From positions 1-64,000 of the forward strand of contig CAMAXY010000005.1 in the NCBI GenBank assembly GCA_945862215.1: a stretch of 64,000 nucleotides of DNA. Reading direction: 5' to 3'. Positions within the stretch are counted from its first letter, which is position 1. Every line of letters begins with the position of its first letter. Made by a program: the position numbers and the translations under genes. Below are positions 1 to 64,000 of the stretch, one piece after another. Origin of the DNA: Singulisphaera sp. GP187 (GTDB taxonomy: Bacteria; Planctomycetota; Phycisphaerae; Phycisphaerales; SM1A02). The notes below the pieces were generated by a model that was given only the letters and a program-made list of their open reading frames with translations, did not search any database and was not told the origin of the DNA.

Positions 1-490
1 TGATCTCTTCAAGCTTTGGATGCAGCGTGGGTTCGCCTCCGGTCACGCGAATCTTTCGTACTCCAAGTGAACCTGCCACTTTCGCAATCCGCGAAATTTC
101 GGTCGGGGAAAGCAACGCTTCGGGTGGTTGGAATTGCACATCGGGTTCCATGCAGTACACACATCGAAAGTTGCAGCGATCAGTGATACTGATGCGAAGA
201 TCCAAAATGGTCCGCCCATGCGAATCCATCATTCGTCTTGCCGCGCGGATTGCTTCTGGTGCTCGAGGCAATGGCTCGTTAATGGACTGCGCACGCGTTC
301 GAACTGTATTTGCCACATCACTCGGACTCGCCTTAAAAAGGTTCAGCGGGATAGCGGTGAAAGGTGACGCGCTGCGTTGCATTGCAGTTGAAAGACTATC
401 ACGCACAAGCCTACGCACGTTTCTAAAATAAGAATCATTTACAAAGAGGTTCTCACGCTCTGATGCAAGCGCCCTCGCATCGCCGTACAT
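1..490 (-). CDS. moaA: GTP 3',8-cyclase MoaA, radical SAM, 3'-truncated by window edge
   Basis: Reverse-strand translation from ATG at 490: ...ILDLRISITDRCNFRCVYCMEPDV...VRKIRVTGGEPTLHPKLEEI; CxxxCxxC radical SAM motif and TGGEP motif. Confidence 0.88.
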   Translation of the reverse strand, partial: MYGDARALASERENLFVNDSYFRNVRRLVRDSLSTAMQRSASPFTAIPLNLFKASPSDVANTVRTRAQSINEPLPRAPEAIRAARRMMDSHGRTILDLRISITDRCNFRCVYCMEPDVQFQPPEALLSPTEISRIAKVAGSLGVRKIRVTGGEPTLHPKLEEI

Positions 491-499
491 TTGTCGTGC

Positions 500-1234
500 A
501 TGACAGGATTTGAAATCCTCATTCTTGTGTCGCTCATTTGCGTGATGGCTGCGCTCTATGCCAGCGTTGGTCACGGTGGCGCATCGGGATATCTGGCAAT
601 CATGGCATTGCTTGGAGTCAGCGCCGCGCTGATGCGACCTTCCGCATTGATATTGAATGTTCTTGTTGCCGCTCTTGCCACAATCATGTTTGTTCGCGCA
701 GGTTTTTTTCGCTGGCAATTGTTGTGGCCATTTCTGATCACTTCGATTCCTTGCGCATTTCTTGCTGGCGCATACTCGATCAACGAGCCAACATTCAAAC
801 GACTTGTTGCTGCGACACTGGTCATCGCCGCGGTACGAATGTTCATGCCGCAACGAGACGCAGTCATTCGACCGCTGCCCATTCCACTTGCGGCAGTCAT
901 CGGAGGTTTGATCGGCGTCCTCTCTGGATTGGTGGGAATTGGCGGGGGAATTCTGCTCACACCGCTGATGATTCTTTGCAGATGGGCCACGCCGCGCGAG
1001 GCTGCTGCAGTTTCTGCTCCATTCATATTGCTCAATTCGCTTGCGGGACTTGGCGGGCTTCTATCTATAGGCCTCGTGGTCGAACCCTGGCTCTGGTGGG
1101 CATCCGCTGGCGCCATCGTCGGCGGATTGATTGGTTCTCGCTGGAGTATCCGCAGTGGATCACAGTTGTGGCTTCGAAGAGCGCTTGGAATCGTGCTGCT
1201 CGTTGCCGCTATCAAATTTGTTATCACTGCATAA
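500..1234 (+). CDS. TauE/SafE family sulfite exporter-like membrane protein
   Basis: ORF with multiple hydrophobic helices; ASVGHGGASGYLAIMALLG and GLVGIGGGILLTPLM motifs typical of TauE/SafE; TTG start at 491 also possible. Confidence 0.85.
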   Translation: MTGFEILILVSLICVMAALYASVGHGGASGYLAIMALLGVSAALMRPSALILNVLVAALATIMFVRAGFFRWQLLWPFLITSIPCAFLAGAYSINEPTFKRLVAATLVIAAVRMFMPQRDAVIRPLPIPLAAVIGGLIGVLSGLVGIGGGILLTPLMILCRWATPREAAAVSAPFILLNSLAGLGGLLSIGLVVEPWLWWASAGAIVGGLIGSRWSIRSGSQLWLRRALGIVLLVAAIKFVITA

Positions 1235-1732
1235 GTTTTCGACGCGCAGAATCCCTGCGCTCAAGATGCGTGCGCGAAGTCCGCCGCGATTTTTTAGGAA
1301 TTCCTCTGCGCCTGGCCCAAATGCTTCATTCATCCATAAGCATGGGCTGCATTCGGCGACACCTTCAAAGCGAATCCCTTGCACCTCGAATCGCTCAGCA
1401 ACAAGGTTGTTCAAATCAATTCCGCTCGTGATGATATTACGTCGAAGCACCCCAGCAGACTTTCCGACAACTTTGAATTGCTCGCAGAGATCTTGGAAGA
1501 CTTCTGCTGAAAAGAAAGTGACTTGCCCTTGATAGTTTTTCTTGTATCCAAAGAAACGATCTCCACGCAGACCTTCGCCCGCGACGCATTCCACTTCATC
1601 AACTGAAATTGTCGGATGCGTTCCTGCCGCTTTCCCATGATGCCCAAAAAAGTTATGCCCAGGCGAGATATGGATTTCTCGCACCAAGAAGGAGGTCGAG
1701 CATGCACTTTGGGTCTTTTCGGCAGATTTCAT
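1160..1732 (-). CDS. MOSC domain protein
   Basis: VREIHISPGHNFFGHHG..GLRGDRFFGY..LRRNIITSGIDLN..RFEVQGIRFEGVAECSPC pattern of MOSC domains; overlaps 3' end of TauE convergently. Confidence 0.8.
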   Translation of the reverse strand: MKSAEKTQSACSTSFLVREIHISPGHNFFGHHGKAAGTHPTISVDEVECVAGEGLRGDRFFGYKKNYQGQVTFFSAEVFQDLCEQFKVVGKSAGVLRRNIITSGIDLNNLVAERFEVQGIRFEGVAECSPCLWMNEAFGPGAEEFLKNRGGLRARILSAGILRVENLCSDNKFDSGNEQHDSKRSSKPQL

Positions 1733-1918
1733 AGATGATCGATTTGGTTCAAATCAGAATATCACCGCTATGACTTATTCGAGATACGCCTGCAAAAGTG
1801 AAAATCCCTGCCTGAACCAAAGCCGTCCCCAATTTGCATAAGAAACCCCTAAAGAGTCGATCAGATACAGCCAGCCAATCTATCACGGTTCTGCCCGTTT
1901 TTACTTCGGATCATTTGT

Positions 1919-3367
1919 ATGCAACTACTCAAGAACATTCGCCGCATGCTTCGCCCATGCACACTTCTCGCAACCGCATCGTCATTCATCTTTCTTTCAT
2001 CGTGTGCGAATGACCCAAGCCCAGTTCGATCGAGTCAACCTGCTCGACTCTCAGCATCACCCGCCCAACTCGCTGTCGAAACTCCTCAATCGCCGGCCCC
2101 GATTCCAAGTCCTGCGAAGACTCTCGCAGCGGATCTGCCCATCACTCCGAAACCGATTCCGCCAAAGCCGCTTCCGATTCCGCCGACCATGGAACCCGAA
2201 GTTGCAATTCGAATTGAAACTCTTGCGCTCAATCAGGTGGTCATCATCAATCACGCTGCGGGGCGACTGCAAATTTCTCCGGAGCATCCTTCGGCGAACG
2301 AACAAAATTGGACTGCAAACGCACCCATCGAGATTCGCTTGCAAGGTGATGGTTGGCGTGTGACTTCGGCAAATAAAGCTGGAACACCTTCTATAACCCG
2401 CGAATTTCCAGCAGGCGAATTGACTATTGAGTCTCTCAAAAGCGATTCGCGTCCCATTCAGTGGAACCAGAAGGAGTGGCCAGGAAAACTTCGCGTTGTA
2501 CGTACTCCAAACAATTTGGACTTAGTGATGGATGTCAAGATGGACTCCTATCTTCCTGGAGTCATCGCGAAGGAACTTTATCCATCGTGGTGCGATGCGG
2601 CCTATCATGCGCAAGCGATCGCTGCGCGAAGTTTCGCAGTCGTTGAAGAGGCGCGCTGGGAAGGTCGACGACACTATGACATGGTTGCGGGACAGCAAAG
2701 CCAAGCATGGATCGGCGCAACTGAAAACCTCAAGGCACTCGCTGCAGTTCGTGATACGCGAGGTCAAGTCTTGGTGCACGATGGGTTAGTTGTCCCGGCG
2801 TACTACTCGAGTGCGTGCGGTGGTCGACCTGCAAACGCGCTTGGCGTGCTCACTGACAATCCATTTCACAACATCGATTGTGTCTCGACAGGAAATGTCT
2901 CTGCTCGTCGCACTTCATGCTGTGAAACAACTTCGGTTGCGACATGGAAAGCGTCTATCACACTGACGAAAGTTCAGGCTCGTCTTCAAGCGTGGGGGAG
3001 TGCAAATGGCCGCGCAGACTTAGCCGCTCTTGAAATTCCGACAAGCATCGTGGTCGCAGAGAAAAACGCGGCAGGTCGTCCCGAGCAGTTTCGTATTCAG
3101 GCTCGCAAGGGCGGCTCGGTCCTCATCGAGTCAGAAGATTTTCGTCGCGCAATGAATGCCGCAGGAGACCCAAAGTCCAGCATGCGTTCGTGCGATTGTT
3201 CCATTCGAATTGCAGGGGGAAATGCAGAGTTTTCTGGGCGCGGATTTGGCCATGGCGTGGGACTTTGCCAACACGGTGCGCAGGATATGGGTCGCAAGAG
3301 CAGGACCTATCAAGAGATTCTTGCCCGTTACTATCCTCAATCAATGATCGTGCAGGCTTGGAAATAA
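1919..3367 (+). CDS. SpoIID/LytB domain secreted protein (lipoprotein-like N-terminus)
   Basis: DSYLPGVIAKELYPSWCDAAYHAQAIAARSFAV ... YYSSACGG ... GRGFGHGVGLCQHGAQDMG are SpoIID signatures; Cys in LSSCAN. Confidence 0.87.
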   Translation: MQLLKNIRRMLRPCTLLATASSFIFLSSCANDPSPVRSSQPARLSASPAQLAVETPQSPAPIPSPAKTLAADLPITPKPIPPKPLPIPPTMEPEVAIRIETLALNQVVIINHAAGRLQISPEHPSANEQNWTANAPIEIRLQGDGWRVTSANKAGTPSITREFPAGELTIESLKSDSRPIQWNQKEWPGKLRVVRTPNNLDLVMDVKMDSYLPGVIAKELYPSWCDAAYHAQAIAARSFAVVEEARWEGRRHYDMVAGQQSQAWIGATENLKALAAVRDTRGQVLVHDGLVVPAYYSSACGGRPANALGVLTDNPFHNIDCVSTGNVSARRTSCCETTSVATWKASITLTKVQARLQAWGSANGRADLAALEIPTSIVVAEKNAAGRPEQFRIQARKGGSVLIESEDFRRAMNAAGDPKSSMRSCDCSIRIAGGNAEFSGRGFGHGVGLCQHGAQDMGRKSRTYQEILARYYPQSMIVQAWK

Positions 3368-3370
3368 TCT

Positions 3371-3982
3371 GTGTTTACTGGACTTGTCCAATCCGTCGGC
3401 ACAATCGCTCATCACACAGCAACCGCAAGTGGAAAGCACATGGTCATCCAATGTGGCGAGATGGCGTCGCGACTTCGCCGTGGTGATTCGGTCAGCGTTC
3501 ACGGCGTGTGTTTGACAGCAGTCGAAATTCGCTCGGGTCAATTCGAGGTTGATGTCATTCCTCAAACTCTTTCGATGACAACACTCGGTGCAATGTCCGA
3601 CGGGGATTCAGTCAATCTCGAACCGGCACTGCGCATGGGAGATCCGATGGGGGGTCATATCGTGCAGGGCCATGTCGATTCAATCGGCGAAATTTCTCTC
3701 GTTGATCGGACGGATGGCCAGTGGCGCATTCGAGTGAAGTCACTGCGCAACGATCGCGATTCTCTGGCACTCATCACTGCGCAAGGTTCGATCACCTTAA
3801 ACGGCGTATCACTGACGATTGCACATTGCAACACAGATTGGTTTGAAGTTGCGCTGATTCCAGAAACTCTTGCACGCACGACTCTTGGCAAAGCGGTGGC
3901 TGGAGATCGCGTCAACATAGAAATCGATTCGGTTGCACGGATGATTGATCAAGCAGTTCGTCGATACCTTGACGCGCGATAG
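3371..3982 (+). CDS. ribE: Riboflavin synthase alpha subunit
   Basis: MFTGLVQSVGTI (GTG start), duplicated lumazine-binding domains, GGHIVQGHVD and NGVSLTI motifs. Confidence 0.93.
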   Translation: MFTGLVQSVGTIAHHTATASGKHMVIQCGEMASRLRRGDSVSVHGVCLTAVEIRSGQFEVDVIPQTLSMTTLGAMSDGDSVNLEPALRMGDPMGGHIVQGHVDSIGEISLVDRTDGQWRIRVKSLRNDRDSLALITAQGSITLNGVSLTIAHCNTDWFEVALIPETLARTTLGKAVAGDRVNIEIDSVARMIDQAVRRYLDAR

Positions 3983-4002
3983 TCCGCCACGCTGCAGTCA
4001 GT

Positions 4003-5247
4003 TCAAATCCCAGTCCAACTCGCACAAAGTAAAGTCAGATCGTCGATCTGTGGAAAGTCGTCCGATTCTTCGTCGAGTCGTTTGTTGATGTTCTCAATGA
4101 ATGCTTGCGAACTTTCGACCGATGCGAATTCATTGAAGACATCCAAGTATCTATGGTTGGGCAATCGTGGCGCAGAAGGATCGTGACCCAACTCTGGGAA
4201 TGCCTGCTCGAATCCGTCGGTATAAAAAAGAAGCTTGTCGCCTGCAGAAAGAGTGATCACCTTTTCGGTGAAAGTTTCGTCTTCAAATACTCCTAGAAGT
4301 CCGCCGACAGTTAGAATCGCTTCGCACGTACCTCCGCGAGAAATCCGCATCATCGGAAGATGCCCAGCACTTGCAACAGTGAGTTGTCGATTGCGTGTAT
4401 CGATGATCGCATAAATTGCAGTTGCGAAACGCGTGGTTCGCCCAACGCGAGTCATCATGTCTGCATTCACCTGAGTGAGTGCCTCGCTTGGGGAAAGAAT
4501 GCGATAAGAATTTCCATTGATCTCTTTCGTTGGGAGACTTCGAGAAATGACCAATGTCAGCAGCGCTGCAGGCACGCCATGGCCTACCGCGTCCGTTACA
4601 AAGAGTCCAAGATGATGCTCGTCCAGACGCATGACGTTATAAAGATCGCCTGAGACATAGGCGGCAGGCCGCCAGAGAGCCGCCGATGCAATTCCCCCGA
4701 GGGTAGGCAATATGCGCGGCAGAAACTCTCGCTGAACGCTGGCTGCCAATTGTAATTCTTCTTGAATATTGTCGATCTGGTTGCGCAATCCACCAGAAAA
4801 TTTTATCGCTGATGCCGTGTCAAGTTGCAGTCGTCGAATCTCTCGTTGTCGCGCGATGAGTGCGGACAAAGCTGTCGCCAAATGTTCTGGTCCAAGTTGC
4901 GGGTCAAGCACAAATGAAATTCCCGCGGGCGCATCTTGACTCCCGCCAAATTCTGCACAAAGTGCGACGACAGGAATCATCGAAGAGATCGCCTCCTCGA
5001 TTGCAGGTGACTGCATGTTTTCGACAGTTGGAGCGCCGACAACTACTAACACTTGCACTTCTCGGACAGCCATTGCAATAGAAATAGGTTCGCGCTCGTT
5101 CATAACCCGAGCATCAAAATCGAACCGTTCACAGAGCACCCGCGCCACCGTTTCGTGCGTGTCGCCAGGCTGAAGCGACATGACTGCAATTTGTGGTTGC
5201 AGAGTTCGCCGAGATTGATGTTGTGATGGAATTGCCAAGAGAATCAA
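4003..5247 (-). CDS. SpoIIE/PP2C-type serine phosphatase with N-terminal receiver-like region
   Basis: LAASVQREFLPRILP..SGDLYNVMRLDEHHLGLFVTDAVGHGVPAALLT..FYTDGFEQA typical RsbU/SpoIIE. Confidence 0.87.
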   Translation of the reverse strand: MILLAIPSQHQSRRTLQPQIAVMSLQPGDTHETVARVLCERFDFDARVMNEREPISIAMAVREVQVLVVVGAPTVENMQSPAIEEAISSMIPVVALCAEFGGSQDAPAGISFVLDPQLGPEHLATALSALIARQREIRRLQLDTASAIKFSGGLRNQIDNIQEELQLAASVQREFLPRILPTLGGIASAALWRPAAYVSGDLYNVMRLDEHHLGLFVTDAVGHGVPAALLTLVISRSLPTKEINGNSYRILSPSEALTQVNADMMTRVGRTTRFATAIYAIIDTRNRQLTVASAGHLPMMRISRGGTCEAILTVGGLLGVFEDETFTEKVITLSAGDKLLFYTDGFEQAFPELGHDPSAPRLPNHRYLDVFNEFASVESSQAFIENINKRLDEESDDFPQIDDLTLLCASWTGI

Positions 5248-5277
5248 ATGGTAATGAATCGCTAGTATTTTGGGTAT

Positions 5278-5565
5278 ATGGCAAACAAACTCTCATCTGC
5301 TGAAATCACTGCGAAAATGTTATGCGTCCCACAATGGTCCCGCTCTGGAGATTTGATTGAGCGGACTTTTGCTTTTCCAGATTTCATCGCATCGATGCGA
5401 TTCGTCAATCAGATGGCAACTGAAGCAGAGCGCACACAGCATCACCCTGACATTCTCGTCAAATACAACAAAGTCACGCTTGGATATTCAACACATGATG
5501 CTGGTGGATTGACGGTCAAAGATTTCGATGGTGCGATCGCTGCTGATACGGCGTGCGGAATCTGA
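5278..5565 (+). CDS. 4a-hydroxytetrahydrobiopterin dehydratase (PCD)
   Basis: 95 aa; FPDFIASMRFVNQMATEAERTQHHPDILVKYNKVTLGYSTHDAGGLTVKD matches PCD family pattern. Confidence 0.87.
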   Translation: MANKLSSAEITAKMLCVPQWSRSGDLIERTFAFPDFIASMRFVNQMATEAERTQHHPDILVKYNKVTLGYSTHDAGGLTVKDFDGAIAADTACGI

Positions 5566-5602
5566 ACAAGCCCGCCTGATCGAGCCCGCCTGAACAAGAA
5601 CT

Positions 5603-6670
5603 TTACTTCGTATCTTTCGTGCTTCGCATCAATTCCTGTCGAACATATGTCGCTCGCACTTCTCGATCAGCTTCTTCGCTTTCGAGTGAACGAGGATCGA
5701 TCAGAGAAAGATGCGCTGGTTGCACTTGTAGAAGCAAGCGCTGAATAGTCGTCAGTTCAATCGGAAGAAGCCCCATCACCACACCGAAGCGCATACGACT
5801 GAGATCCTTGGTCGCCGCATCGGCAGTCAACAATCGCGCTGCGCTCAAATTTGCATGTGACCGAAAGACGATGTCTTCGATTCGGCTTCGATAACGGGCA
5901 AGAGCCGCGGTGCGGGCTTCGCGCTCGTATCCGATCAAGCGAGGAAGCACGATGCCGTTGAATTCTTCAAGCAGTGCATCTTCGGTTGCTCCAAGAGTTG
6001 TTTGATTCGAAAACTGAAAGAAATCTCCGATCGATTCCGAACCTTCGCCGTAATAACCGCGCACAGCAAGATGCAGTTCCTTTGCCGCGCGCTTGATTCG
6101 ATCCGTTTCCTTCATAATCTGCGCGCCTGGTAGATGGAGCATCGCACTCATGCGAATGCCACACCCAACATTTGTCGGGCAGGCAGTCAGATATCCCCAT
6201 CGAGGATGAAATGAAAAATTGGTGCAATTCGCCAGCGCATTTTCGAGTGCGAATGCCTCCTTGAATGCATCGGATAATCGAGACCCTGCGCAAAGAAATT
6301 GAATGCGCAGATGATCTTCTTCATTGACCATAATGCTTGAATGTTCGTCGCTGGAAAGAGCGAGGGCACGCGGTCCGTCGCTATTGGCAAAGTGACGCGA
6401 GACAAGGTGCCTTTCAGAAAGCAGAATGCGATCACGCGATGGCGCGGATTGCAATTCGATCCACCGCATTCCGTGATCGTGATCGGTTCCATTGCAAGAC
6501 TGATCAACTGCGCGGCGAACAACGCGCATGATTTCTTGTCGTACTGGATTGCTTGCTCGACTGATGAAGGGAAAACCAGAGATGTTGCGCGCCAAACGCA
6601 CGCGACTTGTCACGACGACATCGGAATCTGGCCCGACTTGGGACATTGCAGCAGAGAAGGGCTGGCTCAT
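5603..6670 (-). CDS. mcsB: Protein-arginine kinase McsB
   Basis: VVVTSRVRLARNISGFPF, IMVNEEDHLRIQ, LTACPTNVGCGIRMSAMLHLP, guanido-kinase-type motifs; 4-bp overlap with mcsA. Confidence 0.93.
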   Translation of the reverse strand: MSQPFSAAMSQVGPDSDVVVTSRVRLARNISGFPFISRASNPVRQEIMRVVRRAVDQSCNGTDHDHGMRWIELQSAPSRDRILLSERHLVSRHFANSDGPRALALSSDEHSSIMVNEEDHLRIQFLCAGSRLSDAFKEAFALENALANCTNFSFHPRWGYLTACPTNVGCGIRMSAMLHLPGAQIMKETDRIKRAAKELHLAVRGYYGEGSESIGDFFQFSNQTTLGATEDALLEEFNGIVLPRLIGYEREARTAALARYRSRIEDIVFRSHANLSAARLLTADAATKDLSRMRFGVVMGLLPIELTTIQRLLLQVQPAHLSLIDPRSLESEEADREVRATYVRQELMRSTKDTK

Positions 6671-7164
6671 GGCGATGGAGAATCCAATGCCTTCAGTTCG
6701 TCTCGCAATTTCGCAGCGCGTTCGTATTGTTCCGCAGCGACTGCAGCTTCAAGATCACGCATCATCTTCACGCGCAAGTTCTGCACGCGTTCGATTTCCG
6801 CTCCGCCTACTGGGCTTCTTCCCAAATGATGTGTCGCACCATCTTGCGCACTCTCGATAACTTTTTCGATCATCGGCATGAACGCGTCATAACACGCAGG
6901 GCATCCCAGCGTTGCGGACTTTCGAAAAATCGTGAAAGTCAAACCGCATGCAGCGCACTTTGCAGATCGTTCTTTGCTCTTGGCGGCTTCAACTTTCGCA
7001 ACAGATCCAAGCTTTGGAAAAATATCTGCGAGATGTTGCTCGACTGGCAGCGGATATCCAGCAGCGATGGCATGATCCGAGCACAAGTGAACTTCTTTCG
7101 AATCGCCGCCTTTGATGACGATTTCGTGGACAACAGCGGGCTTATCGCAATGATCGCAGTTCAT
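6667..7164 (-). CDS. mcsA: McsA-like zinc-binding UvrB/UvrC-motif protein
   Basis: MNCDHCDKPAVVHE, CAACGLTF..LGCPACYDAF, C-terminal MRDLEAAVAAEQYERAAKLRDELK UVR motif. Confidence 0.87.
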   Translation of the reverse strand: MNCDHCDKPAVVHEIVIKGGDSKEVHLCSDHAIAAGYPLPVEQHLADIFPKLGSVAKVEAAKSKERSAKCAACGLTFTIFRKSATLGCPACYDAFMPMIEKVIESAQDGATHHLGRSPVGGAEIERVQNLRVKMMRDLEAAVAAEQYERAAKLRDELKALDSPSP

Positions 7165-8000
7165 TTCTGAACCACCACTCGGCGAATCTCCGCAAGTTGC
7201 CCCAAGAGAGCAGGCATGCGATCAAGAAGTTGAATCGTCGATCGATCACTCAGCGAAGCCGCGGGATCTGGATGACACTCAAGAAAAATTGCATCAACAC
7301 CAGCCGCAACTGCAGCGCGCGCAAGCAGCGGTGCATGATGAGGATTCCCGCCACTTGTCTCACCTTCTCCAGGTTTTTGTGTCGAATGAGTTGCATCAAA
7401 GCAAACGGGAACGCCCATCTGCATCATGTCGCCGACACCAGCGAAGTCATTCACAAGTCTGTGATATCCAAAGAACGTGCCGCGTTCAGTCAACATAATT
7501 TGTTTCGCACCACTCTCACGCAATTTGCCGATCGCTCCAACCATTTCGACGGGAGCCATAAATTGTCCCTTCTTCACATTCACTGCTCTGCCAGTTGCCG
7601 CCGCGGCTGCGAGCAAGTCGGTTTGCCGCGCGAGGAATGCAGGAATCTGCAAGATGTCGACAGCCTGCGCGGCGCGCGCTGCTTGTTGTGGTTCGTGAAT
7701 GTCAGTCGTGACAGGCACGCCCAAAGCAGATTTCAATTTCGCCAGCATGTCGCATCCACGTTCCAACCCAGGGCCGCGCGCGCTCTTGATGCTCGAACGA
7801 TTCGCTTTATCGAAGCTTGCTTTGAAGACAAATGAAAGTCCATGCTTTGCGCAGGCATCACGCATCGTTTCGCCGATGCGCATGTTGATTGCATCGCTTT
7901 CCAAGATGCATGGACCGGCAATAATCAGCAGGGGACCATAGGTTCCTGGACCCAAAGTCGATGGTGACTGCGAAAAAAACAAGGTGGTGTCAAGCGCCAT
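7161..8000 (-). CDS. kdsA: 3-deoxy-8-phosphooctulonate synthase
   Basis: LLIIAGPCILESDAI, FKASFDKANRSS, ARGPGLERGCDML, FLARQTDLL, DATHSTQKPG; start placed at MALDTTLFF. Confidence 0.93.
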   Translation of the reverse strand: MALDTTLFFSQSPSTLGPGTYGPLLIIAGPCILESDAINMRIGETMRDACAKHGLSFVFKASFDKANRSSIKSARGPGLERGCDMLAKLKSALGVPVTTDIHEPQQAARAAQAVDILQIPAFLARQTDLLAAAAATGRAVNVKKGQFMAPVEMVGAIGKLRESGAKQIMLTERGTFFGYHRLVNDFAGVGDMMQMGVPVCFDATHSTQKPGEGETSGGNPHHAPLLARAAVAAGVDAIFLECHPDPAASLSDRSTIQLLDRMPALLGQLAEIRRVVVQK

Positions 8001-8112
8001 TTTTAGTTTTTTCCAGTCAAAATAATCGTCATATTCATTGGCATTGCATCCTATTTTATCCGATAGTTCAATTGAAGGTGCGCACATTCCGTGCGTCTTC
8101 AGGAGGCTAGGA

Positions 8113-8937
8113 ATGAGCGATTCAAATCAAGACAAATTCCCTTCAGACAAATTCCCAGAAGATTGGCAAGGCTTTACCGAGATGGTCGAACGCTTGCTGA
8201 AGGGTTGGTATCAACAAAAGCCAGTCGAAATCATTTCTCCACTCAATTTGACAATTGATGGCAAGGCCTTGGGCCTCGAGAATCTCTTTCGCATGGTTCA
8301 GCAGGATCCCCAGCGCGGTCACGCGTTTGTGCGAAGTTATTTTGAGAGAATCTTCGAGGGCGATTCGGTCGGCTCAAGTTTGATCCCGTTCGCCGTCGCG
8401 CGTCATCGAATCATGCCTCGCATTCAGCCCGAGTCGATCTTCGAAGGCGTTGATCGTCAATCGATTGCACATTTGCCGTGGGTCAATGGAACGGTGATCG
8501 TCTTTGTGCTCGATATGCCGGAGATGACCGTCAGCGTTTCTACGGAGCAAATGATTCGGTGGGGGATTGGGCCGGAAGATCTCGAAGAAATTGCCCGACA
8601 GAATCTTGGTTCATACGCACCCGATCTTCAAGTGCAAGTGATCGCAAGTCACGACGGAGGGCGCGCCGCGCTCTTGTCTTTGAAAGATGGATATGACGCA
8701 GCTCGACTTCTTCTGTCGAAGTTGCATGAACGGCTGGCAAAAGAATTGCGTGGCGATTTCTATGTCGCAACGCCTGCGCGCGATGTCTTCATAGCACTTT
8801 CGTATGGTCCAGATCCTTTTCTTGATCGTATTCGTGCCAGAATTGCTCGCGATTATTCGCGCTTGCCTTATCCGATCACCAGCGATTTCTTCATCGTGAC
8901 CCGAGATGGGGTTGCGGGGACTTCCAAAGCTGCGTAG
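8113..8937 (+). CDS. Conserved hypothetical protein (DUF1444-like appearance)
   Basis: ORF with strong SD (aggagg at 8101) before ATG 8113. Confidence 0.7.
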   Translation: MSDSNQDKFPSDKFPEDWQGFTEMVERLLKGWYQQKPVEIISPLNLTIDGKALGLENLFRMVQQDPQRGHAFVRSYFERIFEGDSVGSSLIPFAVARHRIMPRIQPESIFEGVDRQSIAHLPWVNGTVIVFVLDMPEMTVSVSTEQMIRWGIGPEDLEEIARQNLGSYAPDLQVQVIASHDGGRAALLSLKDGYDAARLLLSKLHERLAKELRGDFYVATPARDVFIALSYGPDPFLDRIRARIARDYSRLPYPITSDFFIVTRDGVAGTSKAA

Positions 8938-8951
8938 TAACCTCCACTGAT

Positions 8952-9131
8952 ATGAAGGTCGAACCAATCCTCGCCGAACTCAATCGTCAACGCAATGATC
9001 TTTCCAAGGATCCCACCGATATCGAATGGTTTGCATTGCATCACGCATTCTGTTTCATCTCCTATCACATGGCTGACTTTCAGAAATATCTCGATGAAGT
9101 CGTGAAGCCTGGCGATCCGAAGCCGGAGTAG
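8952..9131 (+). CDS. Small hypothetical protein (59 aa)
   Basis: Open frame MKVEPILAELNRQRNDLSKDPTDIEWFALHHAFCFISYHMADFQKYLDEVVKPGDPKPE* just after previous gene. Confidence 0.6.
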   Translation: MKVEPILAELNRQRNDLSKDPTDIEWFALHHAFCFISYHMADFQKYLDEVVKPGDPKPE

Positions 9132-9201
9132 GCGTCGCAATCAAACACATCGGCAAATGTCTCCCGCTGTTCATGCAGCCGACTTTTCGTACGATGAGTT
9201 G

Positions 9202-10350
9202 ATGCGAACAACTTTTCTTGCAGGCATCATCATTCCAGCACTTGGATTTTTCGGATGCGTGCCGCACAGAATGGGGCAAAGCGATGCGTCGTCAAGTACT
9301 GAGCAGCGCACGTACATGGAGCAACAGGTCAAGTTCGATCAACTGCGGGCCGAATTGGCACCGCTCGTTCGGCAGATTTCCGTGGTCTTGCCGTTGGATT
9401 GCAATACTGCGCTCGGGCAGATTTCCGATGTGCAGACACGTGAAACATTGCTTGACATCGCGGCGGGCGCAGGAATTTTTGCCGCAATGCAAATGTCAGC
9501 TCCAGATCCGCGGGTTGGATTGACTAACCTGTTGATTACTGGCGAGTCGATTCGAAATGCACTTGCAAGTGCTGCCGATTCTGGACCCTATCCCTCGCTT
9601 CGGCCGATGATCGCAACACTCGATGTAATCGAAGCAGACTTGTTCATCCTTGGAGATAAGTGGCTGACGCCCGAGGTGATCTCAGAGGTCCGTTCGGTTA
9701 CCACCCGATCGGAGTCAATTGACAAGACGCCATTGGCAGCATTGCTGACAGTGAATGAAATGCTTGCGACACGATTCAAAATGCCAAAGAGCATTCAGAT
9801 CGATTCTTCATTTGTTCAGTTTGACGACAACGGTGTGCTGGAGCGCGGCCTGGGCGAAATCCATGCGGTGCGACTTGCCGCGCAAGAAGGTGGAGCTGTT
9901 TTCGCGCAGTTGCCTCTGGCGATGGAGTTTCGTTTGCGGCGCGCGCTCGTCGCGACGCTGAATGATCCTTCCTTTCAGAAAATCCAAGCGGAATTCTCCT
10001 CCATGTCTGTGCAGATGAATGATTTGAAAGAACTTCAAGCACTGCAAGGTTTGCAGCACCTCAAGTCACTGGAAGAGTTGAAAATGCTTGATTCAATGAA
10101 GAATCTCGAAGACTTGAAGAATCTCGACGCTTTGAAGAATCTCGAATCGCTGAAGGGTCTCGATGCGCTCAAGAACTTGGAAGCACTGAAGAATCTTGAA
10201 ATGGTGAAGGAACTTCAGAATCTTCGTTCGCTGAAAGGACTCGAGAGTCTTGCGGAATTCAGATGGATTGCGTCAGTGGCAGTTCTATTAGGTCTCATCG
10301 CTCAAGCATTGATCTTGGCCTGGGCTGCCCGCCGATTTGCGGCGAAGTGA
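9202..10350 (+). CDS. Hypothetical membrane/lipoprotein with 13 tandem LKxLxx hexads and C-terminal TM helix
   Basis: N-terminal signal-like segment with Cys; hexads LKNLEA/LKSLEE...; C-terminal WIASVAVLLGLIAQALILAWAARRF. Confidence 0.72.
   Translation: MRTTFLAGIIIPALGFFGCVPHRMGQSDASSSTEQRTYMEQQVKFDQLRAELAPLVRQISVVLPLDCNTALGQISDVQTRETLLDIAAGAGIFAAMQMSAPDPRVGLTNLLITGESIRNALASAADSGPYPSLRPMIATLDVIEADLFILGDKWLTPEVISEVRSVTTRSESIDKTPLAALLTVNEMLATRFKMPKSIQIDSSFVQFDDNGVLERGLGEIHAVRLAAQEGGAVFAQLPLAMEFRLRRALVATLNDPSFQKIQAEFSSMSVQMNDLKELQALQGLQHLKSLEELKMLDSMKNLEDLKNLDALKNLESLKGLDALKNLEALKNLEMVKELQNLRSLKGLESLAEFRWIASVAVLLGLIAQALILAWAARRFAAK
10024..10257 (+). repeat. Tandem 18-bp coding repeat (13 LKxLxx hexads)
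   Basis: Translation LKELQA LQGLQH LKSLEE LKMLDS MKNLED LKNLDA LKNLES LKGLDA LKNLEA LKNLEM VKELQN LRSLKG LESLAE. Confidence 0.9.
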
Positions 10351-10431
10351 CTCCTAGCGTTTGCTCAACGGCGTTGGCTTGACCGCCACACCGACCTCTC
10401 CACCCACTCCATTACACTCCCAAACATAACA

Positions 10432-13320
10432 ATGAGCGACACACGCGATTACAAGACCACTCTGAATCTTCCTAAGACTGCATTTCCGATGAAGGCGAAT
10501 CTCGCCCAAGCGGAGCCTGCGACACTTGCCCGTTGGCAGAAGCAGGGTGTCGCTGCTGCGATTACTGCATCACGCGTGAACGCGCCGAAGTTTGTTTTTC
10601 ACGATGGCCCGCCGTATGCAAATGGTTCGATCCATGTTGGCCATCTCTTGAACAAAGTCTTGAAAGACCTTGTTGTGCGCAGCGCAATCATGGAAGGTCG
10701 CGGATGTCATTATGTTCCTGGATGGGATTGTCACGGACTTCCGATCGAACATCGCGTGATGACTGGCTTGGTTGAAAGTGGCAAGGCTGCGAAACTCGAA
10801 ACGCTTTCCGACGAACATCGGCGCATGGCGATTCGCCGCGAGTGTGCGACATACGCAGCGAAGTTCATCAAGACGCAAGCCGCACAAATGCAGCGACTCT
10901 TGACGCTGGCGGATTATGAGAATCCATATTTCACGATGCAGCCTGAATATGAAGCTGGCACGCTGGAAGTTTTCGCAGGGCTATTGGAAAAGGGATATGT
11001 CTTTCGCCAATTGAAACCTGTGCACTGGTCGATTGCAAATCGGACCGCGCTTGCAGAGGCGGAGTTGGAATATGAAGATCGCGTCGATCCTTCGATCTAT
11101 GTTGACTTCGAAGCCGCGGACACATCGAAAGTGGACGCAGCCTTCGGCATCGAGTGCGAATGCAAACCATCGTTCATGATTTGGACGACGACTCCATGGA
11201 CTTTGCCTGCAAATCTCGCAATTGCCGTGCATCCAAGACATAAATACGCGCTCGTCGAAATGGATGGCGCACTGACGATCGTCGCAGCAGAAATGCTCGA
11301 CAAAGTGGTCGCTGTTGTTGGCGCGACTGCGGTCAGCAAGAAAGCAGAAGCCCTCGGATCTGCGCTTGTGGGTCTTGAATATCGCCATCCATTCTGCGAC
11401 CGAACCAGTCGCATCGTCGCTGCGGAATATGTCACGATGGAAGATGGAACTGGATTGGTGCACACTGCTCCAGGTCATGGCGATGATGATTACCGCACGG
11501 GTCTGCGAGAAGGCCTAGAAATTTATTGCCCCGTTCGTGATGATGGAACATTCGACGAGACTGCTCCACAGTGGCTGCAAGGCAAAGTCGTTTGGGATGG
11601 CAATGCATTGGTCATCGAGCATTTGCGCACGAGTGGTCACTTGGTGCACGCGCTGCAATTCACTCATTCGTATCCACACGATTGGCGCAGTCGCACGCCA
11701 GTGATTTTCCGCGCAACCGAACAGTGGTTCATCGGAGTCGATCGAGCTGCAGGAACTCCTGCTGGCGCGAGCGCAACCGCAGGTTCAGGCGCAGCCGCTG
11801 GTTCAGCCGAACCCACATCGCTTCGAGCGATGGCGCTTGAAGCCGTCAACAAAACAGTCAAGTTTTTCCCAGAGTGGGGGCGCAATCGACTTCGGGGAAT
11901 GCTTGAAAGCAGGCCTGATTGGTGCATCAGTCGTCAGCGTTCGTGGGGACTTCCAATTCCCGCATTCCGTCAAGCAGATGGAAGCGTCTTCATGACAGCC
12001 GCCAGCGTGCGCGCGATCGCGCACTGCGTCAAGACCAAAGGCAGCGATGCGTGGTTCACGCTGCCGCCAGCAGAATTGCTTGCCGCATATGACGCATCGA
12101 AAGATTCTGATGCGCCCAAGGGTTTGGACATCGCTTCGCTGACAAAGATGCAAGACATATTCGACGTTTGGTTTGAAGCAGGATCGTCGTGGCATTCGGT
12201 CATGCAACAGCGCGGCGTTGGATTTCCAAGCTCGCTCTATTTGGAAGGATCCGATCAACACCGAGGATGGTTTCAGTTATCTCTGTTGCCTGCGCTTGGC
12301 GTGACCGGCAAGCCGCCATTTGATGCGCTCGTCACTCACGGATTCTTAGTCGACAAAGATGGTCGCAAGATGAGCAAGAGTTTGGGCAACGCATTAGAAG
12401 TCGACACGCTGCTGAAGGATTATGGCGCCGAGGTCGCGCGCTGGTGGGTCTCTGGCGTGGCATACGACGGCGACATTCGAATCGACTTGGATTACTTCAA
12501 GGTGGCAGGTGATTCGTACCGAAAAGTGCGAAATACACTACGTTTTCTGCTGTCAAATCTCTTTGATGCACCGGCGTGGAGCGATGAAGAAGTTCGCGCA
12601 CTTGCGCTTGGCGCACCGCCAGAATCTCTCTGCGGATGGCTGATGGGCGAACTCGCACATCTCGAAGCCGAAGCTCGAGCGGGATATGCCGCATATGACT
12701 TCCGTAAAGTCCATCTTGCGATTTTTAATTTCTGCAACGAGACGCTCTCTGCGATTTTCTGTGCCGCCGCGAAAGACCGTTTGTACTGCGACGCTGCCAA
12801 CAGTCCTCGTCGTCGCACCACGCAAGCAGCAGCGCGCGTGACGATGGAAGTGCTCTGCAGATTGCTTGCGCCGATCCTTCCCCATACCGCAGAAGAAGCA
12901 TGGACATCACTGCGCGGTGATCAAGCTGGCGAAAATGCGCCAGTGCTTTTTACGCAGACTCATTATGGTTTGAAGGCAACACGCGATGCACGCTGGGTCG
13001 ATGTGATGATCGCGTGCGCTGCTGTCTCCAAGGCACTCGAAGTCGCCAAGGCAACTGGCATCGACAATCCACTCGATGCTGCGGTGATCATTCCAGATCA
13101 ACATGGGACGCTCGCGCCATTCTTGCCAGAGCTTGCCGACTTGTGCGGCGTCTCGCAAGTAACGCTCGATCGATCTGCAACAAGCGTTGTTGTTCGCGAT
13201 CTTCGCCAAGATGGCGGCGCAGGTCGTTGTGACCGTTCATGGCGCCGCGATGGCACGGTGCGGGTTCGATCCGACGGCGGGGCGCTGAGCGACCGCGACG
13301 CGCTTGCGGTCGGGGTATAA
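10432..13320 (+). CDS. ileS: Isoleucyl-tRNA synthetase
   Basis: HDGPPYANGSIHVGHLLNK, GWDCHGLPIEH, KMSKSLGN motifs. Confidence 0.96.
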   Translation: MSDTRDYKTTLNLPKTAFPMKANLAQAEPATLARWQKQGVAAAITASRVNAPKFVFHDGPPYANGSIHVGHLLNKVLKDLVVRSAIMEGRGCHYVPGWDCHGLPIEHRVMTGLVESGKAAKLETLSDEHRRMAIRRECATYAAKFIKTQAAQMQRLLTLADYENPYFTMQPEYEAGTLEVFAGLLEKGYVFRQLKPVHWSIANRTALAEAELEYEDRVDPSIYVDFEAADTSKVDAAFGIECECKPSFMIWTTTPWTLPANLAIAVHPRHKYALVEMDGALTIVAAEMLDKVVAVVGATAVSKKAEALGSALVGLEYRHPFCDRTSRIVAAEYVTMEDGTGLVHTAPGHGDDDYRTGLREGLEIYCPVRDDGTFDETAPQWLQGKVVWDGNALVIEHLRTSGHLVHALQFTHSYPHDWRSRTPVIFRATEQWFIGVDRAAGTPAGASATAGSGAAAGSAEPTSLRAMALEAVNKTVKFFPEWGRNRLRGMLESRPDWCISRQRSWGLPIPAFRQADGSVFMTAASVRAIAHCVKTKGSDAWFTLPPAELLAAYDASKDSDAPKGLDIASLTKMQDIFDVWFEAGSSWHSVMQQRGVGFPSSLYLEGSDQHRGWFQLSLLPALGVTGKPPFDALVTHGFLVDKDGRKMSKSLGNALEVDTLLKDYGAEVARWWVSGVAYDGDIRIDLDYFKVAGDSYRKVRNTLRFLLSNLFDAPAWSDEEVRALALGAPPESLCGWLMGELAHLEAEARAGYAAYDFRKVHLAIFNFCNETLSAIFCAAAKDRLYCDAANSPRRRTTQAAARVTMEVLCRLLAPILPHTAEEAWTSLRGDQAGENAPVLFTQTHYGLKATRDARWVDVMIACAAVSKALEVAKATGIDNPLDAAVIIPDQHGTLAPFLPELADLCGVSQVTLDRSATSVVVRDLRQDGGAGRCDRSWRRDGTVRVRSDGGALSDRDALAVGV

Positions 13321-13397
13321 GCCGCTGTTCTGAAAAGAGATACGCAAAAATGGCCGCGATTTTTTGACTTTGTCAACTGGTTGATTAAACTAGTTGT

Positions 13398-13673
13398 ATG
13401 AAGCATGAAGTCGGATCATTCGAGGCAAAGACGCGTCTTTCTGAACTCTTGCGATTGGCCGCAAGCGGTGATGAAATCGTCGTGATGCGCCGAGGCGAAC
13501 GGATCGCAGTCATCGTGGGCAAAGATCGTTACGACCAACTCGTGCAACCAATCAAGAAAGATTGGCGAGAGTCATTGATGGAACATCGCAAATCGCTTCG
13601 CAGTTCGGGACAAGCGATTTCAACGCAGCAGTTCGAAGCAACCATGCGCGAGTCAAAGGCGCAGCGCCGATGA
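13398..13673 (+). CDS. Phd/YefM-type antitoxin
   Basis: VGSFEAKTRLSELLRLAASGDEIVVMRRGERIAVIV; overlaps PIN toxin by ATGA. Confidence 0.88.
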   Translation: MKHEVGSFEAKTRLSELLRLAASGDEIVVMRRGERIAVIVGKDRYDQLVQPIKKDWRESLMEHRKSLRSSGQAISTQQFEATMRESKAQRR

Positions 13674-14092
13674 TTATTGTTGATACGTCTGCGGCAGTCG
13701 CAATCATTCTTGCTGAGCCGCGCTCGCAAGCCGCATGCGATGCAATGACGAACGAGGATCTCTTGCATGCGCCGAGTCTCTTGATTTATGAAGTCGCCAA
13801 TGCGCTTGCGACATCTGTTCGCAATGATCGAATTGGAGAATCGCAGAGTCGTCTTGCAGCGGCGCAGTTCGCTGCACTCCCGTGGTCATTTGAAACTCAT
13901 TCGGGCGCACTGAGGATTGAAGCGATTTTGGATATCGTGCACCGACATAGTTTGACAGCTTATGACGCGAGTTATCTCGAACTCGCCGTTCGCTGCAGTT
14001 GTCCACTGTTGTCGCTTGATGTCGAACTTCGCAGTGCTGCGAAAAAAGAAGGAGTATCTGTTTTGCCGATTCGTCTTGCAGTTCAGGCTTAA
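13670..14092 (+). CDS. VapC-type PIN-domain ribonuclease toxin
   Basis: MIIVDTSAAVAIILAEP ... LTAYDASYLELAVR; 4-bp overlap with antitoxin. Confidence 0.88.
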   Translation: MIIVDTSAAVAIILAEPRSQAACDAMTNEDLLHAPSLLIYEVANALATSVRNDRIGESQSRLAAAQFAALPWSFETHSGALRIEAILDIVHRHSLTAYDASYLELAVRCSCPLLSLDVELRSAAKKEGVSVLPIRLAVQA

Positions 14093-14107
14093 AGGCTCAG
14101 GCTTAAA

Positions 14108-14569
14108 TCAGCTGACTTTGGAACCAGCTTTGACTGGCTTTTCAACCGTCAGCAGAACAACATTGCGTTCATCTGGACCAGGTTTTGCTTCTGGTTTCAC
14201 TTCTGGTTTCGCCGCCGCCGCTGCGACTGGCGCTTGTCCATCAGCCGCAACTGCCGCAACGTCAGGCGTCACAACAGCAAGTTCCTTCAAGTCACTCGCA
14301 GCAAGAATCATTCCCGCGCTGATTTCTCCGCGCAATTGGCGTGGTTCCAAGTTGGCCACGATGATCACTTGCTTGCCGATGAGAGTCGTTGGGTCATACC
14401 ACGCTTTGATTCCAGCGCAGACTTGACGACCTTCTGGAGTTCCATCATCAAGGCGAATCTTTAGCAATTTGTCTGCATTCGGATGCGCCTCCGCACTCAA
14501 TACAGTTGCAACGCGAAAATCAATTTTCGCAAAGAGGTCGTATGCAATCGTTGGAAGCGGTTCGCTCAT
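14108..14569 (-). CDS. tRNA-binding (EMAP/MetG C-terminal-like) domain protein
   Basis: IDFRVATVLSAEAHPNADKLLKIRLDDG..RQVCAGIKAWYDPTTLIGKQVIIVANLEPRQLRGEISAGMILAA; Ala/Pro/Lys-rich insertion before C-terminus. Confidence 0.85.
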   Translation of the reverse strand: MSEPLPTIAYDLFAKIDFRVATVLSAEAHPNADKLLKIRLDDGTPEGRQVCAGIKAWYDPTTLIGKQVIIVANLEPRQLRGEISAGMILAASDLKELAVVTPDVAAVAADGQAPVAAAAAKPEVKPEAKPGPDERNVVLLTVEKPVKAGSKVS

Positions 14570-16545
14570 TGACCGGCCTTGGCAGGTGCGACAGGTGCAT
14601 CTTTTTTGCCATCCGCGCCATCCGCGCCATCCGCATCATCAGCATCATCCGCGCCTTCGCCATCCTTTGCCTTCGCAGGATTCGCAAGCGTGAAGCCATT
14701 GCGAGCGATGAGCGCTTCGAGCGTGAAAAGATCTTGCGGACTTCCCGTAGCTTGATCCGAAGCAACCACAGATCGGAATCGTTGGTTCATTACAAGCTCA
14801 GGAATCTCGCCGCGATTCATCTGTGAGATGCCGTCAATACGAACGACGACCATGGCAAGTTTCTCTGGTGCTGGAATGACAAGGGTCCGATCTGAGACGG
14901 GCATATCAGTGATTTGTGTGCCACCAGTTGGAAGGCTCATCGCTTTTTCAACAACAGCTTTCACAACCGCTGCATCCGAACCCAAAATCGGCAATTGCCC
15001 TGGGAATTTCATCCCATATTGAAGGAACTGCTTTTCGCCTTGACGAAGATCGCGATATTGCTGGACCGAAGTGCCGTATGTCGTGGCAACTGCGCCTAGA
15101 CCTTGATCGAGTGCCTCGCGTTGAATCTCGGACGTCATCCCAACCAACTTCTCATATCGATGCAAACGATTTACGTCGGCGATCAACGCATCGCGCACGA
15201 TGTCAACTGATGTTGGTGCATGTGATGCTTCAACTTCAGTCACGCGGAATACGAACAGATCGCCAGCAGCGTCTTGCAGAACTGGGCTTGTGACGCCGAT
15301 CTGTGCAATCAGAGTTGTCTTTGCACCGAATTCACGCAGCGCTTCGACGAGTTGCCCAGCATTCACCGGTTGTGCGCCGAAGCGAGTTGTGGTTGCAGTT
15401 CCCAGGCCAGATATCGCAGCGACATCTTTCGGTGAAGTCCAATTTTCGCCGCTCGTCGAGATTGTTGGAACTGGGATTGTGAATTTCTGCGCAACTTCTG
15501 CAGCAAGTTGCGTCAGTGGAAACTGTTTCGCAACCCACTCAGCCGGCAATGTGTAATAGCCGTTGACCTGCGGCATCCCGCGCATCGACAACTGCATGCG
15601 ATCTGACATGAACTTGGAGATTTCCTTGCTTTTTTCTGCGATTGTCGCGGTCAAAACCTTCGCCTTGACTGCATCGCGTGATCCGTCGAAAGATGCCGCG
15701 TCGGCAGTGCTAGAGAGCGCAGTCACTGGAAACTCGAGCTGATGTTCCATCCAATACTTTCGCAGTTCGATGTTGGAAAGAGCAGGGCTTTGTTCGACAA
15801 TCGCGGTGATCGACGCGGTCGGAATCATGAGCCATTCCATCTTGACTCGGTCTGAGATGCGATAACCAAAGCCAAATTTTCCTTCGCCCGCTGCGACTGC
15901 ACCATATGCAGTGAGTTGCTCTTGAAGGACAGCTTCGGTTGGAGTTTCGACTTCGACCTTTGACTTCACGCCATCGAGGACAACGAGTTCGCCAGAGACT
16001 GCGGCCAACAATGCAGCAGCAGATTGTTCGAGTCGCGGAGCGGACAAGCGAGCAGGACCACTCGTGACAAGGTTCACATATCGAAGAACGCCGTTGAGTT
16101 TCGCAATCGTCTCAAAGACTTCCGTTGGCGTTTGTCCGCCTTCGCGGCAAAGTCCCGCAATCAAGTTCATCTCCGGAACTTTGTTTGCAGCTGCCATCGC
16201 CGCCAATCGAGCTTGTCCATCTGCAGCGCCGCCGACAAGACCCGCGCGCTCTGCTTCGAGCGTCAGCAAATACCAGTGGATCGGATCTTTTTCCAGCCCA
16301 AGCGCACGAACGGTCGGATCGCCGAGCATTCCGATGACGCGTACTTCTTGCTGCAATCGTGCGCGATCACCTTCCGTAACAGTCACGCCATCGATCGTGG
16401 TCGCCCATGTTGCGCGGCCAATCAAGAGTTCCGTCAAGAATGAACTGCTCTTGTCAAAAACCAGCCAAGAGACCATCAGGAATGTCATACCGACGATCAA
16501 GATCCAACGCGATACAGTTTCGTTTTTTCGGAAAAATTTTAACAT
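14566..16545 (-). CDS. SurA/PpiD-like periplasmic folding factor, membrane-anchored
   Basis: N-terminal single TM (WILIVGMTFLMVSWLVF), SurA_N-like IDGVTVTEGDRARL; acidic low-complexity C-terminus. Confidence 0.65.
   Translation of the reverse strand: MLKFFRKNETVSRWILIVGMTFLMVSWLVFDKSSSFLTELLIGRATWATTIDGVTVTEGDRARLQQEVRVIGMLGDPTVRALGLEKDPIHWYLLTLEAERAGLVGGAADGQARLAAMAAANKVPEMNLIAGLCREGGQTPTEVFETIAKLNGVLRYVNLVTSGPARLSAPRLEQSAAALLAAVSGELVVLDGVKSKVEVETPTEAVLQEQLTAYGAVAAGEGKFGFGYRISDRVKMEWLMIPTASITAIVEQSPALSNIELRKYWMEHQLEFPVTALSSTADAASFDGSRDAVKAKVLTATIAEKSKEISKFMSDRMQLSMRGMPQVNGYYTLPAEWVAKQFPLTQLAAEVAQKFTIPVPTISTSGENWTSPKDVAAISGLGTATTTRFGAQPVNAGQLVEALREFGAKTTLIAQIGVTSPVLQDAAGDLFVFRVTEVEASHAPTSVDIVRDALIADVNRLHRYEKLVGMTSEIQREALDQGLGAVATTYGTSVQQYRDLRQGEKQFLQYGMKFPGQLPILGSDAAVVKAVVEKAMSLPTGGTQITDMPVSDRTLVIPAPEKLAMVVVRIDGISQMNRGEIPELVMNQRFRSVVASDQATGSPQDLFTLEALIARNGFTLANPAKAKDGEGADDADDADGADGADGKKDAPVAPAKAGQ
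14609..14665. repeat. Short tandem 9-bp-like repeat encoding Asp/Ala/Gly-rich tail
   Basis: catccgcgc catccgcgc catccgcat catcagcat catccgcgc; encodes ADDADDADGADGADG on minus strand. Confidence 0.75.
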
Positions 16546-16611
16546 GATGGGTGCCCTCTATATTCTTTGTATGCGTTTCAGTTTGTTCTGTCGGTCGATT
16601 CTATCTGTTGT

Positions 16612-16649
16612 TATAAAAAAAACGCGCGGACGTTGTTCGTCCGCGCGTT
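16612..16649 (-). terminator. Intrinsic terminator downstream of rpsD
   Basis: Perfect 12-bp hairpin AACGCGCGGACG-TTGTT-CGTCCGCGCGTT; flanking A-tract on + strand is a U-tract on the minus-strand transcript. Confidence 0.88.
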
Positions 16650-16671
16650 CTATAAATCAAACTTCACACGA

Positions 16672-17271
16672 TCAGCGATAGAATTCGACGATGAGATTGG
16701 TGTTCACGTCGAATGGTATTTGTTCGGACGAGGGGGTCGCCAACACCTTGACGGCCAACTCTGCGGGATTGACTTCGATCCAACCTGGAACGACGTGTCC
16801 TGCGAGGCTTTCCATATTCTCGCGAACGAGTTTATGAAGACCATCACGCATCGTGATGACCATGCCTGGTTCGCACGCATATGACGGTCGATCAACCTTG
16901 CGGCCATTGACCAAGACATGTCCGTGAACCACGATTTGACGAGCTGCCCAAATCGTTCGGGCAAATCCAGCGCGTCGGACCAAGTTGTCCAATCGGCGCT
17001 CAAGATTCTGAAGCAACACTTCGCCAGTGTTGCCCTTGCTGCGACCTGCCTCGGCGAGGTAGCGGCGGAATTGTCGTTCGAGCACGCTGTAGTGATAACG
17101 CAGCTTCTGCTTTTCATCCTTGCGAATGCCGTATGGCTTTGCGCGCTTTCCGCGGAAGCCGTGCATGCCAGGAGGCGTCAATTGTCGCTTTGCGGTGTGC
17201 TTCGGGATGTCCGCAATCGGAACACCAACGCGACGGGAGAGTTTGACTTTAGGACCTGTATAGCGTGCCAT
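16672..17271 (-). CDS. rpsD: 30S ribosomal protein S4
   Basis: MARYTGPKVKLSRRVGVPI..LRYHYSVLERQFRRYL..LENLERRLDN-like LLQNLERRLDNLVRRAGFA..ARQIVVHGHVLVNG. Confidence 0.96.
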   Translation of the reverse strand: MARYTGPKVKLSRRVGVPIADIPKHTAKRQLTPPGMHGFRGKRAKPYGIRKDEKQKLRYHYSVLERQFRRYLAEAGRSKGNTGEVLLQNLERRLDNLVRRAGFARTIWAARQIVVHGHVLVNGRKVDRPSYACEPGMVITMRDGLHKLVRENMESLAGHVVPGWIEVNPAELAVKVLATPSSEQIPFDVNTNLIVEFYR

Positions 17272-17394
17272 GGGTAGTCACGCATTGAACACCATTCAAG
17301 CGCAAATGTCAAGACAATGGGAAGCGCGGAGTCTTGGAACGCTTCGGGGCGGTCGCCGATCCATGCAAAGAGGGGTTTATAGCCCCACTTTCAG

Positions 17395-19311
17395 CTAGTA
17401 AGACCGCGAGTCGCTGCGCTTGCACCAGTTGAGAAAAGCGCGATTCAGGACGCGATATCCGCCTGGAGTTGGGTAATCGCCGGTGAAATACCAGTCGCCG
17501 GTGTGATTCGGCATCGCTCGTCGCAGGCCTTCGATGGTCTGATAGACGACTTCGACCTCGCCGCGCCACTCGCCGGTCTTTGGACGGATCAACCGCGCGA
17601 TCTCGGCGGAGATCTCATCTTGGGTGAATCTGTCATAAATCAGCCGCACGTGATTTTTCATTCGGTCTGGCGGCAAAGAGTCCTGCGCCTTGCAGAGCGA
17701 CTCGACTTCATCGAGGACTGCATCATCGCCGCGCGCTCGAAGCAAATTGATCGCTGCTTCGAATGCAATGAAGCGACCGAGTTGACTCATATCGATTCCG
17801 TAGCAGTCCGGATAGAGAATTGGCGGTGCGCTACTGGCAACAAGAATGCGCGCGGGATTCAATCGCGAAAGAATAGTAATGATCGAATCACGAAGAGTGG
17901 TTCCTCGAACGATCGAATCATCGACTGCGATCAGCGTGTCGCCGGGTCGAACTGTTCCGCGAGTGATGTCATAGACGTGACTGACCAGATCGCGTCGCGC
18001 AGCATCATGCGTGATGAATGTCCGCAGTCGTTGATCCTTATGCGCAACTTTTTCCGCGCGCACGCGCACATCCATCAGCGCGCGAATTCGATCGGGAGTT
18101 GCCTTTCCTTCCGCAACAAGTTGGCAGACTTCGTCGGCGGCGCGTTCGCGCATGATGCGTTCGGTTTCCTGAATAAGTCCCAGGTATGCACTCTCAGATG
18201 TGTTGGGAATGAAGGAGAAAACAGCATGATCGACGGATTCTCCAAGTCGTTCCAGAATGCGCGGCGCCAAGTTTTCGCCCAAGCGTTTGCGCTCGTCATA
18301 GATTTCGTGATCGTTGCCGCGACTGAAATAAATTCGCTCGAATGAGCATTGACGAATCGGCCGCGGTTGCGCGAAGCGTTGAATCGCAATGGTTCCATCT
18401 CGCTTAACGCTCAGCACGTGTCCAGGTTCAAGTGGCTGAATCGCCTCGACGGGAACATTAAACACTGCGGCAAGAGCAGGGCGTTCGCTGGCAACTGCAA
18501 CCACATCATCGGTGATCACCATGAATGCAGGACGAATGCCAGCAGGATCTCGGCAGGCGAAACAATCGCCATTGCCAAGGAGAGCGCCGAGTGTGTATCC
18601 GCCGTCAAACTTTTCGGTCGCGCGTTCCAAGATGCGGCCATAATCCAATTGGGTTGAAACTTCTTTGGCAAGTGCGCGCCCTTCGAGAGCTGCGAAAGAT
18701 CCAGGACCCATTGTGGAAATCAGATGGTCGTGTTCGCGGTCAATCGAATAGCCGATCTTTTCCAAGACCACGCCGGTGTCGCTGCCCCCAACGGGAGAAA
18801 GTCCATATTCCACGAGCAAATCGAAAAGCTCGGGAGAATTGGTCAAATTAAAATTACCTGCAAGCGCCAGATTTCTGCTGGCGATGATCGATCTGCGCAC
18901 AAATGGATGGCAGGCATCCGCAGATCGTCCGCCGAATGTGCCGTATCGCAAATGTCCCAGCAGCACTTCGCCAAGAAGCGGCAACTTTTTCTTGAGATCG
19001 AGAATCGAAATCGCACGCAGTTCTTCTTCGCTCATGCTGCGCGCAGGTGTCAGTGCATCGTCAAACAGTCGCTCCACTGGATTGCGCTTACCGCTGCGCG
19101 CGCGTTCGAGAAATGGTTCACCCGCTGGCATGTCAAAGCGCACGCTTGCGATGCCTGCGCCGTCTTGTCCACGATTGTGTTGCTTCTCCATCAAGAGATA
19201 GAGCTTGCGAAGTCCCCATGTTGGGTCGCCGTACTGCTCCTGAAACCAAGTGATTGGCTTTCGCAGGCGGACAAGTGCAAGTCCACATTCATGTGTGAGT
19301 CGATCACTCAT
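17395..19311 (-). CDS. purF: Amidophosphoribosyltransferase
   Basis: HECGLALVRL N-terminal Cys, YLLMEKQHNRGQDGAGIA, LGHLRYGTFG, LIAVDDSIVRGTTLRDSI PRPP motif. Confidence 0.93.
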   Translation of the reverse strand: MSDRLTHECGLALVRLRKPITWFQEQYGDPTWGLRKLYLLMEKQHNRGQDGAGIASVRFDMPAGEPFLERARSGKRNPVERLFDDALTPARSMSEEELRAISILDLKKKLPLLGEVLLGHLRYGTFGGRSADACHPFVRRSIIASRNLALAGNFNLTNSPELFDLLVEYGLSPVGGSDTGVVLEKIGYSIDREHDHLISTMGPGSFAALEGRALAKEVSTQLDYGRILERATEKFDGGYTLGALLGNGDCFACRDPAGIRPAFMVITDDVVAVASERPALAAVFNVPVEAIQPLEPGHVLSVKRDGTIAIQRFAQPRPIRQCSFERIYFSRGNDHEIYDERKRLGENLAPRILERLGESVDHAVFSFIPNTSESAYLGLIQETERIMRERAADEVCQLVAEGKATPDRIRALMDVRVRAEKVAHKDQRLRTFITHDAARRDLVSHVYDITRGTVRPGDTLIAVDDSIVRGTTLRDSIITILSRLNPARILVASSAPPILYPDCYGIDMSQLGRFIAFEAAINLLRARGDDAVLDEVESLCKAQDSLPPDRMKNHVRLIYDRFTQDEISAEIARLIRPKTGEWRGEVEVVYQTIEGLRRAMPNHTGDWYFTGDYPTPGGYRVLNRAFLNWCKRSDSRSY

Positions 19312-19372
19312 GGAGAGTGCAGAAGGTTAGCGGATGCGAATGGAGGCGTGGCGATGTGCAAACGCCGTGAAT

Positions 19373-20182
19373 TCAAGCGATTGCAGGTTCGGATCGGCGA
19401 ACGCACAGAATGGGAGTGGGCTCGTATGGCCGACTGATCGTCAGCGATGCCTTGATCGCGGGCAGTTGCGCGTGAAAGAATTCGCGCACTAATGTGGGGC
19501 AATTGCAATCTTGCGAAAGATGGAGCAAGACCAAGTGTCGCACAGATCCGTTGGCGGTCAAGGCGCGCACGGCCTCGACCGATTGAACGTTGGACAAATG
19601 GCCTCGGCCTCCCATAATGCGCTGCTTGAGAAATGCTGGTCGTGGAGAATTGCGCTGCATCTCTTCGTCATAGTTGCTCTCGATCGAGAGCATGTCCAGA
19701 TCCGCGAACGCTTCGAGCAATTCATCGCTGACAGAACCAAGATCTGTTGCATGTCCGATGTGGGCGTTTTCAGAATCGAAACGAAATGCAGTTGATCCGA
19801 TCTCGTCGTGGGGAACTTTGACGAGTCGAACATCCGCTGTCTTGCCGAGTGCGAATGCAGCATCCATCGGTCGCAGACATTCTGCGGGAACGCCAGAAGC
19901 AAGCGCCAATTCTGCATGCGCGCGGCGCACGATCACCGGTACTGGAGCGCGTTGCAATTGTCGCGCCCACGAAGGTGACCAATGATCGCGATCAAGATGT
20001 GTCAGAAAGATCGCGCGCAGCGTGTGAAATCGCGCTGTCGCACTTGCGGCGACGAGTGCGGTGCGCACGCCACGAGGAGTCAGTCCCGCATCAACCAAGA
20101 TGAATTTGCCTGAATCGTCGAATGAAATTGCAGTCGCATTTCCGCGTGAGCTGCTGCCAAGAACGCAAATCGATGCGCTCAT
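19373..20182 (-). CDS. Metallo-beta-lactamase-fold hydrolase
   Basis: VLGSSSRGNATAI, FLTHLDRDHWS, IGHATDLGSVSDEL, SNYDEEM. Confidence 0.85.
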   Translation of the reverse strand: MSASICVLGSSSRGNATAISFDDSGKFILVDAGLTPRGVRTALVAASATARFHTLRAIFLTHLDRDHWSPSWARQLQRAPVPVIVRRAHAELALASGVPAECLRPMDAAFALGKTADVRLVKVPHDEIGSTAFRFDSENAHIGHATDLGSVSDELLEAFADLDMLSIESNYDEEMQRNSPRPAFLKQRIMGGRGHLSNVQSVEAVRALTANGSVRHLVLLHLSQDCNCPTLVREFFHAQLPAIKASLTISRPYEPTPILCVRRSEPAIA

Positions 20183-20272
20183 CGTGATTGTCCTGCGGAA
20201 AAAAAGGAGGTCTCTTTCATGATGCGATCCTTGCACTGTCTTCGCTGACTGAAGCGCGTTCCATGCGCTCGT

Positions 20273-21079
20273 TTATTCACTGCTGGTCTGACGACCATGC
20301 GTACTTACGATACCTCGTTTGGAGGATTCGACGAAGGAAATATATTCGTCAATCATCGGCTCTCCTGCGCGCGTTCGCAAAACTTCCAGAGCATTCTTTG
20401 GCAGCATTCGACTTCGGCAAAGCGTGGTGTATGCCCATCGAGCTGCATCGATCGAAGCGGATGGGATTCCAGATCGACGCATGCCAACAATGTTCAGGCC
20501 GCGCGCATAATTTGTGTTGGTCACCAAGAAGAATGGGCAGACGTCATAACTTGCTCCAGCAAGTCCGCTGATGAAACAACCGCGGCCGAGTCGCACAAAT
20601 TGATGCACTCCAGCAGATCCGCCGGTGATGACTCGATCTGCAACATCGACATGACCTGCAAGCAGAGTTCCATTGGCAAGTACGCAGTTGTTTCCCATTG
20701 TGCAGTCGTGGCCGGCATGGGAATTCGCCATCCAATAATTACTGTCGCCAATGCGACCGGGAAGTTCCATCTTGGGTCGAGAAATTGTCACCCCTTCACG
20801 AAAGACATTGTTCGATCCGATGATGATTCCCTTGCCGGGAAAGTTGGGCGGCGTTCCAAGATCCTGCGGCGCGCAGCCGATGCAAGTATTCGCATAGAAC
20901 TGGTTGTTCTGGCCGATTGTCAGCGGGCCTTCCAATTGCACTCGAGATCGGAGAATCGTTCCCGCACCGATTGTGATTGGGCCGAGGGTTCCCATCAGGT
21001 GGCACCAAGGGCCGATCACGACATCGTCGGCGAGCGTGACATTTCCTTCAATGATCGCAGTGGGGTGAATCGTTGGCAC
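20273..21079 (-). CDS. lpxA: Acyl-ACP--UDP-GlcNAc O-acyltransferase
   Basis: IHPTAIIEGNVTLADDVVIGPWC hexapeptide repeats, NSHAGHDCTMGNNCVLANGTLLAGH; GTG start at 21079 avoids most overlap with divergent lipB. Confidence 0.88.
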   Translation of the reverse strand: MPTIHPTAIIEGNVTLADDVVIGPWCHLMGTLGPITIGAGTILRSRVQLEGPLTIGQNNQFYANTCIGCAPQDLGTPPNFPGKGIIIGSNNVFREGVTISRPKMELPGRIGDSNYWMANSHAGHDCTMGNNCVLANGTLLAGHVDVADRVITGGSAGVHQFVRLGRGCFISGLAGASYDVCPFFLVTNTNYARGLNIVGMRRSGIPSASIDAARWAYTTLCRSRMLPKNALEVLRTRAGEPMIDEYISFVESSKRGIVSTHGRQTSSE

Positions 21080-21113
21080 GGCGAAAGAATAGCCCCGCAC
21101 CCTACGATCGTCG

Positions 21114-21890
21114 ATGATGGATTCCTCCCCCAAGATTCGAAGTGAATTGCCCAGCAAGAAAGATCGCGCAGATTGCGCGGATTTGGTGGACTTCATCGAC
21201 CTTGGCGCACTCTCCTATGCGCGGGCTTATGCGATTCAGAAAGAAGCTCACGAGCGAGTCGTTGCGGCGCGACCTGAGATGGGCGCGTCATTTTCTGCGC
21301 AACTTCGTGCTGGAGAGATTTATCTTCTTGAGCATCATCCAGCTGTCGTGACCGTTTCGAGAAGAATCGACGCGCAAAAAAATGTTTTATTTTCGCAAGA
21401 GCAGTTGGCGCAGCGTGGCGTGGAATGCGTGGAGACTGATCGCGGTGGTGACGTGACGTGGCATGGGCCTGGTCAACTTGTCGTCTATTTGATCTTGGAT
21501 CTCAATCGACTTGGTCTGCGAGTGAATGGATATTTGCGGATGCTCGAAGGCGTGGTCATCGAGACGCTGGCAGATTTCGGCGTCGTGGGCGAGCGTGATC
21601 ACTGCGCAACTGGTGTCTGGGTGAATGGTCGCAAGATTTGTGCGATGGGAGTTCGATTGTCGCGCTGGGTTTCGATGCATGGGATCGCACTCAATGTCAA
21701 TCCCGATCTGAAGCAATTCGATTTGATCGTTCCTTGCGGATTGGTTGGTCGAGGAGTCACGAGCCTCGAAAGTGAACTTGCTTCCAAAGCACCCACGTTG
21801 GCGGAAGTGAAGAAAGCGCTGGCTTTTCGGCTGAATTGCGCACTTTCTGCAGCGGGCCAAGCAGCGGCAGTGGCGGGAGAATCAAGTTGA
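21114..21890 (+). CDS. lipB: Lipoyl(octanoyl) transferase
   Basis: RGGDVTWHGPGQLVVYLILDL, GVWVNGRKICAMGVRLSRWVSMHGIALNVN. Confidence 0.93.
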   Translation: MMDSSPKIRSELPSKKDRADCADLVDFIDLGALSYARAYAIQKEAHERVVAARPEMGASFSAQLRAGEIYLLEHHPAVVTVSRRIDAQKNVLFSQEQLAQRGVECVETDRGGDVTWHGPGQLVVYLILDLNRLGLRVNGYLRMLEGVVIETLADFGVVGERDHCATGVWVNGRKICAMGVRLSRWVSMHGIALNVNPDLKQFDLIVPCGLVGRGVTSLESELASKAPTLAEVKKALAFRLNCALSAAGQAAAVAGESS

Positions 21891-21951
21891 TGCGGTGCAG
21901 GTTCGGGTCTGCACTACACTTCAGGGCTCTCATCAGGTCTGTCGACTTCCA

Positions 21952-23766
21952 ATGAACATTCGCAATTTCTCAATCATCGCACACATCGATCACGGCAAAA
22001 GCACATTGGCCGATCGACTCTTGCAGGCGACCAACGCACTTTCGAAGCGCGAGGCGCGTGCGCAATTCTTGGACTCCATGGATTTGGAACGCGAGCGCGG
22101 CATCACCATCAAGGCAAGTGCTGTTTCTGTGCAGCACACTTGTGATGGCGAAGATTTCGAATTGAACTTTATTGATACGCCTGGTCACGTGGACTTCACA
22201 TACGAAGTGAGTCGCGCATTGACTGCGTGCGAAGGTGCGATTCTTGTTGTCGATTCCACTCAAGGCGTGCAGGCCCAAACTGTGGCCAACGCATATCTCG
22301 CCGTCGCAGCAGGATTGGAATTGATCCCCGTCATCAACAAGATTGATCTTCCCGCTGCCGATCCCGATGGAGTTGCGATGGAAATCGAACAGGTGCTTGG
22401 ACTGCCTGCAGAAGACTGCATCTTAGTTTCTGCGAAAACTGGTCAGGGAATTCAAGAATTACTCGATATGGTTTGTCGGAAGTTGCCTGCGCCGCGACCT
22501 GCAAAGACTGACAAGCTTCGCGGACTGATTTTTGACGCAAAATATGATGATTATCGCGGTGTTGTGGTCTATGTTCGAATTTTCGATGGCACGTTGAAAG
22601 TCGGCGACAAGATTCGCATGATGGGAACTGGTCGACACTTTATGGTCAGCGAATTGACGCGCTATACGCCGCATATCACGCGAGTGAAAGAACTTGGATG
22701 GGCACAGGTCGGTTCGATCAGCGCGAGCATCAAGAGTCTGGGCGATGTTCGAGTTGGCGATACGGTGACGCTTGATGGATCACCTGCAGAAGAGGCGCTC
22801 GCGGGTTATGAAGAACCAAAGCAGATGGTGTTCTGCGATTTTTATCCTTCGAGCGCTGATGCCGAAACGGGTACTGGCAAGAAGGCAAGTTTCGAAGCAC
22901 TGCGCGAAGCGATCGAAAAACTCAGTCTCAACGATGCAAGTTTCACTTTCGAGGTTCAGCATTCCGAAGCGCTTGGTTTCGGATATCGCTGCGGATTTCT
23001 TGGATTGCTCCACATGGACATCATTCAAGAACGACTCGAGCGCGAAGGTGGCGTTGAAATTGTGCAGACTGCGCCAACGGTCAAATATCTTGTGGACTTA
23101 ACCACGGGAGAGCAAGTCGAAATTCATAATCCTGCGGATTTGCCAGATCCATCACAAATGGCTGCAATTCGCGAGCCAATTGCAAAGTTGGAGATCATGT
23201 GTCCGACCGAAAATATCGGCGACTTGATCAAGTTGTGCGACAGCCGTCGCGGCATTTTTAAGGCGCAGCGATTTCTCAGCGAAGGCCGTCAGATTTTGGA
23301 TTATGAATTGCCGATGGCAGAGATCATCTATGACTTTTATGACAAGTTGAAATCGCTCACGCGCGGATACGGCACGATGGATTATCACGTTGTTGCATAT
23401 CGAGCCGACAACTTGGCCAAGGTCAACATTTTGGTGAACGGCGAAGTGGTTGAAGCCCTCAGCTTGATTTGCCATCGATCAACCGCTGAGATTCGCAGTC
23501 GTTTGATCTTGTCGAAGCTGAAGAAGCAAATCGATCGACATCAATTCGAAATTGCGTTGCAGGCCGCAGTGGGTGGAAAAGTCATTGCTCGCGAATCGAT
23601 CCAAGCGATGCGGAAAAACGTGACTGCGAAGTGCTATGGCGGCGATATCAGCCGCAAGCGCAAGCTGTTGGAAAAGCAGAAAGAAGGCAAGAAGCGGATG
23701 AAGCAGATCGGATCTGTTTCCATTCCGCAGGAAGCCTTCTTGGCAGTTCTCGAACAGAGCGAGTGA
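21952..23766 (+). CDS. lepA: Elongation factor 4
   Basis: MNIRNFSIIAHIDHGKSTLADRLL, GITIKAS, DTPGHVDF, NKIDLP; full length. Confidence 0.96.
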   Translation: MNIRNFSIIAHIDHGKSTLADRLLQATNALSKREARAQFLDSMDLERERGITIKASAVSVQHTCDGEDFELNFIDTPGHVDFTYEVSRALTACEGAILVVDSTQGVQAQTVANAYLAVAAGLELIPVINKIDLPAADPDGVAMEIEQVLGLPAEDCILVSAKTGQGIQELLDMVCRKLPAPRPAKTDKLRGLIFDAKYDDYRGVVVYVRIFDGTLKVGDKIRMMGTGRHFMVSELTRYTPHITRVKELGWAQVGSISASIKSLGDVRVGDTVTLDGSPAEEALAGYEEPKQMVFCDFYPSSADAETGTGKKASFEALREAIEKLSLNDASFTFEVQHSEALGFGYRCGFLGLLHMDIIQERLEREGGVEIVQTAPTVKYLVDLTTGEQVEIHNPADLPDPSQMAAIREPIAKLEIMCPTENIGDLIKLCDSRRGIFKAQRFLSEGRQILDYELPMAEIIYDFYDKLKSLTRGYGTMDYHVVAYRADNLAKVNILVNGEVVEALSLICHRSTAEIRSRLILSKLKKQIDRHQFEIALQAAVGGKVIARESIQAMRKNVTAKCYGGDISRKRKLLEKQKEGKKRMKQIGSVSIPQEAFLAVLEQSE

Positions 23767-23830
23767 TTACGCACTCTTTGCCAGCTGCGAATAGCAAACT
23801 TCGGCTTGAACATCAGGCTATTCTTGGGCA

Positions 23831-24556
23831 ATGCGAATGACAGCTTCTATCGTTGCCACCTCCGTGCTTTCAAGCGCGCTTACGGCATTCTTTATGAGTG
23901 GTCTCGATCACTCGGCTTCGGCGCGCGTCATGCCGTTGCCGCAGGATCTTGGGCCAGCCGATGCGCTTGTGCTTTCTGGCAAGAGTGATCTGCGCGTCAC
24001 GAATGTTGATGGGCGAATCAGTTGGTCCGATCAGCCGAGCAGTCGAGCCTTTTCAATTGGCACAGTGCATGTGGGGCGAATTCTTGGCGCGCTCTTGCAG
24101 AGCGATAAATTTTCGGCAGAGGAATCTGAATTGGCTTCATCGCGACAGAAAATAGGCGAAGAGTTTGAGGCTCGTTACAAGGCAATGTTGGAGAAAGCAA
24201 AAGGAATAGATAAAGACTCGCCAGATTTTCCTGCCGCTCGCGCTGAGTTCGAGGACTTTCAGCAGGAATACACAGCTTGGAGTACGCAGAGCGAAAAGGA
24301 AGTAGACGCGATGCGCACACGCCATTATCAAACTGCCTATGCCGATTTGCGTGAAGCGGTCGAAGTCGTTTCCGATCGACGCAAGATTGACTTGGTCATG
24401 CGCTTTGTTCCCGCAAGTGACAAGATTGTTTCGGGCGAGGAAGCCAGCATTGCGCAACAGTTGATGGCACGCACATTCTTGCGATCACCAGATTCCATCG
24501 ACATCACAGAAGACATCTTGACGGAAATGAATTTGCAAGCCCCAAAGAAAGACTAA
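23831..24556 (+). CDS. OmpH/Skp-like paralog 1
   Basis: Signal-like N-terminus, coiled-coil region, shares DLGPADA..LSGK..VTN..GR.SWSD.PSSRA.SI with the next gene. Confidence 0.7.
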   Translation: MRMTASIVATSVLSSALTAFFMSGLDHSASARVMPLPQDLGPADALVLSGKSDLRVTNVDGRISWSDQPSSRAFSIGTVHVGRILGALLQSDKFSAEESELASSRQKIGEEFEARYKAMLEKAKGIDKDSPDFPAARAEFEDFQQEYTAWSTQSEKEVDAMRTRHYQTAYADLREAVEVVSDRRKIDLVMRFVPASDKIVSGEEASIAQQLMARTFLRSPDSIDITEDILTEMNLQAPKKD

Positions 24557-24574
24557 GTTTTTACGAGCCCAACC

Positions 24575-25321
24575 ATGAACCCATCAACAAAACCATTCTC
24601 AGGCCAAGGTCTTCTTATCGTGTTTGGATCATTACTCGCCGGAATGCTGGGCGCATTTCTGGCGCTTTCAGTTTCGGGAACGCCCGCAGTCGCAATGCGA
24701 ATGTTGCCCACAGATCTGGGGCCTGCAGACGCAATGATTCTTTCTGGCAAGGATGGCAATGTCACTGTGACCAATCAAGAAGGTCGATTGTCATGGTCTG
24801 ATTCGCCATCGTCTCGGGCATACAGCATCGCATGTGTTTACATCGATCCGATTTTGAAGGGAATTTTGTCTGGAGTTCGATTCTCCAGCGATCGATCGAA
24901 GTTTGACGAAGAGGCAAAGACTCAGGGACAGGAATTCGAACGAAAGAGCAAAGCGCTGCAAGAGAAATATCCAGATTTGAAGCAGGGAGATGCCGCGTAT
25001 GAAAGTGCTCGCGGCGAATACAAGGCACTTCAAGTCGAGTATGAAAAATGGATGACAGCTTTGCAAAAAGTCCAATCCAAGCACATGGCCGAACAAGTCG
25101 AGAAGGCATATGGAGAATTGATCGCTGCTGTGGACATCGTCGCGGAGCGCAAAAAGATCGACTTTGTCTATCGATTCATCCCACCAGCACGCGCATTCGA
25201 ATCATCTGAACTCGCATCTGCAATGATGCAAGTTCAGGCGCGAACATTCTTGCGATCGCCCACTGGAACCGACATCTCCGAAGATGTGATCAAGGAACTG
25301 GGACTACCGGCGGCGCCCTAA
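24575..25321 (+). CDS. OmpH/Skp-like paralog 2
   Basis: Tandem paralog of 23831..24556; same motif block and C-terminal ARTFLRSP..DI.ED. Confidence 0.7.
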   Translation: MNPSTKPFSGQGLLIVFGSLLAGMLGAFLALSVSGTPAVAMRMLPTDLGPADAMILSGKDGNVTVTNQEGRLSWSDSPSSRAYSIACVYIDPILKGILSGVRFSSDRSKFDEEAKTQGQEFERKSKALQEKYPDLKQGDAAYESARGEYKALQVEYEKWMTALQKVQSKHMAEQVEKAYGELIAAVDIVAERKKIDFVYRFIPPARAFESSELASAMMQVQARTFLRSPTGTDISEDVIKELGLPAAP

Positions 25322-26195
25322 GTGGATCTTTGGCTAGATCCTTCACCGGCGTATTGACCGGCGGAGAGTTTGATGCGGCTGGCGTGATCGGTGTGATCGG
25401 TGTGATTCGCCGAAGTTCGCCAAGCGGTGTCGTCAGCGCCTCGTTCATCGGATCCGAGGATTTTTTAGATCCTGCATCGGATCCACCATCAGATTCAGAA
25501 TTCTTGGCCCCCGATCGATCTGGGCGATCGACGACCGCGCAAATCACAGGATTCTGCGCAGATCCATCAGAAAGCAATCTGATGTATTGGCCATCGAAAC
25601 TCCAAGTTCCATTGTGGCTCGCTCTGGAAAGAAGCGCAGGATCGTTTCTTGATGGTGGATTTGCCGAAGGTGGACTTGATTCAAGTTGATACCTCCCATC
25701 TGCTGCAAGTATCAAACTTCCGCCGGGACCGCTCCACTTTCCAACATATAAATCTTCGGGTGCGACAGGAGCCACATCAACATGAAGCATGTTGAGCGCT
25801 GACCCAGCATCAATAAAAATCTTGCCGTCTGTTCGCCGCATCGGAGCGCGGATTCGCGGCGGCATCACACCTGGATTTTTTCGGTCGACATATGGTTCGA
25901 GCCAAATGGTGCGGTAATTCTGCCGATCCCAGCGTCCAATTTTCGAAGGAGGTCGAAAGCGGTTGGGTTGTCCCCACCAGTTGAACGCTCCATCTTGTTT
26001 GATGAGCATGATTTCTTCACCATTCGTCCACCAACCGATGATGCTGATTGTTTCCGTTGGGTCAATGTCAAGTTTGGAATTTGCGGGGATGATCGCTGGT
26101 GCCGAAGGTTTTTGATCTTGGGCGATAGCTGCAGTTTGCACGCACAAAGCCGTCAAGCACGCAGTCAAAGCGCACGTGTGTTTGATTCGTTTCAT
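25290..26195 (-). CDS. Secreted hypothetical protein
   Basis: Signal peptide MKRIKHTCALTACLTALCVQTAAIA; Pro/Thr-rich C-terminus. Confidence 0.65.
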   Translation of the reverse strand: MKRIKHTCALTACLTALCVQTAAIAQDQKPSAPAIIPANSKLDIDPTETISIIGWWTNGEEIMLIKQDGAFNWWGQPNRFRPPSKIGRWDRQNYRTIWLEPYVDRKNPGVMPPRIRAPMRRTDGKIFIDAGSALNMLHVDVAPVAPEDLYVGKWSGPGGSLILAADGRYQLESSPPSANPPSRNDPALLSRASHNGTWSFDGQYIRLLSDGSAQNPVICAVVDRPDRSGAKNSESDGGSDAGSKKSSDPMNEALTTPLGELRRITPITPITPAASNSPPVNTPVKDLAKDPLRAPPVVPVP

Positions 26196-26204
26196 TGAGT
26201 ACTC

Positions 26205-27749
26205 CTATCTGATGACAGGGAGTCTGATCGTTGGATCAAGATCATCGCTCGGCTGTGCGACCAAGTCATATCCGTCCGAATCCACCACCGTGCACCGAAC
26301 AAGTTCGCCTGCTGCAAGTGGTTCACGGCTTATGACATGAGTGAGTCCGTCGATTGATGGCGCTTGGTGATACGCGCGGCCAGTGAACATCAATGTTGCC
26401 TTGTTCACTCCCGTGGTCGCTTTCCCCTTCGTCGCTCCGCGCGAAGGACCATCAATGAGCACATCGAATTCTGATCGCTGCTCCGCAACAAAGAGCGCGT
26501 TTTCGAATGCAATTGATTGTTGCAACTCCATCAGTTCGCCTTCTCGTCGCTTGCTGTCTTCTTCACAAACGCGCAGGGCGGGATCCGCATGCATCGTTCC
26601 TGACGGTGTTCCATCCTCGCAGGAATATCGAAAGACGCCCATCGCATCAAACTGCGATCGTTCGACAAATGCGCAGAGCGCTTCGTGATCCGCTTCGGTT
26701 TCGCCAGGATGTCCAGTGATCAACGTCGTGCGAATCGACATTCCCGGAATGCGCTCACGCAATTCCTGCACAATATTTTCTTGATGCTCTGCCGTAACAT
26801 TTCTTCGCATCAGATTCAGCATTCGATTCGTGGCGTGTTGCAACGGCATGTCGATGTACTTCACAACACTTGAAAGTCGTGCGATTGCGTCCATCATTGC
26901 AGGAGTGAAGTTGGATGGATATGCGTACATCAATCGCACCCAACCGCTACCGACTTCTTGAACGACCGAGTCGAGTTTTTCCAGCATCCCGACCAATCCA
27001 CTCTCGTCACCGATGTCCATGCCCCAACTGGTGGTGTCTTGTCCGATCAGATTCAATTCGAAGACTCCGTCATTCAAGAGCATGCGTGCTTCATTGGCGA
27101 TTGCATCTTTCGTTTTTGAGCGCATTTTTCCACGAATGGACGGAATCGTGCAGAACGAACAGCGTTGATTGCATCCTTCAGAAACTCGAAGGTACGCCCA
27201 GTGTCGAGGCGTCAATCGAATGCGATTTTCATCTCCTTCGAAATAGCCAATTCCTCGCCCATCCTTACCTTGCACGGTCAATCCCACAGTTGGAATTCCG
27301 CGAGCGGATGCAGCAAGAAGTGCGTTGGATGAAATCCAATAGCCAGGACGAATTCCATCTTCGCCGAGTGTTTCGCGAACGACAGTCGAACCTCGCACTG
27401 CATCGATGATGTGATCGCGATCAAAGACGCCAATGAGTGCATCAATTCCAGGAGCCCACTCCAAGATTTTAGCGCGGTGTCTTTGAACTAAACATCCCGC
27501 TACGACAACGCGTTTCAGATCGCCACGTTTCTTGCGTTCAAGAGCATCGCGAATCACTTCGAGCGATTCATCTTTGCTCGCTTCAAGGAAGCCACAGGTG
27601 TTGACGACAATCGCATCGGGCGCTTCATCTTCGTTGACCAACTTCAATCCATCATTGGCCAAAAGTCCCAACATTTTTTCGCTATCGACCAAGTTCTTGG
27701 GACATCCCAAACTGACGAAAGCCACTCGTTCGATTGCGTTACTGCTCAT
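26205..27749 (-). CDS. rimO: Ribosomal protein S12 methylthiotransferase
   Basis: VAFVSLGCPKNLVDSEKMLG, SEGCNQRCSFCTIPSIRGKMRS; start chosen at MSSNAIERV. Confidence 0.94.
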   Translation of the reverse strand: MSSNAIERVAFVSLGCPKNLVDSEKMLGLLANDGLKLVNEDEAPDAIVVNTCGFLEASKDESLEVIRDALERKKRGDLKRVVVAGCLVQRHRAKILEWAPGIDALIGVFDRDHIIDAVRGSTVVRETLGEDGIRPGYWISSNALLAASARGIPTVGLTVQGKDGRGIGYFEGDENRIRLTPRHWAYLRVSEGCNQRCSFCTIPSIRGKMRSKTKDAIANEARMLLNDGVFELNLIGQDTTSWGMDIGDESGLVGMLEKLDSVVQEVGSGWVRLMYAYPSNFTPAMMDAIARLSSVVKYIDMPLQHATNRMLNLMRRNVTAEHQENIVQELRERIPGMSIRTTLITGHPGETEADHEALCAFVERSQFDAMGVFRYSCEDGTPSGTMHADPALRVCEEDSKRREGELMELQQSIAFENALFVAEQRSEFDVLIDGPSRGATKGKATTGVNKATLMFTGRAYHQAPSIDGLTHVISREPLAAGELVRCTVVDSDGYDLVAQPSDDLDPTIRLPVIR

Positions 27750-27759
27750 TCTTGGAATA

Positions 27760-29094
27760 CTAGGCATAGAGCCCATATTGACGGATCCATGCCTCGACTT
27801 CAGGCGAGACAAGGTCGCCGAGGTTCTGGCCAGATCGCAGGCGCGAGCGAATCTCTGTTGCGCTCAAATCGACTGCTTCAAAGGGCAAAACGGCCTTTTC
27901 CCAACGCTCTCCATCCTCGCCCAGTCGCGAAAACTTCTCGTCGAGTTGGGCTGAAAGATCACGCGCAGCAAGGGGAGGTCGAGGGACAATTGCGATCGTC
28001 GCCAATTGGTGGTCAATTTCACGCCACTCTTTCCACCGATCAAATTGCAGAGCTTGATCGGCGCCGATCAACAGTACGAGATCATTTCTGCTCGCGCCTG
28101 ACTCGCGTGCAATTTCTCGCAGAGTGTCCACAGTGAACGATTCTCCACTTCGATTCATTTCGCGTGAATCGATTACGACACCAGGCACTTTGGAAAACGC
28201 AAGCGTCGCCATCGCAAGTCTCTGTTGAGCTGATGCCGCCGCATTTCCTTGGCGCAGTGGACTCTGTCCTGCGGGAAGAATGATCACGCGATTGCATCCC
28301 AGAAAATTCGCCGCCTCTGCAACCATCTGCGCATGTCGACGATGAGGTGGATCAAATGTTCCGCCGAAAATGAGCATACGCTGAGGTTGATCGTACTTCG
28401 ACAAAATCACCGCTAATTCCAAGCATAACTCGCGAAGTGCGTGACGAGCAGATGCGCCGATCGCCGCAAGCTTTGCAATACGACTTGGATGCGTAAGCAG
28501 TGAAGTTGCGAGTGCTATGACGTTGATCGACCCGTCGACGCGTGCAAGAGACGCGATCCACGGCGGAATGTCTGTCGCGGAATCGTCGCTCACTGCGCGA
28601 AAAACTCCCCACTTCCAACCACGCTGCGTCGCAAGAGATGCGAACGCAGCAGATTCCATATCAACCATTCCCGCGCCAGTTTGATTACGCAATAATTTCT
28701 TCGACGCTGCATCTGCACAAGTTTTGTCGACCGATGCGATTACAGTCGTCCGCGATGATCGCAGCGGCGGCGAATACGAAGGATTTGGACGACAGAAATC
28801 CGCTCCTGCACCTCTGATCATTTCCGCGCTTCGCACGGTTGCGACGGTGAATGTCGGGTCGAGTGCTCCCGCAAGTCCGGCAAGAATCACGGTACGGCCA
28901 GTCGGAGAATCGTTTGCTTTGGTCGATCTTTTCGATTCCGCCCATCGCCAAACAGCTCCTGGTCCAACCCCGATGCACTCAAAATCCGCGGAAATGCCGC
29001 AATTTCCTAAGCCAGATTTGATGGATTGCAATTCGAAGTGTGTTGCCACCAGAATCAGCGGGGGAAGCAGAGATTTGGGATTCTGTTGACTCAT
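27760..29094 (-). CDS. nadD: Fusion: N-terminal nucleoside phosphorylase/nucleosidase domain + C-terminal nicotinate-nucleotide adenylyltransferase (NadD)
   Basis: N-half: CIGVGPGAV..LAGLAGALDP..GAGMVDMESAAFA..RAVSDD; C-half from about 28377: MLIFGGTFDPPHRRHAQMVAEAA..LLIGADQALQFDRWKEW..LSATEIRSRLRSG. Confidence 0.85.
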   Translation of the reverse strand: MSQQNPKSLLPPLILVATHFELQSIKSGLGNCGISADFECIGVGPGAVWRWAESKRSTKANDSPTGRTVILAGLAGALDPTFTVATVRSAEMIRGAGADFCRPNPSYSPPLRSSRTTVIASVDKTCADAASKKLLRNQTGAGMVDMESAAFASLATQRGWKWGVFRAVSDDSATDIPPWIASLARVDGSINVIALATSLLTHPSRIAKLAAIGASARHALRELCLELAVILSKYDQPQRMLIFGGTFDPPHRRHAQMVAEAANFLGCNRVIILPAGQSPLRQGNAAASAQQRLAMATLAFSKVPGVVIDSREMNRSGESFTVDTLREIARESGASRNDLVLLIGADQALQFDRWKEWREIDHQLATIAIVPRPPLAARDLSAQLDEKFSRLGEDGERWEKAVLPFEAVDLSATEIRSRLRSGQNLGDLVSPEVEAWIRQYGLYA

Positions 29095-29127
29095 AATGTT
29101 CTAAAAATTCATAGAGAAGAAAGATGA

Positions 29128-29155
29128 TTGCCGCCTCAGGGTAGAACGCTATACT
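29128..29155 (+). promoter_or_regulatory. Putative sigma70-type promoter for tRNA-Glu
   Basis: TTGCCG (29128-29133), 16-bp spacer, TATACT (29150-29155), 11 nt before tRNA 5' end. Confidence 0.5.
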
Positions 29156-29166
29156 CTTCGCCCCTC

Positions 29167-29241
29167 GGCCTCATCGTCTAGCCCGGTCTAGGACACGTCC
29201 TTCTCATGGATGGAACAGGGGTTCAAATCCCCTTGGGGTCA
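29167..29241 (+). tRNA. tRNA-Glu (CTC anticodon)
   Basis: Cloverleaf: GGCCTCA/TGGGGTC acceptor, anticodon stem CGTCC-TTCTCAT-GGATG, T-arm AGGGG-TTCAAAT-CCCCT; CCA not encoded. Confidence 0.9.
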
Positions 29242-29331
29242 TTGGTATCTTGCAGGATCCCATGCGTTGAGAGTGGGAGTGAGTTGGTTGGTTTGACTTG
29301 TTTTGTGCTTCATTTGTATCGTTTGCGTATT

Positions 29332-29406
29332 GGGCCCATCGTCTAGCCTGGTCCAGGACACCTCCCTTTCAAGGAGGACACATGGGTTCGAATCCCATTG
29401 GGCTCA
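29332..29406 (+). tRNA. tRNA-Glu (TTC anticodon)
   Basis: GGGCCCA/TGGGCTC acceptor, anticodon stem CCTCC-CTTTCAA-GGAGG, T-arm TTCGAAT; CCA not encoded. Confidence 0.94.
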
Positions 29407-29411
29407 TTTTT

Positions 29412-29471
29412 CGGTTTCTGCTTCGCTTTCTGCTTCGGTTTCTGTTTCGCTTTCTGCTTTGGTTGATGCTT
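29412..29471 (+). repeat. 12-bp tandem repeat immediately 3' of tRNA-Glu
   Basis: cggtttctgctt cgctttctgctt cggtttctgttt cgctttctgctt tggttgatgctt. Confidence 0.85.
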
Positions 29472-29580
29472 GCATGTTTTTGTTTTTTTGCCCTTGGGTG
29501 CGTTATTCCCCGCAACAATTATTGCGTTTCGTAGCAAAAAAATTGCTTTTCAGTAAAACTGAGGTAAGTTTCAAGAGCTT

Positions 29581-31056
29581 ATGTATTTCCCACGCAACCA
29601 TTTATCGTTCGTGATCGCTGTCTTGTGCAGTGCACACTCCGCTTCCGCCGCTGTTCGTTATGTCGATGCAACGCTTGCCTCAGGATTGAACAACGGCACA
29701 TCATGGGCCGATGCGTATCAGGGAACGACTGCAGTCGTGACTGCTCTCAATGCGAGCGTTTCTGGCGATCAGATTTGGGTGAAGGCAGGAACATATAAGC
29801 CAACGACCACCACGACGCGAACCATCTGGCACACGATGAAGACTGGTGTTGCGTTGTATGGCGGATTCGCTGGCACCGAGACAATGGTGAGCGAGAGAGA
29901 TATTTCACTGAACGTCACCAAGCTCACTGGCGATTTGCTTGGCAACGATAATGGGACTGTCACCAACCTGGCAGACAATTCGTATCACGTTGTCGTCGCA
30001 AGCAGTGTTGCAAACACCGCAATTCTCGATGGATTCTCGATCGTCGGTGGATATGCCAACGGCGCAACGGCATCCAATTATGACAAGGGCGGCGGAATTT
30101 TGATTCTCACCAGCGGAAGTCCAACCGTTCGAAATTGCAAATTCATCGGCAATCGCTGCACATTTGGTGGTGGTGCGGGATACATCTTTGGAGCGAATGG
30201 AACATTCCAAGGCTGCGAATTCACTGACAATGTTGGTGGATCCTATGGTGGAGCATTTGATACCAACGGAACCACCGTCACATGGGAACGTTGCATCTTC
30301 ACAAATAATTCGGCGTCACGCGCTGGCGCGATCGAGTCGTATGGAAGTTCGCAAACGAAAATCACCAATTGCGTTTTTCGTTTGAACAAAGCGACGAGCA
30401 CGAATTCTGGTGGCGCAGTTTGGGCGGGCACAACTTCGACCGTCACAGTTCGCGATTCGACATTTGTTGGCAACACGACAACTGCAACAACAGGCGCAGG
30501 TTTTTACAACACAAGCGGATCAAGCACGCTGGCCAACTGCATTTTCTGGGGCAACACAGGCTCGGGCAGTGCGACTGCGAATAATCAAATTACCGCTGCG
30601 GGCGGAACAAATACAGTCAGTTATTCCCTCGTTCAAGGCGGAGCAACAGGAACTGGCAACCTGAACGTCGATCCACTTTTCGTCAATCTCGCTGCAGGCG
30701 ACCTTCACTTGCAGGCAACCTCTCCCGCGATCGATGCGGGCAGCAATACTTTGATTCCCACGGGAATTACCGTCGATCGCGATGGGCTCACTCGCCGCGT
30801 CGATATAACGACAGTGGTCGATACAGGAATTGGTCCAGCGCCAGTTGTCGATATGGGTGCATATGAAGTTCAAGGTCCGCCACCGCCACCACCATGTCCA
30901 GCAGACTTGAATCGCGATCAAGTAATCAGCGGCCCAGATCTTACGATTCTGCTCTCAAGTTGGGCAACAGCTGGAGGCGATGTCAACGGCGATGGTTATA
31001 CCGATGGTGGCGACCTGGCCGAGGTGCTTTCAGGTTGGGGTCTGTGTCCCCAATAA
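29581..31056 (+). CDS. Secreted right-handed beta-helix protein with C-terminal dockerin-type repeats
   Basis: YVDATLASGLNNGTSWADAYQG; repeated GGA/NC parallel beta-helix pattern; C-term DLNRDQVISGPDLTILLSSW..DVNGDGYTDGGDLAEVLSGWG. Confidence 0.85.
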   Translation: MYFPRNHLSFVIAVLCSAHSASAAVRYVDATLASGLNNGTSWADAYQGTTAVVTALNASVSGDQIWVKAGTYKPTTTTTRTIWHTMKTGVALYGGFAGTETMVSERDISLNVTKLTGDLLGNDNGTVTNLADNSYHVVVASSVANTAILDGFSIVGGYANGATASNYDKGGGILILTSGSPTVRNCKFIGNRCTFGGGAGYIFGANGTFQGCEFTDNVGGSYGGAFDTNGTTVTWERCIFTNNSASRAGAIESYGSSQTKITNCVFRLNKATSTNSGGAVWAGTTSTVTVRDSTFVGNTTTATTGAGFYNTSGSSTLANCIFWGNTGSGSATANNQITAAGGTNTVSYSLVQGGATGTGNLNVDPLFVNLAAGDLHLQATSPAIDAGSNTLIPTGITVDRDGLTRRVDITTVVDTGIGPAPVVDMGAYEVQGPPPPPPCPADLNRDQVISGPDLTILLSSWATAGGDVNGDGYTDGGDLAEVLSGWGLCPQ

Positions 31057-31149
31057 GATTTCTGATCGAAGAGTGATCGAATTCTGTTTCTGCCGAGTGT
31101 GCGAAAGCGCAATCGATGCCTTCGCTAGCATCACCCATAAGGTGATGGC

Positions 31150-31833
31150 GTGAATCATTTTCAAGATGTAGTGATGCAAAGCACTCGAGATTGGCCAAGC
31201 GAGCGATTCGAATTGCTCTGGCAACAAGTCGTTGTCGCTGCGCCCACTGGGCCATTCACAATTGAACAAGTCGCGGCAATGCCGGTGATCACACATCCTG
31301 ATTGGGGGAATGTTCCCGCAAGTGCGTGGGTGCAGATCACTGGAAAATTGGAACAGCGAACACCGATGGGATCTGTGCATCCCGACGGAGAAGAATGGTT
31401 CGTGCGAACAAGCGAAGGAAATCCAATCGCCGTCTATGTGATGACGCAGTCGCAGTATCCAGTTGGATCGCTCGTTTCAATCATTGGGCGAGATGCTGGA
31501 ACGATTCGTTTGGCGGATCGTCAAGGAACACTGCGCGAATATCCTGCGGTGATTGGCCGTCCAATTGAACGCTCGGCAGCGCGCGAAATGCAAGTCGCAT
31601 CAAAGGGAGCAAGTGTTGGATTCCCCGTCGGACTGATCGCGATTTTCGCTGTAATTGTCTTAATTGGCGCATGGTTCGGCGTTCGTGTGATGGCGAAGCG
31701 TTCGTCGGCAATGGGCGCGAGTCGAATTCGTGCCGTTGCAGATCGTGCTCGCGAGCGCGCAGGATTCGCAGGAACAAACTCTGCATCGACATCTGCATCA
31801 AAACCCCTTTCATCAAAGAGTGAGAATTCATGA
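31150..31833 (+). CDS. Hypothetical single-TM protein
   Basis: ORF with TM segment GFPVGLIAIFAVIVLIGAWFGV; overlaps aroB start. Confidence 0.6.
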   Translation: MNHFQDVVMQSTRDWPSERFELLWQQVVVAAPTGPFTIEQVAAMPVITHPDWGNVPASAWVQITGKLEQRTPMGSVHPDGEEWFVRTSEGNPIAVYVMTQSQYPVGSLVSIIGRDAGTIRLADRQGTLREYPAVIGRPIERSAAREMQVASKGASVGFPVGLIAIFAVIVLIGAWFGVRVMAKRSSAMGASRIRAVADRARERAGFAGTNSASTSASKPLSSKSENS

Positions 31834-32984
31834 CACGCGAACTTATTCAGCGCATGGGAAACGAAACTGCTCCGGTGATCATCGGCAGTGGAATACTCTC
31901 TTCGATTGCACAACACATTCGTCGAGCGAATGGCGGCAAGAATCCATTGAAGATTCTGATCGTCTTGGATGAAGCTGTTGCAACAACTTGGGCATCAGTT
32001 GTTGAGCAGTCGTTGAAGAACGATGCGGCGACGGGCGCAGAGATTTCACAGGTTTCCATTCTTGCGACAGAGCCCAACAAATCCGCTCATTCCTGGTCGA
32101 AAGTTATGGACGCGGCCGTGCGCGCGGACTTGGATCGACAAGGAATGATTATTGCGGTTGGTGGGGGAATTGTCACGGATATCGCAGGATTCTGCGCTGC
32201 AACTTACCTGCGCGGAATTGCTTGGGTCGCAGTGCCCACGACTCTTCTGGGTATGGTCGATGCAGCGATTGGGGGAAAGACTGGAATGAATCTTCCGCTT
32301 GCTGAAGCTCTGGGCGAAATTCACTGGGGGAAAAATCTTGCCGGTGCATTCTGGCCTCCGTCGGCAGTGGTCGCTGATACGCAAGCGCTCACAACATTGT
32401 CGCCACGAAACTTTCGTGCAGGGCTTGCAGAATGTCTCAAACATTCGATGTTGGTGGATGCATCAATCGAGCCACTGCTCGCTTCGGCGCTTGCGATTTA
32501 CACCAGCAGCGAGCCCGTGGATCAATGGAAGATGATCGATTTGATTGCGCGCTCAGCTGCGGTCAAGTTGGACATCGTCGCGGCCGATCCTCCCGAAGCC
32601 AATCAGCGAATGCTGTTGAACCTCGGTCACACATTTGCCCACGCGATCGAATCGCAATTCTCCAGTGAACTGCTCCATGGAGAAGCGGTCGCATTGGGGC
32701 TCGTCGCCGCCGCCGCGGCCTCTGCCGCATCGGGTCGAATGACTGCCTCTGGGGCCGCAAGTGTTCGAGATCGAGTCGCAGCGCTTGGCTTTCAAGTCAA
32801 GTTGCCGCAGTCGGCAACCGTCGAAACACTCGAAAAAGCCGCAGGATTCGACAAAAAACGGGTTGAAGGATCGCTGACGCTCATTTTGCCCAAGACCGGC
32901 GGCGGCGCAGACATCGTTCGCAAAGCTGATCCAGAATTGTTGCGCGTGGGATTGCGAGCGATCGGCGCAGTCGACTCGGTTTGA
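31830..32984 (+). CDS. aroB: 3-dehydroquinate synthase
   Basis: AVGGGIVTDIAGFCAATYLRGIAWVAVPTTLLGMVDAAIGGKTGMNLP, NLGHTFAHAIE, HGEAVALGL. Confidence 0.95.
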   Translation: MTRELIQRMGNETAPVIIGSGILSSIAQHIRRANGGKNPLKILIVLDEAVATTWASVVEQSLKNDAATGAEISQVSILATEPNKSAHSWSKVMDAAVRADLDRQGMIIAVGGGIVTDIAGFCAATYLRGIAWVAVPTTLLGMVDAAIGGKTGMNLPLAEALGEIHWGKNLAGAFWPPSAVVADTQALTTLSPRNFRAGLAECLKHSMLVDASIEPLLASALAIYTSSEPVDQWKMIDLIARSAAVKLDIVAADPPEANQRMLLNLGHTFAHAIESQFSSELLHGEAVALGLVAAAAASAASGRMTASGAASVRDRVAALGFQVKLPQSATVETLEKAAGFDKKRVEGSLTLILPKTGGGADIVRKADPELLRVGLRAIGAVDSV

Positions 32985-33091
32985 GATTTGCTTTGGACTC
33001 GCTTCTGAGTTGCTCCAAATTTGGTTTTGCCCTGATTCAGATTTCTCCAGACTTCAAGAGAAGTGGGCAAGTCTGTCGATCTTGAGGCAAG

Positions 33092-34084
33092 ATGCGTGTG
33101 ATTGCAATCGTGAATCAGAAAGGTGGAAGTGGCAAGACCACCACAGCGGTCAACCTTGCCGCGGTTCTTGCCGCACGCAAACAGCGAACGCTCTTGGTCG
33201 ACCTCGATCCACAAGGTCACTGTGGACTTGCTTTGGGTGTTCCCGCAGCTCGAATTGAGGTGGGAATCGAAGATGCACTTCGACAAGGAAGTGGCACAGC
33301 GCTTTTGGACGACGGACTATTTTGGGAGCCCGCGCCAGGATTGGTTTTGGCTCCATGCACAGTCAACTTAGCGATGCTCGAAGCTCCTGGCGGTCCGCTG
33401 CACGATGCGCCAGATCGAGATCGTCGTCTCGCAGGACTTCTTGATCGAGTTGCGCCACGATTTGAGTGGTGCATCATCGATTGTCCTCCTCACATTGGAC
33501 TTCTTGTCTTTAATGCACTGCGCGCTTGCGATGAAGTAATCATTCCCATCGAAACGGGATACTTCGCATTTCGCGCAGCTGAACGGCAAGTGTCAACAAT
33601 CCGAGCAGTTGCAGACAAACTTCAAAGGCCAATTGCAATTCGAGTCCTCCCAACCTTAGTCCGTCAAGAATCCCGCATTTCACAGGACATTTTAGCGGCA
33701 ATCGACCGTACGTTTGGAGAAAATGTGGTGCCAACGATGATCCGCGAACATGATGTTTTGCGTGAAGCGGCGGGATTTGGTCAGCCTGTAACCGAATACG
33801 CGCCAACATCCGATGCACGTAAAGATTTCGAGAGACTTGCAGATTGGATGATCTCTCAAGACATCACTGCGCAGCGGGCAGGAGGAGTCGCAGCGGGAAG
33901 CGACTCGTCCAATCCAGATGCAGCAGTGTTCGCTCAACTTTCTGCGCCGCGAACGAACACGCGTTCAGTCGAGCCACCAATTGTCGAAATCGAAGTGCAA
34001 AGTCCAGCACCATCTGTTGGCGAGGGTCGAATGGGAGAGGTTGCCGAGCGATTACGCGCGACGAAATTGGATCAAGCCATATGA
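33092..34084 (+). CDS. ParA/Soj-family ATPase
   Basis: [24 protein letters not shown] deviant Walker [17 protein letters not shown]. Confidence 0.93.
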
Positions 34085-35343
34085 GCCGCGCCACCGACGA
34101 CTTTGATGGAATCACTTCAGCATTTCTTGGCGGAGGTTCAAACATTTCCAAGCAGTCTGGATTTGTAAAAGGTTCTCCGTCGAGTTCTCGGCATGGGCAG
34201 CCGATGCCGACATTGCTGATCGTGGGAAATGTTCCAACACTCGCAGGAATTTGGATTGCTCAGTACGCAGACCAACACGCTCGAACATCTGGTCCAGTTG
34301 CGCTGATTCGTCTCGATGGTGCAGCAAGTCGTGGCGAGGTCTATCGAGCTCAAGGTCGCGCTCTTCCAACTGAAGGAGGAGCATGGATGGAACGCGCGAG
34401 CGTCTTTGCACGATCGTGGATCGTCTGCACGGATTGCCAAAGCGATGCATCGGCGATTGCGCTTTCTGGATGTTCGTTGGTATTGCTCAGCGGAACAGAT
34501 GAAACTGCGATTGCTGCAGCAAAAAAGACAATTGAAGCAGTTGTGCAAGCTGGGAAAGTGGGGGGCGCAGAGCCGTGCGAAATTGTACTCGCATTTGTTG
34601 GATCCCCAGAAACATCAGCGCAAGCAGCATGCAATTCTTTGATCGCATGGGCGGCAGAGCGAACGATCTCTGTTCGCTTGTCGCTTGGTGCACATTCTCC
34701 TCGAGTCGATCGAGTCGAATCTTCGGGTCCTGTTCCGCTTGCGATGTTGAGCTCGCTCGATGTTGCCGCTGCTCTGGAATTTATTGGAATTGCAATGAAT
34801 GGAAATCCAGATCGATTTTCGGATCGAGAGCGACCAATGGCGCGCCCTGCAATCGCATCGCCGCAAGCGCATATGGTGCAAGCGCAGGATCCAGCTGACA
34901 TCGCGCCCAAAGTTGTCGCTCCTTCGATTTCTGCGCAGAAGCCAACAGTCTCTCAGCAGGATTCATCCACAACTAGCAACGGAGTTGTGCGAGATTATTT
35001 CCCTGAATTCACAGCTCTCGCATTCAATTGCCCAGATGCTGCAAATGTCCAATTGGCATCAGATGAATTTTCAGCGCTGCACTTGATTCAATCAAACACT
35101 GGCGCAAATGGCCTTCGAATTTCCGCTGGTTGGGCGCGTGCGAATTGGAAATTGCTCTGCGCTGCTTGTCCGCAACTCAATTCCTCAAACGCGCGAATCA
35201 TCGAACACATCTTGCTCGATGATGCACGCGATGCAGCGCTTCTGCACCGAACTGGCGTCTTGCTTCACGCACGTATCGATGTTGCGGTCATGGGTACAGT
35301 TGTACGCCGTCGAGTCGATCTGAATTCTTCAGAAACCGCATGA
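34081..35343 (+). CDS. Hypothetical protein, translationally coupled to ParA-like gene
   Basis: ATG at 34081 overlaps ParA stop (ATGA); [41 protein letters not shown]. Confidence 0.7.
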
Positions 35344-35353
35344 TTCCAGAGGT

Positions 35354-36349
35354 TTATCGCCGCTCAGCGAGCGCGGCATTCCAGACTCGAAGCCAATTTT
35401 GATGCGCAAATTTTGAGCATGCAGTCGCGCTCCAGCCGCACGAAGCCAATGCATTAGTCAAAGCCTCAAAGTGTTCAGGTCCGCGCAATCCTTCTGGCGC
35501 CGAAGCTGGTCCAAACCCACCATCGAGATCAGATCCAAGAACGCAGACATCGTCGCACTCAGCCAGCGTGGCAATATGCTCAACATGATCAAGCGCATCA
35601 TTCAAAGTGGCTGGCCGATCGACCGCCAGGAACTTGCCGTACAAATTCAATCCGACGACTCCGCCGCGCCGAGTGATTTCGCGCACTTGATCGTCGCGGA
35701 TATGACGTTGATTCGATCCCATGAAAGTGCGAGCGTTGGAATGCGATGCCACGATTGGCCGAGTCGTTGCGCCGACGAGATCATCGAACGCAGCATCCGA
35801 AAGATGACTTGCATCATGCACTATGCCAAGCGAATCGAATGCTGCAACCACATCGCGACCAGCTGCAGTCAACCCTCCGCCATTCGAATTTCCGCCTGCG
35901 AATCGCGAACCAAGCGCCCAAGTCAATCCACACATTCGCACGCCGCGCGTATGCCACCGAGCAACATCATCTGCATCTCGAATGGGATCAGCGCCTTCCA
36001 TCAGAATCAGCAATCGCGTTTTACTTTCATCGGCAAGGTCTTCGCGCGTGCGAACAATGCGCACGAGTCCTTCACTTTCGAGAGTTTCGTAATAAGACAT
36101 TTGCAATTCGGCCGCGCGATTTGCACCAGTCCAATCACTTGCATCGCGATATCCCCATGGTTTCGTGGATGCGTCTGAACCCATCTCCACAAAAATGGTT
36201 GCAGCGATCACGCCGACATTTCCACGCCGAAGCGCGGGAAGACTGACGCAGCGATCTTCACCATTGACGGGTTCACGTCGAATATCACCGCATTGCATCG
36301 CGATATATGCGAGATCAAGATGGCCATCAATCCATGCGAGTGACATCAC
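35354..36349 (-). CDS. Membrane dipeptidase (peptidase M19) family
   Basis: WIDGHLDLAYIA, GVIAATIF, MEGADPI, VHDASHLSDAAFDDLV, IVASHSNAR, LGSDLDGGF. Confidence 0.88.
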   Translation of the reverse strand: MMSLAWIDGHLDLAYIAMQCGDIRREPVNGEDRCVSLPALRRGNVGVIAATIFVEMGSDASTKPWGYRDASDWTGANRAAELQMSYYETLESEGLVRIVRTREDLADESKTRLLILMEGADPIRDADDVARWHTRGVRMCGLTWALGSRFAGGNSNGGGLTAAGRDVVAAFDSLGIVHDASHLSDAAFDDLVGATTRPIVASHSNARTFMGSNQRHIRDDQVREITRRGGVVGLNLYGKFLAVDRPATLNDALDHVEHIATLAECDDVCVLGSDLDGGFGPASAPEGLRGPEHFEALTNALASCGWSATACSKFAHQNWLRVWNAALAERR

Positions 36350-36395
36350 ATCAGACTAGTCGTTTGGCATCTTGATCGACTACGATGGATATTCA

Positions 36396-36872
36396 ATGAG
36401 TGTCGCTTCAACATCCGCGCCAGTTGCAAGAGGACAAGGGCAGCGTCTTTCGATCCAAGAGCGTTTGACCATCACGGCGCTCTCGCTCTGCGCGATCATG
36501 CTCTTGTCCGTGGCGGCGTGGCTTCAGCCTGCTTCTGCAGGAATGGGAACACATACGCAACTCGGAATCCCAGCATGTTCATGGCCCGCCACGGTTGGCT
36601 TGCCGTGTCCAAGTTGTGGAATGACAACGGCATTCGCACTCGCGGCAGATGGCAGATTCTTTGACTCTTTTCTGGCGCAACCGATGGGTTTTTTGCTTGC
36701 AGTTGCCACAGCTGGATTCGCAGTCGTCTCGGCATACGCGGCGCTTACAGGCTCTCGAATGCTCAGTGCAATCACCGATAAAATTGGCGGGAGATTTTGG
36801 TGGTTTTTTGGCGCCGCAATTCTGTTGTCGTGGGGCTATAAGATGCTGACCTTGAGAGGATTGATTGCATGA
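36396..36872 (+). CDS. DUF2752 membrane protein
   Basis: GIPACSWPATVGLPCPSCGMTTAFALAADGRFFDSFLAQPMGFLLA typical of DUF2752. Confidence 0.8.
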   Translation: MSVASTSAPVARGQGQRLSIQERLTITALSLCAIMLLSVAAWLQPASAGMGTHTQLGIPACSWPATVGLPCPSCGMTTAFALAADGRFFDSFLAQPMGFLLAVATAGFAVVSAYAALTGSRMLSAITDKIGGRFWWFFGAAILLSWGYKMLTLRGLIA

Positions 36873-37585
36873 ACAAGCGCATGGACAATATTCAACGACT
36901 GCGAAAGACTTCATGCGTGGCAGCACGCATCTGTTGCCTTCTGACGATGGCATCGCTTCTTCCGATGAGTGGCTGCATTCTGGCGGGACTCAGTTCTGCA
37001 ATCGGTGCAAATATTGAAAAGGAAAAGCAAATCGAAGTGCTTGCAAAGTATCGCGGACTTGAAAATAAATCGGTTGCGGTGCTCGCGCATTCGGATCAGC
37101 GGACGTCGTATGAGTTTCCAACTGCGATTCCAAACATCATCGGCAATGTGGTGCTGATCTTGGACAAAAATGTTCCAGGTGTTCGAGTGCTTGATCCTCG
37201 CTATTCGGTGACATGGATGCATCAGACACCAGGGTGGCCGACAAGCCCACTCGCAGATCTCGCCATTGAACTGGATGTCGATCGCGTGATCGTGATCGAT
37301 ATCTTTGAATACCGCTTAAATCCAGAAGGAAACAGTTTTCTTTGGGATGGCGTCGCAGGAGCAAATGTCAGCGTCGTGGAGCGAGACGGTATTGATCCAG
37401 ATTCATTCGCTGAAGAATTTCAGGTCATTTCGAAATTCCCAGATATGGAAGGAATCGGCAAAGCGCAGGCAGGTCCTCGCGAAATCGAAATTGGTTTGCA
37501 GAAAACATTTGTCGATCAAGTGGGATTTCTTTTCTATGACCATGCCGAGGAAAAATATCCTGATCGTGGAATCAGGCGCAAATGA
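36869..37585 (+). CDS. Putative lipoprotein
   Basis: Lipobox-like LLPMSGC; 4-bp overlaps with both neighbours. Confidence 0.68.
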   Translation: MNKRMDNIQRLRKTSCVAARICCLLTMASLLPMSGCILAGLSSAIGANIEKEKQIEVLAKYRGLENKSVAVLAHSDQRTSYEFPTAIPNIIGNVVLILDKNVPGVRVLDPRYSVTWMHQTPGWPTSPLADLAIELDVDRVIVIDIFEYRLNPEGNSFLWDGVAGANVSVVERDGIDPDSFAEEFQVISKFPDMEGIGKAQAGPREIEIGLQKTFVDQVGFLFYDHAEEKYPDRGIRRK

Positions 37586-38265
37586 ATCGATCTCGGCAGA
37601 AATTTCTCCAGCTGCAATTCCGCGCGACCGCAATCTCTGTGATATGCGCTGCTGTTTTGTTGGTCGCTGGATGTAATTATCTTCTTCCCGCCAGCTACAT
37701 CATTGAAGGGCCGCCTAAAGCACCTGCTGCGTTTGAACTTCCATCCAAGCGAACGGTCGTCATTGTGGATGACAAAATAAATCGAATGCCTCGCGTTGCG
37801 CTGCGGGTTGGTATTGGCGATTCTGTCGGCACGCATTTGCTGGAAAACGACGTTGTTCCAGAAACGATCACCACGCGGGATGCGGTCGCATTGATTCGAC
37901 GAATGGACACTGCATCAAAGCCGATTTCGATCCAGCGGATATGCGAATCACTCGGCGCGGAGCAAGTTGTCTATGTCGAAATCGACGAATTTAATTTGTC
38001 GGGCGGTCGTGAAGAGGGCGGGCCAGAAGCAGTGGCTTTAGTCAAGGTCCTCGACATTGCAAACGGATCTCGTCTTTGGCCCACGGCGGGATCAGAAGCG
38101 GTCCAGAGTTTTTTGCAAGACATCAATCCATCTCTGATCACAACAAGTGCTGGACGAAGAGAAGTTGAAGACAAGCTTGCGGAAAAGTTGGGCGAAGATA
38201 TTGCAAAACTGTTCTACGCCCACGAAAGACGCGAACTTGGCGGTCGCCTTGGTGTGAAGAAGTGA
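37582..38265 (+). CDS. Putative lipoprotein, distant paralog of preceding gene
   Basis: AAVLLVAGC lipobox; 4-bp overlaps. Confidence 0.68.
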   Translation: MNRSRQKFLQLQFRATAISVICAAVLLVAGCNYLLPASYIIEGPPKAPAAFELPSKRTVVIVDDKINRMPRVALRVGIGDSVGTHLLENDVVPETITTRDAVALIRRMDTASKPISIQRICESLGAEQVVYVEIDEFNLSGGREEGGPEAVALVKVLDIANGSRLWPTAGSEAVQSFLQDINPSLITTSAGRREVEDKLAEKLGEDIAKLFYAHERRELGGRLGVKK

Positions 38266-39218
38266 TTGGTCGTGTGAGGTTGAGTCATCTGCCACGTGCG
38301 GGAATCTTGCACCTTGTGCAAACAACTGGTGATGTCGGTTGGACTGCAGGAGCGATGACTGGCGATTCGATCGCAGACATGCGGATCGCAGTCGGCCCTT
38401 CTGCCGTCAGTCATTCAAATCGAGCACTGTTGATTGCATTCAACAGCATTCTGACCGCACCGCTCGGCATCGAACGATTGCTTGTGCGCCGATTGCAAGC
38501 GTGGGTTCAACGCCATGGAACTTGCCCACAAAAAATCATGGCTTATGGCGCAGCTGCTGGAGATCTTGCTCATGCATCGCTTCCTGGTGTTGATCGGGTT
38601 GTTCATCTGGAACCTCCGGCGCAGGCACAAAGAAATTGTGCGCAAGCTGCGACCGAATATTGGAGACGAACTGCAGAGTTGCAGCGGGATGATGTGCGAA
38701 GAAGTCTTGGGATTTCTGAAAGTGCATTGGTGATCTTGGCTGTTGGTGATCGCGCGGATTCGATCGATGCTCGAGCAGCATTTGCTGCAAGTGGTCGAGC
38801 AGTGTTAGGCGGCGCCAATGTTGTGCTGATCGTTCCGACGCGGGCTCAATGGGTTTTGGAAACGAAGCGGCATGCGCGAATTTCACGAATGGAAGATCAG
38901 TTTATGGCGATCGATGGAGCGGAGATTCCAAGTTCACTTTGGCTTGCAGCAGATGCAATGTTATTGCAAGCCCGAGGGGATGAATCGGAGAGTCGATGGT
39001 GGGGATGGTGTCGATGGTGGGCGCTCGCTGCAGGCATTGGCGTGATCCACGATTCATGTATCGAACAGTGCGAGGGAACTCTTGCTTTTACACGCGGTGA
39101 TCGCGATGAACTTGTGCGGCTTTTGATTCAGATTGCTGACGATTGTGGGGCGGGTGGAAGCATGTTGCGAGCCTTGTCTGAGTGCGCGATTCGAAGTGCA
39201 CAAGCGGCGGCGAAATAG
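38262..39218 (+). CDS. Hypothetical, glycosyltransferase-like protein
   Basis: ORF 318 aa; coupled by ATGA overlap; RRSLGISESALVILAVGDRADSIDARAAFAAS resembles GT-B linker. Confidence 0.6.
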   Translation: MIGRVRLSHLPRAGILHLVQTTGDVGWTAGAMTGDSIADMRIAVGPSAVSHSNRALLIAFNSILTAPLGIERLLVRRLQAWVQRHGTCPQKIMAYGAAAGDLAHASLPGVDRVVHLEPPAQAQRNCAQAATEYWRRTAELQRDDVRRSLGISESALVILAVGDRADSIDARAAFAASGRAVLGGANVVLIVPTRAQWVLETKRHARISRMEDQFMAIDGAEIPSSLWLAADAMLLQARGDESESRWWGWCRWWALAAGIGVIHDSCIEQCEGTLAFTRGDRDELVRLLIQIADDCGAGGSMLRALSECAIRSAQAAAK

Positions 39219-39250
39219 AGCCACGAATTCGAGCCACGGAAATGCATAAG

Positions 39251-39966
39251 TGGTCAGCCGTGAAAAGTCCTCTCGGGGCTCAGACAGTCCTCGGCGACCG
39301 ACACGATCTGGTTTGCGAAATTTTATTGCAAGTGCCGTCGGCCGCCTGCGGAACTCGCCCGAGAGAACTTTCCAACGGCTGGGCACGCAAGCGGATGCGC
39401 GCAAGCACTGCAGCGTCGAGCCTCTGAAATGGGCAACCCGTGTCGTTTTTCGACACTTGTTGCCCATTTCAAGCAGTAGAGCGTGCCAAAGTCGGGGGAG
39501 CCTGCGGAACTCGCCCGAGAGAACTTTCCAGCGGCCTGGCACGCAAACAGATGTGCAACTGATCTGAAAAACGTTCGAGCGAGAATTTGATTCGCTACCG
39601 TGGGCAGCGGAATGATTTGAACCCCGGCGAGTTTGCAAGCCGAGCCGGAGTCTGCGTACTTGTTTCGCGCGCGCCGGAGGGCGCGCTGGATTTCAGCGCG
39701 CAGCATGTTTGAGCCCGGGGGCAAATCAGTCCACTGCCCAAAATCTGCACGAACCACTTTTGAGTCCATGCATTAGTGGGCAGCCGTGAAAAGTCCTCTC
39801 GGGGCTCAGACAGTCCTCGGCGACCGACACGATCTGGTTTACGAAATTTTATTACAAGTGCCGTCGGCCGCCTGCGGAACTCGCCCGAGAGAACTTTCCA
39901 GCGGCTGGAAACGCAAGCGGATGCGCGACTGATTTGAAAAACGTTCGAGCGAGAATTTGATTCGCT
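39251..39966. repeat. Compound palindromic repeat cluster A (M1, partial M1, M2, M3, M1, M2)
   Basis: M1 39251-39388 and 39776-39914; partial M1 39500-39544; M2 gatctgaaaaacgttcgagcgagaatttgattcgct 39561-39596 and 39931-39966; M3 39601-39739; same modules recur at 58.0-58.5 and 61.2-61.6 kb. Confidence 0.93.
39426..39470. repeat. Near-perfect hairpin inside repeat cluster A
   Basis: GAAATGGGCAAC-CC-GTGTCG-TTTTT-CGACAC-TT-GTTGCCCATTTC. Confidence 0.95.
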
Positions 39967-39998
39967 GCTCACCACTGCATTTCAAAATTATTTTTTCG

Positions 39999-41516
39999 CT
40001 ATGCCAAAATCTGTTTGATCACGTCACCCTTGACGTCGGTCAGTCGATAGTCGCGCCCTTGTGCTCGATAGACAAGTCCTTTGTGATCCATCCCAAGCAA
40101 GTGCAACATGGTCGCGTGTAAATCGTGGACTTCGACGGGGTTTTCGACGATGTTGTACGAATAATCGTCGGTCTTTCCATACGAGATTCCAGGTTTCACT
40201 CCGCCGCCTGCAAGCCAAAGACTGAAGCAGCGCGGATGATGATCGCGCCCATAGTTTGTTTTCGTCAACATGCCTTGGCTGTATGCCGTACGTCCGAATT
40301 CGCCAGACCAGAGAACAAGCGTCTCGTCCAGAAGTCCCAGTCGCTTGAGATCCTTGATCAGCGCCGCTTGTGGTTGATCAACATCTTTACACTGCGCGCG
40401 CAATTCGTTTGGAAGATTTCCGTGCTGATCCCATCCGCGCATATAAAGCTGAATGAATCGCACATCGCGCTGAGCAAGTCGTCGCGCCATCAAACAATTT
40501 GCGGCGAAACTCCCTGGAGTTCGAACATCGGGACCATACATTTCAAGTGTCTGCTCAGACTCGTCGCTGAAGTCAGTCAACTCTGGGACAGACATCTGCA
40601 TCCGATACGCCATTTCAAATTGCGAAATGCGAGCCTGCACTTCGGGATCAAGGCTCGTTGCAAATTCTTCTTGATTGATTTCTCCAACGAGATCAAGCAT
40701 GCGTCGGCGATCTTCGCGCGTGACTCCATCGGGGTCGCGCAGATACAACACCGCATCACGCCCAGCGCGAAGTCTGCACCCTTGATGTTCACTTGGAAGA
40801 AATCCACTTCCCCAAAAACGCGCAGAAAGAGCCTGCATATTGCCTTTTCCTTGCGTGATCATGACCACGAAAGACGGCATATTTTTATTCCCGCTCCCCA
40901 AGCCATAACTCATCCACGAACCGAATGATGGACGGCCTGGTTGTTCGCTGCCAGTTTGGAAAAAGGTAATACCTGGTTCGTGATTGATCGCCTGCGTGTG
41001 CATCGAGTGGATGAAGCAGATTTCCTTTGCAACCGAACCGGTATAAGGCAGCAGTTCCGAAAGCATCATGCCGCCTTCATTGTTTTCATGTCGATCGAAT
41101 CGAAAGACAGTTGGTGCAACTGGAAAACTTGTCTGGCCACTTGTCATCGTGGTGATGCGTTGCCCATTCCGAATCGAAGATGGAAGTTCTTTGTTGAATT
41201 GATCAACGAGATGCGGTTTATAGTCATACAAATCAAGTTGGCTTGGTGCACCTTCCATATGCATATAGATGACGCGTTTCGCCTTTGGCGCATAGTGCGG
41301 CAAGTTTGCAAGGACACTTTTCGCATCAGTTGCAATAGGTGCGGCACTTGCAGCGCGTGAACCCATCAACTGTGCAAGTGCAACTCCACCTAAGCCAGCA
41401 CCGAGTGATCCAGCGACAGAACCAAAGAATCTCCGTCGTGTGAGATTGAGAAGATATTCTTCGAGTGCATCTGCGGATCCTTCACGCGCTGCTGGATTGT
41501 GTGGTCGTGAGCTCAT
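39999..41516 (-). CDS. DUF1501 family protein with twin-arginine-like N-terminus
   Basis: LTRRRFFGSVAGSLGAGLGGVALAQL; HMEGAPSQLDLYDYKP..GRDHHPRCFSLWLAGGGVKPG. Confidence 0.92.
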   Translation of the reverse strand: MSSRPHNPAAREGSADALEEYLLNLTRRRFFGSVAGSLGAGLGGVALAQLMGSRAASAAPIATDAKSVLANLPHYAPKAKRVIYMHMEGAPSQLDLYDYKPHLVDQFNKELPSSIRNGQRITTMTSGQTSFPVAPTVFRFDRHENNEGGMMLSELLPYTGSVAKEICFIHSMHTQAINHEPGITFFQTGSEQPGRPSFGSWMSYGLGSGNKNMPSFVVMITQGKGNMQALSARFWGSGFLPSEHQGCRLRAGRDAVLYLRDPDGVTREDRRRMLDLVGEINQEEFATSLDPEVQARISQFEMAYRMQMSVPELTDFSDESEQTLEMYGPDVRTPGSFAANCLMARRLAQRDVRFIQLYMRGWDQHGNLPNELRAQCKDVDQPQAALIKDLKRLGLLDETLVLWSGEFGRTAYSQGMLTKTNYGRDHHPRCFSLWLAGGGVKPGISYGKTDDYSYNIVENPVEVHDLHATMLHLLGMDHKGLVYRAQGRDYRLTDVKGDVIKQILA

Positions 41517-41521
41517 GTGGT

Positions 41522-44500
41522 TCAGTCCTTTACTAAGGTCGCATCACTTGAAAGTATGGCATTGGCGAGCAAAGTCCATGCGGCAAGTTCGCGAGAATCT
41601 ATGTTTTCAGGCTGTGGAGAAATGCCAACCGAGACGAATTTGGCTGCATCATCTTTGGAATTTTCATATCGAGTTCGGTTTGCTTGCAATGCGCTGTTCA
41701 ATCGCGCAAATGTCGCGGCGGATGGAATCTGCCCTGTGCATCGTTCGAATAGATCGTTCAAACGTTCAATATCCGTCTGGCGTTCACGAATGACCCTCAT
41801 CGCAACATTGCGCGCTGCTTCCACAAACTGTTCATCGTTCCACAAGACGAGCGCTTGCAGTGGGGTATTGGTGGTTGTCCTACGCGTGACGCAATACTCG
41901 CGAGTCGGCGCATCGAATGTCAACAAGGATGGCGGGGGAACCGCGCGCTTCCAATATGTATACAGACTGCGTCGCCATAATTCATCATTCTTTCCTCGAA
42001 CATATTCGCGAGTATTTGACGATGGCATCGCAACTTCCTGCCAAAGTCCATCGGGTTGATACGACTTAACACTTGCACCGCCGACGCGTTCATCAAGCAA
42101 CCCACTGACATAGAGGGCTTGATCACGAATCTGTTCTGCGGCGAGGCGTTGTCTTGGATACCACGAAAGAAGTCGATCATCTGGATCGAACGCTGCGACT
42201 TCTGGGCGGATATGCGAAGACTGTGCATAAGCCTGGGTGTTGAGCATTAGACGAATCATGTGCTGAATATCCCAACCACTCTCGCGAAATTCGACAGCGA
42301 GCCAATCAAGCAATTCAGGATGTGTCGGCCATTCACCTTGAAATCCAAAATCGTTTTCGGTGCGAACAATTCCGCGTCCAAAGAATTGTTCCCAGAGCCG
42401 ATTGATGGCAACGCGCGAAGTGAGCGTGTTTTGCGATGAAACCAACCACTGCGCCAATCCAAGCCGATTCTTGGGTTGATCTTCACTCAAGGTTCCAAAT
42501 ACTTTCGGAATCGCCCGAGTCACCGGACGATTGCGATCGATTTGGTCGTAGATGCCACGCTTGAGTACGAAAGTTTCTCGCCCCCTCGGCTTTTCCATCA
42601 TCACCATCGTGTGAGGGATCTGCGACTTGATCATCTCTTGAGATTTCGCAGCAGCATCTAACTTGCTGGTGATTTCTCGAAAGCGCGGTGAGGTTGTCAT
42701 GCGCCAAGCATCACGAGCAACGGCAAGACTTTCTGGGCGAACCGAAGATGCCGGCAAGAGCAACGGAACCATTGCGCGAGCGAGAATTCCATCCTTCGCA
42801 ATTGCACGGTGATAGAACCCTCCAGGTCCTCCAGTATTGACGATCTTGCACACAAGAACATTTTCGCCAGCTCGCAGCGGAATCTTGACGCGTTCCTGAT
42901 CCGCTCCAACGGATCGATCGATGCGCGCTTCGTGGACTTTCACTCCGTTGACATAGACCACAATCCCGTCATCGCTCCCAAGAGAGAGTTCGAGTTCGCG
43001 GGCTGTTGGAGAAAAGATTTGGCGAGAAAGAAATTCGCTGCCTGCACCTTGCGCAAGTCCAATCTTTTCTGCTTCAACAATTCCTGGGCCATATCGCCAG
43101 CTGTATTCACCCCATTTTAGATTGGGATTAAAGATCGTCGAAGATTCAGGGCCTCGAATGACCTCGTATGGGTTCTCGGCCACTTCAGTCGGCCACGGTC
43201 CCGCGATGTACCACGCACTTGTGGTGTCAGGAAGCTTTGACATGAACGAATCGCTTGCCTTGGCCAGTGAAATTGCTACACGTCCAAACGAATGTTGTTC
43301 ATACGGAGATTCATAACCCAGGGTGATTCGAAGTTGCGTTCCTCCTGCAAATCCAAATGGTTCAGTTGATGCGAATAGAGCAACGCGTCCGCCAGGTTGA
43401 TGGTGCGCATCGACTGCCCAGACGCGACCGTCTTTGGCAGTGAGCGCATTTGTCACGCGATAATCTTCGTCAGGTTGTTCGACATCCGCCCACGCCCAAT
43501 CAAGTTTCACCTTGCGAGTTTGTGTCGGATCAATTTTTGAAATCGCTTCGACTTCGATCGAATCCAAGATCGCATTTCCATTTTGTGCGCGGCCGACTCG
43601 CCCATGTGGCAGGGATGCATCAACCATCGCATTCAGTGCAACCAATCGAAGATCTGTAGCGTCAGTTTCTAAAGTCAGAATATGTTCGTCGTCGGGGGGA
43701 GTGATGCCGCTGGCAAGTACCGAACCGTCTGGTTGAATCGTCATTGTCGATCCGTGCGTCGACTCCGCAGCAACAATGGGCGCAGTCACCCATTCAATTT
43801 CTTTTGGAGATACAAAATCGGCTCGATAATTGTCGAATTCTTGTGCTTCCTCTGGAGTTGGTTGATCTCGTTCTGCAGTCAACGCCACAAGAGTTTGTTT
43901 GACATCTTCAAGTTGCTTCGTCTGTTCTGGTGTCGGCACATCGATCGAAGGCTCAAGTGATCGATATGCATCTGTCGACTGCGCATAGATGCCAGGCTCT
44001 TCATTAGAATTGAAGAACGCAATCATTCCGTAAAAATCTTCGCTCGTGATCGGATCGAATTTGTGATCGTGGCACCTTGCGCATTGCACGCTGAGTCCCA
44101 TGAATGCAGCACCAGTGGTCGCCACTCGATCGACAGCGTATTCCAATAAATATTCTTCGTTGATTGCGCCGCCTTCGTCGCTTGTGACATGATTGCGATT
44201 AAATCCGCTGGCAATCATCTGCGCAGAAGTCGCGCTTGGGATCAAATCCCCCGCAAGTTGTTCGATGATGAATTGGTCATATGGCTTGTTGTCTTTGAAA
44301 GCATTGATGACCCAATCTCTCCAAAGCCAAATCGATCTTCCTGCATCCATATGAATGCCGCTTGTGTCTGCATATCTTGCAATATCGAGCCACGGTACGG
44401 CCATGCGTTCTGCGTATCGCGAGCGATAGGGTTCCTGCGACATCAATCGATCGATCAACTTTGCGCGCGCGTCTGGACTTGCATCACGCACGAACGATTC

Positions 44501-45106
44501 GATTTCCTCAGGAGTCGGTGGCAGACCCGTGAGATCGAGAAAAATTCTCCGAACAAGAGTTGTGCGTTCGGCGGGGGGGCTTGGGCCAACGCCTGCTTTT
44601 TCCATGCGTGCAAGCAAGAATCGATCAATTTCGTTTACCGACCACTGCGTATTCTTTGGAGTCGCAGGCACCGGTCGCGTCGGTGCCGTGAATGCCCAGT
44701 GCGATTCATATTGAGCGCCATCATCAATCCAGCGCCGAATGATTTCCCGTTGAGCAGCGTCGAGCGAATGCTTCGTGCTGTCGGGAGGGGGCATCATGAA
44801 CTTTGGATCATCGGAAGTGATTCGCTGCAAAAGTTTGCTCGCTTGAGCATTGCCCGCAACGATTGCAGCTCCTTCAGGCCGTGCCTTTGTCGCTTCCTCA
44901 AAGCTGTCGAGTCTCAAGTCCGCATGTCGCTTTTCTTTGTCGGGACCATGGCAGATGAAGCACCGATCTGAAAGAATCGGGCGAACATCTCTTCCATATC
45001 GAATGGGCTCAAGAGGCACAGCGCTCAGCGGCGTAGGCAGAGTAAAAATTGCGAGAACGATCCCCGCAACAACCAATCCAAAGATGGTTAAGCGATTTCG
45101 CAACAT
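41522..45106 (-). CDS. PSD1 / DUF1549 / DUF1553 domain protein (planctomycete cytochrome C-like)
   Basis: [86 protein letters not shown]; central beta-sandwich-like insertion. Confidence 0.92.
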
Positions 45107-45158
45107 CGAATAAAAGTATATGAGCGAAGCCCAGAATTTTCGGTGCCTTGTTGGGTTT

Positions 45159-46259
45159 TTAGAGTCGGCTGGAGGATTCAGTGCGATTCAGTGACTCGCG
45201 CATCAAAGTATGCGCGCTCTGTGCATAAAATCCTTTCAAAATTTCATTGGGAAGCGCAATTCCTCGAAGCAGAGGCGAATCCTTGGGAGTGAAGGCCACA
45301 GGATCGACCATTGCCAAGTCGGGATCTGCGATGGGGCTCGGACCAGACCAGTTTGTTTCCCAAAGGGTCCTGAGTGCCCAATATCTGCTTGCATAGAGGT
45401 CAAATGCGCTCTGTGCGGAATTGGCCTTCGCATCCATTTCGAATTTTGTTGATTCATCTACTAAGTGTGCATCGCTTGTGACGATGTCGGATCCGAACAA
45501 GAGTCGTCCTTTCCAACGCTGAAAAAAAGAAAGAACATCTTCGCGTGGATGCTTCGAGATTTCTCGCACGATCCATTTTGTCGCGCTCGTGTCGAGCGAT
45601 AGATTCGGATGTCGAGTCAGTAAGCCAGAGAGAAATTCCAGATCCTCTGGCCATCCACCCATGTGTGCGGCGATCCATCGAGTTGGAAAACGATCAAGCA
45701 TTCGTTCGAGTGGTTCGTATTGCGAAGCCTTCGTTCCATATCGACTGTGATCTGAATAACGTGTTGCAAACCATGTATCTGGATCGGCAACATGCACCAT
45801 GAATGTCATGCCCAAGTCGTACGCCATTTGCATCGCAGCGATTCGATTTGGATTATCGAGTCTCATAAGATTTGGTTCGCCAACTTCTGTGCCGATGTCA
45901 ACGCCGCGCGGAGCTGCCCAAAACTTTGCGATGCGTGCGCCTCGCGCGTGGAATTCTTCGATGCGCTTTGCATAGCCCACGCCATGCGTTTGTTTGGGAT
46001 CTTTGTCTCGCCAATTCGGGACGGCTATAAATTGAATGCGCTCTTGAAAGATGTCGCGCAATCCATCGATCTGCTCGATGGTTGATGTCATGCTCCAAAT
46101 CTCTGCAATTCCATAGCAATCCATCGCTTCTCGAAGAATGGGTGCGGCGTTCAGTCCGCCAACATGCGCATGCGCATCGATGATTGGCACGATGGGCGCG
46201 CCGAGCTTGCCAGCTTCGATGCGATAATCAAGATCGAAAAGATTCGAGTCATTCATCAC
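45159..46259 (-). CDS. Amidohydrolase-2 family metal-dependent hydrolase
   Basis: PIIDAHAHVGG; FMVHVADPD; WIAAHMGGWPEDLEFL; LLFGSDIVTSD. Confidence 0.85.
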   Translation of the reverse strand: MMNDSNLFDLDYRIEAGKLGAPIVPIIDAHAHVGGLNAAPILREAMDCYGIAEIWSMTSTIEQIDGLRDIFQERIQFIAVPNWRDKDPKQTHGVGYAKRIEEFHARGARIAKFWAAPRGVDIGTEVGEPNLMRLDNPNRIAAMQMAYDLGMTFMVHVADPDTWFATRYSDHSRYGTKASQYEPLERMLDRFPTRWIAAHMGGWPEDLEFLSGLLTRHPNLSLDTSATKWIVREISKHPREDVLSFFQRWKGRLLFGSDIVTSDAHLVDESTKFEMDAKANSAQSAFDLYASRYWALRTLWETNWSGPSPIADPDLAMVDPVAFTPKDSPLLRGIALPNEILKGFYAQSAHTLMRESLNRTESSSRL

Positions 46260-46276
46260 AGGACAATGTTAGTCCT

Positions 46277-46879
46277 TCAGCGGCCCGAAGGACGGCGGCT
46301 CTTCGAAGTGTCGCGTTGACGAATCGAACCACTTGGCTTGGGACTCGTTGCAGTCGTCTTCATACTTCGTTTGCGAGCTTTGAGATGTGCACGAACAACT
46401 CCAGATCGCGGCGACTTTAATTTTGGTTGTTCAACCAAACCTGCATGATGGACCATACCAATATAGACCTCATAATCCGCTTCGATATCAAGATGTCGAA
46501 CGAGTTCGCATGCGATATATCCAAGCGCGCGCAGTGGCACAGGAGATCCACCAGGCACGACAAGATTTGGAATCGTTAAAAAAGCATCAATACCTTGATC
46601 GGGCGATGTCGCAAAAATTTTCGTTGTGACGCGATCATCTTTTGCAAGAACGCAGATTGCAAAGTTTCGACTGTCGCGAATAATTGGAGAAAGTGGTTGA
46701 CCTTTTTCCATTGCAACGAGCAACATTGGTGGATGCATTGCAACTTGTTGAACGCATCGAACGATGACGCCACTTCGAAGTTCGCCAAATGCTGATGTCA
46801 GTAAAAATGAAGTTGCAGGAACAAGATTGAGTACGTGTTCGACGGTAAGACGATTTGCGGCCGGTCGGTCAGTCTGCAT
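46277..46879 (-). CDS. Flavin reductase-like (FMN-binding split barrel) protein
   Basis: SFLLTSAFGELRSGVIVRCVQQVAMHPPMLLVAMEKGQPLSPIIRDSRNFAICVL. Confidence 0.85.
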   Translation of the reverse strand: MQTDRPAANRLTVEHVLNLVPATSFLLTSAFGELRSGVIVRCVQQVAMHPPMLLVAMEKGQPLSPIIRDSRNFAICVLAKDDRVTTKIFATSPDQGIDAFLTIPNLVVPGGSPVPLRALGYIACELVRHLDIEADYEVYIGMVHHAGLVEQPKLKSPRSGVVRAHLKARKRSMKTTATSPKPSGSIRQRDTSKSRRPSGR

Positions 46880-47057
46880 AAGTTTGTCTCAATTCCAAAA
46901 TAATTTACGCCTCGGGCAAACTATACGACCAAATTTGCGTTTGTCCACAAATCTTTACTTATCAATGCTTTACATCAGAAAATATTGGACGGCAAAAGTT
47001 CTCGGACCTCAAAACAGAGATCGTTGTGTTGCCAAAAACATTAATTTTGTCGAAAAG

Positions 47058-47082
47058 TGTTGCATTGTGGGGCATTGTGGGT
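47058..47082 (+). promoter_or_regulatory. Putative MraZ-box (10-bp-period TGGGN array)
   Basis: TGTTG-CATTG-TGGGG-CATTG-TGGGT, 33 nt upstream of the mraZ ATG. Confidence 0.72.
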
Positions 47083-47115
47083 ATATTAATTGCATCTTCC
47101 AAATGGACCAAACTC

Positions 47116-47586
47116 ATGCTCTTCCTCGGCGAATACGAACACAGTCTCGACTCAAAGCAGCGCCTCGCAATTCCAAGCGAATTGCGAGAGGTCCTGAATC
47201 CTGCAGTGAACGGAGACTCGTTCGTCGCAGTGCCTGGACCCGACGAGGTCCTCACACTGTGGCCGAATCAAACATTCGAGAAACTCGCAATGGGACATGG
47301 CGGATCATTGATCGGAGACGAAGTTCTTCGGCGTTTCGAACAAGAATTCTTCAGCCAAGCTGCACGCTGTCCGCTGGATTCAGCTGGAAGAGTGCGCATT
47401 CCGGATCGACTCTTGACGAGATTCGGGTTGGCCGGAGCAGTTGTCATCTTGGGAGTTCGAGATCACTTGGAATTGATTGCATCAGCGACATGGAAGGCTC
47501 AACAGAAGCAACGGAATTCTTCTGCGAGCGAACTGTGGCGTCAAGCCAATCAACTCATGAATGCACGGTCGAGTGGAACAAGGTGA
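47116..47586 (+). CDS. mraZ: Transcriptional regulator MraZ
   Basis: MLFLGEYEHSLDSKQRLAIPSELRE..CPLDSAGRVRIPDRLLTRFGLAGAVVILGVRDHLELI. Confidence 0.92.
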   Translation: MLFLGEYEHSLDSKQRLAIPSELREVLNPAVNGDSFVAVPGPDEVLTLWPNQTFEKLAMGHGGSLIGDEVLRRFEQEFFSQAARCPLDSAGRVRIPDRLLTRFGLAGAVVILGVRDHLELIASATWKAQQKQRNSSASELWRQANQLMNARSSGTR

Positions 47587-47822
47587 TGGATCGCCTGAAC
47601 CACTTTTCAATCGCTACGACACGGACGTTGTAGCGCACAGACAAATCTCGATTCGCGCATGGATGCGCGAGCCGAGCGAAAAAACGGGTCATGGATGATC
47701 CGCAAGGGTCGTACGGTCTAGCCAGGATGGCACTTCCGTGCGAATAGTCGAGTTGGATTCGTTCAACTCGCTTATTATCGTCGCCCCCCGCGTCACTGGC
47801 CCGACGCGGGGGCTTTTTTTTT
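47582..47822 (+). ncRNA. Candidate CsrB/RsmZ-like CsrA-sequestering RNA (or mraZ 3'UTR-derived sponge)
   Basis: Hairpins with ANGGAN hexaloops: GGTG-ATGGAT-CGCC (47582-47595), CGCTACGAC-ACGGAC-GTTGTAGCG (47612-47635), TCGCGC-ATGGAT-GCGCGA (47653-47670), CGGGTC-ATGGAT-GATCCG (47685-47702); GCC-AGGAT-GGC within CGTACGG/CCGTGCG stem (47710-47742); CGAGTTG-GATTCGTT-CAACTCG (47749-47770); ends in terminator. Confidence 0.75.
47783..47822 (+). terminator. Strong intrinsic terminator of candidate sRNA / mraZ transcript
   Basis: GCCCCCCGCGTC-actggccc-GACGCGGGGGC followed by nine T. Confidence 0.95.
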
Positions 47823-47869
47823 GCTCCGATAACGGTGTTTTTTTTCATTTTGTGAATTGAAGATAGGAA

Positions 47870-47998
47870 AGCGTCCGAACGGGATATACCCTTCAAGAAG
47901 GTCAGACGCTTGGTCGATGAAAGTCATCCAAGGATTCGCATGGAGAACGCACGGTGCGTTCGAGGCGAGCTGAGCAAGTCGGTGGGTGAATCCCACCG
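47870..47998 (+). promoter_or_regulatory. Structured leader upstream of csrA
   Basis: AGCGTC/GACGCT pairing (47870-47875 / 47905-47910) enclosing GGGATATACCC; AACGCACGGTGCGTT (47946-47960); CGGTGGG-TGAAT-CCCACCG (47980-47998); several GGA motifs. Confidence 0.5.
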
Positions 47999-48023
47999 TT
48001 GATGGGCAGGAGGTCCGCGCACT

Positions 48024-48257
48024 ATGTTGGTCATTACACGACGTGAAGGTGAAGAAGTCGTTATCGGGAACCCAGCGTCCCCGATTGGAATTGTTCGCAT
48101 TGCTTCGATCAAAGGTGATCGTGTTCGCATTGCATTCGAGTTCCCGCGCGAGGTCGCAGTCCACCGCAAAGAAGTTGCAGAGCAAATTCTCGCTGGAGCC
48201 GTTGATCCGACTAAGAATGTCATCGGAAAGATTCGCCCGGCTGAGGGCGGAGCGTAA
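48024..48257 (+). CDS. csrA: Carbon storage regulator CsrA
   Basis: MLVITRREGEEVVIGNPASPIGIVRIASIKGDRVRIAFEFPREVAVHRKEVAEQI; AGGAGG SD at 48009. Confidence 0.97.
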   Translation: MLVITRREGEEVVIGNPASPIGIVRIASIKGDRVRIAFEFPREVAVHRKEVAEQILAGAVDPTKNVIGKIRPAEGGA

Positions 48258-48305
48258 TTTTTGTTTTCACGCTGAAACTTCTGTTGTGATTGAGAGCGTT
48301 AGTTT

Positions 48306-48357
48306 AAAGCGCGAACTTCAGTTCAGAGCGCGAACTTCAGTTCAAAGCGCGAACTTC
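48306..48357. repeat. 19-bp tandem repeat (2.7 copies)
   Basis: aaagcgcgaacttcagttc / agagcgcgaacttcagttc / aaagcgcgaacttc. Confidence 0.93.
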
Positions 48358-48612
48358 TAGGATTTCAGGAATGCGCTCTCGCAATTGTTTGGCGATTCCG
48401 GATTGCAAAGTCATGTTGCTCGAAGGACAACCGACGCAGGCTCCATGAAAGCGAACATCGACAATTCCATCATGCACTGCCACCACTTCCACATCGCCTC
48501 CGTCTGCTTGAATATCAGGGCGAATGAGATCGACAACGGCTCGAACTTGAAAAAGCAGGTCATTCAATGAAGGTTCACCCTTCTTTTTCTTTTGAGATTG
48601 GGACTCGGGCAC
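48337..48612 (-). CDS. NifU C-terminal-domain Fe-S scaffold protein
   Basis: VRAVVDLIRPDIQADGGDVEVVAVHDGIVDVRFHGACVGCPSSNMTLQSGI. Confidence 0.92.
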   Translation of the reverse strand: MPESQSQKKKKGEPSLNDLLFQVRAVVDLIRPDIQADGGDVEVVAVHDGIVDVRFHGACVGCPSSNMTLQSGIAKQLRERIPEILEVRALN

Positions 48613-48648
48613 TCGTTGAGTCTATTCGACTTTTTCTATAATGAACCT

Positions 48649-50115
48649 ATGAAACGCGCTGATCCATGCCGTCTGGGCCGAATGACTGCGACGCTTGGAA
48701 TTGCCTGCGTTTCTCTGTCGATCCTCGCAGCAATTGGTGGTTGCGCCGCAACGCCCGCTGGGGACCCGCTGAAGTCTCTCAGTCGCACAGATCTTGTTCC
48801 AGCCCGTCAGGTTGCAGCGATGGAAATTCTTGATTCCAACCCGACGAACCCTGAATATCTGAAGGCGCTGAGAAAAATTCTGGTACAGACCGGCTTTGTG
48901 CGCGAGTTGCGCGACGAAGCATGGAATCGTTTGATGAAGTACGACCTCGCGGGATTGAAGACGTCGATCGAATTGAATCTGCCCAAGATGCAGATGTATG
49001 AATGGCGCACGGAAGTTTGCAAGCGCATTGGCGAGCTCGATTGGAAAGACATGACGCCAACACTTGTGCGCGCATGGGCAGTGGTCTTGCCGATTCTTGG
49101 AATGAATCTGATGGAGCGACCTGAATATCTGGCGCTGGTGAAGTTGTATGGCAAAGACCGCGTTCCAGAAGTTCTCTTTGATTTATTACTCACGAGTGAT
49201 CCAGTGAAAGAAGCGAACTTGCGAAGTCGAAGTTGGGAATTGCTGCTTGCGATAGGCGAGCGCGACCGAATTCTTGCGCTGCTTGCGGATGAGAAAATCG
49301 CGACGACCGACTCGTTCATTTTGGATATGCGCAGATCTGCAAGTGATTTGCAAATCGTGCCAAGAAATCGAGAGGAAATTCTTTGGATGCGCGCACTGCG
49401 AACGCCTTTAAAACGAAAATTCTGGGATGAGGCGCGTGCAGCGGCGATGAAGTTGCCCCCAGATGTTCGGAGCAACCTCGAGCCCAGAGATCTGGCAATC
49501 ATTGTGGCAGCAGCGAAGTATCAACCAGAACTACTTGCCCAATCACGCGACCAGTTATTTGACGAAATTTCGTTGAGATTATCCAAGGAAAAAGAACGCA
49601 GATACACAGCAAGTTTTGAAGGATTTGGCGCGCAACTTCCAGAAACGCCGCGTGGACATGCGAAGGAAATGAAGTGGGGAGATTGCGCCGCGGTGCTGAT
49701 TGCATTGCAGGCATTGCAACAACCCGCCATTCGCGCTCATGTGTTTGATATTGCAGACAGGGATCTTGCGGATCGAATGACTGAGTATGGCGGATTGATG
49801 CGGTTGGACGATCAAGGGCGATTTGAACTGGCCGAGTATCCCCCGCAAAATCGTGGCAGTGATGTGAAATTCGAAGCGTCAAACGCAATGTTTGACCAAG
49901 GCTATGACGCGCTCTTTCACTTTCACAATCATGCGCAGGTGTATGACAATTCTCGATACGCCGGCCCGCATTTCGGCGACTTCAATTATTCCGATGCGAC
50001 GGGAGTGAATGGTCTGGTCTTTACTTTCATCGATCGCAATACGATCAACGCAGATTTCTATCGTCGTGGGCAAGTCGTCATTGATTTAGGGACAATCCCT
50101 CGCCCGGAGAAATAA
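48649..50115 (+). CDS. Hypothetical lipoprotein
   Basis: Signal with lipobox SILAAIGGCAAT; long ORF. Confidence 0.72.
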   Translation: MKRADPCRLGRMTATLGIACVSLSILAAIGGCAATPAGDPLKSLSRTDLVPARQVAAMEILDSNPTNPEYLKALRKILVQTGFVRELRDEAWNRLMKYDLAGLKTSIELNLPKMQMYEWRTEVCKRIGELDWKDMTPTLVRAWAVVLPILGMNLMERPEYLALVKLYGKDRVPEVLFDLLLTSDPVKEANLRSRSWELLLAIGERDRILALLADEKIATTDSFILDMRRSASDLQIVPRNREEILWMRALRTPLKRKFWDEARAAAMKLPPDVRSNLEPRDLAIIVAAAKYQPELLAQSRDQLFDEISLRLSKEKERRYTASFEGFGAQLPETPRGHAKEMKWGDCAAVLIALQALQQPAIRAHVFDIADRDLADRMTEYGGLMRLDDQGRFELAEYPPQNRGSDVKFEASNAMFDQGYDALFHFHNHAQVYDNSRYAGPHFGDFNYSDATGVNGLVFTFIDRNTINADFYRRGQVVIDLGTIPRPEK

Positions 50116-50119
50116 ACAG

Positions 50120-51082
50120 ATGCGCTTTTCCAAGATGCATGGCATTGGTAATGACTACATCTATGTTGATGCGGTTCGAGAAGATGTCATCGATCCTGCG
50201 GCGCTTGCGCGCGCTATCAGTGATCGGCATACTGCAATCGGCGGAGATGGTTTGATTTTGATTGGCGCGCCAAGTGTTGAGTCGAAAGCCCATGCAAGCA
50301 TGCGCATTTTTAATGCCGACGGAAGCGAGGCGCAGATGTGCGGCAATGGAATTCGTTGCGTTACGAAATTCGTTGTAGACCGCGGGATTTGCGATGAAAA
50401 TCCGCTGCGAATTGAAACAAGACGCGGCGTTCTTGAAATGGAGTGGTGGGTTGGCAGCGATGGAAAAGTGTGCGATGTCGAAGTCGACATGGGAGAGCCA
50501 ATTCTTGGCGCTGCTGCAATTGGAGTGCGGTGGCCAGGAATCAATGGTGAATCGCAGATCGTGGCTCGACCGTGGAGCGAAGCAATGTGGCATGATGCAC
50601 TTGCTGCAGCAGGAAACGCTGGTGCAACCACAGCCGATACGAAGTGGTTGAAGTCGTCTGGGGTTCAGCCCATTGCAACTGTCGTCTCGATGGGAAATCC
50701 ACACATCATTTTTTGGTGCGATGATGTTGCGAAGGTTCCGCTGGAATCAATCGGCAGCGCAATCGAACGGCACGCATTCTTTCCAGAGCGAATCAATGTT
50801 CACGTTGTTCAAGTCTTGGGTCGTGACGAACTTCGAATGCGAACATGGGAACGCGGTTCTGGAATCACACTTGCGTGTGGAACTGGTGCAAGTGCGGTGT
50901 GCGTTGCAGGTGTTCTTGAGGGACGATGTGATCGCGCTGTGCGCATCCATCTTCCAGGCGGAGAACTCTTGCTGCGCTGGGATGAGTCAGATGGTCGAGT
51001 CAGAATGCGCGGACCAGCGGTTCATGTTTTCGATGGTGAGTGGGACGAAGAAAAATCGAGAGTGATGCATGTCTCTCAGTAA
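50120..51082 (+). CDS. dapF: Diaminopimelate epimerase
   Basis: MRFSKMHGIGNDYIYVD, FNADGSEAQMCGNGIRCV, MGNPHIIFW, ERGSGITLACGTGASAV. Confidence 0.95.
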   Translation: MRFSKMHGIGNDYIYVDAVREDVIDPAALARAISDRHTAIGGDGLILIGAPSVESKAHASMRIFNADGSEAQMCGNGIRCVTKFVVDRGICDENPLRIETRRGVLEMEWWVGSDGKVCDVEVDMGEPILGAAAIGVRWPGINGESQIVARPWSEAMWHDALAAAGNAGATTADTKWLKSSGVQPIATVVSMGNPHIIFWCDDVAKVPLESIGSAIERHAFFPERINVHVVQVLGRDELRMRTWERGSGITLACGTGASAVCVAGVLEGRCDRAVRIHLPGGELLLRWDESDGRVRMRGPAVHVFDGEWDEEKSRVMHVSQ

Positions 51083-52301
51083 TACAGAGCAGAAAATTGC
51101 CGATGCAATTGCATCGCGTTCGGCGCAAATGCTGCATGATTTGTCGCATTTAGTTTCGATTCCGACTGGGCATGGATATAAAGCGGGGCTGGAAGAGACT
51201 CGGAATTGGTTCAGCGCACGATTGTCTGCGATGGGCGCAAAGATTCACCGAACACCAGGGAGTGATCGGCCAGATTGGTTGCGTGAACCGTGCGTGAAGG
51301 GCGAAGGAGAATCTGACAGCAGCGACATTCTGTACGCAGATCGACTCGCAGGAGCGGACGATGGTGTCCGTATTCTCTTGAGCGGGCATATCGATACGGT
51401 GCATGATCCTGCCGGGACTTTTCAGAAACTTTCCGATGAACAGAATGGAATCCGCCACGGACCAGGCGCGGCAGATATGAAGGGCGGTTTGATCATTGCG
51501 CTCAATGCGCTTGAAGTCCTTCATGCTTTGGGAATTTCTGTGCGCTGGTCATTTGTGCTCAACGCCGATGAAGAAAGTGGAAGTTTTTGCAGTGCGCATC
51601 AGTTGCAGTTGATTGCGAAGAAGCACGATATTGGATTGGTACTCGAACCCGCAGGTGGCGAAGGAAAATTTGTTACCGAGCGATCTGGCTCTGCTCAATT
51701 TCGAATTGATACTTTCGGTCGAGCTGCTCACGCAGGTCGCGATGCGGCGCTTGGTATCTCTGCAGTCGCTGCGCTTTGCGAAGCAATCAGTCAGGTCCTG
51801 TCGATTTCTGATCCTGCCATTGGGCGCACACTGAACATCGGTCCACTTGAAGGCGGCGAGGCGACGAACATCGTTCCAGATCACGCGGCGGCTTGGGGAA
51901 ATGCGCGATATCAGAATGACGAACAACGCGCAGAGATCGATCACGCTCTTGCGAAAATCACAACGCATGGCCACGCTTTGCCACGTGTCACAGTGAAGAC
52001 AATTCATAATCGACCAAGGAAACCTGCAACTGAGCAGGTGATGGCAATCGCAGAAATTGCGCTTGGTGTTGCGCGCGATCTTTCTGTGAGTGCTGGAACT
52101 ATTTCAACTGGCGGAGTCAGCGATGCAAACGTCTTGCAGGCCGCAGGTCTTCCATGTCTTGATGGACTTGGTGTGCGCGGCGGCAATTTGCACCGAATAG
52201 ATGAATTTGTCGTGACCGCAAGCTTGACCGAGCGTGCGACGATTCTTGCTCTGCTTATCAATCGTCTTCTTTCGAGACCTTTCGTAACATCATCTCTATG
52301 A
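51069..52301 (+). CDS. M20 family metallopeptidase
   Basis: LLSGHIDTVHDP, GPGAADMKGGLIIALNALE, NADEESGS, GRAAHAG. Confidence 0.9.
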   Translation: MSLSNTEQKIADAIASRSAQMLHDLSHLVSIPTGHGYKAGLEETRNWFSARLSAMGAKIHRTPGSDRPDWLREPCVKGEGESDSSDILYADRLAGADDGVRILLSGHIDTVHDPAGTFQKLSDEQNGIRHGPGAADMKGGLIIALNALEVLHALGISVRWSFVLNADEESGSFCSAHQLQLIAKKHDIGLVLEPAGGEGKFVTERSGSAQFRIDTFGRAAHAGRDAALGISAVAALCEAISQVLSISDPAIGRTLNIGPLEGGEATNIVPDHAAAWGNARYQNDEQRAEIDHALAKITTHGHALPRVTVKTIHNRPRKPATEQVMAIAEIALGVARDLSVSAGTISTGGVSDANVLQAAGLPCLDGLGVRGGNLHRIDEFVVTASLTERATILALLINRLLSRPFVTSSL

Positions 52302-53770
52302 CCGCAGATCCATCACATGTCGCAGCATCTACGCATGCCTCGCATGCACCGCATGGTCTGTCTCATCTTCCACATCTGGCAACGGTTCCAGCAGTTCGAA
52401 GTGCAATCGACACGATCCTCGCAGAATTGCGGCGTGCGCAAGCTTCGATCACTGGCGCTCGGCCATCGGATACTTCCAAGGTCGAATCGCACGCTTCTTG
52501 GTTGAAGCGCAACAACGAATTACGCGGCCGTGCCACGATGTATCCATACGTTGGTGCTGGCATTGGAAATGGTCCACTTGTGCAACTCGCCGACGGCAGC
52601 GTGAAGTGGGACATGATCAACGGAATCGGCGTGAATATGTTTGGGCATTCGGATTCTCGTATGGTCGAAGCTGCACTCGAGAGCGCTCTCTCTGATGTGT
52701 GTATGCAGGGGCATCTTCAACATAATGTTGACATCCTTGAGATCGCTGAAATCTTGACCGCGCAAGCCAGTCGGACGAGTCGATTGCGACATTGTTTTGT
52801 GACGAATTCTGGTTGTATGGCAAATGAAAATGCGCTGAAGATTTGCCAGCAGAAAACCAAGAGCGCGCCGCGCATCATCGCCTTTGCAGATTGTTTTATG
52901 GGTCGTTCGACAACGATGAGTCAGATCGGAGACACATCCGGGTATCGGCAGGGACTTGTGCAGAACATCCTTGTGGATTACATGCCGTTTTACGATCCGA
53001 ATCTTGGTTCGCGTTCGACTGATATTGCGATGTGGCATCTGAAACAGTTGATCGATCGATATCCCAAGCAGCATTCTTGCTTCATCATGGAAGTTGTTCA
53101 GGGCGAAGGCGGTTTCAATGTTGCACCGCGTGAATTTCTCGAGTCATTGATGCGCTTGTGTCGTGATGCATCCATTCCGGTGTGGGCCGATGAGATTCAA
53201 TCGTTCGGACGCACAGAAAATATGTTTGCTTTCGAGACTCTTGGGCTCGGCGAATATGTCGATGTTGCCACGGTTGGAAAATTGACGCAGGTCTGCGCTT
53301 GCCTCTTCACCGAAGATCTCAATCCAGCTCCTGGATTACTCGCAGGAACTTTCAGTTCGAGCACGAGCGCTTATCACGTTGGAAGACGGACGCTGGAAGT
53401 TCTGCGTGATGGTGGCTATTACGGCGCCGACGGTCGTATTGCACACTTGAACAAAGCCTTCCGCGCGTGCGCCGAAGATCTCGTTCGTCGTCGGCCAGAA
53501 TTTTTCCCTCCAGCGATTGATGGATTTGGTCGTCCTATTCAATCCCTCGTCGGCGGAATCGGTGCCATGATGCGCTTGACTCCACTTGGTGGGAAAAAAG
53601 ATGCGCTGACTGCACTCCTCAAGATCATGTTTGAAGAAGGTGTCATCGCGCTCACTTGTGGACATGGGCCATATCACCTGCGATTGCTTCCGCCATTCGG
53701 CGTGATGGAGCCAGAACAATTCAAGCCTGTGTTCGCAATCATCGAACGATCACTCGAGAAAATGAAATAA
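52298..53770 (+). CDS. Class III (PLP) aminotransferase, candidate AstC-like
   Basis: GIGVNMFGHSDSRMVEAAL, FVTNSGCMANENALK, CFIMEVVQGEGGFNVAPREFLESL, PVWADEIQSFGRTE; precedes astA. Confidence 0.85.
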   Translation: MTADPSHVAASTHASHAPHGLSHLPHLATVPAVRSAIDTILAELRRAQASITGARPSDTSKVESHASWLKRNNELRGRATMYPYVGAGIGNGPLVQLADGSVKWDMINGIGVNMFGHSDSRMVEAALESALSDVCMQGHLQHNVDILEIAEILTAQASRTSRLRHCFVTNSGCMANENALKICQQKTKSAPRIIAFADCFMGRSTTMSQIGDTSGYRQGLVQNILVDYMPFYDPNLGSRSTDIAMWHLKQLIDRYPKQHSCFIMEVVQGEGGFNVAPREFLESLMRLCRDASIPVWADEIQSFGRTENMFAFETLGLGEYVDVATVGKLTQVCACLFTEDLNPAPGLLAGTFSSSTSAYHVGRRTLEVLRDGGYYGADGRIAHLNKAFRACAEDLVRRRPEFFPPAIDGFGRPIQSLVGGIGAMMRLTPLGGKKDALTALLKIMFEEGVIALTCGHGPYHLRLLPPFGVMEPEQFKPVFAIIERSLEKMK

Positions 53771-53773
53771 ACA

Positions 53774-54913
53774 ATGTTCATCATTCGCCACGCTATGAAC
53801 GAGGACATGCCGCAACTTCTAAAGTTGTCGAAGTTGGTGCATTCGTTCAATCTTCCGCAAGACAAAGATTCGCTCGCCGCAAAGATTGATCGCAGTCAGC
53901 GCGCATTCGCGGGATCTGTCAAAGATCCCAAGGGTCGTGAGTTTGTCTTCGTTCTCGAAGATCTTGACAGCGGTTCAGTGATTGGCACGAGCGCGGTCTA
54001 TTCCAAGATTTCGTGGCCGGGGCATCCGCATTTGTTTTTCAAAGTTCGCAAGCACGAGCATTACAGTCATGACCTTGGAACAGGGCAGGTGCATGTCACC
54101 ATTCAGTTGGATACTGATGAAACAGGACCAAGCGAAATCGGAGGATTGATTCTTGCGCCGGGCTATCGAGGTCATCCGCAGAAACTCGGTTCGCTTCTTT
54201 CATATGCGCGCTTTCAATTCATTGGACTGCATCCTAAATGGTTTCAACAACGCATCCTCGCGGAGTTGATGGGCGCATTGACTCCCGACAGTCACTCATC
54301 GCTTTGGGATTATTTGGGACGGCGATTCATCAATCTTTCTTATACAGAAGCGGATACGTTCAATCAGCGAAGTAAAGAATTCATCCTGAAATTGTTTCCT
54401 TCAGTTGAAATTTATATTTCGCTTCTTCCGCCTGAAGCAAGACAGTTGGTGGGAAAAGTTGGTGACGAGACATTGCCCGCGCTTCACATGCTGGAGAAAT
54501 TGGGGTTCAAGGCGCAGGATCATGTCGATCCATTTGACGGCGGACCATATTTACAAGCATCGCGCGATGACATTCCAATTGTGCGACATTCGGAAAGTCG
54601 CATCCTTGCAGGCACAAGCACAAGCGCAACACATTCTGGAGTCGTGTCCTGCGTTGGAGAATTCGGATTCCGCGCGCTGCGAAGTGATTTTATGGTCTCT
54701 GGCGATTCTGTTCGTCTACCTGCAAAAACAATTGCAACACTTGGCGCGCAGTCGCGTGCGTCGATCGGATTGACTGCGTTTGATAAGAGTTCAAACGCAC
54801 TTTCGCTGAAAGTATCGCCTTCGCTGAAGGGATCGCCTTCGCTGAAGGGATCGCCTTCGCTGAAAATTCCTCCAACACGTAAAGCCAAGCGAGGATCGCG
54901 GAGTCGCGGATGA
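53774..54913 (+). CDS. astA: Arginine/ornithine N-succinyltransferase
   Basis: MFIIRHAMNEDMPQLLKLS..GTSAVYSKISWPGHPHLFFKV..LDTDETGPSEIGGLILAPGYRG..LSYARFQFIGLH. Confidence 0.88.
   Translation: MFIIRHAMNEDMPQLLKLSKLVHSFNLPQDKDSLAAKIDRSQRAFAGSVKDPKGREFVFVLEDLDSGSVIGTSAVYSKISWPGHPHLFFKVRKHEHYSHDLGTGQVHVTIQLDTDETGPSEIGGLILAPGYRGHPQKLGSLLSYARFQFIGLHPKWFQQRILAELMGALTPDSHSSLWDYLGRRFINLSYTEADTFNQRSKEFILKLFPSVEIYISLLPPEARQLVGKVGDETLPALHMLEKLGFKAQDHVDPFDGGPYLQASRDDIPIVRHSESRILAGTSTSATHSGVVSCVGEFGFRALRSDFMVSGDSVRLPAKTIATLGAQSRASIGLTAFDKSSNALSLKVSPSLKGSPSLKGSPSLKIPPTRKAKRGSRSRG
54799..54867 (+). repeat. 18-bp tandem coding repeat at 3' end of astA (SPSLKG)
   Basis: tcgccttcgctgaaggga repeated at 54814, 54832 and (variant) 54850. 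Confidence 0.92.
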
Positions 54914-56430
54914 GCGAGTCGGTTCTTCGTGGCTTTCTTGTGCATCCACCAAGCGACTTCATCGGTGGGCAATTTCTTGCGCTTCGTCCATCAGCCGTGG
55001 CGGGATCATCTGAACTTGTTGCAAGTCACGATCCTGCTCATCCCGCTATCGAAGTCTGGTCTGGTGCAGCGGAGTATTCGCATGTTGATCTCGCAATAAA
55101 AGCTGCTCGAACTGCAGGGCGAGGTTGGATCGATGCAGGCCAAGATTTTCGCCGCGCTGCATTGATGCGTTGGCGAGATGTGCTCACTTCCAACGAAGAT
55201 CGGATCGCGCGGCTGATCACTTTCGAAACTGGCAAGACTCTTGCAGAGAGTCGTCTTGAAGCGAAGGCCCTTGCGGACAAAGTTTCAATCACACTGGAGG
55301 CGCAAAGCACAAGTCGCATCTCGGGCTTTGACTTTGCAGTCAATCCAACACGTCGAGGTATTTGCGCATTTCGGCCCCACGGCGTGATGGCAGTCTTTGG
55401 GCCATTCAATTTTCCCGCGCACTTGCCCAACGGTCATTTCGTTCCTGCACTTTTGGCTGGAAATACAGTCATTTTTAAGCCAAGCGAACGTACCCCTGCG
55501 GTTGGTCAACTTCTGGCAGAACTCGCCGATCTTGCTGCCTTTCCTCCTGGAGTCTTCAATGTGATTTCTGGTGGCCCGCAAGTTGCAGCGAAATTGAGCG
55601 ATCATCCAGATATCGACGGCATCCTTTTTACTGGATCGTGGATCACAGGTCGGCGCATTCTTGCCGCCAACCTCGATCGCCCTGGGCGGATGGTCGCACT
55701 TGAAATGGGCGGAAGCAACGCCGCAATTGTTTGTACAGACTGTCATCTGAAGCAAGCGGTGATCGAGTGCGTTCGATCTGCATTTGCGACAGCAGGTCAG
55801 CGCTGTTCATGCACTCGACGAATCATCGTCGATGCATCGATCGCCGACACTTTCATTCCGCTTTTTACAAAGGTCGCAAGCACGCTGCTCATAGGTTCTG
55901 GCGATTCGAATGAGCCTATTTTTATGGGGCCACTCATTTCAAGCGCAGCTCGTGAAAGTGTGTTGGCATTTCAATCTCGCAAAGTGCGTGAAGGCGCAGT
56001 ATCGATTCTTTCTTCATCCAAGTTGGAGCGGGAAGGATGGTTTCTTACGCCAGGCGTGATGCAAGTTCAGCGTTTTGACATCATGACCGACGAAGAAGTC
56101 TTTGGACCACTCGTGCAGATTGCTGTTGCGTCAGACGATGACGACGCAATCATTCAAGCAAACGCATCACAATTCGGTCTCGCCGCAGCGATTTTCACTG
56201 CAAGCGAAGAGCGCTGGCAACGGATTTCACCGCATATTCGTGCGGGATGTATCAACTGGAATGTCGGTACTGCCGGCGCAAGCAGTCGTCTTCCATTCGG
56301 TGGACTCGGGCGATCAGGAAACAATCGACCTGCCGGCGCAATGAGTTTGGATTATTGCGCCGCGCCAATTGCACAACTTGAAGAACGCACCGATGCAGTC
56401 ACGTTGCCGCAGGGAATGCAGCCGTTCTAG
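54910..56430 (+). CDS. astD: Succinylglutamate-semialdehyde dehydrogenase
   Basis: ALDH fold: FGPFNFPAHLPNGHFVPALLAGNTVIFKPSERTP, LEMGGSNAAIV, FATAGQRCSCTRR, NWNVGTAGASSRLPFGGLGRSGNNRPAG. Confidence 0.88.
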   Translation: MSESVLRGFLVHPPSDFIGGQFLALRPSAVAGSSELVASHDPAHPAIEVWSGAAEYSHVDLAIKAARTAGRGWIDAGQDFRRAALMRWRDVLTSNEDRIARLITFETGKTLAESRLEAKALADKVSITLEAQSTSRISGFDFAVNPTRRGICAFRPHGVMAVFGPFNFPAHLPNGHFVPALLAGNTVIFKPSERTPAVGQLLAELADLAAFPPGVFNVISGGPQVAAKLSDHPDIDGILFTGSWITGRRILAANLDRPGRMVALEMGGSNAAIVCTDCHLKQAVIECVRSAFATAGQRCSCTRRIIVDASIADTFIPLFTKVASTLLIGSGDSNEPIFMGPLISSAARESVLAFQSRKVREGAVSILSSSKLEREGWFLTPGVMQVQRFDIMTDEEVFGPLVQIAVASDDDDAIIQANASQFGLAAAIFTASEERWQRISPHIRAGCINWNVGTAGASSRLPFGGLGRSGNNRPAGAMSLDYCAAPIAQLEERTDAVTLPQGMQPF

Positions 56431-56479
56431 TTTTCAAGTTTGTCGGACTCGCGCCAATCAGTTCATCCAATCCCTCGTG

Positions 56480-57088
56480 TCACATTCCCGCAGCAGGGGC
56501 TTGACCAATTGAAACCAGTCGCAGAAATTCTGTTCGAGTCGAAGAATCTTCCAAGAAAATTCCAGTCAACTTACTGGTCGTTGTCCATGCGTGCGGTTGT
56601 CGCACGCCGCGATAACACATACAGAAGTGACGAGCTTGAATGATAACTCCCACACCGAGTGGTTGTAAGTGGGTCTGAATCGCGTTGGCAATTTGCGCAG
56701 TCAGTTTTTCTTGCACTTGAAGTCGCTTCGAATAGATGTCGACAACCTTCGCAAGCTTCGAAAGCCCAACAACTTTTCCATTGGGGATATACGCAACATG
56801 CGCTTTACCAACAAACGGAACCATGTGATGCTCGCAGTGGCTATGCACATCGATCCCCGTCAGCAGGACCATCTGGTCGTATCCCTCAATCTCGGAAAAA
56901 GTGCGGCTGAGTTCTTCTGCTGGGTCCATGGTGTATCCGATGAAATGTTCCTGCATCGCCTGAATGACTCGTTTGGGAGTATCGAGGAGTCCCTCTCGAT
57001 CAGGGTTTTCACCGATAAATGAGATCAGTTCGCGCACTTGAGCCATCGCTGCGATGCTCTTTGGGTCAGTCGGTTCAGGTCTTGGCAT
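56480..57088 (-). CDS. folE: GTP cyclohydrolase I
   Basis: [66 protein letters not shown]. Confidence 0.95.
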
Positions 57089-57172
57089 TGGGGCATAATG
57101 ATAGGCTTCAGTTGAATGCCACGCACAAAGACTCCAGCGGTCGAAACTCACGCTCGTACCCCATATTCTCGA

Positions 57173-57982
57173 ATGATTCGCAAGATCGTGATTGGAATTC
57201 TCGCATTAGCAGTTGCATGCATTCTGACCACTGTCTTTTTCTTTGACGCAATTGCTTCTCGTATCATTTCCACTGCGGGCACGCGCGTGCTTGGAGTCAC
57301 AACAACCGTTCGATCAACTCACCTCGGACTTCTCGATGGGAAGTCATCTGTTTCTGGACTGAAGATCTCAGAGCCAAATGGATTTGGAGATGGCTCGATG
57401 ATCAGCGTCGAGACCGCATCTGTGACTGCGGGTCTTTCGAAACTGTTAGGCTCTGACATTGTAATTGATGAACTTTCCATTGATGGCGTGACGGTCAACT
57501 TGGTCGAGGTGAATGGTCAAGTCAATCTGCAAGTTGTCGCTACAAACTTGACAAGCACTGACACCAAAGAGGAAGCAACGCCTGCGCCAGCAACTAAAGG
57601 TGATAAATCTGCAGGAACAGTAACTATTCGACAATTGAAAGTTACAAATATTAAAGTCTTTGCAACTGGAGATTCGGTTCTCATTGGCAGCAAGCCTGTT
57701 GCGGTCACGATCCCAGACATCTTGATCAAAGATATTGGAACAAAGACGCCGGTCAGCGAAGTTGCAGCGCAAATCTCAACGCAACTGATGAACCATTTGC
57801 TTGTCGCAATTGTTGAGGCGAAAATTGTTGGGCTGCCGCAGAGCATGATGAGTGGATTGAGTAGCGCGTCTTCAAGTTTGGGTAACGCAACAGCTTCGTT
57901 TCTCAAAGGAAGTGGAACCGCAATTCAGAACACCATCAATGGTGCAGGTGATGCGATCAAATCGATCTTCGGCGGGCCGTAG
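57173..57982 (+). CDS. AsmA-like membrane-anchored hypothetical protein
   Basis: N-terminal [62 protein letters not shown] AsmA-type pattern. Confidence 0.65.
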
Positions 57983-58064
57983 TGCGATGGAATCGAGCGA
58001 GGAATCGCATCACTGAGTCGAGCCACGGAATTGAGACACGGAAATGAGCCGCGGAAATGCATTA

Positions 58065-58458
58065 GTGGGCAGCCGTGAAAAGTCCTCTCGGGGCTCAGAC
58101 AGTCCTCGGCGACCGACACGATCTGATTTACGAAATTTTATTGCAAGTGCCGTCGGCCGCCTGCGGAACTCGCCCGAGAGAACTTTCCAACGGCTGGGCA
58201 CGCACACAGAAGCTCGACGGATCTGAAAAACGTTCGAGCGAGAATTTGATTCGCCAACCTGGGCAGCGGAATGATTTGAACCCCGGCGAGTTTGCAAGCC
58301 GAGCCGGAGTCCGCGTAGGTGAGGCGCAGCATGTTTGAGCCCAGGGGCGAATCAGTCCGCTGCCAAAATCTGCACGAACCACTTTTGAGTCCATGCATAA
58401 GTGGGCAGCCGTGAAAAGTCCTCTCGGGGCTCAGACAGTCCTCGGCGACCGACACGAT
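58065..58458. repeat. Compound palindromic repeat cluster C (M1, M2, M3, truncated M1)
   Basis: M1 58065-58203, M2 58220-58255, M3 58260-58366 plus tail, truncated M1 58400-58458; near-identical to cluster A modules. Confidence 0.93.
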
Positions 58459-58472
58459 ACGGACAACCGGGG

Positions 58473-59732
58473 TTACTTCTTCGCGTCCTCGGGGCGGCTA
58501 GCACCTGGCGGAGGCAAAGGAGGAGTCTCGCCTAGTACAATTTCACATCGTCGGAGAAGGTCCTCAGAAAGTTCTCGCCGTTCGAAAAGATCTGGCTGAA
58601 TCGCCGCTACGAGATTCTGTGGGCGAGCCTCGCCGACTCCGGACGCGACGTCGTCGTCCCATTGGTTGCATGCGCGTTCGAGGCGTTTGCAGAGTTCTGC
58701 GTATCTCTGCTCATAGAACTCCCGGAGTCCGCTGACCGTTGAACGGACATCTGCGGTTACCGCGTCATCGCTCGCGACGCGTGAAAATAGCCGAACTGTG
58801 TTTGCGTGAGCGGCGTCGGGATAGATTTCCGGGAAAAACCGTATCTGGCAGACGCGCTGCACTTCCGATGCCACATCCCCAGGGAGCGTTGCCAGTAAGT
58901 CTTGATTGAAACGAAGATGGAGATCACGGATTCGTTTGATCACTTTGGCTGGTCGCGCCCATATTCTCGCAGGATCGTTATCTTCGCTATCCGGCGCCCC
59001 GCGAGCAGAGCCAGAAAGCAAATCTTGGGTTTTCCGTCCGGCATCAAGCTGCGATGCAGACCATTTCTCCAGCAATGACGTCAGTTCCCTTTCATATTCA
59101 CTCAGCTTCGCCATAATGACGGTGCGATTTTCATCCGTGACTTGGCTCGCTGGCAGATTGCCCCAAAGATCGCGAAGTTCCAGGTTTACCCATCGGTCCG
59201 TCGTAACCACTGAATGGCACTTCCTGCGCTTCGCATGGCCGCGAAGCACCTCAAGTTGTTCAACCTGAGCAGGCGTCAGAACTGGGACCAGTGAATCGAT
59301 GAATTGAAGTTCATCCTGAAGCGCAGCGATCATCAGTTGATTCGCGGCACGACATGTATCCTGCCAAACCGTGTTGAACTCCTGGGACGACACGCCACTC
59401 GCCTGGAGAGTCTTCGACGCCTCTGATGCCTTCGCCAAGTAATGAGGCATCAATCGATCAAACAGCGGATTGCGGTGATCGTGTACATAGGATTCATACA
59501 TCGACAGAATCATTGACGATTGTTCCTTGGTTAGGTCGAAAATGCGGTTCCAATCGATGACTTCGGCTCGCGTCAGTGGAGTATCAGCGGGCATCGCCGG
59601 ATAGGCGTATCCGACCTCTGGTTGCATATAGTTTCGAAGAACTTTAGGCTCATCAGCGGCGGCGATTCCGGCCGAGAGCAATACGATCGCAGCAAGTTTG
59701 TACACATCGCCTCCCGTTGTAATTATGGGCAC
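58473..59732 (-). CDS. Secreted hypothetical protein
   Basis: Signal-like VYKLAAIVLLSAGIAAADEPK; 400+ aa ORF; Pro-rich C-terminus. Confidence 0.65.
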   Translation of the reverse strand: MPIITTGGDVYKLAAIVLLSAGIAAADEPKVLRNYMQPEVGYAYPAMPADTPLTRAEVIDWNRIFDLTKEQSSMILSMYESYVHDHRNPLFDRLMPHYLAKASEASKTLQASGVSSQEFNTVWQDTCRAANQLMIAALQDELQFIDSLVPVLTPAQVEQLEVLRGHAKRRKCHSVVTTDRWVNLELRDLWGNLPASQVTDENRTVIMAKLSEYERELTSLLEKWSASQLDAGRKTQDLLSGSARGAPDSEDNDPARIWARPAKVIKRIRDLHLRFNQDLLATLPGDVASEVQRVCQIRFFPEIYPDAAHANTVRLFSRVASDDAVTADVRSTVSGLREFYEQRYAELCKRLERACNQWDDDVASGVGEARPQNLVAAIQPDLFERRELSEDLLRRCEIVLGETPPLPPPGASRPEDAKK

Positions 59733-60109
59733 TTCTTGCCGGTAGGTGCTTCATGGATGTGAAGGATGTTGTGGACAATGACAGTTGGCACACAACCATG
59801 CGGGGGCGAGCAAGCCCAAAGTAACATGTGACAACGTGCTGCGAGATCGTCCGTCGGGCCGCAACCGTTCAGTCCGCTTTCTCCGACAGCCACTGCTGTA
59901 CATTGCCAAAGTAGTTCATTTGCGATGATCGTGTGCGGGCAAGAATAAACTCCGCAATTCGTTCCCATTCCGTCGACATAACAGGCAAGGGTACGCTCAG
60001 GCTTCCAGCAGCAGCATGGTATGACTTGAGTATTAGCCGACGATACGAGCGCGACGGAAAGAGTTCCGAACGCGAAGATGTGAATGATAACGGCTGGAAT
60101 CTTTATCAT
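59723..60109 (-). CDS. Secreted Cys-rich hypothetical protein
   Basis: Signal-like N-term, 12 Cys in mature part (CCCW..C..C..C..C); overlaps downstream ORF by 10 bp. Confidence 0.55.
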   Translation of the reverse strand: MIKIPAVIIHIFAFGTLSVALVSSANTQVIPCCCWKPERTLACYVDGMGTNCGVYSCPHTIIANELLWQCTAVAVGESGLNGCGPTDDLAARCHMLLWACSPPHGCVPTVIVHNILHIHEAPTGKKCP

Positions 60110-60472
60110 GATTTTCTTTCTTCTGGCATGTGAAGCGCCATGCCCTATGAGAGGCGACCAAATTTGGCACTTCGAAAGTTTGACGCAGGTGCTTCAAGCC
60201 ACAGTTGCGTCGCCACCGGAACTGAGCGAAACCGTTCGACGAGATCGGCTCCGCACACCGAATAGTGGTGCTGCGTTAGATTACCGTCGCAGCGGTTCGT
60301 TTCAATACGGAATGTGCCAACAATAAGACACTTTGTGTTTATGAAGCTGCGAATTACGGAACGTGTCGTCCACTGGTGGTCTCTGGTCTGGTGCACGATT
60401 TGTTGACACACCGATTTGGGAGATTTAAAGTTAATGTTTGACATGAAGAAGCCTGGTTTTTGTTGAATAACG

Positions 60473-60519
60473 CACCCGTAGCGCAGGGAGAGCGAAGCCC
60501 GACCGGAGCGACGGGTGCC
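60473..60519. repeat. Inverted repeat upstream of IS remnant
   Basis: GCACCCGT...ACGGGTGC with internal agcgaagcccgaccggagcg. Confidence 0.75.
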
Positions 60520-60539
60520 ATCAGCGTGGATAAGGGGCT

Positions 60540-61190
60540 GGTCGAGAGTTCGCAATAAAGATGTCGTCCTGCGAATCCTGCGCGGCGAGACCCTCGATGC
60601 GCTCGGTCGAGAGCCCACCGTCTCGCCAGCGAAGCTCGCCCCAAGCAAAGAACCAATGGCGGGATTATTTTCTTGTCGGCGGACAACGTGGAATTCAAGT
60701 GCGCGATCCAGATCCGCGCGATGATTTCATTCAAGATCTCAAGACCAAAAACTCAAGACCAAGATTGGCGATCAAACGATGATGCATCGAATTGCTCGAG
60801 AAGAAAATCAATCAACTGGAAGAAGGACTGCGTTTTCCACAGCGGAGGCCATCGCGATGAGCAGGTCAGTCCGCAACGATGTCACCCTCCGCTTTGAAAC
60901 CTTTCGGCATCAAGCGCGTCTGCACAGTGTGGAATATCTCGCGCGCAACGATGCAGCGACACAAGGTGCTCGCGTTGCACGGGGCAACGCCGAAGAAGAA
61001 GCGCGGACCCAAGACATGCTTGGCCGATGCACAGGTACTCGAAGAGATCAAGATTGTGCTGCGCAATTTGCGATTCGTCGGCATTCGATCGAGTCCATCA
61101 TTCGTCAGGAGTCCAGAGGGCAACGGCTGTGCCGAACGATTCATTCGAACACTCAAGGAGCAATTGCTCTGGCTCATCGGAGTGGAGCCA
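60540..61190 (+). pseudogene. Decayed IS3-type transposase (orfA remnant + internally deleted orfB)
   Basis: orfA-like RNKDVVLRILRGETLDALGRE.. with frameshifts; orfB-like WNISRATMQRH..KKKRGPKT joined directly to integrase-core SPEGNGCAERFIRTLKEQLLWL, missing most of the DDE domain. Confidence 0.75.
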
Positions 61191-61203
61191 CGGAAACGCA
61201 TAA

Positions 61204-61635
61204 GTGATCAGCCGTGAAAAGATCCCGCCGGGCTCAGACAGTCCTCGGCGACCGACACGATCTGATTTACGAAATTTTATTGCAAGTGCCGTCGGCCGCC
61301 TGCGGAACTCGCCCGGCAGAATTTTTCAACGGCTGGGCACGCACACAGAAGCTCGACCGATCTGAAAAACGTTCGAGCGAGAATTTGATTCGCCAACCTG
61401 GGCAGCGGAATGATTTGAACCCCTGCGAGTTTGCAAGCCGAGCCGGAGTCCGCGTAGGCGAGGCGCAGCATGTTTGAGCCCGGGGGCAAATCATTCCGCT
61501 GCCAAATTATGCACGAACCACATTTGAGCCCATATATGCGTCCCGCGGCGTTCTCATAAACCATTCTGTTTTTTTGAGCCCGGGGGCAAATCAGTCCGCT
61601 GCCAAAATCTGCACGAACCACTTTTGAGCCCATGC
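61204..61635. repeat. Compound palindromic repeat cluster D (M1, M2, M3, extra M3 right-arm tail)
   Basis: M1 61204-61342, M2 61360-61396, M3 61399-61504, duplicated tail 61574-61635; abuts IS remnant. Confidence 0.92.
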
Positions 61636-61639
61636 ACAG

Positions 61640-63679
61640 CTAAAAAATCTTCTTCCACCACGCAAGGATTTCTCCAAGGCGGTGCATTCGAAGATCTGGC
61701 GGTCCAGCTCGACTCATTCCGTGACTTGTCTCACGGGGATATTTCACAAAGCGAACTGGAACATTTTGAACCGCAAGCGCTGCATGCACTTGCTCTGATT
61801 GTTCGATGTTGCATCGAAGATCGCCTTCGCTATGAATGAGCAACATTGGCGTGCGCGCTTTTGAAAAACTTGCGATTGGGCTGGATTTCCAAAGATGCTT
61901 GGGATCCGAATAGGCAGAGCCAGTCCAATATATGCCGGGAACATCTGGTAAATCTGAATTTCCAGAGTGACTGACGATGTTCGAAACGCATCGATCGCTG
62001 ATCGCTCCGCAGTATTCGCTCGAATGTCCAACCGCCCACAGAGTCATGAAGCCGCCGTATGAACCACCCATGATTCCGATGCGCGCATTGTCGATTCCAC
62101 GATCGCTGCGCATCGCACGTGTAATCGCTTGGACATCCATCCAATCCTTCCCGCCCCACGTGCCTTGAATTGCTTGGCAGAATGCGCGCCCATATCCCTT
62201 CGATCCACGAGGATTTCCATACACAACGGTGTATCCCTCCGCCGCGAGCAACTGAAATTCGTGAAAGAACGCCCACCCATATTGAGCGTGTGGTCCTCCA
62301 TGCACTTCGAGTACGCCTGGAGTTTTCCGTCCAGCTCGTGCCGACTTTGGCGGACGCATCGTCCAATAGTGAACAGCGACTCCGTCCTTTGCTTTAGTCC
62401 ACGATTCTTCGGGCAGTGCAAGATCGAGTTCATCGCAGAGCGCACTGTTGAGACGCGTGACTTGGCGAACTGGAAATTCTCTGCCAGTGATATCTGCAAC
62501 ACAAACTTCTGGCGGTTCAGTTGGCGCAGAACGAATGAGCGCAATGCGCGCGCCATCACGAGAAAGTGTGCAAGGAAGATGTTCGGCGCCAGTCGGTGTA
62601 TGCAGAGCTATAAAGTTGCCGCCGAGACTTGCACTGGCAATATGGCCAGAGCCGTGCCATCCAATTCGCATCAGCAAAGAGTCCCCGCCTGGCATCCATT
62701 GAATCCATGAAGCAAATGATGTATCGACCGAGTCCGAGAGTGTCGCACTCATTAAGCAAAAATCGCTTGAACGAAGCAGATTTCTGGTGATTTTCGTTCG
62801 GAGGTCGTGTACGAATAATCCGAGATTTTCGGTTGCATACATTTCTGTTCGGCCAATTCTGCCTGCGTATGCAACCATTGTTCCATCAGGGCTCCACGTC
62901 ACAGAACTCTTGGGTCCATCAGAAAGTCCATCAAGTGCCTTGATTTTTCCAGTTCGCACATCTGCGATCACGATTTCCATCTTCCAAGGTTCGAAGAGCG
63001 CGCGAGGAGAACGATTGACCGTCGCAGCAATCGTTTTTCCGTCTGGTGACCAATCGAAGGAAAACGTTCCAAGAGTATCGCCCAGTGCAAGCTCTCGAAT
63101 GCGGCGCGTGCGGATATTCAAGATATGCAATCGAAAGCGAGCCGATCCGAAGACGCCATCGCCGTCGAGTCTGTACCACGGATCATCAATCACGAGCGGT
63201 GGAGTGCTTCGCCCACTTGCAGTGCGCGCTTTGGCAGCAGCGGCAGTTCTCTCGGCGAGAGTCTGGCGGTATGCGAATGCAATCTCGTCTCCATTTGGAG
63301 AAAATCGAAAGTTTCCGATCGACCCATCAAGAAGTTTCGTCAATTTCTTGGGCGCTGCCAGTTTCATTCCGCGCATCGCTGCCAACATAATTTGCGGATT
63401 TCCTCGTTCTGCTTCACGAACAAATGCAATTGAAGTCCCATCCGGCGACCAGCGTGGGGAACGATCGCGCGGGCCCGCTGTCAATCGCCGCGATTTCGTC
63501 ACTCCATCTGCAGATGCGATCCAAATTTCCGTGCAATAGGTGCTTGGCTCATCTGCAACTTTGTGCACGAATGCGATGCGCTCTCCATTGCCGTCGATTT
63601 GAGGGTCGGATGGAACAACAAGTTTCCGAACATCTTCCGCAGTGATTTTCCGAGATTTTATTTGTGCTCGTCGTGCCAT
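61640..63679 (-). CDS. S9 family peptidase (acylaminoacyl-peptidase/DPP-like)
   Basis: TolB-like beta-propeller plus GIMGGSYGGFMTLWAVGHS nucleophile elbow and LLIHSEGDLRCNIEQSEQVHAAL. Confidence 0.93.
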   Translation of the reverse strand: MARRAQIKSRKITAEDVRKLVVPSDPQIDGNGERIAFVHKVADEPSTYCTEIWIASADGVTKSRRLTAGPRDRSPRWSPDGTSIAFVREAERGNPQIMLAAMRGMKLAAPKKLTKLLDGSIGNFRFSPNGDEIAFAYRQTLAERTAAAAKARTASGRSTPPLVIDDPWYRLDGDGVFGSARFRLHILNIRTRRIRELALGDTLGTFSFDWSPDGKTIAATVNRSPRALFEPWKMEIVIADVRTGKIKALDGLSDGPKSSVTWSPDGTMVAYAGRIGRTEMYATENLGLFVHDLRTKITRNLLRSSDFCLMSATLSDSVDTSFASWIQWMPGGDSLLMRIGWHGSGHIASASLGGNFIALHTPTGAEHLPCTLSRDGARIALIRSAPTEPPEVCVADITGREFPVRQVTRLNSALCDELDLALPEESWTKAKDGVAVHYWTMRPPKSARAGRKTPGVLEVHGGPHAQYGWAFFHEFQLLAAEGYTVVYGNPRGSKGYGRAFCQAIQGTWGGKDWMDVQAITRAMRSDRGIDNARIGIMGGSYGGFMTLWAVGHSSEYCGAISDRCVSNIVSHSGNSDLPDVPGIYWTGSAYSDPKHLWKSSPIASFSKARTPMLLIHSEGDLRCNIEQSEQVHAALAVQNVPVRFVKYPRETSHGMSRAGPPDLRMHRLGEILAWWKKIF

Positions 63680-63705
63680 AGAAGATCATCGTAGGATCAT
63701 CCGTC

Positions 63706-64000
63706 ATGACATGGGTATGGCGAGGACGAGATGATGGACCAGATCCAGCGGCACAACGTTGGCATCAAGTGATCCGTCCATGGGATGCTGCTCCACGCGC
63801 GCGCGGACGGAAGTGTCCAATTGTTGTCATTGGCTATCCAACTGATGCGGGCGTTCGAGCAAACTTCGGTCGTCCAGGTGCGGTGGATGGTCCCGCAGCA
63901 CTGCGAACGGCATGCGCAAATTTGCCCGCGCCTACAACGCACGCTCTCTTTGATGCAGGCGATGCGAGTGGTGCTGGAGAAGATGTTGAAAGTTGGCAGC
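63706..64000 (+). CDS. hutG: Formimidoylglutamase (arginase family), truncated by window edge
   Basis: MTWVWRGRDDGPDPAAQRWHQVI..IGYPTDAGVRANFGRPGAVDGPAALRTACANLPAP..LFDAGDASGAGEDVESWQ. Confidence 0.78.
   Translation, partial: MTWVWRGRDDGPDPAAQRWHQVIRPWDAAPRARGRKCPIVVIGYPTDAGVRANFGRPGAVDGPAALRTACANLPAPTTHALFDAGDASGAGEDVESWQ

Follow-up and report, generated by a model that had tools for sequence, protein, structure and literature searches.

A hairpin array with CsrA-type loops behind mraZ in the class Phycisphaerae, a putative CsrA sponge

The locus analysed here raises the question of what a tract of GGA-bearing hairpins does between mraZ and csrA, and to which of the two genes it belongs. 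The window, i.e., the whole stretch of 64,000 nucleotides that was analysed, comes from the draft genome (93% complete) of a freshwater Phycisphaerales bacterium (Planctomycetota), among whose close relatives the named ones are MAGs from lakes that bear the label Phycisphaerales or Planctomycetia. On the + strand, mraZ (47116-47586, 156 amino acids) is followed by a non-coding tract that runs from its stop codon to 47822, by a gap of 201 nt and by csrA (48024-48257, 77 amino acids), a divergent paralogue. The identities given to the flanking genes in the initial annotation are upheld by matches to PF02381 (E 7.2e-22) for mraZ, the proposed host mRNA of the array, and to PF02599 (E 4e-15) for csrA, which encodes the proposed target protein. 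The rsmH gene of the source genome lies on a different contig, so that mraZ sits outside a dcw cluster.

The tract (47581-47822, + strand) consists of four perfect ANGGAN hexaloop hairpins, a fifth hairpin with an AGGAT pentaloop and a strong terminator. Hairpin 1 (47581-47596; stem AGGTG/CGCCT, loop ATGGAT at 47586-47591), which a strict scan recovers in 9 of 10 genus members, overlaps the mraZ stop codon as originally observed, the A of the TGA (47584-47586) being the first base of the loop. Hairpin 2 (47612-47635) has a 9-bp stem and the loop ACGGAC (47621-47626), hairpin 3 (47647-47676) a two-part stem and the loop ATGGAT (47659-47664), and hairpin 4 (47685-47702) a 6-bp stem with a C-G closing pair and again the loop ATGGAT (47691-47696); all four were recovered by a strict scan with their loops at the positions first assigned to them. 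Hairpin 5 (47710-47742), supported by folding and by the genus alignment, exposes the apical pentaloop AGGAT (47724-47728) on GCC/GGC, a loop of the RsmZ SL3/SL4 type, and pentaloop sites have been described (PMC4005645). The sixth hairpin (47749-47770) does have a GGA (47755-47757) at its stem-loop junction, but this triplet is partly to mostly base-paired and is therefore only a weak candidate site. The intrinsic terminator (47785-47822) was also correctly recognised at the outset; it combines a 10-bp GC-rich stem (47785-47812), nearly invariant in the genus, with nine T (47814-47822). Throughout the genus the hairpin of the terminator, with its loop ACTGGCCC, hardly changes despite variable flanks, a conservation that exceeds the need of a terminator alone. 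A coding function of the tract is ruled out by indels in the alignment and by the absence of a reading frame conserved through it in 10 congeners, which agrees with the first reading that it holds no credible ORF.

The array is a real observation, far above chance. The strict scan accepts an ANGGAN hexaloop if its stem is perfect, has 4 bp or more and contains no more than one G-U pair, and since it skips imperfect hairpins and 5- and 8-nt loops, the site numbers per locus are lower bounds. It returned four hairpins in the tract compared to 0.016 expected, and none of 5,000 dinucleotide shuffles reached four. Folding compared with shuffles gave z = -4.6 for 47560-47850 and z = -3.9 without the terminator. 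The genome background, determined on both strands of 1.18 Mb (42% of the source genome), amounts to 0.05 strict hairpins per kb per strand, with no other cluster of at least three strict hairpins in this portion. Apart from the tract, a single spot there, L391 around 11585, holds two strict ANGGAN hairpins in a span of 250 nt, possibly as part of a CsrA-controlled mRNA. Raw GGA triplets are only mildly enriched in the tract (6 as opposed to 3.6 expected), so that the signal lies in the placement of GGA in loops, and raw counts were not used as evidence.

In the genus alignment the loops are kept while the stems co-vary. Both sides have changed in 24 of 57 pairs (5 of 9 in hairpin 2, 7 of 11 in hairpin 3 and 3 of 6 in hairpin 4), a number that none of 500 shuffles reached and that collapses in slid controls, and hairpins 1 to 4 have kept the GGA of their loops without any change. 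Of 287 hairpins behind mraZ, 242 are closed by a C-G pair, and N6 of the loop is mostly U or C, features that match the high-affinity CsrA consensus determined in vitro, for which SELEX gave RUACARGGAUGU (PMC7652899) and the rule of high-affinity binding is an ANGGAX hexaloop set directly on the stem (PMC4005645). The sequence features of a Csr/Rsm sponge found at this locus comprise several loop-exposed A(N)GGA(N) motifs, covariation, a 3' terminator, non-coding character and a CsrA with intact RNA-binding residues.

Loops and GGA motifs are strongly conserved in relatives, the comparison on which the initial annotation had let its proposal depend. The 87 loci of the source family (about 40 genera) hold 219 strict hairpins 3' of mraZ in sense and 1 in antisense orientation with 2.65 expected, and 53 further Phycisphaerae loci from 21 families hold 69 and 1 with 1.5 expected, which are hairpin counts and not event counts, as related loci are not independent. 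Every one of the 87 family loci carries at least one strict hairpin behind mraZ, many of them only one to three, and a terminator-like structure follows the last hairpin in 68. Loop motifs with permuted letters gave 0-5 matches in the family in place of 217. Over 80 named loci, strict hairpins number 9.6 per kb from the mraZ stop to 200 nt behind it and 3.4 per kb from there to 400 nt, and their density is near zero elsewhere, with no antisense hairpins near mraZ. Related loci share descent, but the antisense, permuted-loop and positional controls share the same relatedness and are still blank. A spread of the array to the whole phylum is ruled out by the phylum-search sample, in which 35 loci (34 of them outside the class) contain only 3 hairpins; the array therefore appears to be a trait of Phycisphaerae, extending, as far as these loci indicate, across the class and not to other Planctomycetota. 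One relative, genome G012, has two mraZ copies (L089 and L090), each followed by a long-stem ANGGAN hairpin.

The surroundings of the array differ within the class. Many class members carry it in an unusually long mraZ-rsmH gap of about 200-670 nt; in the source family, mraZ has left this setting and csrA is nearby instead. The array persists behind mraZ where csrA is far off or missing from the locus (e.g., L105, L108, L114). As the element stays with mraZ throughout the class, also at loci without csrA nearby, it is to be assigned to mraZ and not to csrA. From the original proposal of a CsrA sponge next to csrA, the putative sponge is supported by the loop conservation, and its assignment is refined, from csrA to mraZ.

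Upstream of mraZ, the promoter region (47057-47087, + strand, kept in 10 of 10 genus members) shows three MraZ-box repeats with a 10-bp period, GTGTT (47057-47061), GTGGG (47067-47071) and GTGGG (47077-47081), followed by a -10-like TATATT (47082-47087). The pattern TGGG-N6-TGGG occurs upstream of mraZ in 63 of 87 family loci and 23 of 54 class loci, compared to 0-4 loci for other spacings. These repeats resemble the direct repeats that MraZ binds in other bacteria, where it represses its own operon (PMC8475190). There is no terminator between the mraZ ORF and the array, and the + strand terminators found are all downstream of hairpins 1-5. In the genus comparison, the first ten codons of mraZ (47116-47145) show a synonymous change of 0.07 as opposed to 0.37-0.61 elsewhere in the gene, which suggests that a conserved element, of RNA or of DNA, lies at the mraZ start.

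On this basis we consider it likely that the mraZ mRNA carries the tract as its 3' UTR and that this UTR acts as a sponge for CsrA (RsmA), and other explanations have to be measured against this reading. That the hairpins arose by chance, GGA being a common triplet, or form a repeat element unrelated to CsrA has a negligible probability, since it is rejected by every control (shuffles, antisense strand, permuted loops and position) and the stems diverge while the loops are kept. Equally negligible is a 5' leader of csrA used for CsrA self-repression, which the position of csrA 201 nt downstream on the same strand would allow at the source locus; a strong terminator lies in between, and csrA, located within 1 kb of mraZ in 82 of 87 family loci, is convergent in 48 of these 82, an orientation that prevails in most genera, and co-directional in 34, so that the array is not a csrA leader, quite apart from the loci that keep it with csrA far away or absent. 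The ribosome-binding site of csrA, AGGAGG (48008-48013), itself includes a GGA, and the csrA leader, which contains more ANGGAN motifs, is a candidate site of CsrA autorepression. A free-standing sRNA gene of the CsrB/RsmZ type, with its own promoter inside or just past mraZ and independent of the mraZ transcript, is rather improbable. Its anatomy would be that of RsmX/Y/Z, a hairpin array with a terminator, and the distance from the stop codon to the first strict hairpin is larger in other genera, where a promoter would fit in. However, hairpin 1 overlaps the stop codon in the source genus, no sigma-70-like + strand promoter was found inside mraZ or after it, although planctomycete promoters may differ, and synonymous variation shows no dip at the mraZ 3' end in the genus comparison. 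An embedded promoter at this end thus finds no support, neither in a promoter-like site nor in synonymous constraint, and the derivation from the mraZ 3' UTR, raised as a possibility from the start, is favoured by the same three observations.

The main rival is a cis-acting site, at which CsrA bound to the mraZ 3' UTR would control the stability of the mraZ mRNA or, where rsmH follows, the downstream division genes, without titration in trans. CsrA binding to 3' UTRs is known (PMC7821165), the array lies between mraZ and rsmH in many class members, and some loci contain only one or two strict hairpins. An ANGGAN motif is also located just ahead of the coding region, ATGGAC at 47103-47108, 8-13 nt upstream of the mraZ start codon. 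It is conserved in 7 of 10 congeners, and CsrA might repress mraZ translation as well. We nevertheless regard this explanation as unlikely. In the source family the array ends in a terminator and most loci have csrA in convergent orientation, and in the source genome rsmH is on another contig, which leaves no downstream gene to control; in addition, multiple consensus high-affinity sites are more than a single cis site needs. Action in cis and in trans is not mutually exclusive, and titration may be accompanied by a control in cis that CsrA exerts on mraZ or, in other families, on rsmH.

According to the sponge reading, the RNA of the array probably soaks up CsrA and thereby ties CsrA to mraZ expression. 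Transcripts started at the mraZ promoter, over which the MraZ boxes lie, would extend into the array and stop at 47822. Two or more CsrA dimers would then bind to the complete mRNA or to a fragment of about 200-240 nt processed from it, so that free CsrA is lowered and titrated away from its mRNA targets. MraZ feedback on the mraZ promoter would set the sponge level; as MraZ is expected, by analogy with the self-repression in other bacteria, to repress its own promoter, the level would follow MraZ status. The cell-division regulator MraZ would in this way be coupled to the Csr network, and in the source family the sponge would presumably act on the divergent CsrA of the neighbouring gene.

This CsrA is the product of the only csrA in the source genome. 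The mraZ-linked csrA differs from the fliW-linked csrA and can be told from it by sequence (MLVITRREGEEVVIGNPASP.. in the mraZ-linked as opposed to MLVLSRQRDETIMIGD.. in the canonical sequence); it has an insertion behind the first strand, and its product retains the RNA-contact residues. Where fliW is present, the canonical csrA adjoins it. This fliW-csrA pair occurs in most of the family and order relatives surveyed, in which the sponge would be an additional antagonist, and family members with fliW have two csrA genes; fliW with a second, canonical csrA alongside was seen in G045, G025, G019, G036, G039, G028, G009 and G013. In contrast to these, the source genome (G000), its congener G042 and G005 contain one csrA and no fliW, and the source genus and G005 appear to have lost both fliW and the canonical csrA; for the source genome, which is a 93% complete draft, the absences of fliW and of a second csrA are likely and not certain. 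Of the two paralogues, the source lineage therefore seems to retain just the one linked to mraZ. FliW as the sole CsrA antagonist is impossible in the source genome if the absence of fliW is real.

Taken to the level of the class, the proposed circuit would be one in which the mraZ transcript serves as the mRNA of a division-gene repressor and as a CsrA sponge, MraZ autoregulation sets Csr activity, and one large family has recruited a dedicated, FliW-independent CsrA paralogue beside the sponge, the whole being an RNA antagonist of independent origin outside Proteobacteria. The analysis is based on sequence throughout, and we give this extended model an even chance of being correct. RNA sponge control of CsrA has so far been described mainly in gammaproteobacteria; Zere et al. 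regard RNA antagonists driven by BarA-UvrY as characteristic of this class, and name Planctomycetes as one of the groups that may rely on FliW in their place (PMC4682653). If the model is true, such an array, strongly conserved over an entire planctomycete class in which many members also have FliW, and seen here in a genome where FliW was not found, would break the division into RNA and FliW systems, and the Csr network would gain an input from MraZ, a division regulator that is poorly understood outside the dcw cluster. With conserved hairpins, one gene and one binding protein, the question has become testable.

The array belongs to no known Rfam family, since neither the window nor 20 relatives gave a match at gathering level, and the rsmX model (RF02144) reached 22.5 bits compared to a gathering score of 56. 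The TwoAYGGAY motif (RF01731) was absent from the matches in the window at E up to 10 and had none at gathering level in the window or 20 relatives. Its architecture is that of hairpins with AYGGAY loops. The array shares such AYGGAY-type loops with it, going by the motif name, in a comparison by name and distribution only; as far as the distribution given by Weinberg 2010 (PMC2864571) extends, the motif was reported from human gut, gammaproteobacteria and Clostridiales. In open-access literature on CsrA in Planctomycetes, on mraZ with csrA and on small RNA of Phycisphaerae, no description of such an element was found. FliW-CsrA antagonism is, like the array, a means to restrain CsrA, with the difference that FliW is a protein encoded beside a different, canonical csrA paralogue and the array is RNA. 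The array appears to be a sponge of the Csr/Rsm kind, judged by its loops and layout, and not a member of any CsrB/RsmZ sequence family. Like CsrB/CsrC and RsmX/RsmY/RsmZ, it strings together hairpins with A(N)GGA(N) loops and closes with an intrinsic terminator, and in site number many family loci are below CsrB (22 GGA) and nearer to RsmX/Y/Z. However, those sRNAs have free-standing genes of their own, which BarA-UvrY/GacS-GacA activates in gammaproteobacteria (PMC4682653), whereas the array is tied to mraZ. The mechanism class is already known; what appears to be new is its clade, its host gene, its link to MraZ and its pairing with a CsrA paralogue. The closest analogue is RsmW of Pseudomonas aeruginosa from the 3' UTR of PA4570 (PMC4950607), from which the array differs by its occurrence in a different phylum without sequence similarity recognised by Rfam, by the host gene mraZ with its MraZ boxes, by its class-wide distribution and by the adjacent csrA in one family.
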